Positions 1 through 64,000 of a DNA stretch of 64,000 nucleotides are shown in pieces. Source of the DNA: Diadema setosum (Eukaryota > Echinodermata > Echinoidea > Diadematoida > Diadematidae); contig NC_092704.1 in assembly GCF_964275005.1 (NCBI RefSeq), forward strand, positions 5,662,048 through 5,726,047, given 5' to 3'. The notes under the pieces were generated by a model. That model had not been told where the DNA came from, did no database searches, and was given only the letters and a program-made list of their open reading frames with translations. The position numbers and the translations under genes are program-made. Each line of letters starts with the position of its first letter. Position 1 is the first letter of the stretch.

Positions 1-393
1 ATGAGCATTTTTTTAACACTCACTCTAAAGGCTAAAGCATAGACCATTGATTTTCCCCTAGTCTTGTGTATGGATATTTTCTTTACTCAGAACAAATCAC
101 TGCTAGTCATTTTTAACACAAATTCCTGGTGCCATAGCTATCCTTGAATTTTACAATTTGAAAGATGAAACTGTAGGAAAAAAAGATCAGAAATAATTTC
201 CATCACTACAGCTTACACAAACTCTACCAGTATTCAATAGATCACTGATGACAAACTTTATAGTACACGACATTTGATTAAAAAAAAAAAAAGCATGCAG
301 CTTAAGCAGTGTTGGGAAGATCAAGAATAACATCTTTAACTTTTCATAAGTTTAGGGTCTTTTATATTTTTCTAATTGATCAACTTATCTTAC
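1..393. other. Intron downstream of the NOM1-like first exon
   Basis: AT-rich sequence with homopolymer runs, lying 3' of the GTAAGA donor of the minus-strand exon at 394-630. No exon, RNA gene or repeat is recognised in it. Confidence 0.4.
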
Positions 394-630
394 CACTCGG
401 GATAAAAAGGCATGTTTCTTTGCTTTCTTCAACCGCCTCTCCTCCTTTCTCCTCTTTTTCCTTGGCAACTGCCCCCGCTGTCTCTTGAAGCGCCTATCTC
501 CTCCTGCCATTCCACCCTCCTTCGCCTCTTCGGTGGTGACCTGCACCATCCTCTTCATGGCTTTCCTTGCTCTCCGCAGATTCTGCTGCATCGGCCTGCG
601 TGGCCTCGACTGTCCCCCTCTGGCTTTCAT
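394..630 (-). CDS. NOM1: First coding exon of a basic nucleolar-type protein, probably NOM1
   Basis: Partial gene; only the first coding exon (79 codons, phase 0) is in the window. It opens with ATG at 630, with an in-frame TGA six codons upstream, and ends at a consensus donor (CGAGTG then GTAAGA, cut at 394/393). The peptide is very rich in Arg and Lys. It starts MKARGGQSRPRRP, continues with an RKAMKRM stretch and ends RKEERRLKKAKKH. This order (Arg/Gly-rich start, AMKR-like helix, then an RKE-x-R-LKKAK block) resembles the N terminus of vertebrate NOM1, the nucleolar MIF4G/MA3 protein that recruits PP1 and eIF4A and acts in 40S ribosome maturation. The diagnostic MIF4G and MA3 domains would lie beyond position 1, so the name is an inference from composition and order. 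Another basic nucleolar protein is possible. The gene is divergent from ERCC3, with 1.85 kb between start codons. Confidence 0.5.
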
Positions 631-2480
631 TCTGTCCTCGTTTCTTCACAACAAATTACAACATAAAACAGTCAAAACTTTCTTCAAGTCCTCTGCCATT
701 CATTTAAACGCAACTTCGCAAAGCTGTACCTGCTTAGTTCTTATAGAACTTACCGGTACTTTTTTTTTGTAGGTAAAGCAAGCAAGACATAATTCAGTAA
801 TTCAACCATAACGTCGTCCAAAATTTGACCGCCAACTACAATACAAGTAAAACCAATGCTTTTGCCCGCAGTCAAATTTTGGCATGGGTGGTCAAACCGT
901 AACTGGAACAATTTCTTTTTTAGAAACATGTTGGCCTACACAAATTTTCTTTGGCATACTACTCAACTCTGTCACTGTTTCAATAGGATTGTATTAATCA
1001 ATCAAACTCGGAGTACATTGCTTGCAGTTTCCACATCATGGTGACATAAGATTTATGAATCAAGACATAAAATGACTGTTCTCTCCCTTCTTATCAATCA
1101 CTGCACTGACCCACTTGAACTGCCACGGCTAACATTAACATTAAATTGAATTTACACTATACACTATTATGGATTACAGATCTAAGATAAAGATCCTAAC
1201 GAATCAATAGGCGTTTTCACATCAGCCCGATGTTTCGAAATAGCGCGCTATTTTTTGACTTGGGAAATTTTCCCGATAGCGAAATAGCACGCTATTTGAT
1301 AATGTGAACACAAATTAGTGCGCTAATTGTATCACTCTGATCGAGAAAATTTCTCGACTCCAACTCAGGAAATTTCTGAAATAGCGGGATAGTAGCGCGC
1401 TTATTGATAATGTAAAAACGACTTGAAAAATTAGCGCGATAAATTCCATCAGGCCTAGCGTGCGTGACCCGATCGATCGAGACACACTGCACACAAATCA
1501 TGAGGAATTTTTGAGAGGGCACACACATTACTGATGCTGTTTGCACATACTCAGTTGTCGAATTAGCTATTTCAAAATTTCTAACTATTCGGGCTACCAG
1601 TGCGGTTACCAGCTCTTCGGGCTGATGTGAATAAGAAATAATTCGCAATCGGGGAAAATATTTCGAGCTTGGATTTTTATCGGGCTGATGTGAAAACACC
1701 TGATAAACTAGGCTCGTCACTGATTTTTGTGTCAATCGAACATGCATCTGTCACTGAATCCCTTCAAAGCCTATCATGAATTTCTAGAATTCCTATTAGC
1801 AAGCACCACATTGCTACATGCATGTGCATGTGCATGTCATTGTCAATTGAATGCTTGTGGCATGGTGGTGGCTTTCATGACAAGAATACCGTAGTCCCAC
1901 CTATCTAAAACTATGTGAGTGTCCAGGCAAGTAAAACTCATCAAAAATGTAACTCAGGCAGTATTAAAAAGAACTATAAGGTGTCATTTGTTGGTGAACT
2001 TACTAATAATCGTATGCTACCAAAGACTGTGTGTCGGATCTTTGATAATACATCAAATAAACTCAAACAGCAGCCATTTCAGCGGTGTATTGTAGTGTGC
2101 CTGTCACTTTCTGTAGTGTGTGCTCATGCTCTTCCCTCCGTAACGCACGTGCGAGGTATACACATCAATCGCGATTGCGACACCTCGAAGCGCCACAACG
2201 CAAGCTCGAGCCACCGAGTTCTGTGGCTCGAGCTCGCTCAGGCTGCTGTATGCATGGAGATGGGTGGTTGGCGGTGCGCTGACTTGTTTGTGTGTGTTTC
2301 GTACATATCGTTCATTTCATGTACGTACCGGTATTGTGCGGCCCGAATGTGAAGATTGAAACTATAATCAAAGCCAAACGAGCCCTAACTCTCTCCTACC
2401 TCCTTTGCTCGACGATGCTGGAACTCACGAAAGAACTCGAGTAGAATCTATCCTGGAAAATCTTGTCATAAAGCCGAGAG
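631..2480. promoter_or_regulatory. Divergent spacer between NOM1-like gene and ERCC3
   Basis: The two start codons face away from each other across about 1.85 kb, so both core promoters must lie here. About 500 bp of it is a MITE (1209-1701). The 2130-2480 stretch is richer in CpG than its surroundings and probably holds the ERCC3 start site and 5' leader. No TATA box is convincing. Confidence 0.5.
1209..1701. mobile_element. MITE with 23-bp terminal inverted repeats
   Basis: A 493-bp element. Its left end (1209-1231) and right end (1679-1701) are inverted copies with one mismatch, built around TTTTCACATCAGCCCGAT. The interior has several smaller palindromes of the AATAGCGCGCTATT type. No coding capacity and no clear target duplication, so the superfamily is not assigned. 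Confidence 0.75.
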
Positions 2481-20024
<17,544 letters not shown>

Positions 20025-20654
20025 AGCGCACACCATGGACCAACTGGAGTGCAAACATCAATTTTGTCTGTCGGAATATGAGCAAAATGTCCCCTGTGTA
20101 ACTATATAAGGGAAGGCATCAACTCTTATCTTTGCTCATCCATGGTAACTTCCCATAGTGATGTAATTTTGCTTCGTGGGGATTCATGTATGACCAGTGC
20201 CTTCATCTAACCACCAAGACAGGGGGCAGTTTCCAACCCCACAGGATGTTGCTATGGAGACGGACAAGTGAGGAGCAAGAATGCACATGACTCTGTCAGA
20301 AGTCATCAGCAGCGAAACTTCATAAGTTTTCAGTGCATCGTGATGCTTTGAGCGTGCAAGGTACCGCAGTGGTGTCCCGTCTCGTGAGCTACCATCACCA
20401 GTCCTAGAGTGGATATAGTGAAGGAGGATCTTCTCAGTGAAGCCATGCATCTATTTCCTATCACTCATTGTGTGAACATTCCAGACTGTTATATTTTACC
20501 CACAATGCAAAAGTGGAAACTCTTGAGCCAGAGCAGTACGAGAGAACCATGCTCATTTCTTGTTGCACAGATTGGAGTACCGGTATTTGGGCTTCGACAT
20601 TGATATCGGCACAAAATATTTTTGTTTTGTTATTTTTGCAGTCGAGATATTAAA
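20025..20654 (+). other. ERCC3 3' UTR (probable)
   Basis: Non-coding sequence after the ERCC3 stop. The first plausible poly(A) hexamer is ATTAAA at 20649-20654. No canonical AATAAA occurs earlier, so the end is tentative. Confidence 0.4.
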
Positions 20655-20962
20655 GCAGGAAATTTGCAAAGATAGTTCTCATCTTTGGATAAGTGAGGGA
20701 TAAGTAGCAATATTTCACATTCTGTTTTCAATACAAGTTTGTTCAGATCAGGCCGTCTATCAGGAAGAACGTGGAATTTAGCCAGAAAAAAAAAAAAAAA
20801 AAATGAGAAGCCAACTGTCCAAGCTTTTAGCACTACAAGCTTTACCTAAAACAAAAAGAAAGATGAAACGCCTTTCTTTTCACCTTGTATGGCTCCACAA
20901 AGAACAAAGTTTCTTTGGCAGTCTGTGTTCACACGAATGAAAGTTTTACAACTGTCCTTTCT

Positions 20963-21428
20963 TAAAGGAGACCTCTGGATGATTTTCAAATTTTTACATT
21001 TGAACAACTATAAATTAGTTATACTGAGGACAGAGTTTCAGAATTTGTGATAACTGGGATGAAGAATAAGAATATTTTCAAAATTTAGGACAAATTGCAA
21101 TGAACAAGGATGATGACATGGCAGAGACACCATAAGAATGCACGAGTTGGGGCTCAAGGAAGCAGAACAAAAGAAGAAGGCATGCATAGATTATACGCAG
21201 GTGAAGTCGCAAGCAAGCGGTATTGTAATGGAATTACACTGCTACATTTTTGAAATATGTGAACCTCCTATGTCATCATCCTTGTTCAGTGTAATTTGTT
21301 TAAGGTTTTTCAAAGTATTGTTTCTCTGCTCAAGAACCACAATAAATTCCACAAATCTATACATGGAGTTGTCGATTTATGTACTGCATGATGTGAAATT
21401 ATGAAAATCATCTGGAATGTCCCTTTAA
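20963..21428. mobile_element. TTAA-flanked MITE with matching ends
   Basis: Begins TTAAAGGAGACCTCTGG and ends with the complement-like CATCTGGAATGTCCCTTTAA. GATGATTTTCA / TGAAAATCATC continues the inverted match. A further TTAAAGGGGAATTTCAGACC end starts at the same TTAA (21425) and runs into 21426-21650, suggesting a second element inserted next to it. Confidence 0.65.
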
Positions 21429-22217
21429 AGGGGAATTTCAGACCGGGGAAAGGTTTGTATGAAAAGAAAGGGTAAAGATTTAATCAGCTCAACAGTGAAA
21501 ATTTGATAAAAATTATAGAATTCTTTTTTTAGGGAGGTTATGAAATTCCTATTTTTTTTTGCTGATATTTGCAAAACTGTTATCAAACAGTTGAGATAAA
21601 TATGCAAATAAATGAGCTGATGATGTCATCACCTCATAGTTTCAATTAATTGCATACCAAAAAAAAAAAAAAAATGTAGACAATTTTTTTTCTTTGCTAT
21701 GAAAATGTAAAACACAAAGTTTTCCTGGCTGAATAACCTCAAAATAATGATTAATCAGATATACATTGTATAAGGTTTGTAAGACAGGAGTATAATTGCA
21801 TTTCAACCCCCCCCCCAAAAAAAAAAAAAAAAAATCAAACAAACAAACAAAAATCAGGAATTTCCAGATCTTGTATACAAATTATATGACAAGTAAACGA
21901 ACAGAAAAGAGCATAGAGAAGAAATTCTAGAGTATCATGTGTACAAATTTGGGTGTGAATACATTGTGCCATTCTGGCACTACAAAAAATTTTGAACTTC
22001 CTGGATGTGACCAATGGTCACTAAATACTGTATAAAGTGGACATTTTACACATTCGTCCAGCATATGTGTCCACGAGTTTGACACTATGTCCACAATGTC
22101 ATGTACATTGCTTTTACTTGGCTTATGTGGGTCATTAAATGGCAACCTGGCTGGAATATTCCATGTGGAGAGAATGCACATCTGTGTTTCATTCTAGTGA
22201 CCTGAAAATGATGTACT

Positions 22218-22640
22218 GGTACACAGTATAGTCCGACCTCGATTATCTGGCGATCTTTTATCCAGACTTCTCTATCATCAGGACATGTTCACGAAGTGCA
22301 AATTTGAAATAAAAAAAGAAGAAACAGTTGATTTGAAACATCAGTAAAACTCCTACGAAACTCACACACTGTACCTACAATATTCCAAAGAGAAACATGT
22401 CACACGTGTATGAATTCAACAATGTGTCAATTTCACTAAAAATTGGGCTATAATTTCATTAGGCTAGCATAAATTCCACCACTGTTGTGGTGTACACGAT
22501 CTAGCTACAGCTGAAGTTACCATTGTGTCCACAGCTAAATGAACGTGTACATGAACATTGTTTCTCCAATATCTGACCAAATTGCTTATCTGGATGGGCG
22601 CCAGTCCTGACATGGCCAAATAACAGAGGTCAGATGGTAT
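22218..22640. mobile_element. MITE with CCGACCTCGATTATCTGGC-type ends
   Basis: The left end has CCGACCTCGATTATCTGGC. The right end in complement reads CTGACCTCTGTTATTTGGCC. The copies are imperfect inverted repeats near TA dinucleotides, similar to pogo/Tc1-like non-autonomous elements. No coding capacity. Confidence 0.55.
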
Positions 22641-22644
22641 TGAT

Positions 22645-22762
22645 ATACAGTATACGTGTGTGTGTGTGTGTGTATGTATCTATGTATGTGTGTATGAATG
22701 AGTGAATGTGTGTGTGTTTATATGTACATGTATGTATAGATGGATGTGTGTGTGTATATATT
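22645..22762. repeat. TG-rich simple repeat
   Basis: Alternating GTGT, TATG and TGTA runs with interspersed GAATG and GGATG. Confidence 0.7.
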
Positions 22763-22973
22763 TACTGTAAAATCAGACATTTTTGCATGCATGAAACTTT
22801 GATAGATTTTGCGAGGCGCTAAGATTTGAGAAAGTAAAATGCATGCCAAAGTGTTTGTCTACACAATGCAGTCAATGCCAGTGGTGATTCGCAAAAGTTT
22901 CATGCTGTGAAAAGGGCTGTCGGCTCCAATTTATGAAAGTTTCATGCCGCAGGTGTTTCTGGTTTTATAGTAA
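22763..22973. mobile_element. TA-type MITE (family C)
   Basis: A 211-bp element starting TACTGTAAAA and ending TTTTATAGTA, with internal CATGAAACTTT / AAAGTTTCATG inverted motifs. Cleaner relative of 17005-17222. Confidence 0.7.
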
Positions 22974-23399
22974 ATGGATGGATGTATACAAGGAGAAACA
23001 TTTCAAGATTTCATATTTCTGAAACGTTTGCCAAAATTGATGCATTTTTATTTTTTTATTTTTTTATTTTTTTTTATTTTTTTTTTTGATACATAGATGA
23101 CAAAGATTTGAGGGACATTAGGGACTTGAAACACTGAAAACCAATACATGTACTGGCAACAGTTAATATGCACAGATATGAACAAACATGTAGTGTACAT
23201 ATACACCGAAACGATATTAAAGATGCAGTCTTGGTACAATCTTTTATTGATCACAAAATATATCATGTAATACACTGTACTTAATTTCCATTCATGTATT
23301 CTAAAAAATTCCCGTTTCCCTCCAAGACCATGTCCATCATGAATCATTAATTCACATTCAGTGCAGTTGCATGTGTAGATGTTACCTGATGACAGCAAA

Positions 23400-23633
23400 T
23401 ACTGTATAAGCTGTTATTTTTGTGAGGGTTTAATGTTTTTTTGCGAACTTCACGAATCACAGTAGGACTGCACATTAAACAACATGCAAAAATGTCGCCA
23501 TGTGCCAATAGAGCATAATTTATATAGCCTCGGTGTCAATTCGTGAAAACAAAATCTCATGAAAAATAACTAATGTCTGTGATCTCCTCTTTAACATATA
23601 TATCTGTACACGAAAATAGCAGCTTATACAGTA
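23400..23633. mobile_element. TA-flanked MITE with TACTGTATAAGCTG ends
   Basis: Perfect 14-bp inverted ends (TACTGTATAAGCTG / CAGCTTATACAGTA). The interior has TTTTTGCGAACTTCACGAAT-like motifs shared with the next element. Confidence 0.75.
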
Positions 23634-23826
23634 AGATACCAGGTAATTGGTTCCTTTTCTAGATTGTGTCCTGGTTCATGGATATCCTCTTTACACAACA
23701 TGTAGAACATGGAGAGGAAAGTTATCCACAAATCTGTAATTTTGGTGAAAGACGCAGAAGTCAGATGATGCAGAAGTTGGGTAAAAACAAATTAACATGA
23801 TGTTAAAAACGAGAACCTGAGGAAAG

Positions 23827-24070
23827 TACTGTATACGCCATATATTTCGCGAGTCTAAATTTTCGCGAATCGGGACTTCACGACAATTTCGCAAGTGGTT
23901 AAATTCGCGATTGTGGAGTCTTGTACTGAACGGAGAAATTTATATGCGTACATCACATTCACATTGGCATTAGAGTCAATATTTTTGTGTGTTTTTAATT
24001 TCACGAATAGCAGCTGACTCGCGAAATTTGCGAAAATAAAACCCTTGGGAAATATTCGGCGTATACAGTA
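23827..24070. mobile_element. TA-flanked MITE with TACTGTATACGCC ends
   Basis: Perfect 13-bp inverted ends. The interior is rich in TTTCGCGAA and AATTTCGC motifs, like the copy at 57164-57359. Confidence 0.75.
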
Positions 24071-26132
24071 ATATCGCTTAAAATCATTTCAGCATTAAAT
24101 ACTATAATATGATAAAACCTGACACGCATGTACATGTGTATCATCATAGAAATCCAATATAAACTATTTTTTTTTTCTGACATGCCTAAAGTGGCATCAA
24201 CTTCACTATAAGAACAGGTAAAAAAAAACAATCCTGTATTTCAGTGAATACAGTGTTGTCTAAATGATGGCAGTGCAGACAAGATAATATGAAACAATCT
24301 TGTTTAGAATTAAATAAAATATGTGCCATATCCAAGCTAGCCACTGTGATATCAATTGCCCTTTATAAAACAGCTGAAATGGGTGCCATTTTCTATTTCT
24401 CTCTCACACAGAGAAACCCTGCTCTAACAAGCTCACTCTACAAGACTGCTTTTCACATGTTGAATTTGGTGGTCCCTATTTTCCATTTCTATACTTAGCT
24501 GCTCTCTTTTCTTTTAGTACATTTACAATGATGTACAATTAATTGTACATGTATCAATTATAATGAGGTAACATCGGCGGTCCCAGCAACCTCTTGCTGC
24601 TTTGAATAGTGTAAAGATAAGATGTGCATTTCCAATAGTCTATCATGTGAAAGATAAAAGGTAAAACATCAAGCAGCTCCATGATGCGCACAGAACTTGC
24701 AGTCCATGATGTCATGTAGATTTTTATTTCTTTTGTTGCCCGTAATTACATGTATTGGTCTTTCGGAAGTACCTTTCCACTGACTTCACAAAGTCTCATA
24801 AAAATGAAAAAAACAAACAAACATACAAACACACATTACCTTTTCCCTCAGTTTAAGATACAGACAGGGTATATAATAATGTGTTCTCCATGGGATATAA
24901 ATTACAAGTTTATTAGAGTGAGCCATGCTACTACATGCTCACAAAATGGTTGCAAAACATTACAACTCCTTATGCCATCGTACAACTAGTCAATAGCCCA
25001 CTCTTTCACCCTTCTTGGACTAAGGTCTGATGGTGTGTGTTGCATATGACCAGAACTAGTCAAGCTCTAATGACTCCTGCCTACCCGGTCTTTTGTTGAA
25101 CCTGAAATCAAAATCTGTTTGGCACTAATGAATCGGGACAGATATTACTGAAACAGCAAGTAACAGCTGATAAGCAGTTTGAAGTAGATATATGTGTCAC
25201 TAGAGATTGATTTGCATTTATTTGCACCAGTGGAACTTGCTATTACTTGTGTACGTTAGGTTCAAATCAGACATTACACTGGAAATAGTAATCGCACAAC
25301 TTCACTGGAGTTAAGGTCATATATTTATTCCTTCATTCTCAACAATGGATCCACACTTGCCATGTAGTACAGATAAATGTAACCCCAGTTTTCACATAAA
25401 TAATCTAACAAACCTAAATATGACACAATTTCTTTTTTAACTTTGATTGTTAAAATCTATATTTCATCATCCTCTTTATCCTCAATTTAGAGAGTTGATT
25501 GGAAGACAAAAACAAAATATTACAAGCACAGAAATTAAGTTAACAAAGAAAACTGACTGTCTTATTTAGAAAGTCTCTTGGAAGAGGAAATAATGGCAAT
25601 GGATGCTTCCACTACACAATTATGGTTCTATATGATGTGAATTATTATCAAAATATCTCACATAAACCATAGACACATAAGATTGCCGCACAGAAATCAT
25701 AAATTTTGCGTTTCTGCTGATGATCAGAATGGTGAATAATTACCATATCAGGTAATCAACTAAAATGCATATAAGTCACATCAAAACAGAGGAATTTCTA
25801 TCAATTTTAACATATTCTTTGACTCTTATTTTCATCAATTTAATCGAGACACCTTATCATGGTGTAGTGTGCAATATAAAAGAATCATGTCTCATCTCTA
25901 TGAAGAATTGACTTTAAGCACAACAGCTCTCCTACACCTGTGCTGACAACTTTACAAGCACTCCTTAAATTGCATCAAATTACATTTCATACCATCTCAC
26001 TACTAGTACAGTATAGCTTATTGCCTCTACAATGCTAATAATGCATCATGATATCCCACAATACCAGTACCATGGTCCCTTTCAATTTCACCTTTCACCT
26101 GTTTGCAATTTCTTTAAGTTACAATAATTCAA

Positions 26133-26146
26133 GTTACCATGGCAAC
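26133..26146. promoter_or_regulatory. X-box (RFX-type) palindrome near CISD3 3' end
   Basis: GTTACCATGGCAAC fits the vertebrate RFX X-box consensus GTTRCCATGGYAAC at every position. It lies about 160 bp past the CISD3 stop, next to the poly(A) signal. Occupancy is unknown. Confidence 0.45.
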
Positions 26147-26149
26147 ATC

Positions 26150-26155
26150 TTTATT
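26150..26155 (-). terminator. Poly(A) signal of CISD3
   Basis: AATAAA on the minus strand, about 155 nt after the CISD3 stop codon at 26310-26312. It implies a short 3' UTR. Confidence 0.55.
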
Positions 26156-26309
26156 GCCTATTACATGATGGTGGTTGCTTAGATGCTGCCATATGGTGAC
26201 AACATTCCTGCAATGCAACAATTGTTGCTTTCAAATCATACAAGGCTAGATTCATCTCCCGCACTTCAAAACAAGAGCATAAAACTAATTTTACAGCGAG
26301 CCGTCACCT

Positions 26310-29300
26310 CTAGCTCTTCGGCTCCGTCTTCAGCTGACCTGTGAATGATTGGAACATGACCTTAACGTGCGTCATGTCACAGAACGGCTGCTTGCTTGTC
26401 TGCTTGCATCGACACATCAGGTACGACTTAGTCTTGTCCACCTCGAATCTCACTGGTTTGAATTCCGTTTTCTTGTGTGCACCATCACAGAAAGGCTGCA
26501 AAACAAAACACCACAAATTAATGAATACAGCACATCAATAGACTTGTCCCTTGCAACACATGGCAGCTTTGTCATTTTTGCAAACATAATATCATGCACC
26601 TCAACAGCTGTCTGGATTAAAATTACTTCTTTCACAGCAAAACATTTCAAAAACTTGTTCTTGAATGCAGCTTACCAATCCTTTGTTAGCTTGCTCTGAT
26701 ATTCAATGGTTATAGCATCTTTGCTATTGATTTCTCTCAAGTTTTAAGTGATCTCTCGCTTTTTGCCACACTACAGAATTCTACAAGTTTTTTTTTTTTT
26801 CCTCATGATAACCAGGAAATAGTTGATCAGCTTCTGATTTTGAATCTAATAAGACTAAGAGTTCATCTGCATGATACTAGCATAAATGTTCATCTTTGCA
26901 CAAAGCCAATTGCAGTTTTGAACTTCTTGAGATATTCTTTGATTTTATAAAACCAAAACAGAAGAGCTTCTCAATATTGTCAAAGATAATGACCATATGA
27001 CATAAATACTTACTTGTTTTTTGCTAAGTCCACACAGGCACCAGGAATACTTTTTCCCACTTTCTAGCTTCACAAGAGTAGGGATCATCTTTGCAACATA
27101 CGTTCCCTTAGGACCAACCTTTAGATGGCGAACCTAATCAGACACAGGAAGACAAAAAGGACACACAAAAAAACATTTTATAGTTTTCAGCATATGCTTC
27201 TCAAAACAAATTAAATGGCTTGTAATTTGCTTTCATCTTCATGAAATGAAGTCATGATTGAATGCTTAGAGTAAGACATTTGTCACCTATGTTTATGTAG
27301 GTTTAGAAGATTGGAGACCCATAGATCAGTTAGACGATCAAATGATGATAAATGGATCATAAAATGATGGAAGGATGTATATACAGTTACGCCAGGTCTT
27401 ACCTCTGGAACTGCATATTGAGACCTGTATTAAAGGACAAGTTCACCTTCATTAACATAAGGATTGAGAGAATGTAGCAATATTAGTACAACACATCATT
27501 GAAAGTTTGAGGAAAATCGGAAAATCCATTCAAAAGTTATGGATTTTGTAAGTTTTTGTGCAGTCACCGCTGGATGAGAAGACTACTGCAGTGTATGTCA
27601 CATGTGTACAACAATATAAGGGAAATATAAAGAGAATTTCACAAAATTTCATCTTTTGAAAAAAGTACACATTCCCTTGACTCGTTACTGACATATGTTA
27701 TGGGTAATATTATTTCCACTGCCTTTAGAAAGAGGCAAGTCAAGTGCTCTTTTATTATGCGAAAAAAATGAAAATATGTTGAATTTTCTTCACATTTTCT
27801 TTATACTGTTGTACTCATATGACATCATGAGCCTTAGTAGTCTCCTCATCCAGCGGTTCCAACACAAAAGTTTTAAAAATGCATAACTTTTGCATCGATT
27901 GTCCAATTTTCCTCAAACTTTCACTGATGTGTTCTACTAATATTGCTGCATTCTCTCAATCCTTATGTTAATGAAGGTGAACTTGTCCTTTAAGTCTGCC
28001 TTGATCAGGGGTCCGTTTCATGAAAGTCTTAGGAGAGACTTTCTCTCTCCTAAGTCATACTTAGGAGAGACTTTGCTAAAAACCATTTCATGAAAAAGCT
28101 ATCGCATAAAGCTATCGCATAAACTCAGACGTAGGAGAGACTTTTTCTAGAAACCATTTCATGAACAAAGCTAGCACATAAAGTCTCTCCTAACTTGGCA
28201 AAGCTATCACATAAATCTAGGAGTGGTCAGGAGCACTCCTAAGTTTATGTGATAGCTTTTTGAGAGAGCCATTGTATCAAACTTTTTTCTCATTTTGGAG
28301 TAATTGACCCTAAATTTGGCATGTGTGACCACTGTCAAAGGTAGATATGCAACATATCTCTTTCGTTGATATCGCATAATACGTTGTCATGAATGGCAAT
28401 GACAAATTTTCACAAAAACATACAAATTGTTGTGGATTTAACTACTGCCCTCAGTTTTAAAGCAATGCAGTTGAAATTCTGCATAGAATCAGATAAATGT
28501 AATATGTAGTTGTGCAAAACACTTTTTTCATGTGTGGTGTGAAAAAATCTGTTGCCATGGCAACAAGTTTTTATATACCAATCACACAAAGAAATATGTG
28601 AATTGACCTAACTTCCTTAAAGTTCTTTTAACATTTGACCAAAAATTTGGCACATGACCATTACAGTATGTAGATGTGCAAAACTAATCTTTGGTTGATG
28701 TTGAACAATCTGTTGCCATGGTAACAACATTTTTTCACTTAAAAGCATACAAAAATTGTGAATTCGCTAAATTTGTCAATATTTGTGCATATGACATGAA
28801 ATTTGGCACACATGTGACCGGCATAGTGCGTAGATGTGCAAACTTCATCTTTCGCCATTGTTGAACAATGTGTTGCCATGGTAACAGCAGACTTTGAATG
28901 AAAATCATACAAAAATATTGTGGATTCTGCTATCTCTCAGCTTTTGAGCATTTTGCTTGAAATTTGGTACATGTGACCACCATGATATGTATAGTTGTGC
29001 AAACTTCATCTTTCACAGATATAGAACATTGTGTTGCTATGGTAACAGCATTTTCAATGAATATAATAAAAAAAGTGTAGATTCAGTTTACTCCTTAAAT
29101 ATTTGAGCATTTTACTTGAAATCTGGCACATGAGACTGCTACAGTACATAGACTGATGTGCAAATTTCTTCTTTGTTCTTTTTCACACAATGTGTTGCCA
29201 TGGTAACAGATTATTTTGAATGAAAATCATTCAAAAATATTGTGGATTCAGCTAACTTCCTAAGCTTTTGAGCATTTGACTTGAAATTTGAAACATGTGA

Positions 29301-32300
29301 AAGTTATACTATGTACTTGTGTATATTCATCTTTCGTTAATACTGAACAGTGTGTTGCCATGGTAACATCATTTGTGAAAATCATAGGACTTTCCAGTTT
29401 ATTCATTTAATTTACTCAGTTTTTGAGCACTTGACTTGCAATACATATATGACACATGTGACAATTAACAGATTTTTTTGAATTAACAAAACACTTTATT
29501 CAATGTTGAACAATGCATTGCCATGGTACAGCTTTTTTCTTTTTTTAATAAAACCATATAAAGTTAGCGCTGGTTGAACGAACTCCCTCAGTTGGAGGTG
29601 GGAGTAAAAATCACAATGATACTTCTAATTTCAGCAGGTATTCTTTGTTTCGTACTTGGATTTGATTTCACTCATCAATTGCCACAATGGGAAAACATTT
29701 CATTGAAAGAGGCAGTGTAGGCCGACAATGATTCAATTACACTGTATTCAATTCATTCACTGCTATCAATTTCATACTCATTAATATCAATTCCTCACAA
29801 TTTAACTACATGTCATGTGACAGATTATGTAACTGCACAAACTATTTCATATATTTCATTCTAGTTGCCTGATTCATTAGAAAATCTGATCTTGAAAACA
29901 TTTCATTATTCAATGTCATCATAATCACAGCACGATTATCACAACCACATTGGTGATACTGGTAAGAGTCCTTGTGAAATTATTATCACTCACAGTATTT
30001 TCTGGTATTACATTCTACTTGATTTCTACATTATAAGCTATGCTTGTTTTTATCTTTCTAATCAAACAATAATTGCCCGCATAGACATAATTTCTAACTG
30101 GGTTACATAAATATTGCCTTCACATGCCTGGAAATAATAACAACTAGAAATGTCACTATGGCGACTGGTATGCCTCCGCCATGATGCATGATTCTCCTAA
30201 TAGGTCTAGATAGTGCATGTGGACAATGTGTGATTACATTTTCACAAAAATGGCTAAATATTAAAATGACAAGTTTGTCACAAATGTTCACCTGCCTTGA
30301 CCTAGGTTTAATTGGATGAATAGGAGAGAATGTATTTGGGATTTAAGGACTTTAACTTGACTTTGACCAATTCATACGTTTATGCATTGAGTAATTTCCA
30401 AGGTATGGAGAAAAAGTTCAATTTCTGTATTGAATAGTAAATTGTTACCATTTTCATCTGGCCTTTGATCCTAAAATTCATAAGATAATCCCTGTCAGGC
30501 AGAACATGCATAAATATGTAGAAAGTTTAAAAATAACTTGAGCCACTTCCGAGACATGGAGGAAAAACTTAGTTCAGCACTTTCACTTGATCTTTGACCT
30601 TTTGACCTTTGAGGCAAAAAAAAAAAAAGATCTTTCCAGAGAATCTCTATTAGGTTATACATGCATACACCAAGTGTAAAAAAATAATCCTGCTGGCATT
30701 GCATAAACATGAGGGAAATAGTAAAATTTTGAAGTGTTGCCCTTGACCTTTTGACTCCTGACCTTTGACCCCATGAACCCAAAATTGTCTAGATAATCAC
30801 TGCCAGTCAGTACATGTATGTTCCATGAAGATGCCTCGAACAATTTCCAAGGTATGGAGAAAAAAGTGAAGTTTTAATATTTCTAATTGACCTTTTGACC
30901 TTTGACCTTTGACCTCATGACCACAGACTTTCACCAGAGAATCTTAATTGGGTAACACATGAATACACTAAGTTTCCAGAAAATATCTTCAGGCATTGCA
31001 GAGATATGGTGGAAATAGTTAAATTTATGTATTTGACCTTGACCTTTTGACCTTTGACCTTGAGCATGTGCACCCAAAAGTTGATAGGCACAACTTCACC
31101 CCCTAATACACATACATGCCAAGTTTCATTAGGATACCTCAAAATGTTTTTTAGTTACGCTTGCCACAAAATTCATTACGGACGGACAGAAGGACGGACG
31201 GACGGACGGAAGAACGGACGGACGGACAGAAGGACAGACGGACGGACAACCCGAAAACATAATGCCTCCGGCACCACTTCGTGACGGAGGCATAAAAACA
31301 ATGCACTGCAATGTTCACTGATGTATTTATGTTTGGATCACTTATACATCGACAGATCTTTCATAATCATTTGTATTATTTTCATGGTTTATTAATCAAA
31401 TTATGAAAGCAGCTGAACTTCACACAATGCTATCATTGCAAATTTTGTAAGCATAAAATGATATGTGTTGCAATCCACCTTCTTTGCACTCTAAGGTTCC
31501 CTATATCAGAATATTAATTATGATATAAATACTAATTATAATGACCTTGTCTACTGCACAATAGCTTTTAATCATCAAAGATCAGAAATCAGACTCTTAT
31601 GTGCTGACTGATACAGAATTTGCATTTATCCATTTTAAAATGCTTTCTTACACTTTACAAGGCCTATAAATCTTTCTTTTTTTTTCAGAGTGCTTCAATT
31701 CACCCATTTGCTTTTCACTGAATCGTTTGCACGCTTAATTGTTCTGTTCTGTTTTGTATTGTAATGTTTTTGCTTTTTTTTTTGAAGGGGGATTTTTCTC
31801 ATTTCTGGTTTGGTTAATACATGTATATACCTGGCAAAGCACTTATGCCATCACCTATGGACTCGTCTATGACAAAACTCAGTGAAGTTCAGCAGTCAGA
31901 CTGCAATAGTCTGATTGCAGCTTCATATCTAACACTGCAATTGTGACTCTGTATCACAATATCAACAGAAAGTCACCAAACATGGATTTCTGGTTAAAGG
32001 GCTGGTAAAGTTTTGGTTGAGACCTGGTTTCAGATTGATAACATTTCTTCTCTTTTTTTTTTTTGGGGGGGGGGGGGAGGAGGGGTGATATAATAAGAAA
32101 CCTCTTATGAAATATGAAAGACCATTAATTCAAAGAAGATTTCAATGTTTATTTGATGAAAATTGGTTTTGAAATGTTTGAGATATCCAAAATAAAGGAA
32201 TCCTAATAAAAGGTGGAACCAACCTTTTACTAGAATCGCTTTGTTTTTCTCTGCTTTTGGATATCTCAACCATTTCAAAACTAATTTTCGTCAAATAAAC

Positions 32301-35300
32301 ATTGAATTCTTCTCTGAATTAATGTCTGTAGCACTTCAATAGTGGTTTCTTAGTATCTTGCAAAAAAAAAAAAGAAAAAAGGGCCAATCCTGTTTCTGAA
32401 AGAGCACACTCTCAGTTTTAAAATGATGTACAACTGAATTCAGATGGACTCTCCTATGTATTTGAATATTAGAAAGAAAGCACACACTCTGCAAAAGCAT
32501 AGCTAGCAAATAGGTTCTGAAGTATGCGGTCTATCTTACCTAGCTATGTTCTGTGCAATAAATGGGACAAAAACCAGGATATAAAACTCTAGAGCAACAA
32601 TAATGAAGGGATTATCAGATAAAGTTGAAATTGAACATGCCAATTATGTGAACACAAAATAGAAAAGCAGACAGAAAACAATCAAGATGTTGTTAGGTTC
32701 TGCAACATTACTCATGTCATTTGCAGCAAGTGCATAAAATTTGAAAATCTATCATGTGTGTAGGTCTAGCGACAATAGACCTATTCTTATTTTCCAAATG
32801 ATGTCCTGAAAGACATAATATTCGCACTCCATTTTAGGAATTTTTGTTGTGCAAGAAGCTTTTGTCATTAGGATCTATTACAAAATCACCATGACATCTG
32901 CATTCACGACTTTCATTACAGTGCTGCAGGTACATGTCAGATCCTCACATCTAATGCAGCCACCCCCCCCCCCCAAAAAAAAAATGTATACATTGTATAC
33001 CATTAATATTTGAAGGATTGAATCCACAGCGGTCAAAACAAACATATTCAACCTGTCTGCATCACCTTTGGCAAGCTCCATGCCTTGAGAATCTATATGA
33101 AAGAAAAAAGAAAGAAAGGACAAAAGAAATAGAATATGGAAAAATAAACAATACTGGTTACATACTGAAATTTTGTGACATGCAAATCACATCCCCTCTC
33201 CCTGACATTATACAGAGTGGTATGTGGGTGTACAGTTGAATGAATACACACACGACTACCACACATATCATTACACAGAGCTGCTTGTCAGCAATTTCAT
33301 ATAAAGTATATAAGCAACAGTTTAACAACATCAAGGAAAAAAAAAACAAAGAAAATCGTCTGGGTTGTCATACACAAGAATTAGTGTATCGGATTCTTCC
33401 TGATGAACAAAAAAAGGTGTGACACAGACTCAAAATGAAAATGTGATTGTGACTTAAAACACTCATCTGACATAATGTCATTCATTCATGTCAGTAGAGA
33501 CTTATTTGACTTTTTTTTTTTAGAAAGGATTGTAACTTATGTCAGGCAAGCTGGGAGTTCCAAAATAAACAGAAAGATAATTCAATGGGTTATGCAACAA
33601 GTCAGCTGCATTGCTATGTCAGTGCATTAATCAACTCTTGTGAGGCGTACTGAATTCCCAATTGTGGCTGATATAGACATAAACATTAAATCAACTCCCA
33701 ACTGGGGTTTATGAATGCACTAATTTCTTCATTTCTCGTGTGGAACAGTTCACATATAGAGGTGACATTGTTTGTCCACCAAGTCTACAATAATTCCTAA
33801 AATAAGAAAGACCGAATTACCTGTAACTGATATGTCATCAACAGAGGTTGCCTTTTTTCAACTGTTATTCAAGTTGTTTATTTTGTAAAATCTTTATACT
33901 TTCAAGTTTAATTTGAGAAATGCATACCTGTGTTCTGTCGTAGATAAGATGCTGCTATACAGTTCGTAGTCCAATTGCAGTCTGACTCTGACCTGGGTGA
34001 AGTTCAGCTGCAGTTGTCAGTCCCAAGGGCTTGGTGAGGTTCAGCTCTCTTCAGGCCTTTGGGTGTGCAAATATAAGAACAGTTCAATACCATACAAACA
34101 GAAACATTGGATGCACAAATGGGATAGTTGGAAAATATTTGAGATGAGTGTACATCTTTATTAAAACAAGCAATAACAACAAAATGTTCATTAATGAATA
34201 TCAATTTTGTAAGATATATTATGTGAACGACAAGTTGTAATTGCCAGTTTTCAAAGTTTGAATCACTATGTAATGAGCCCCTGTTAGCAAATTGTAAAAG
34301 TATGAAGTAATTTTAGTAATGAATGGGAGGGGGAATTGATAACAAGCATTCACTTTATTCAGTTGGCAGCAGAATTATTAAACCCCCTTGCATTATGGAC
34401 ACTATGGCAAAATAAATAACATTAAAATTACTAAATCATATACAAAATGGTGAACAGATAGTTTATGACAAATGCCTACCTGATCAATAATCTTTGATTT
34501 GCATATACATTGTAGTTAGAAACTTTGATCATTCATGCATGAAGAGATAAGGTCAAATGAGTACATTATGGTCATTTCATACCTTTCTGTGATCACTGAA
34601 GCATGACGTGTTATGGTCTGATGATAATGATAAATTTCTTTTGTTTTTATGGAATTTTAAATAGTATCTTGCCATTCTATACATAACTCTTAGCATTTCA
34701 TTGGGTTATATTCATTTTGACATGACTTAAACTTTGAATTATTAATATCATGGCTAAACCTCTGTACAAACTCTATGGTGGCAACTTTCACTAGAAATTA
34801 GTTCATTTAAATATTTTTGTACAATGAAAAATGCCAATTCAAATATTAAGAATCCTACATCAAATTCCATCATATTTTGTCACCTATCAAAACATTGAGT
34901 GAAACCATATTCAACGAAGCATTTCAGTGATCACTGAAAGGACTGAAAATGACCATAAATGTGCCTACTGGACCATATCTCTTTATACATAAATGATCAA
35001 AGTTTGTAACTATATGCAAATCAAAGGCTACTGATCTGTTTTTTACTTGTAGCAAACTATCTGATCACCACTTGTATGATTTAGAAATAATCTTAGTTAT
35101 AATGTAATTCATTATGCCAGAGTGTCCAACATGCAAGAGAGGGGTTGACTTATTTTGCTGCCAACTGTAGATGATCAAGATAACATGATTTCTCAACTTG
35201 CTTCAATAGCTAAAAATAATCATTTAACACACCAAATGAAGATGGTGGAATATCCATGACACTGTCACTTGACTTTTCCATTTGCATCTTGCCCCCAGTC

Positions 35301-38300
35301 CTTAACTCTGAAGTGGATGAAGTTCACATGTTGTCTAGTCCTTGGCTGGCTGTTTGGAGTTTATTCAATATACAAGAACAGTTAACATCTTACAAACAAA
35401 ACAATAGTGCAGGACATGGGACATTAGAAAGTATGTTAGAGATGGGTGCTTTGCCTTTGCTATAACAAGCTATAGCAATCAAATTGAAAAGCCCTACCAT
35501 TGATTTTGAAAGACTGAATTCACTAGTATCTACTGATCCATAAGCTGTAAATAGGACTTTTCACAGTTTAAAATGATTAGCTTAGTATGTCGAATATTCT
35601 TGTTTCAAACATTGTAAGAGCATGAGGTTGTTTTGATACTAGAAAAGGGAGAGGGTAAATAAGCAATCATAGTAGGGCCTACAATATTAAGATAACGTGA
35701 CTGCTAAAGTTTGTTTCAGGAGCTTGATACATGTAGACATGCAGGTACCCCCCCCCCCCCCCCTTCCATGAATTATCTCTTTTCAATTGGATCAGTATGT
35801 AATATTCTACAGATAGTGAAATAAAAAAAAATGCAAAAAACAGTTGTTTCTAGAAGGGTCACTATTCACTGGATAAGAATGTTTGTTTTCAATTACCAAG
35901 ATGGACATTACAGCAAACATTGTTTTCAATATTTCCTGTCTAACACTATTCAACTAAAAATCCAGAGACAATTTGATGTCCAAATGTAAATAATGTTGCA
36001 ATTGTAGTATTTGAAAATATACAGATATGTTGTCTGCTAAAATAGTATTATAAGCTAAAATACTTGCATTCTGTTGAAGGTGACCACGCTGGTAGATAAG
36101 TCTCGACGAAGTTCAGTAGCAGTCTAGCTGTGGAGAAGATGGAAGTTCAGCAGTTTGGTTCTGTGTTCAGTGAAGTTCAGCAACTGACTCTGGGCTTTAT
36201 GAGATGCAGAAGTCTGATTGTAGCAGTCTGACTGATGTTCCATATCTAACACTATAATTAAAAATGTTAATACAAAATAGAAAGTGTGTTTTCAAACTGT
36301 TGTTTGATTATACAAGATTTTACACACAATATCTAGAATCTGCATGAAATTTGAAATCAGTTCACATGTTTTTGCAGTTTAAATATATAAAGGACCTTAT
36401 ATTATTATTTTTGGGGGGGATGATTAAAAGACATACTACTAGCATTTGAGTTGTCTCAATTCAACATGTGTAAGCCTATAGTTTAGGGTATTATGACTTC
36501 TTGAGGTTCTAGATCTTGTCGATAGGCATCCACGTTGCAAGGTCTACATCTACCTAAGATCTGGTAGGACCAGCTGTACTGTGGCTTCACATTCGGGTTG
36601 ATCACAGTTACAGCCTGAGATGCAGCCACAGTCTGACTCTGATCATCAACTGTTGTCATGTCATCATCATCAATTAAATTGCTAAAAGAAGTTGTGTAAG
36701 CGGTACTAGCATCGGAGTATGGACCTATAGAATCTACTAACTGCCTAGATAGATAGCACTATTTAGAAGACCTATTAACTTCCTTACTGATGAGTGATAG
36801 GCCTACTTATGTTAATGATAATATGTTTAAGAATACCAAGGCTAAGGGTCTAGTCTGGTTATACTTTTGGTATACACCAGTTGGTTAAGTAGTATCTAGG
36901 TCAGTAGGTGCTACTCAGGATCACTATACCACTGGATTCTAGATCTATAGACACCTGGTAATATAACAGTAGAATTCTAGAGGTTCCATGCCAATGAATT
37001 TAGGTAAACATCATTCTCTATCTTATTGTGACACATGCATTGCGATTACAGTGCTGTATGCAGTTAGAATTGTGGAAGATAGCTTTCAAGTCTGAACCAA
37101 AATCTGAACCATGGTTTCCAATTCATATTCTGTGTAGACCTGGATCTACGTACTACTACTAGGCCCTACTACTACTACTAGATCTAGTTAGTCTAACCAC
37201 TGTCGGACTCTCCAGATAGTACTACCTGCCCTATTCACCCCATGGCACTCCCTGTTAGTTGTACAAAGTGCCAATGAATTTAGGTAAACATCATTCTCTA
37301 TCTTATTGTGACACATGCATTGCGATTACAGTGCTGTATGCACTTAGAATTGTGGAAGATAGCTTTCAAGTCTGAACCAAAATCTGAACCATGGTTTCCA
37401 ATTCATATTCTGTGTAGACCTGGATCTACGTACTACTACTAGGCCCTACTACTACTACTAGATCTAGTTAGTCTAACCACTGTCGGACTCTTCAGATAGT
37501 ACTACCTGCCCTATTCACCCCAGGGCACTCCCTGTTAGTTGTACAAAGTGCTTCGCGTTCGGGCTGGTCGCTGTTATTATAACCCCTAACCCCTAGTATT
37601 TTTATAGTTTTTGTTGTAGACCTATAGTAACGTTAGACAGTAACATTAGGACTTGTAAACGTAACAATGACACAGGTAACTTACAGCTGGTTCTCTGTAG
37701 TGTAAATGGTAACGCTATAAGTTCACGTTAGGGCCTAAAAAAAACATTAGGCTTAGGCTAGGCCCATAATTCTGTTGGACAAAATAACCTAGATTTTCTA
37801 GACTGAAAAAAAAAAACAGATTTTTCCTGTCGATTTGACACAAAACGGAAAATTTGTATCACTTCTGAATACTATCCACACAGCTAGTGACAGTGTAATT
37901 ATTCAGTGTTAGACACGTCTTCAAAAATATAGGCCTAGGCCTAATAATATTAATAATAAAATGCAGACCAATTCTTATGAAATTTCCGGTTTCTTCTTCG
38001 ATCCCTTCACTATTCAGGCCTTCAGTTACCTGCAATTCACCCATACATGAACAAATCGGGCAATTTCTCTCATGAAATATCTGCACGCTAAATATATCAT
38101 AAAAATCAACCCACAAACATTTCACTATTACTTGTAGAAGTTGTAGACCCTACCATGCTAAGTAACAAACTACTAGTACCTAACTCAGCTGGCCATTTGG
38201 TCATTCAAACAAACGGCGATGTGCGTACGTGGGACTATTGTGATAACGCTACTACCGGTAAGATTAGATCTACATCTCGCTAGCCCTTTGGAGAACTGTA

Positions 38301-40903
38301 GAAGATTCGAACAAAAATATATCCAAATAATATCACATTATGAATCCACATGCATTACTTTTCAATTGTAGACAGCTTTAAATATACTCACTAATAGAAA
38401 TATGTACTGGTAGCGGTGTAGAATGCAACTTAGCCTCTAGGATCCTGCCTCCGTCGTAGATCTGTTGCCTCTGCGCTGTATACACTGTGTGTATACGTGC
38501 TATGTCTATGTAGCGAGTGCTCAACGCATGTAACACAATAGGGAGAAAAAGTTAATAATATGCTAATGATATGTTAATTAGTATTACCCTCGAACATGAC
38601 GATTGAAAAAATTAAAGTCTCTCATAGCTTAGGAGAGACTTCGTGAAATGGTTTTTACTTCTCTGCGAAAGTCTCTCCTAGCTTAGGAGCGGCTTGGCCA
38701 TTTTAAGATTTATGTGATAGCTTTTATGTGATAGCTTCATGAAACGGACCCCGGGAGTGCCTGTTTTGACAACCGGATTATTAAGTATTAGAAGTTTTTC
38801 TAATCATTACAGTGATCATGCAGCCGAATTTGACATTTGAGTGGAATCCCTATTCCCGCCAATTCTTTTTACGGCAGTCAAACAGTGGCAGTGTAGTCAT
38901 GGTAGCGAAACAAGTTGTTTTATTTGTTGCATGCAAGGCAAAGGTCCACAACATTAAAAGGGGAAGCTATATTGTTGCCCTCTTTATTAAACAATAACAT
39001 ATTCTGTACATCCTTAGCAACCTTAGTATTGAGGTGATACCTTTGTGATTGCACAACCTTGAGCCACAGATCAGTCTGTATTTGGTCGTCGGGATATGTT
39101 CCGTGGAGACTGTGTCTGGCTTCATGGAATCCCCTCTTGCTACTCTGCGCTGCTACTAATACTAACTACTATTATAAAACATCTAATTAGACTGTAGCTA
39201 TCTGATTGGTCAATTGCACATCATGTGACATTTAGTTAAAAGTTCCATCGCACGCTGTGGCTGTCAGCCGTGCAATTTTGTTTGAGCAAAAATGGATAGC
39301 ACATTGCAGACGGACATCACCCATTTTCATTGACTCCCATGTTAAACTCACGACTGACTCAAAGTTTTTGTTCCATCGCATGGCTCTGATGTCACAATAA
39401 ACAAACATTTGCCGCGTGCACTCAACAATTCAAGTGAGCTTTAATACAAGCACATATTTTTTGTCACTAATTTTTGTAAACAACTTCAACCGATAGGCTT
39501 CCTTCGCGTACGGCTTTGTACATGCCGTGACTGTGTGAGTGCTGTGACTGCGCAGCTACTCATTCGTCTTTCACAGAAAATGATTGCCATTTCTGTGCTA
39601 AATTAAAGAATCTGTGTGGACCACATCTGTTGACGTTCGAGGTGTTGTATAAAACAAATAGTATACAAATAATGAATGTCTATGAGTGCAATAGACAGAA
39701 TATTTCATGAGATGAAAGATGAAATGATCCATTCAACAAGGCGCAGCTGAGTTGAATGGATCAAACATTTCATCTTTCCTTGAATGAAATATTCTGTCCA
39801 TTGCACGAATGAAAAATATTTATTATTTGTTTTATATAACACCTAAAATAGATCCTTGTCATTTAATGTTTTAGTAATTTAGAAACAAGAGAGAATCTTA
39901 GATCATGAGAGTGCTTACTGAGCGCTTTATGCTAGCTATAGCGCGCTGTCGCATACACACACTGCAAACACAAGCGTTTTACATGTGTAATGTGTCGGGC
40001 TCTCAGCAAGCGTGCAATTGCCAATGGAGCAAATGGTATGGATCCAAAATTACACGGTAAATGGAGCCACAATTGCATGGATGATGACATCATAGTAAAA
40101 TGGGCCAAATGATCAATGTCAAACAACCAGTCAAATGACAAGGATCTCTTCAGGCGTTATATTTAATGTAAGTAGATTTCTATGTATGTATGTTCTTTAC
40201 TCGTGCAATGGAACAAGATTTCGCACTCGGTGAACGAAAGATGAGGCGCACTAATCAATTCGGCTTTGCCTCGCTCGTTGAATAGAGCGCCTCTGCTCTA
40301 TCTTTCACCTCATGCGAAATCTTGTACCATCGCACTCGTGATGCGTGACCAAATTCACTATTTTGTATAATATAACACTAGCGCTAGGCCACAGAACAAG
40401 TGCATCTGTGATATAAACTACAAGTAAAGTTTACATAGGCTACCACGATCACGATGATACCAACAGCTCACACTCTTCACAGTCCACTCACACGTCCACA
40501 CACACCACGCAACCTACCCACCCACATTAAATTTAGCTCAGTAGTCAGTTCAAGCTAACCCCCGCCCAGCCGGCGGCCGCCCCTGGCTCGGGGTGCTACC
40601 TTGGGCCCTGTACGGTCGCAACTAACCCACTGATCTTCGTCAGGACTGTGTAGATATTCCCTGAAATCAGTGAGCTAGCTAGCCGAGCCGGACTAGCGGC
40701 CCCAACACGTGTCATCGGGTAGCCGGCCGCGCGCGCCGGGGATCACCCGGAGCGGTTAGGCCGCACATGCACAGCTTCCATATCAAAATTGCAAAATTGT
40801 GTTTTGAGTTTGTACTTACAGGAATATTTGTCCATTGCTGGAGCCCTGCAATACGCGATAATCCAGCAATTGTGCTGGTTCCCGATACAAACATGCGTGA
40901 CAT
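26310..40903 (-). CDS. CISD3: CISD3, mitochondrial double-CDGSH iron-sulphur protein (3 exons, complete)
   Basis: CISD3 is a soluble mitochondrial-matrix NEET protein that binds two [2Fe-2S] clusters and takes part in iron and redox handling. Exons in transcript order: 40903-40820 (28 codons), 27133-27014 (40), 26495-26310 (61 plus stop). All junctions are phase 0 with GTAAGT donors, giving 129 residues (human 127). Exon 1 encodes a presequence beginning MSRMFVSGTSTIAGLSRIAG, with Arg and hydroxyl residues and no acid, as expected for matrix import. The first CDGSH motif is CLCGLSKKQPFCDGAH (60-75; ligands C60, C62, C71, H75). The second is CRCKQTSKQPFCDMTH (96-111; C96, C98, C107, H111), where the usual Gly after CD is Met. 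All eight cluster ligands are present. Intron 1 is 13.7 kb and packed with repeats. The gene is head to head with SPAG6. Exon 1 is assigned by phase, donor and targeting character, and is slightly less certain than exons 2-3. Confidence 0.9.
27430..27993. mobile_element. Foldback MITE with TTAA target sites
   Basis: A 564-bp element starting TTAAAGGACAAGTTCACC and ending with its complement GGTGAACTTGTCCTTTAA. The arms continue as inverted copies for more than 100 bp (CATTAACATAAGGATTGAGA and beyond). The TTAA sites fit Kolobok/piggyBac-like non-autonomous elements. Only 17 bp separate it from the large element at 28011. Confidence 0.8.
28300..29560 (+). repeat. Tandem satellite of about 161 bp with an X-box palindrome in most units
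   Basis: Seven to eight diverged units. The landmark palindrome lies at 28551, 28712, 28872, 29033, 29194 and 29354, spaced 160-161 bp. Degenerate versions are near 28383 and 29517. The copy at 28551-28564 is the perfect 14-mer GTTGCCATGGCAAC; others read GTTGCCATGGTAAC or GTTGCTATGGTAAC. Other shared blocks are AAATTTGGCACATGTGACC, GATGTGCAAACTTCATCTTT and AATCATACAAAAATATTGTG. No coding frame. Confidence 0.85.
30143..31297 (+). mobile_element. TGACCT-rich repeat element, copy A (CISD3 intron 1)
   Basis: Starts at ACTAGAAATGTC..GGCGACTGGTATGCCTCCGCC and ends with a (GGAC)n run, then ACCCGAAAACATAATGCC and GGAGGCATAAA. The tips are short inverted matches (TATGCCTCCGCCA / TGACGGAGGCATA). The interior is a string of diverged units of about 150-170 bp, each ending in TGACCTTTTGACCTTTGACC-like runs. 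Non-coding. Two more copies lie in PSMB3 introns, in the same orientation. Confidence 0.8.
31993..32400. mobile_element. TTAA-type foldback MITE (family A), nested in CISD3 intron 1
   Basis: Begins TTAAAGGGCTGGTAAAG. The arms around GATGAAAATTGGTTTTGAAA and its complement match the copies at 7060, 60145 and 61521. Contains a G-rich run near 32068. Confidence 0.7.
34360..35168. mobile_element. Foldback MITE with CAGTTGGCAGCA ends
   Basis: An 809-bp element. Its outer 12 bp are CAGTTGGCAGCA / TGCTGCCAACTG, and the arms stay recognisably inverted for about 300 bp (ATATGCAAATCAAAG, GTGATCACTGAA and others). No ORF. Confidence 0.75.
36991..37550. repeat. Two-copy tandem duplication, 280-bp unit
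   Basis: 36991-37270 and 37271-37550 are head-to-tail copies of exactly 280 bp, differing at about three positions by eye. Each contains a (TAC)n stretch and GATCTAG words. The few differences indicate a recent event. Confidence 0.9.
39639..39844. repeat. Foldback repeat with AGGTGTTRTATAAAAC ends
   Basis: AGGTGTTGTATAAAACAAAT on the left is matched in complement by ATTTGTTTTATATAACACCT on the right. GACAGAATATTTCAT and CATTTCATCTTTC blocks continue the palindrome to a centre near 39740. Confidence 0.7.
40199..40340. repeat. Inverted repeat around CAAGATTTCGCA
   Basis: ACTCGTGCAATGGAACAAGA is followed after about 100 bp by the complement-like TCTTGTACCATCGCACTCGT. GATGAGGCGC / GCGCCTC and GAAAGAT / ATCTTTC lie between. 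Probably a small foldback element. Confidence 0.6.
40560..40760. promoter_or_regulatory. GC- and CpG-rich patch beside CISD3 exon 1
   Basis: Locally the most GC-rich sequence in the window (CCGGCGGCCGCC, GGCCGCGCGCGCCGGGG). It starts about 60 bp inside CISD3 intron 1, next to the shared promoter. It may be the downstream part of a CpG-rich promoter or an inserted GC-rich repeat. Confidence 0.4.
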
Positions 40904-41356
40904 CTTTAAACAGCTGATCGAAGATGCAGATGATGAAAGATATGAGTTCTGATTAGACTTCTGAACCCTTCCTTGACCAGAACAGTTAGTTGGTGAGACT
41001 GACTAAGATTTCATCATTTGTTTACATTCCATGCATACGTACGAGGCCTACCCACCGAACTATGTTTTAGTTCGGTGGGCCTACCGCGCCGCCGTAAAAT
41101 GCTACACAGTCGTTTGTTTATAAAATACTGTCCAGGAAACAATATTTTTCCGCCAAACGAATGGCAAATTAAGACTATGCACACAGCGGCATAATGACCT
41201 TCTTGGAGAAACTTCCGGGTCAGTATCCCGCCGATCGCTGGCATAGCAACGAAACAGTAAACCTGTGCGTGTGGGCTGCTAGAAATCCATGTCGTGTCTG
41301 AGAAAAGGATAATATATTAGCAATTACAGTGACATTTTATCGCAGAAAACGGCAAG
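40904..41356. promoter_or_regulatory. Head-to-head promoter of CISD3 and SPAG6
   Basis: Only 453 bp separate the two start codons, so the genes share a bidirectional promoter region. A CCGCCAAACG motif and a perfect inverted pair (CCACCGAACTA near 41051 / TAGTTCGGTGG near 41068) occur here, along with an X-box-like site at 41237. Confidence 0.65.
41237..41250. promoter_or_regulatory. X-box-like site upstream of SPAG6
   Basis: GCTGGCATAGCAAC matches the X-box form RTHNYYWTRRNRAC at 12 of 14 positions, with an intact right half-site AGCAAC. It lies 107 bp before the SPAG6 ATG, the usual distance for RFX control of ciliary genes. Confidence 0.5.
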
Positions 41357-44300
41357 ATGAGTTCGAGACAAGTATTACAAGGTAAATAAAGAATTTGCAA
41401 TGACAGTTATTAGTTGCTTAACGAATTTGTTGGTTTTAATTTCAGATGTGCCTGTGTTTTTGTGTGAGAGCAGTCACAAAAAGATCTCGGTATGCGCGGC
41501 ACGAGATGCCTCTCTCTCTGCTCTATGGATGCGAATGAACAAGGAGTGGGGCCGGGGGGCCGGGTGTGTGTGTGTGCTACATGCAGTAAACACAAGATGT
41601 GCGGCTATCCTGGGTTTTGCCTGGGCCTCATAGCAGCTCAGACACTCCAGACAAAAATGCCCTTATTTACCATAAGTTATTAGGTAGCAGCATGTATGCC
41701 TGGAAATCCAGGATGATGTCATCTTTATCACTATATCAGTAAATTATGACGTCTTCTTCTTCTTCTTCTGATTAAGTCTGCCTCCTTCAATAGACTGAAG
41801 ATTCTTGCAGACTGGTGCTATTTAGTTACATTATAATACAGTTTATGTACAGATATTTACAAGCACATAGAAAATTTGACGAAAAAACTAGCCACTGTGA
41901 TCAACCGTTAGACGGTTTCGAAATGATCCCACAGATGGCGCTGAAACAATTTCTGACGACAGGGAATTCCAGTTCCTTACAGTTCTTGGGAAGAACGAAT
42001 GGCGATGCGATTCAGTTCTCGAGTATGGTATTTTGTACATCATAATTAGCCTGTCATTTTCTCTGCGCTGTTCCAGAGTGGTCCAATTAAGTTCTTGTAG
42101 CATTTTGGTGACACTCGAGGTGTTATGGTCATTGGTAGCGATTTAAAGTGAATCGCGCAGCTCTTCTCTGGACCATTTCCACTTGGTGGATTAGGTTCTT
42201 GGTAGATGGGTCCCAAACTGTGGAAGCATACTCAACAATTGGTCGAACCAACGTTTTGTAAGCTGTGGCTTTAACATCAGAAGATTTTATGCGAAGATTG
42301 CGTTGTAGAAATGCAAGCACGTTATTGGCTTTATTGACAGTATTGTTGATGTGTTGGGTCCACTTCAAATCAGAAGTGATGGTTTATTACACCCAAGTAC
42401 TTCACGGATTCAACAGATTCAAGAGGGGCGTTATTTAGATGATACACGTGTTGCACCTTACTTCTTTTCCTGGATATTGTCAAAACCTTACACTTATCTG
42501 TGTTCAAATCCATCATCCATTTTTTCGCCCAGTCACCAATTTTGTTTAGGTCCTCTTGAAGATTTTGCGTATGATGTTGATTGTCGATGGTCATGTAAGA
42601 AATTGCATCATCAGCAAAAAGGCGAACCTTTGACGCGAGACCATCAGGCAAGTCATTGATGTAAAGTAGAAAGAGGCAAGGCCCAAGAACCGACCCCTGA
42701 GGCACTTCAGATCCTACCGCTACTGAAGAAGATTTAATACCATCCAAAACGACCCTCTGACTTCTTCCATTGAGAAAACTTTGAATCCATTTCAGATTTT
42801 TCCCCCTGATACCGTAGTAGTCCAGTTTACGTAAAAGCCGCTCATGTCCAACCTTGTCAAAAGCTTTATAGTCACTGATAGTATTGTCAGATGGACCCTA
42901 ACGATATGTAACAGTTAACGTTAGATTTCTACTCATTGACAATGGATATTATTATTAGTAGTACCCTGACAAAATGAATATCAATTAATATCATCATATT
43001 ATAGATATGTTTTCACTTTATCATTTCCATTGTTATCCATTGGTACTGGCACTGGTCCATGGCAATGACAATTTGCATGTGTTGTCATTAAAATAAATGT
43101 CAGTTGTGTCTTCTTGAGATTGGGCTTGGCTAGTTGTGGACAAACTTAATCATTTTGGCCAACTTTGATATTGGCAGTATCAAACTCACTCACAAAGTTG
43201 GCCAGAAGTTTGTGCACAAGCCAAGCCCAAGAAGACACAACCGGCAATGCATGCAAATTGTCATTGCCATGGACAAGTGCCAATACTATGGATATCAATG
43301 CCAATGGAAATGATGAAGTGAAAACATAATCTAGAACTTAAGAAGTTAAAGAACTTTAGGCACCTACACATGCGCATACATGATGCAGTTCTACTGGTAT
43401 TTTCTAGCTCCAGTCATCTAATTTGATAAAAACACTTGTAGATCTAAAAGTCTACAGTACGGCTGTCAATGTGCTGTCCATTTATGTTGGGACACTGAAA
43501 TCTAGAAATTATGCGTCCTCATTTAATGTAATCTTTCATTTATTTCCACATAAAAAGCTAGACGTGATCATTTGTTTTGAGGGACCATTCAGAAGCCGAA
43601 CGTGTAGAATTAGAAATGATAGGAAAAGACCCAAAAAGAGATAGAATCTGTAACAAGTTCAACACAGGACTATGGCACAGTTAAAGCCTAGGGAGATGCA
43701 AATTACATAACACTTAGACTTTTGTAGCTTTCTACTACTTGACACAAACAATAAGGGGTTGGGAGAGTATGTATGTAACAAATGAAGTTGAAAGAAAGCA
43801 CGTCTGAAGTTATTTCTAAATTCTGAATTGCTGTAGGGCCTGATGACTTTGAGTGCTTTACATGTGAGTTGCTTCAGTGAGACTTATCTGAGAGATTTTA
43901 AAGTGGGTCAGTAGATATCTGGAAAAAAAAGAAAAAAAGAAGGAAAGTACCAATGTGCAGTGATTATGATCTTTCCCACTTTATTTGAACATTTCTGAAT
44001 GTGCTTCATCATGAGTGTAGGCACTCTAGCCATTGGCAAAAGATCCGCACTGCACCTACCTGTGTCACTTTGGAGTTGGTATGTAAGTCTAAATGAATAT
44101 GTCATCTAGAAATATTACAGACAAAAAAAAAAAATGGAAATCTCTGCAAGTTCTCTGCAGACAGACATTCAACGATGTAATATTGTGACTTTGTTCTCCA
44201 CCAACCAGGCAATCCAAGACATTCTGTGTAGAAAGCAAATGCTGCTTCATACTTTATAACTAACCTCCCTTTATTTTTTGCAGTATTTGAGCAGTACCAG

Positions 44301-47300
44301 AAAGCTCGGACAACATTTGTCCAGACTGTTGCAGAGTTGGCTTCCAGGCCGCAGAATATTGAAACTCTACAAAATGCAGGTAAGTCAAGACATGGGAAAC
44401 TAAGTGGGAACACTAGAAAGATACTTCAAAAGGGTTTCTGCTTTGTCACTACATAAATATCATGGCAGTCAATTGGGTCATGATTAAAATGTCTGATCAG
44501 TGCCACATTGATCTTGCAATTTTGTAATTTGGTTAAAATATTCAGATTGAGATGTGATTTATGCCTTCATGGTTCAATTCCCAGAGACAGGTAACTGACT
44601 TACATAATATTTAAATTAATAATCAAAGTAGTCCTTTTCATCCATGGATATCACTGGCACCATTTCCTATATTAGTCTGCACTGCTCATTTTGATGTATT
44701 CATGTGTGCTTGTGTACATTATTCTCCCTTAATAAAGTTTTTATAGTTTGTAATATCAGTTTTTGTATTGTGAACGTCTGCATGCATCAAAGTTTCTTTT
44801 TATGCATTCATACTGTCTCTTTAACGATGTAATTCATTATACAATTCAGTCTTTGGACTGCGAGACATGAATACCTCAATAAAAATGTCATTTCTCGATC
44901 TATACATCTCACATCCATATATGTAGAATATGCAACATATATAAGTAAACTGATAATCATGTGATCATTATTTCACCACTGCTTTTGTCTGACCTGTGTA
45001 CTTCGTCCAGGTGTGATGTCTCTGCTGCGTCCACTACTCCTCGACATTGTCCCTACAATCCAACAGACTGCCGCTCTCGCTCTGGGCCGCTTGGCCAACT
45101 ACAATGACGATTTGGCAGAGGCCGTTGTCAAGGGAGACATCCTTCCTCAGCTGGTCTACTCTCTTGCTGAGCAAAATGTGAGTTAATCATGCACATGTGT
45201 AATCTCTCTCCCGAAACATTCCTATGTGCACCATTATTTTTCCCATAATAGTGTGACTATCACAATGTACAACCATTACGGTATTACCGAAGCTTTGCGG
45301 TCACAAATTTGCAAACATATTAATAATATGTAGATCCAATACGAGATTGAAAGTTTGTCAGTGCCGTATGAAATTATTTTGGGATTCATCAAATTTGTCA
45401 GGAGTCAAAGGAGAGAAAAGTTGTTGATTTTGTCATTCTTTTCCAGATGTTTTTTTTTTTTTTTGCATTTACATTTACCCGCTAAAAGCAAGCTGTATTT
45501 TGCCACAAAATGTAGATTTCCTTATCCAAGGGCAACTGTATTTCTTCATATTGAACTGTCTTTTTGAATTACTCAGAAGTATTCATTATATTTTTGTTCG
45601 TTCAATTACCACATTTACAGAGATTCTACAAAAAGGCGGCTGCCTTTGTCCTGCGGGCTGTGGCCAAGCACTCCCCACAGCTGGCCCAGTCTGTAGTGGA
45701 CTGTGGGGCCCTGGATGCTCTGGTCATCTGTCTGGAGGAGTTTGACCCTGGGGTCAAGGAGGCCGCTGCCTGGGCCCTGGGCTACATCGCAAGGCACAAT
45801 GCAGGTGAGCATGTAACCACTAAGGCCCAATTTTTTGTCAGTGGTTGGCATACAATTGTATTAAGAGTCAGTCAAGTATACTACAAAGCACTTGTTTTTG
45901 TTTTATATGTGTAAAGAAGAAACTTGAATATTACAATTTTGATTGTGCTGAAATTTTAACATCTAACGGCAGTGGCATTCTAAAAATTAAAGAGACATTT
46001 TGACCCCTATAGACCTGTTATTATGACATGTTAATTCTTTTTACAGTAGTGATTGTAGTAGCTTGGTGCATTGTGTCATCTCAATCTTGATGTATCAGCC
46101 TGTATTGAGAAGGTATTTGAGGACCTCAGGCATTTGTTTGTGTGATTTATTTGATTTTTTTTTTTTTTTTGGGTAATCTTGCTGAATGGCTGGATAGTCC
46201 ATATTCAGCTGCACCAGCTGATTGTCCATGGAATCCAGTTATATGAATTGGGAGTGGGGTGGGGGTGGGGGGGGGGGGGGGACAACTTCATCTGGCTTTG
46301 CACCCTGCTCATTGTAATGAATGAATGATGAATGAAGAGGGATCTTTAATGTGCGTAGGTTATGACTCTCTCACAGACAGGACCTCCATTTTATGTCCTA
46401 TGAGAGGAACAATTTTGGTAATTTTTCGACATCTTCCATTTGGAATTCAAATTTTGTATTTGAATTTTCATCTCCATCTTCTTTCCTCCTCTCTTTTTTC
46501 CTCCCAACCTGTACAGAGTTGGCCCAGTCCGTTGTAGATGCAGGGGCCGTCCCACTCTTGGTCCTGTGCATCCAGGAGCCGGAGCTCTCCCTGAAACGCA
46601 TCGCTGCCTCCGCCCTCAGTGACATCTGCAAGCACTCCCCAGAGTTGGCCCAGACAGTGGTAGACGCCGGAGCCATCGCCCATCTGGCACAGATGATCCT
46701 CAACCCAGATGCCAAGCTCAAGGTAAGTTTGTAGACATGTTATCAATAAGCTCCCATTCTTTATCTTTTTCTTTTTCTTAATGGGAGTAGGGGGAGTGTG
46801 CTTGTTGTGTAGAGGAGGGAGTATTACTATTTCTCTTAAATTAAACAAGTTTAAATACCTGGCAGCACTATTCCTTTTGTAAACACATTCAGTAAAATTT
46901 GAATAGAGATCATGACCGTTGTTAGTTAGCTTTGGAAGCTGTTCCCCTCTATCCCAATATATCAAAAAAGCATACTTTGGAAGATTTCTGTTCATCGGTG
47001 TAGACATAGTATCATTCATCAGGATGGACAGTACTGAGATGACAGTGATGGAGCGGAAATGTATGTATCAAGGTATCAAGTGTATGTGGTCTTTGTTGTG
47101 TTATTTCTGTTCATCAAGATTAGGGTAATGTGTGGAGAGTATAAGTAGTTTTTTCCCTGGTTGCTTCTAATGTATTCTTTTCAAGTTTCCATGCCCCATT
47201 TTCAATCAATATGTAGCTGCCTCTACTCTTCAACTCCCCAACTTTACAATGTGAATTCCTGTAGTCAGTGGGAATGAAATGTACAAGAAGTCAAGACCAA

Positions 47301-50300
47301 TTGGTTCCAATATTTGATATTTGAGAGGGAAAAAAAGAATGTGATGAAGAGTTTGTATCTGCTCGTTTTTTCTTCTGTCATGACAGCGCCAAGTCTTCTC
47401 AGCCCTGAGCCAGATCTCAAAGCACTCAGTGGACCTGGCTGAGATGGTGGTCGAGGCTGAGATCTTCCCTGCCGTCCTCACCTGCCTCAAGGACCAGGAC
47501 GAGTATGTGCGCAAGAACGTGGCCACGCTGATCCGCGAGATCGCCAAGCACACCCCGGAGCTGTCTCAGCTGATCGTCAACGCTGGCGGGGTGGCAGCCG
47601 TCGTCGACTACGTTGGAGAGTCCAAGGGCAACGTCAGGCTTCCCGGTGTCATGATGCTGGGGTACGTCGCTGCACACTCTGAGAACCTTGCCATGGCGGT
47701 CATCGTATCCAAGGTGAGTAACTCTTTCCACTTAAATTCCAGGAAGGTCAATCCATTGGCATGGTCGTGTAGTGATTTCTAAGGACATTGGATGTTCATT
47801 GATGACGAAATGAAGTATATAAAGATATTCATTTTTGGATCAGAATTTTTACTCTATTGTAATGAAATTTAGTTATAACCATGTTGTTTATAATGGAAGC
47901 ATCCTGTACCAGAGAGGACTGCCATGCAAATTTTTATGTCTCCTTTCTTTCACATGGTGTTCAGTTGATCAAAAGAAGACTGTGTAATGTTATGCCTCAT
48001 GTGTTAGATTTAAAAGTTAGTGGAAAAGTGAGCAAAGAAAATGGGATTCCATCGGGATTCGAACCCGAGACCTCCGGATTGCTAGACCGGTGCTCTACCG
48101 ACTGAGCTATAGAAAGCCCTAGTGCAGTGTTCGTCCCAGAAACCCTTAATTCTCAATGCTCGGGTGGTCAGAAGCTATAGCAGTGTGTTTGTGTGTGACA
48201 CACACGCACACACTTGAACCTGGAATAAACCCGAAGGATAATTCAACTTGGGGATAAATGCGAGGGATCACCGAAGTGATGCAGCTTTTTGAGTTTGTAA
48301 CAAATAAAGACAGAATAAACTGACCAGAAAGAATATAAATTATTAGTGGAAAAGTGAGCAAAGAAAATGGGATTCCATCGGGATTCGAACCCGAGACCTC
48401 CGGATTGCTAGACCGGTGCTCTACCGACTGAGCTATAGAAAGCCCTAGTGCAGTGTTCGTCCCAGAAACCCTTGATTCTCAATGCTCGGGTGGTCAGAAG
48501 CTATAGCAGTGTGTTTGTGTGTGACACACACGCACACACTTGAACCTGGAATAAACCCGAAGGATAATTCAACTTGGGGATAAATGCGAGGGATCACCGA
48601 AGTGATGCAGCTTTTTGAGTTTGTAACAAATAAAGACAGAATAAACTGACCAGAAAGAATATAAATTATTAGTGGAAAAGTGAGCAAAGATTTAGTGGAA
48701 AAGTGAGCAAAGATTTAAAAGTTGTCAGCTTCAGTGTTGATTCATCGTTGCATCACCTGCTGTCAATTTCCTTCCCCAGGGGGTGACCCAGCTGGCCATC
48801 ACACTGGCTGAGGAGCCCGAAGACCACATCCAGGCTGCTGCTGCCTGGGCCCTGGGCCAGATCGGGCGCCACACTCCGGAGCATGCCAAGGCCGTTGCTG
48901 TGGCCAACGTGCTGCCCAGGCTCCTACAGTGCTACATCCGGGCAGATGCCTCAGAGGACCTTCAAACTAAGGTACAGGCAACATCTCCACAAATCCATTA
49001 TGTTTGTTTGGTTGCTTGCTTGTTTGTTTGTTTGTTTGTTTGTTTCATTCCCATCTGAGAAGATGGCTGGATAGCTGATATTCAACTGCAATAGCTGGTC
49101 TTCCAAGGGGTCTAGTTGGATACGACACTCCTTATCCTGAACAGTCTTATTACAGTTGCAGCAAGCAACAATTTGATCCCTGTTCTCAATACATGTACAT
49201 GTTCTTCAAACTTGTCAGGATTAACTGAATTGCGACATATTATTTTGTGTCCATTAATAATTGCTCTATATTTCTCTATGAACATGCATAGACAGTACTT
49301 TTGACAGAGTAGGTGAAAAGGAGCAATGCTCCTCTCTAAGATGTACTAAGTTGTATTGTAAACATTGACAATCTTTCAAACATCAAATCAACATGTATGG
49401 TGTCTAAACCCAAGCTAATATTAAGAAAGGAATGTGCATAGATGATAATAATAAATCATTTTTTATGAAGTGCATATCACACAAAATAAATTTAATTTCT
49501 CTATGCACATTGAAGGAGGGAAAACATAAAAATAAAGGAAGATAGACATATGGGAAAGAGGAGGGGATAAACCAAATGACCTTAGTGCACTGCAAGCTAT
49601 GCATTCATAAAGAGTGTACCCATATCCGTTCTCTCCCTTCAGGCCAAGCGTGCCCTCAAGAACATCCTCCAAAAGTGCATCCACCTGCCGGCCCTGGAGC
49701 CCCTCCTCCACGACGCCCCGCCCAACATCCTCAAGCATGTGGTGGGCCAGTTCAGCAAGGTGCTGCCCCACGACCCCAACGCCCGCCGCCTCTTCGTCAC
49801 CAGCGGGGGGCTGAAGAAGGTGCAGGAGATCAAGGCGGAGCCCGGCAGCGCCCTCCACGAGTACATCAACACCATCAACAATTGCTTTCCCGAGGAGATC
49901 GTCAGGTGAGACTCACTACCCTACCGCTTGTTTACTGTACTGTCATCCAGTGGATGCAGGGAATTGTTCATAAAGGGAATGTCCACTGTGTGATTGCCAA
50001 TCCAAGGTACTCACAGAGACATAAGTTACAAGCATAAACAAAAAATGGCTGCAAGGGTTTGTTATTGTTGTTGTGGTTTGGTTATTGGTGGGGTTTTTTT
50101 TTTCTGTTCAAAGACACATGTCTGGTAATGCACAGCACTCCTTTTCATAGACTTCAAGGTTCAAACAATTCAAAAGACTCGGGCAGCTAAAATATATCGA
50201 GTAAACTCTCTTGTTTGCATAACAATTCTTCACAATGGAGTAAAATGGGCTATGATGTGATGCCAAAGCTACATTAGAATGTGATTGTAAAGACATCATT

Positions 50301-50707
50301 TACTCCAATGTAGAAGGGAATATGAACATAAATTCTTAGCAGAAATTTGTGACAGTATTCAAACAATCTTCAAAAGGTTCATCTCTGTCATGACAGTGAT
50401 TATTCAGATAAAAGTGTATAGGAGTATTACTGAGGGAGACATCGCCATGGTAAATATTACCTGTGCTGAGTCAGTTTTATCTCTCCCTGGTCAGAGCGTG
50501 ATACAAAGAGATGGCGTTTCCAAGGCAACTGGATAGATGTTGCCAGTAATGTATCCATTCTTGATAAGTAACTATGAACAATGGACCAAGTGCTGAGGCG
50601 ATTGTGAATTACAGTCCATATCTCTCTTTGTTATTGTTAGGTACTACTCTCCAGGCTACTCGGATGCTTTACTGGAGAGGGTGGAGCAGTACCAACCCGT
50701 TGCCTAA
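41357..50707 (+). CDS. SPAG6: SPAG6, armadillo-repeat protein of the axonemal central apparatus (9 exons, complete)
   Basis: SPAG6 (PF16 in Chlamydomonas) is a scaffold of the C1 central-pair microtubule and is needed for motile cilia and sperm flagella. Exons: 41357-41381, 44284-44379, 45011-45177, 45621-45804, 46517-46722, 47387-47713, 48780-48971, 49643-49905, 50641-50707. Phases agree throughout and the CDS is 1527 nt, 508 residues (human 509). The protein starts MSSRQVLQ, joined to VFEQYQKARTTFVQTVAELA, and ends EQYQPVA. Between them run about eight armadillo repeats with the recurrent pattern KHSPELAQxVVDAGA, for example KHSPQLAQSVVDCGALD, KHSPELAQTVVDAGAIA and KHTPELSQLIVNAGGVA. The last conserved block is PPNILKHVVGQFSKVLPHD. 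Nothing is missing. Exons are markedly GC-richer than introns. Intron 1 carries a LINE remnant and intron 6 a duplicated tRNA-derived element. Expression is probably RFX-controlled through the X-box-like site in the shared promoter. Confidence 0.98.
41750..42885 (-). mobile_element. 5'-truncated LINE (CR1/L2/Jockey-like) in SPAG6 intron 1
   Basis: The minus strand encodes the second half of a non-LTR reverse transcriptase. It begins at the first catalytic motif (DYKAFDKVGHERL), then has PQGSVLGPCLFLLYINDL, the FADD active site and KYLGV, followed by the thumb and C-terminal region (TVNKANNVLAFLQRN, YASTVWDP, VQRRAARF, RTVRNWNSL). A frame change near 42370 separates the RT core from the C-terminal part, so it is not active. 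The 3' end runs into an (AAG)n/(GAA)n tail at 41753-41768, as in CR1/L2-type elements. The 5' end stops at about 42885, so the endonuclease and N-terminal half are absent. Confidence 0.85.
43004..43333. mobile_element. Near-perfect foldback element in SPAG6 intron 1
   Basis: About 330 bp with two arms of roughly 150 bp. Left-arm words TGTTTTCACTT, CCATGGCAATGACAATTTGC and GGGCTTGGC recur in complement on the right as GCAAATTGTCATTGCCATGG, GCCAAGCCC and AAGTGAAAACA. Non-coding. Confidence 0.8.
46250..46281 (+). repeat. G-run in SPAG6 intron 4
   Basis: GGGAGTGGGGTGGGGG followed by about 13 uninterrupted G residues, a possible G-quadruplex on the sense strand, about 240 bp before exon 5. Confidence 0.75.
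48045..48116 (-). tRNA. tRNA-Ala(AGC)-like segment, copy 1 (probably a SINE part)
   Basis: Cloverleaf-like 72 nt: D stem GCTC/GAGC, anticodon stem CCGGT/TCCGG with a mismatched last pair, loop CTAGCAA (AGC), and a perfect T stem TCGGG/CCCGA with TTCGAAT loop. A and B boxes are intact. The first two acceptor pairs do not form, so it is not a normal tRNA gene. Confidence 0.5.
48371..48442 (-). tRNA. tRNA-Ala(AGC)-like segment, copy 2
   Basis: Identical to the 48045-48116 segment, exactly 326 bp away in the second unit, with the same acceptor-stem defect. Confidence 0.5.
50515..50528. promoter_or_regulatory. X-box-like site in SPAG6 intron 8
   Basis: GTTTCCAAGGCAAC matches the X-box pattern at 13 of 14 positions. 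Its position deep in the gene makes function doubtful. Confidence 0.25.
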
Positions 50708-51840
50708 ATCATCTGGAGTCAAGATTCCCCTTGGACCATATCTCTCGCCTCATCATTCCAACATTCAGCCCACAACAGAGCATCAGATGTGGTCAGATGT
50801 GCTTTTAAGGACACCACCCTGCTTGATATCGAAAGTTTCACCTGTGTTTTGATGCTGTCTTTACCTCATTCAAGTTATGGGAACACTGGTTGTGGTTACT
50901 ATCAAGCAGTCAACTATTAGATCCATGTGAAGTTAGACATTCAATCAGAGGACGATTGCAAAAATTCAACTCTTTAGAGAAAGAAGTTGGTTGGGTTTTT
51001 TTTTTTTAAGTTAGAAGGTAGAAAATCTTTGAGAATGAAAATAAAACAAAAATGGGATCTTTTTATTGCTTTATAGGTGATGCCAAACATATTTTTTTTT
51101 TGTGTGTGTGTGACCTCGGACAACAATTCAATATCTACTGGTGTTTTCTGGTGATGTGGCACAGGTTTGGACACAAACTAACAGCAAAAATAATGCTTTA
51201 TACTTCAAGACAGCAAAACAAATGAACATTGAAAGACTTGAGGTGGTGATTTCATGGAGGCAAAGTCTGGATGAAGATCACATTGTGAAGGGATACCCTG
51301 CAACAGATCAGTTCGTAATAAAACAATTCTTTATGTTTCTGACAACCTCCAATGTACGGCAAGTATTTGGTAGTCATTTCACCACTGTTCATTCAACTGA
51401 ATGGATCCTAGTAGTCATTAGTATGCACCCCATGCAATGTTCGTGTGTCATACTTCAATATGCATATGCAGATTCATTTACCTGCAACCCTGTGTTTCTA
51501 CTTTATGATATATCGCAATCTTGTTTATTTATAGCATAATTATGATTATCTGCACTTGTATCAGTTTATGGTCTAGAGATGGAACTATAATTTGCTTCCA
51601 TGCAAACATTGATGATAACCACTAATCAAATTGCATATTTTGATTCATGCGGATGAATGAATTACACAGCTACATTTTGCAAGCACAATTTGCTGAGTGC
51701 TTATGGTCCGTCCTGCAAATAATCTGCATATTTTGTACTCATTGTAAATATCTCTTTATTTTTTCCTACGTGGTTTTCATGTTGACTGCATGTTTATGTG
51801 ATATATTTGTGAATAAATAAACATTTAAGTATTTGAAAGA
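50708..51840 (+). other. SPAG6 3' UTR with poly(A) signals
   Basis: Non-coding tail after the stop. Overlapping AATAAA signals at 51812-51821 probably set the end. An earlier AATAAA-containing stretch near 51040 could give a shorter form. Confidence 0.55.
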
Positions 51841-52161
51841 AGTTCTGTTGTTGATCTCTCATCTTCCTGTGTTGTTAACTGCTTAAAAGAAATAATGAAT
51901 AAATAATGATATCATCATCATCATCATCATCATAATCATCATTATATCTGTAATAATGATAATACAGTGTAAATTTAAATGTGGCATCCATGAAGCAATT
52001 AATCCCTTCTTATATACAGCTGTAGGTATACATACACTGTATTTGAATTTGAATATGACCACTAGGAAAGCAATGAATAGTCAATCATACGGGCGACACA
52101 TTCAAGTCCCTTCTGAAAGACAAGCTGAGGAAAAATAAAGTGCTTAGGCTACTTCTGCTCC

Positions 52162-52237
52162 CGTCGGGGGCACTTGAACCAGGGACGTTGTGATTTACGA
52201 CACTGTACTCTGCAGTCTTATCCAGCGAGCGAACTAA
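52162..52237 (-). repeat. tRNA-like fragment
   Basis: The minus strand has an A-box-like TAGTTCGCTCGCTGGATA and a B-box-like CTGGTTCAAGTG about 45 bp later. This suggests a decayed tRNA-derived SINE. Stems are not well formed. Confidence 0.35.
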
Positions 52238-52345
52238 GCTTACAATAATAATTCAGAGTCTGGTGACAGTTTTTGTGTGGGGAGAATGAGAACAAATCGA
52301 TACGCTGTATCACAGTTTTCTCTCTCTCTCTCTTTCTCTATCCGC

Positions 52346-52385
<40 letters not shown>

Positions 52386-52401
52386 ATATCTATCTATCTA
52401 T
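52346..52401 (+). repeat. (TCTA)n microsatellite
   Basis: About 13 TCTA units with one TATA interruption, preceded by a (TC)n run. Confidence 0.9.
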
Positions 52402-54697
52402 GAAGTAGCTTCACTATGTGTTAATTTCACATGTGCACAAATCCTACTGCAAGTATGAGTAGGTGGGGGCTTTTGTTGACTATATGGAGTAGATTTGGCT
52501 GCTGCACACAGAAATTCATAAATCTTCCCAAACACACATGCAAACTGATGTTAGACTGATGAAGCATGTAAATGGAACCTGTTTGTTAATACATTTGCCC
52601 TAACACACACTACACAACAATCTCTCCATCTAACCTCTCTTTCCACATTTCCACAAGAAAGACTTGTGTAGCTATGCAGTAGACTCTTGTACCAAACTTG
52701 TTGCGACTTGAGAAATAACTTAATGACATCAAACATTTGTTACAAAAGGGTTTGTAAGAACAATGAAATTCAAAGAATCTGATATATGATGCTAGAAAAC
52801 AATTAAGATTTTATGAGTTTGTAGGACCAGGAAATTTGTTTTCTATAGGCCTACAGGAGTCCACTGTACAGTGTATTAGAAAGAAATGGCACCACAACGT
52901 GTCTTCAATGTACAAGTTCTTGATTTATTGGAATATGATCATCACATATGACACGCTCTGGACGTCGAACCTCTGACAACACATTGATTAATGTTGGCAG
53001 AAACACCATCAACAACCTACCTGATGTCCATGGTTTACAATAGCATAAACCAAAAATCACTGACTGGAAATCACATGTGAATGATCACAGCTACCTTTGA
53101 ACTTCACTCCACTGACTTCCTCGGTAGTAACTTTCTTTTATAAGCCAAGCAATGGTATGCTACTTCATAGCGGATTTATTTGCTCTCAAACTGGCAGTAC
53201 ACTAAACTTCAAGCAAAGTGCATAGACCACTGTGTCCCATTAGAATAAGGTTTGTATGTCTCCGTCCATTCAATATACTGAAATGCGATCTTGGGCAAAT
53301 GATCCAGCACACACAAAATTTCAATTTGATAGTCTTATTACAAGTGCTGGAAAATCTCATTTTGTCGCAAGATGGCTCTTTCTACAAGAAAAAGAGTCAA
53401 CTGTCAGAGTGCATGAAGATTAAGCAGTTACTGATTTTGAAAGATTTTGAAAGATTCCTTTCATTTTCTCCCCATACTGTTGATGCTAATTCCACTCAGC
53501 TTCTGATAATCTTTGTAATTCACAGATCAATGTCCCACTAGGGCCAATCTGTGATGATACATTAAATGTCGCAGTATGAAGTTCATGTGAGCTGTGAGTT
53601 GTCACTTTTTGGCCGACTGAGCTCATTTCTCTTTCAAGATTTCTGCTACACTTTGCAAAATGAAGGCTGGCACAGTTGACATTTCAGTGTGAGAATTGTG
53701 ACCAACTGTGGTTAATATACACTGGATATATTGACCGTCTTCAGATTACGAAAGTGTAGTTTTATGCAATGCAGAGTAGAGACTTGATAAACAAAATCTG
53801 TAGCCCACAGGAGACAGATTGGAGGACACTGAAGGAAAAAAAAATACAACCAACTTTCCTCATCAGTGCTTCAAGGGTGCCATAATTTGTCTTACCACAC
53901 TTAGTCCAACGAGGCAAAAATATGTAATCACTTTTTTGAAGAGTCTCATCAGATTCTGGTTGGAACTTCTAGTATGTGGCTGTTACTAACACCAGCTTTT
54001 ACCATCAATTGAATATCAAGAATGTACATATCACCTACTAAAAAACATCAACAGAATGGGACCGAGGTACATTTTATGTACACAGTGTACATACAACAAA
54101 TGTGGTTTCTACCAAACAGAGGGGGGTAAATGGCACTGATGAACAGTGGGACAGTCACATCTCTGAGCTTTAACAGGATTTTAAGTCTTGTCAACATATC
54201 GCTGGTACACTTAGGCTGTGATTGGTCTTTCTGGTTGACACATTTACACAAACCAAACATATCTTTGTTGAACATAGTCATACAAACCTCATTTTTAGAT
54301 TACTGTATCACAATCACCATGTCTCTTTAATAATTCATATCCTAAATCATGCTGTTTCAATTTCTTATTGAGAACTCTGACAGAGAAATTTGACAAATCA
54401 TTCAGTTTATACATTGTGTTGGATCATGATATATGAGAAATAGTGTGTGCAATACACAAGCAGCAAACTTTTTGCTTCAGAAAGTTTTAATGATCACCTT
54501 TAGAGTCATTTACCTGTGCATCAACCATTACTGCTTATCTATATGTTCTATATATCATGATTTAACACTTTGGACAACTTTAAAAACATTGCTAGATAGC
54601 AGTGCTTAATGTTTCATTCTTCATGTTAAAAAAAATTTAGGAATAGATCATGGAGGAGCAGCTATGTCATTGTTTCCTAAATCTGCGGTATATCCAC

Positions 54698-54703
54698 TTT
54701 ATT
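54698..54703 (-). terminator. Poly(A) signal of PSMB3
   Basis: AATAAA on the minus strand, about 200 nt past the PSMB3 stop. Confidence 0.55.
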
Positions 54704-54901
54704 GAGTAAATAAAAGTGTATCGGGAGATTCAGGATGGTACGACAAGCAGGATCCTGTTTAACGTTGTTGATGATGCACCGTCCTTGTCACCGAAAAATG
54801 CCAATTTACACATTCCAGATGACAAACATTGACTTTGGAACAATTCACAAGAAAAAAAAAAATGGACAGGAAAGAAAATCATCTACAAAAAAAAAAAGGA
54901 G

Positions 54902-57900
54902 CTAATCCATTCTTCCTTTGAGTTCCCTTGTTGTTACCTTGTCCTTTTCTCTGCAGATTCAAATCAAATGAAAAAATACAGAACAAAAACACAATTGTGA
55001 AATTAATCACAAAACACATCAAAATTGAATAAGAACTTGTATCAACTTTCATGACTGGAAATCTATTAAAAACTTCATAGTTTTACATTAAAAGCAAACA
55101 TTAATTTCATTCATTCTAATACATATCCAAGCTAAATCAAAAATCTAATCAATTGTCAAAACCTTTGGAAATCTATTCACACATTTACAGCTTTAACAAA
55201 TGTCAAGGAATACTTCAGTTTCTTCTAAAGATAATTCCTGTTCCCTGCTGATCTCACGTTTAATATTGTATGGCTTTTTATTCCTTTTTTTTTTCTCCAC
55301 TGTATTCCGCACTATGAAAATATCAACTTATTATACATGTAATGGTTAGTTTTCTTGCTGTGGTACTTTCATCAGAGAATTTCAAGTCCACACACCAGGA
55401 AGCATTCACGAGGCCCCTGGTCGGTTCGCCAGTGAAATTGTGGAAAAATCTCATCATATGTGCACCACCTACCAGTTTAACTCGGGCAAGTGTCTCTGCG
55501 AAATGCATGATGTGGTAAAATCAGCACGTCCTCAATTGGGTTAAGATACATCAGACTGTGCTTTTATTAACGCACACACACATTACCTGGTATTGACATA
55601 TTGTACTTTTCTATCATATAGGAACATTTTGAAGATATGATTTGTATCTGCTGAATGGCCCACTATAAGTCTTTGACTTACTGGGCATCATCATAGATAA
55701 TGCATGTCATATCTGTCAAAGAAATTGCAACATTTCTCTTGAGGTGTACATCTTAGGCAGAGCAAATTGGCAAGAATGAAAAATACATTGCAATACAGAC
55801 CATTCAAACAGACAATCAAACATATATTGTTTACATTCCCACACAACCAAGATCCCTTGCCTTTCCCAATTGAAAGCTAACATCAAAACCTAGGCACATG
55901 TATTTCCCTAAGTGTTGGGACCCTTTGCAAATCCAACATCTTTTGCTGTTGTTGTCATTTGCGCCTAGTGAGATTTTTTTATTTATTTATTTATTTATTT
56001 ATTTTTGCAAGAGAAAGCATGCAAGTGTTATGAAGGGTTCCTGCAGTTGTGCAATCTGCAATGCAAGCTACTCTTGGCCATTAGTAGCTGATCATGGAAT
56101 TTTTGTTTATGTCTGTCACAATTTGCACCATGATTGAAATCATGGTCTGAATTATGAAGTAATTGAGTTGATTGTATCAGATCTTATCAGATTGTGAGGT
56201 CACTCATGGCAATCACATTGATTGTACAGAAAACCATTACGATTACCACAACTGACCTCAGATCTGATATACAATCACCATGATTACTCCACAATTCAGA
56301 CCATCATTTTTATCATGGCACAAACCATCATACACATGAACAAAAATTACACAATCAGCTCCCAATGGCCAATCGTGGTGTGCAGAGTGGATCGCACTAC
56401 AGTGGGAACCCATCATTACTGTGGTGGACTGACAGATATTCAAGTTTCTACTCACATTATGTGTACCACTGCTCCCAACCCTGAGAGGGCATCCCTGTCG
56501 ACAGCGTTTAGCAGGCCTTGGGAGAGGGTCTCGAAGAGATCATCAGGTTCCTGGTGGAAGATTGGGCAAGAAGCATAAAAATCTGTGAGTTTATGGAGAG
56601 CCATCACATTATCTTTTGACAGTTCTGCAAGAAAAGGTCAGTAAGCAGTGATTAAAGACAGTGTTTTATATATTGTGAGTACAAGTTTAAAAAAAAATGT
56701 AAAAAAAAAACTAAACAAACAAACAATCAATCAACACAATGTTGAAATGCTGACTGAGTTGTACAATGATGTTCAAATGGAAGAAGAAACATCCTCGACT
56801 CATGGCAGTGTTTCTCAAAATCATGCTGTCAGTAACAAAATATAATATATTTAAATAAATATCACAATGCTTGTAAACTATTTCTGAACCAGATTTACTC
56901 TAATTAGAATACTGTTCATGGGAATATTGAATAAGGTAAATCCAGGTAGAATATTTTTGCTTTTTGAGCACTTTCCACTGAAGTTTTCCATGACCAGCCT
57001 CTATTTACATGCAATATAAGAGATACTGGTAGCATGTATGAATATGCACTTCTGCTATTTCAAACAAGGCAGAAACATAAATACAATACATGTTAACATT
57101 CAAGCAACGACTTGCTACCCAGAGCAGAACCTATGTACATTCGGATACTAAAGGATGTCATCATACTGTACAAGCTGAAATTTTTGCGTACAGATATTTT
57201 CGCGAATTGCTACTTGGAGGACATTTTCGCGTGTTGTTAATTTCGCGGTTGCGAGGGTCTAACTGAACTTAGTTATTCGCGCGTTATTTTCGCGGTTCAA
57301 AGGCGATTCGCGAAATTCGCGAAAATAAAACCACCGCGAAAATTTCAGCTCGTACAGTATGTGAACCTGACATAAACAACTGTACAGATTAAAGCTTTTT
57401 TCTTCTTCTTCTTCTTCTTCTTCTTCTTCTTCTTCTTCTTCTTCTTCTTCTTCTTCTTCTTCTTCTTCTTCTTTTTTACAGATTTTATGGGTCTTCCTAA
57501 TTCAAGAAAGCACAGATAGCAAAACATTATAAAAATAAAAAATGAATCACTGATACCAGATCAATTAAACTTCAGTAACTGCTAAACTTTGTCATGATTA
57601 CAATTTCATTTGGGAACTGCATGAATTGGGGTGAAGGGTAATATAAATGTCAATGACAAAACTATGCACTCCCATAATTGTAATATCAATAGTCTATATC
57701 AACATTAGACAACCATACTCCAATAAATTCTCAACTATCAGACATGTTCAGATACAAAATATCTGTTCAATCATTTTCGAATAGAATTTGCCCTTGACCA
57801 ATTTTGGGACTATAAATACTTCGAAAAGCTAAAAATCCAGCTTAGCCCAGATTTGCCATAACTTTGGGCAAGTCATGGTCATATCATATCTATTTTTTTA

Positions 57901-60900
57901 TATATTTTTTTTGTTTCACTATCACATAAAATCACAAAATTTACAATTGTTTAGCAGTCATTATGGAAAAAGGAAAAAAACAAAGCAAAACATAAAGTGA
58001 CAAGAACCTTTCATTAAAAAAACATTTCAATACCATACATAAAAAGAAGCACCATGTTTGAGAACCCCCTGCCAAATAGAGCAAATAGGGAAGAGCATCA
58101 ATCACATGTTACACAGTTTACACTACACAATCAAGTTTTACTCCTACTCTTTATTATATGTACCAACAACAACAACAACAAAAAGAAAAAAAAGACACTC
58201 CTCTATGCTTTATCATCTTTGGTCATGTCTAAATTGAACTGGTTACAGAAAAAAACTAGAAATGTCGCTTTGGCGACTGGTATGCCTCCGCCATAATGCA
58301 TGATTTTCCCAATAGGTATAGATAGTACATGTGGACACTGTGTGATTACATTTTCACAAAATTGGCAAAATATTGGAATGACAAGTTTGTCACAAATGTG
58401 TTGAATGTTCACCTTCCTTGACCTAGGTTTAATTGGATGAATAAGAGAGCATGTACAGTATCTAGGGATTTAAGGACTTTAACTTGACTTTGACCCATTC
58501 ATACATTTAGGCATTGAGTAATTTTCAAGGTACAGGTGATGTGGAGAAAAAGTGAAATTTCTGAATTGAATAGTAAATTGTTACCATTTTCATCTGGCCC
58601 TTGACCCTAAAATTCATAAGATAATTACTTTCAGGTAGAACATGCATAATATGTAAGTACTAAGTTTCAAGGTAACTTGAGCCACTTCCGAGATATGGAG
58701 GAAAAAGTTAGTTCAGCACTTTCACTTGATCTTTGACCTTTTGACCTTTGAGGCAAAAAGAGGAAAAAAAAAAAAACTTTCCAGAGAATTTCTATTAGGT
58801 TACACATGCATACACCAAGCGTAAAAAAATAACCCTGCTGGCATTGCATAAATATGAGGGTAATAGTAAAATTTTGAAGTGTTGCACTTGACCTTTGACC
58901 CCTAACCTTTGACCCCATGAACCCTACATTCTCTAGATAATCACTTCCAGTCAGTACATGTATATACTATGTTCCATGAAGATACCTTGAACAATTTTCC
59001 AAGGTACGGAGAAAAAAAAAAGAAGTTTTAATATTTTTACTTGACCTTTTGACCTTTGAACTTTGACCTCATGACCCAAACTTTCACCAGAGAATCTTAA
59101 TTGGGTAATACATGTATACACTAAGTTTCAAGAAAATGTCTTCAGGCATTCAATAGATATGGTGGAAATAGTGAAATTTTATGTATTTGACCCTGACCTT
59201 TTGACCTTTGACCTTTGACCTCACGACCCAAACTTTCACCAGAGAATCTTAATTGGGTAATACATGTATACACTAAGTTTCAAGAAAATCTCTTCAGGCA
59301 TTCAATAGATATGGTGGAAATAGTGAAATTTTATGTATTTGACCTTGACCTTTTGACCTTTGACCTTGAGCATGTGCACCCAAAAGTTGATAGGCACAAC
59401 TTCACCCCCTAATACACATACATGCCAAGTTTCATTAGGATACCTCAACAGGTTTCGATAGTTACCTTGTCCACAAAATTCATTACGGACGGACGGAAGG
59501 ACGGACGGACGGACGGACGGACAACCCGAAAACATAATGCCTCCGGCACCACTTCGTGGCGGAGGCATAAAAAAAAACAACCAAAAAAAAAAAAAACCAG
59601 ACAGGATCCACAATTCGTAATGCGAACTCAGATGTTCACTTCCTCTCAGATATTTTTGAAAGTTTGAGCACATGAATCCCTCTCCCATGGTGGCATCAGA
59701 CAATATACTTACTAAATCAGGAACCCAAAGAGATTCACACATGCCGTACAGCTGCTCCGTACACGTTCCACCCACGACAAAGTCGTCGGTGAACATGGGG
59801 CAGCCTATTAGGTCGAGGTTACAGATGAAAGGTTTCAGGGTCTTTGGGTCAAGGCCCGCGATCACAGGCTCGATGAAGTACGGTCCGAATCTTTGGAAGT
59901 AAGGAAAGAGGCAGAGATGGTTTTGTGAATGCTGCGATCACACAAATTTGGCATTACTAGTGGACAGAGCATATGCAAACATTCTATATATTCTGGTTTT
60001 ATCTACTTAATATTTACTAATGTGCTTTTTGTCTACTGTTGATGCTCTTATTCTTAACAACCATAAATGAGGAAGAGAGAAAATTACAGCTCAAAGGGCA
60101 AGAAGAGGAGTATGAATAGCATTAAAACAGTGAAAATTTGAATGTTACAGGGTTGGTAAAGTATTGGTTGAGGTGAGGATTAAGCCTTTAACTTTTTGCG
60201 AGATACTTAGAAGCCACATTACAAAATGCCAAAGAACATACAATTCTAAGAGGAATTCAAAGTTTGTTTGATGAAAATCGGTTTTGAAATGGCTGAGATA
60301 TCCAAAAACATAGTTACAACAAAGCAATCCTAATAAAAGGTGGGTACCATCTTTTATTGGGATCACTTTGTTTTGGATATCTCAGCCATTTCAAAATCTA
60401 TTTTCATCAAATAAATTTTGAATTCCTTTGAGAATTATATGCTATCTTATATTTTATAAGAGGTTTCTCATTACCTCAAAAAATTATCATAAAAAAAAAC
60501 ACTGGAAACCTGAAGCACCATCTCAACCAAATCTGTACCATTTCTTTAACATGAATCTGACGTGCTGATCTACAACTTTATGGCAATGTGAATGCTGCTG
60601 TACATAACTAAATTTTTAAGGTGACAGTAAACTTTCAACTATCTCCAATAAGAAGTGTGATGATAGCATGTGTGTGATTACAGTTTGAAGGAAAACATGA
60701 AGAAAATATTTCTTTCAAAAATCACAAGTGGATTCTGTGAAATTTCATAGATAACAAAAAGCAGGAGCTGCACCTACACTGTGTAACATCACATTATGAG
60801 GGGACGTAGATTCTTGAAAGACGAACTGACTCAAAGAATTAATGGCTTGTAAAATTTAATGATATTCAAACATAAAACATCTGACTCCAACAGACACTAG

Positions 60901-62264
60901 CATAACATTTAGAGAAATTCAGACATAGAACACCTGGCTCAAAAAAACATCAATAGCTTGTTACACTTAGCAAAACATGACATACCCTACTCTGTACAAA
61001 TATGATTTTGATAACACACTTGGGTTTGAAACTTACCTTCTTTCATACAGGAGATTGGACACCATGCTCATGAAAGTTTGTGGTTTGATGTCCCTGTTTT
61101 CTCGCAATGTGTACAGATTCATTCTGAATTTCAATCTGTTAGCTCTGTTGGTTGACAGAAAGAAAGAAATACATGTACAAAGAAAAGAAAATGTACAATC
61201 TAAATGTACAAAGTACGTAAGAATTGATAAGCATTTGGAGACTGAAATTTACACTTGGAACTGACTGCTGGACTATCATAATTGACCGACTGAATGTGCA
61301 TTATGAAGTGATATAACATCGGTAATCAACAATTACCTTGTATAAGAGGAAACTGGAGCTTTGGAAAAACTGTTTGAAAATGATGAGCAAGTGTTTGAAA
61401 AAGACTTAAAATATCTTTGAGTGACTGGACTTATTACACTTAATTTTTCCAATCGGCAGTGGTGTTGTTCACAACCATTACACAGACAGTTTACTGACAT
61501 ATATATTTTGATAGTGAAGATTAAAGGGTGTGTACAGTTCTGGTCGAGGTGAGGATTTAGCTTTTAACGTTTTGCGAGATATTCAGAAACCACTCTATGA
61601 GATGTCAAAGAGCATGCAACTCTAAGGGGTATCAAAAGTTTATTTGATAAAAATTGGTTTTGAAGTGGCCGAGATATCGAAAAACAAGGTAAAACAAAGA
61701 GATATTATCACTCTTTTGGATATCTCAGCCATCTGAAAACCAATTTTCATCAAATAAACGTTGAATCCTTCTTAAAATTACATGCTCTTTCATATTTCAT
61801 AAGAGGTTTCTCATTATCTCACTTAGGAATGTAAAAAACATGAATCCCCACCTCAACCAGTACTGTACAGCCCCTTTAACTTTAAAATCTGTTACACCCT
61901 TAGATGTTCAATCATTCATTCAAATAATCATCATATAGTTCAGTGTTCCAGAGTTCATCAATTTCTTAAATTGAGCCAACAGTTTCAAACAGTGCTTTTA
62001 ATTTCCATGAGAGAAAATAAAAATGAGCTACCTACAAAACTGGGACCACAATGAACATGAAACTAATTGACTGACTTACACTGTCTGGACGTCTGTGGCG
62101 AGACCAGAGAGTCCCAGGTAAAGCCTTGGACCCATCTCAAAAATCTTTTGTGCATTCATGGAGATGGTCAGGGCCTGAGAACCAAATCGCCGATCAGAAC
62201 CGATTCCCACGCAGTCCTTGCCAATCATGGCCACGATGGCCGAACCGTTATATGACATAATAGA
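54902..62264 (-). CDS. PSMB3: PSMB3, 20S proteasome subunit beta-3 (initiator exon not seen)
   Basis: Beta-3 is a structural, non-catalytic subunit of the inner rings of the 20S proteasome core. Exons in transcript order: 62264-62080, 61144-61037, 59890-59713, 56550-56456, 54950-54902, with all phases consistent. The first exon seen opens, after an acceptor TTCCCCAG, with TCT ATT ATG, i.e. [11 protein letters not shown]. Vertebrate PSMB3 starts MSIMSYNG, so an upstream exon ending in ATG is inferred. With that ATG the protein is 205 residues, the same as human. If translation began at the ATG at 62258 it would be 202. Landmarks: [56 protein letters not shown], and the C terminus [12 protein letters not shown]. 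The N-terminal catalytic Thr is absent, as normal for beta-3. Introns carry MITEs, two TGACCT-rich elements and a GAA repeat. Confidence 0.95.
56045..56390. mobile_element. Foldback element in the last PSMB3 intron
   Basis: Left-arm words TTGGCCATTAG, TTTTTGTTTATG and ATGGTCTGAATTATG return in complement on the right as CAATTCAGACCAT, GAACAAAAATTAC and CCAATGGCCAA. About 345 bp, non-coding, ending about 65 bp from exon 56456-56550. Confidence 0.75.
57164..57359. mobile_element. TA-flanked MITE with CGCGAA-rich interior, PSMB3 intron
   Basis: Ends TACTGTACAAGCTGAAA / TTTCAGCTCGTACAGTA are inverted with one mismatch. The interior is dense in TTTCGCG and CGCGAAA words, as in the copy at 23827-24070. 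Confidence 0.8.
57402..57473. repeat. (CTT)n / (GAA)n triplet repeat, about 23 units
   Basis: Uninterrupted CTT on the plus strand, hence GAA/AAG on the PSMB3 sense strand, in the intron between exons 59713-59890 and 56456-56550. Confidence 0.95.
58253..59571 (+). mobile_element. TGACCT-rich repeat element, copy B (PSMB3 intron)
   Basis: Same ends as copy A (ACTAGAAATGTCGC..GGCGACTGGTATGCC to a GGAC run, ACCCGAAAACATAATGCC, TGGCGGAGGCATAAA). Includes a near-identical 152-bp internal duplication (AACTTTCACCAGAGAATC at 59079 and 59231). The right end is 141 bp from exon 59713-59890. Confidence 0.85.
60145..60549. mobile_element. TTAA-type foldback MITE (family A), PSMB3 intron
   Basis: Inverted arms around GATGAAAATCGGTTTTGAAA and its complement, ending TTTCTTTAAC. 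Left end TTACAGGGTTGGTAAAG, with one change from TTAA. Confidence 0.75.
61521..61879. mobile_element. TTAA-type foldback MITE (family A), PSMB3 intron
   Basis: The cleanest copy: TTAAAGGGTGTGTACAGT on the left, ACTGTACAGCCCCTTTAA on the right. The arms are inverted throughout. Confidence 0.85.
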
Positions 62265-62313
62265 CTGGGGAAATACAAAGGGTAAAGGAAAATAGAATTA
62301 GTTCTAGACTTAG

Positions 62314-63590
62314 ACTAGAAATGTCGCTATGGCGACTGATGCCTCCGCCATAATGCATGATTCTCCCAATAGGTGTATAGTGCAATGTCTTCACAATGAG
62401 TGATGACAGTTTCACATAACTGGCAAAATATTGAAATGACAGGTTTGTCAGAAATATCTTCAGTGTTCACTTTCCTTGAACTAGGTTTGCTATAATTGTC
62501 TATTAAAGGGTGTATGTATTTGGGGAATTGAGGATTTTTACTTGACTTTGGACTGACCCTTTTATAAGTTTGTGCATTTCTTAATTTTCAAGGTATGAAG
62601 AAAGAGTGTAATTACAGTAAAAAATAGATTTTTTTTTTTTTTTTGCATTTAAACATGGCCTTGACCCTTAACCTTTGACCTTCTAGCAGGAAATTTCCAA
62701 GAGAATCTCCATTAGGTAATACATGTATATTAAGTTTTAAAAATAACAATGCAAGCATTGCATATACTAGTGAGGGAAATAGTAAAATTTTGAGGAGTTG
62801 ACCTTGACCTTTGACCCCCTGACTATTGACCCATGACCCCTTATTCCCTAGATAATCCCTGCCAGTCAGTACATGCGTATGTACCAAGTTCCATGAAGAT
62901 ACATTGAACCATTTGCGAGAAAAATAAAATTGTAACATTTTCACCTAACCTTTGACCTAATGACATGAAACTCTCTCTGGAGAATCTTTACGCAGTAGTA
63001 CATGTCTACACCAAGTTTCAAGAAAATACCTCCGGGCATTGCATGGATATGGGGGAAATAGCAACATTTTTAGCATTTGACCTTGACCTTTTGACCTTTG
63101 ACCTCTTGCCAATGTCACTAAAATCTACTCAACTAATTGCTCCATCATACATCATCCTTAGACCAAGTTTGGTGAAAGCTGCTTCCTCCAGTTTTGAGTT
63201 ATCATGTAAACAGATAAATTTTAGGATTTGACCTTGATCTTTGACCTTTGACCTCTGTCCAATTTCACTCAAAAATTAATCAGATAATTGTCCTACCATA
63301 CATCATCCTCAGACAAAGTTTGGTGAAATTTGCTTGATCCAGTCTTGAGTTATCGCGTAAACAGATACAATTTCATGATTTGACCTTGACCTTTGGCCTT
63401 TGGCCGATTTCTGCCAAAGTCTTACCAAGTAATTGCCTCATCATACTTTATACTTGGACCAAGTTTGGTAAAATTCCAGTCAATATTACTGAAGTTATCG
63501 CGTAAACGAATGCGGACAGACATACGTAAGGACGGACGGACAACCCGAAAACATAATGCCTCCGGCACCACTTCCTGGCGGAGGAATAAA
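62314..63590 (+). mobile_element. TGACCT-rich repeat element, copy C (upstream of first visible PSMB3 exon)
   Basis: Starts ACTAGAAATGTCGCTATGGC and ends ACCCGAAAACATAATGCC..CTGGCGGAGGAATAAA. Its middle has diverged from copies A and B and uses CCAAGTTTGGTGAAA and GTTATCGCGTAAAC modules between the TGACCTTTGACC runs. A short GGACGGAC run remains near the right end. Confidence 0.8.
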
Positions 63591-64000
63591 AATGTATAAC
63601 TCATGCAGAATCCCATAAATAGCATGTGCCACACTGTGCCACTAATCACCTGCACTCCGTGGCAGCGATTCAAGATCAAGTTGCCTAATGAGATGGCATA
63701 AATGTCACAATTTAGCCAAATTTAACTTGACTTCCTCACACAGGTGTCTATCACTTTCGGTGCAATTCATGTGTTTACAGTCTTGAGAACTTTGATGAGG
63801 CGGGGCCTGGGTGAGATAACATTTTGGTAAATTTACATGTTATCCACTGAAATCAACACTTCTCCATGAGAGAGCAAAGGATTATATTTTTCCCATTTGA
63901 AAAAAGATTGTGAAGCAAAAACATCAGATGTAGAAACCTACTCTCATTCTACTGTACAAACCGCACATCTCAGAATTTTCTGCAAAGGGAGGCACAGTCA
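63591..64000. other. Unassigned sequence at the right edge
   Basis: Probably PSMB3 intron 1. A minus-strand exon carrying only leader plus ATG was looked for here and not found. No repeat or gene recognised. Confidence 0.4.

Follow-up and report, generated by a model that had tools for sequence, protein, structure and literature searches.

A mobile array of X-box-like palindromes carried by transposons in the sea urchin Diadema setosum

The window analysed here is a stretch of 64,000 nucleotides from the Diadema setosum genome (NC_092704.1, positions 5,662,048 to 5,726,047, forward strand). It contains a tandem array of eight units of about 161 bp, located with a unit profile, and Tandem Repeats Finder reports the same 161-bp period for the window. 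Six of the eight units carry the palindrome GTTGCCATGGCAAC or a variant differing at one or two bases (Table 1). A motif scan gave steps of 161, 160, 161, 161 and 160 bp between the six palindrome starts, which agrees with an earlier sequence-only reading that had described six palindromes at intervals of 160-161 bp and a perfect X-box palindrome in unit 2. The perfect form occurs in only that one of the six units. With up to three mismatches allowed, the window contains 13 matches to the palindrome against 3.1 expected, and none of 100 shuffles reached 13. In unit 5, the window's variant GTTGCTATGGTAAC is the majority form in subfamily A of the carrier described below, and GTTGCCATGGTAAC is the majority form in subfamily B. 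The array ends in a 3' tail, near the 3' end of which lies an ATCAC...GTGAT inverted repeat. The ciliary gene SPAG6, named earlier as a neighbour, is indeed present in the window; it had been placed about 12 kb away and in divergent orientation, whereas it lies on the + strand and is separated from the array by about 15 kb, its first recognised exon being near 44.2 kb.

Table 1. Coordinates of the array, its palindromes and the carrier transposon in the window.
Feature	Position	Strand	Remarks
DNA transposon with array (subfamily A copy)	28008..38752	+	homology with other copies begins at 28008; inverted 17-bp ends
Left terminal inverted repeat	28008..28024	+	GGGGTCCGTTTCATGAA
Right terminal inverted repeat	38736..38752	-	inverse of 28008-28024
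Array of eight ~161-bp units	28311..29594	+	profile hits 28311-28468, 28473-28639, 28643-28795, 28798-28955, 28958-29115, 29117-29280, 29282-29435, 29448-29594
Unit 1 palindrome	28383..28403	+	decayed, inserted bases
Unit 2 perfect X-box palindrome	28551..28564	+	GTTGCCATGGCAAC
Unit 3 X-box	28712..28725	+	GTTGCCATGGTAAC
Unit 4 X-box	28872..28885	+	GTTGCCATGGTAAC
Unit 5 X-box variant	29033..29046	+	GTTGCTATGGTAAC
Unit 6 X-box	29194..29207	+	GTTGCCATGGTAAC
Unit 7 X-box	29354..29367	+	GTTGCCATGGTAAC
Unit 8 palindrome	29517..29531	+	decayed
3' tail of array module	29562..29634	+	common to arrays in other contexts

The array is housed in a dispersed DNA transposon of about 10.7 kb, whose 17-bp terminal inverted repeats are perfect in the window copy. 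Exact copies of the left end number 84 genome-wide, and the right end is present in 11 of 14 stretches read from other copies. At all 40 loci scored, out of 1,105 candidates, the array is present in whole or for the most part, with identities of 95-100% at 19 loci and 85-87% at 21; the copies are not all independent, since two of them (L007 and L008) are a single insertion that was duplicated. The flanks match a 3-bp CNN target duplication, mostly CNG, in seven of ten distinct insertions, which leaves effectively one free base each and hence gives moderate support; the window copy, flanked by CAG and CGG, is outside these seven. The array had been proposed to be a satellite. Its tandem period of about 161 bp is confirmed, but a free-standing neutral satellite is ruled out, because the array is copied en bloc within a larger element.

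The window carrier is probably a PIF/Harbinger-like element. It resembles this group in its terminal inverted repeats and in the hints of a 3-bp target duplication at seven of ten insertions, and the genome has DDE_Tnp_4 transposases, one of which contains the array in an inferred intron. It differs in that a transposase was recognised neither in the window element nor in the parts read of two subfamily B copies. No transposase-like frame was seen by eye in the window copy, L043 or L044 (frames being listed for parts of two B copies), and one short transposase peptide found no match in the carrier copies; the carrier is therefore non-autonomous at best. To our knowledge, tandem X-box arrays are not a known feature of Harbinger elements. 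C15 has an exact left end with a DDE_Tnp_4 fragment about 12 kb away; the 1.8 kb read there showed no right terminal inverted repeat, and the fragment was left unassigned to the carrier.

The genome search for further arrays that the sequence-only reading had proposed found them in the dispersed transposon copies and in other contexts. An unrelated 7.5-kb repeat that has no terminal inverted repeats also carries the module together with its 3' tail, as does a putative intron in a Harbinger transposase gene (C1:7113500-7114400), where the array is present in five copies with 98-100% identity over 901 bp. The two-exon peptide predicted for this transposase at L076 matches no Pfam family on its own, and the transposase assignment rests on overlapping DDE_Tnp_4 matches. 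The units are about 161 bp long and elsewhere also about 146 bp, and the majority bear a single X-box palindrome. Genome-wide, GTTGCCATGGTAAC occurs 9,238 times and GTTGCCATGGCAAC 2,076 times, against 4 for one control palindrome of the same letters; exact GTTGCCATGGYAAC sites total about 11,300. Among the first 100 GTTGCCATGGTAAC sites listed, 92 are clustered, and 61 of 70 steps between them are 120-175 bp. Exact palindromes were found in six of eight units of one further array (L070, selected through the flanks of one unit), in four of eight of its near-copy, and in seven of eight of an array met by chance (L075), which does not have the shared tail. A blastn comparison of 24 loci with the perfect 14-mer from C1 placed 3 in the family of the window array, joined 7 into a family of lone-palindrome repeats (one through a loose link), grouped 2 as a separate pair of arrays and left 12 without a partner; this set excludes the listed sites in two copies of the window transposon (L011 and L029). 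Low-scoring matches to the unit profile point to distant relatives among these loci. The array is a mobile module that is copied en bloc and has more than one carrier, and its palindrome has been amplified.

The palindrome had been said to be better conserved than its surroundings, and unit alignments support this. Mean pairwise identity is 0.92 in the 14-mer and 0.67 elsewhere in the unit for 27 profile-found units from four loci, the profile having been made from 24 units mostly located by their palindrome, and of all 14-column windows in the unit the best conserved one coincides exactly with the palindrome. A second box, around AAATTTGGCACATGTGAC, is also conserved. The excess could be an artefact of unit finding, or a product of mutation bias, in a neutral passenger repeat, and the palindrome-based origin of the profile would suit the former. 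However, it persists in 57 related strings chosen by flanking anchors and not by the palindrome (0.90 versus 0.71). It also persists between subfamilies A and B of one array, where fixed differences affect 1 of 84 palindrome columns and 88 of 873 flank columns, and after removal of CpG columns (1/82 versus 79/847, Fisher p = 0.007). One difference or fewer was found in 0.065% of 20,000 draws of random flank windows.

The constraint seems to depend on when the changes arose. Private changes, found in a single copy, are alike in the palindrome (6 of 168 column tests) and the flanks (77 of 1,757), and diversity within subfamily B is equal (0.0043 versus 0.0048). Both observations are what a neutral repeat would give after insertion, but with the excess found in flank-anchored strings and between subfamilies we regard such a repeat as a very improbable full explanation. 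The ratio of shared or fixed to private changes is 1:6 in palindromes and 133:77 in flanks (p = 0.013), the selection tests resting on seven palindrome changes in all. The palindrome looks constrained in the lineages that spawn copies and not after insertion.

The array had also been suggested to act as an RFX-bound enhancer of a ciliary neighbour such as SPAG6. The presence of SPAG6 in the window would fit co-option of this copy by the host as an RFX enhancer of that gene or another neighbour, as would the retention of all 84 palindrome columns of the subfamily majority. However, the window copy departs from that majority at only 7 of 884 flank columns and is young, so that its palindromes would be expected to be intact in any case. 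At least 40 similar copies, this one included, are dispersed through the genome, and the distance to the first SPAG6 exon recognised is about 15 kb. We find no support for an enhancer of SPAG6 as the main role and consider co-option of the window copy highly unlikely. The other proposal, under which the host element itself makes use of the palindrome, agrees best with the data, because the constraint falls in copy-spawning lineages and the module is found in several unrelated elements; the part played by RFX in it is inferred. The data suggest that the jumping DNA itself uses the palindrome.

RFX sites have the consensus GTNRCC-N(0-3)-RGYAAC, and five of the six window palindromes fit it. Among the 57 flank-selected strings, 34 contain the full consensus, and after thinning 8 of 16 and 3 of 9 do. 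At 883 sites, position 11 is A or G, bases that the consensus does not favour. RFX proteins are represented in the genome by 10 exon matches to their DNA-binding domain, spread over about six loci. X-boxes are described as imperfect inverted repeats (PMC5838959), as is the 14-mer GTTGCCATGGYAAC, and the perfect 14-mer appears in two papers on fly cilia (PMC3414849, PMC4168999). Unlike the X-boxes of ciliary genes, which when functional are mostly close to transcription starts (PMC5838959), those described here are in tandem, on transposons and in thousands.

From this likeness we infer that RFX factors may bind the 14-mers. We give about even chances to the explanation that a host factor, most likely RFX, acts on the array and that this is why the transposons carry it. 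In cells with active RFX, ciliated cells and flagellate germ cells among them, the bound factor would switch the carrier on or open its chromatin, and elements with intact arrays would leave more copies. The array in the inferred Harbinger transposase intron would suit an enhancer of the transposase. A broader version, which we hold only tentatively, is that the array is a portable RFX-site enhancer shared by unrelated transposons and tied to the ciliary or flagellar programme, its roughly 11,300 sites forming an RFX-binding layer that rewires or titrates ciliary genes; the sites may act as a genome-wide RFX sink. Several observations count against the RFX explanation, namely the conserved second box, the rarity of the perfect form in the window, the partial fit to the consensus, the small number of selection events, drawn from copies that are not all independent, and the lack of a recognised transposase in the stretches of carrier copies read.

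The array is subterminal, at 0.3 to 1.6 kb inside the transposon's left end, and this position would also suit a mobilisation protein, element-encoded or of Helitron or Harbinger type, that binds the palindrome and helps the module or its carriers to move, the X-box likeness being secondary. The shared tail is consistent with this reading, since it contains an inverted repeat and has an end that recurs (of 36 partial matches, 19 stop at the same base). Both types of enzyme are represented in the genome: Helitron-type proteins gave 49 matches, 21 of them within open frames longer than 3,000 aa, and DDE_Tnp_4 gave at least 153. However, the palindrome is kept in carriers expected to use different enzymes, namely the element with terminal inverted repeats, the 7.5-kb repeat and the transposase intron, and the favoured form GTTGCCATGGTAAC has no perfect dyad, yet fits the RFX consensus. 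We consider mobilisation by such a protein unlikely, though the strongest of the rivals to a host factor. The palindrome might instead be kept as a DNA structure, either a hairpin or a site prone to breakage and recombination through which units are amplified and relocated. For a 36-base stretch that includes the perfect copy, only 6 of 200 shuffles fold as well (z -2.3), and some bivalve repeats are described with palindromes at or near junctions (PMC5139131). This explanation appears improbable: T at position 11 in 22 of 26 units spoils the dyad, and the constraint persists between subfamilies in which the array is copied as a block.

Action by a host factor such as RFX has a partial parallel in adeno-associated virus (AAV), where the D sequence of the terminal repeat has been linked with RFX1 and RFX3 (PMC5760533). 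Both cases place an RFX-binding sequence, candidate here, in the terminal region of a parasite genome; AAV is a virus, whereas the present sites form a tandem array in cellular transposons. Among the literature matches listed (titles and starts of abstracts, with subscription journals thinly covered), there was no prior account of RFX sites in satellites or transposons. Satellite-like arrays in transposons are already known, and why their short conserved boxes persist is a standing question. Here one such box reads as a site for transcription factors of a well-known family, and it is apparently constrained during spread and not after insertion, so the question becomes one for a direct binding or reporter test. 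If RFX does bind, transposons would seed thousands of sites for a cilia regulator, a route to rewire ciliary and sperm gene expression.

The closest known arrangement is that of the HINE or pearl elements (oyster Cg_HINE, CvA, DTC84), which have satellite-like core repeats, and of the BIV160 and Cg170 satellites (PMC7492417, PMC5139131). As described in these papers, they share with the present module short repeat arrays scattered by mobile elements (about 160 bp in pearl) and divergent monomers with two conserved segments; HINE/pearl elements also have a segment of about 60 bp beyond the last repeat and a 3' palindrome. The passages describing them mention no RFX-like box, and the present array, unlike HINE/pearl, has as its carriers a transposase intron and an element bounded by terminal inverted repeats. 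HINE elements have subterminal inverted repeats of 11-15 bp at both ends; none were seen in the six stretches searched, drawn from four kinds of context (no inverted 11-mer pair with up to one mismatch linking the tail to the sequence upstream, of which up to 410 bases were covered, and 126 bases at L076). The tail does not fold significantly better than shuffles (z -0.69 in the window, -0.95 in L070), and its ATCAC...GTGAT repeat is degraded in the window copy. HINE elements insert at TT, with a microsatellite in the left flank; of four sequences of the shared tail, two finish in TAGTT.

The array of X-box palindromes is real, transposon-borne and amplified, and the palindrome is the most constrained part of its unit. 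The window, C20:5662048-5726047, contains 13 palindrome matches with at most three mismatches, against 3.1 expected, and none of 100 shuffles reached 13. Coordinates and shuffle test thus agree with the sequence-only reading, which described six palindromes 160-161 bp apart, the first of them perfect (GTTGCCATGGCAAC). A unit profile yielded eight units, and the palindromes of units 1 and 8 are decayed.

Positions of features in the window
Feature	Window position	Strand	Remark
Self-inverse repeat	27430-27993		~560 bp, 79%
Carrier element	28008-38752		~10.7 kb
Inverted terminal sequences	28008-28024, 38736-38752		
Array of units	28311-29594		eight units
Six palindromes	28551, 28712, 28872, 29033, 29194, 29354 (starts)		spacing 160-161 bp
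Array and tail shared with 7.5-kb repeat	28551-29619		
Repeats with TTTGACCT runs	31032-31248, 59042-59522, 63064-63402		
Tandem duplication in carrier element	36989-37551		280 bp, ~99%
SPAG6 exon-like frames	44.2-49.9 kb	plus	
SPAG6 exon pieces	45.6-46.7 kb		two
Tandem duplication in SPAG6 region	48017-48690		326 bp, 99%
tRNA-Ala genes	48043-48117, 48369-48443	minus	within 326-bp duplication

The claim that the 14-base palindrome is better conserved than its surroundings was borne out by unit alignments. Mean pairwise identity was 0.92 for the palindrome and 0.67 for the 146 other columns in 27 profile-found units from four loci, a comparison that is not selection-free because most of the 24 units behind the profile were located through the palindrome. 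The best 14-column window of the unit was exactly the palindrome; the runner-up (0.86), a box around AAATTTGGCACATGTGAC, is in part an edge of the model. In 57 related strings picked by flanking anchors, the values were 0.90 and 0.71 elsewhere, and thinning gave 0.85 versus 0.61 (16 strings) and 0.82 versus 0.54 (9 strings). The full RFX consensus was present in 34/57, 8/16 and 3/9 of these strings, respectively, so older units appear often to have lost it.

The array was used as a query, and 40 loci among 1,105 first-look candidates were scored. All or most of the array was present at every one of them, comprising subfamily A (19 loci, 95-100% identity, window copy included) and subfamily B (21 loci, 85-87%). 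Homology among copies begins at the first base of an inverted terminal pair, which places the array within an element of ~10.7 kb. The tandem period of the proposed satellite stands, but the array lies inside a dispersed element. Genome-wide (912.7 Mb, 102 contigs) there are 84 exact copies of the 23-base left end, and right ends were recognised in 11 of 14 stretches read. Both flanks were read for 10 distinct insertions; 7 agree with a 3-bp target duplication CNN, usually CNG, and 3 do not, the window copy (CAG versus CGG) being among the latter; this evidence amounts to one free base per insertion, as two of the three letters are readable from the ends themselves. L007 and L008, on C20 and C14, were counted once, since their flanks are identical in the stretches read, as in one insertion later duplicated with its surroundings. 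L048 was left out of the count because its two flanks are reverse complements of each other; at L028/L048 (C11, ~37.6 Mb) the sequence concerned lies beyond the right-end repeat and resembles an inverted duplication or a fold in the assembly. Such ends and the putative duplication, marks of PIF/Harbinger transposons, point to a carrier element of this type. Neither the window copy nor the frames of two further loci (L043, L044) showed a recognisable transposase, and one short transposase peptide had no carrier-element match among the loci read. The element contains a 280-bp tandem duplication and adjoins a self-inverse repeat on its left. (ACGG)n stretches lie near the first two of the three TTTGACCT repeats, a combination reminiscent of HINE-type elements.

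To locate selection, 30 copies (19 A, 11 B) were compared, separating private changes (one copy, mostly post-insertion) from shared or fixed ones, which arose in the lineages spawning copies; L021 was excluded from A in the shared and private counts. Fixed A/B differences affected 1/84 palindrome columns versus 88/873 flank columns, small numbers from related copies. Non-CpG columns alone gave Fisher p = 0.007, and only 0.065% of 20,000 random six-window flank sets had one fixed difference or fewer. Shared changes were absent from palindromes; flanks had 44 in A and 1 in B. Private changes affected 4/84 palindrome and 56/884 flank columns in A, and 2/84 and 21/873 in B (private versus older changes, palindrome against flanks, Fisher p = 0.013). 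These counts are suggestive of palindromes held while the element spreads and drifting after landing, which would favour use by the element over use by the host at each landing site. Among the functions proposed earlier, service to the element itself thus gains suggestive support and host use at each site loses it.

The 14-mer fits the RFX consensus, which also allows the T found at position 11 in 22 of 26 units. This favoured T spoils a perfect hairpin. The genome encodes RFX DNA-binding domains at some six loci, with 10 exon matches. The exact 14-mer is printed in two fly cilia papers (PMC3414849, PMC4168999, excerpts), and RFX1/RFX3 interact with the AAV terminal repeat, according to an excerpt that offers a precedent for selfish DNA using RFX (PMC5760533). 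We infer that RFX may act on the palindromes as putative sites; another factor, or a mobilisation protein, possibly does so instead.

Genome-wide, GTTGCCATGGCAAC occurs at 2,076 sites, GTTGCCATGGTAAC at 9,238, and forms with a purine (A or G) at position 11 at 883, while the control CTTGGCATGCCAAG, a single CpG-free palindrome composed of the same letters, occurs at 4. Among the first 100 GTTGCCATGGTAAC sites (C1, first 8.7 Mb), 92 fall into 22 clusters; of the 70 steps inside clusters, 61 are 120-175 bp, most commonly 161 and 146. By blastn, 21 of 24 perfect-form loci from C1 lie outside the window array family, so the perfect form evidently has several sources. Six stretches (L001, L003, L049, L051, L054, L067) form a dispersed repeat family of their own, 75-95% alike, in which each stretch read has one perfect X-box.

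The array also recurs with its 3' tail in other carriers. A 7.5-kb repeat (two copies, 95-97% alike, covered by L070-L075), in which a search showed no terminal inverted repeats, resembles the carrier element only in array and tail, plus one 27-base match. The eight units of L070 comprise six GTTGCCATGGTAAC, one GTTGCCATGGTTAC and one decayed palindrome (mean identity 0.98 for the palindrome versus 0.71 elsewhere over seven units, without the decayed one); its near-copy L071 retains exact palindromes in 4/8. L076 (C1:7113500-7114400) bears a coding fragment, FFEIS-GFPQVVGVVDGTHV, presumably of Harbinger type, split by a putative ~0.75-kb intron, bounded by GT...AG, in which three units lie, two with GTTGCCATGGTAAC. 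The corresponding junction is uninterrupted in L069, another Harbinger-type gene. Five copies of the L076 stretch exist (98-100% over all 901 bases), all overlapped by DDE_Tnp_4 matches; its 47-residue two-exon peptide, searched alone, matched no Pfam family. The tail after the last unit is common to the window, L025, L070 and L076, and 19 of 36 partial matches reaching it stop at one base, right after ...TAGTT, which suggests that the module has its own 3' end, perhaps of Helitron or HINE type. No inverted subterminal repeats were found around the module in six of six stretches (four kinds of context), and tail folding was not significant. Helitron_like_N matches lie within open frames >3,000 aa in 21 of 49 cases genome-wide (e.g. 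C5:23861745), suggesting recent rolling-circle activity. A further array, met by chance in L075 (3368-4464) outside the end of the 7.5-kb repeat, has ~146-bp units of two alternating types that share the X-box and differ elsewhere. Seven of its eight palindromes are GTTGCCATGGTAAC (mean identity 0.96 for the palindrome versus 0.67 elsewhere over the eight units), and the shared tail was not found in the L075 stretch read.

The nearest known kinds, judged from published descriptions, are bivalve HINE/pearl elements and the related BIV160/Cg170 satellites. Excerpts describe core repeats (~160 bp in pearl) on mobile elements, with two conserved segments within divergent monomers (PMC7492417, PMC5139131); HINE structure was compared from an excerpt of PMC4067079. 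A literature search of titles and abstract openings found no description of tandem RFX sites in transposons. The attractive part of the array is its putative link to RFX.

The presence of SPAG6 nearby was confirmed by a hand-joined peptide from two exon pieces, matching sperm-associated antigen 6 (E = 1.5e-113); the first and last exon-like frames were assigned by their likeness to the protein. Relative to the subfamily majority, the window copy differs at 0/84 palindrome and only 7/884 flank columns, so selection by the host is not required to explain why its palindromes are intact. The SPAG6 region also contains a 326-bp tandem duplication with two tRNA-Ala genes.
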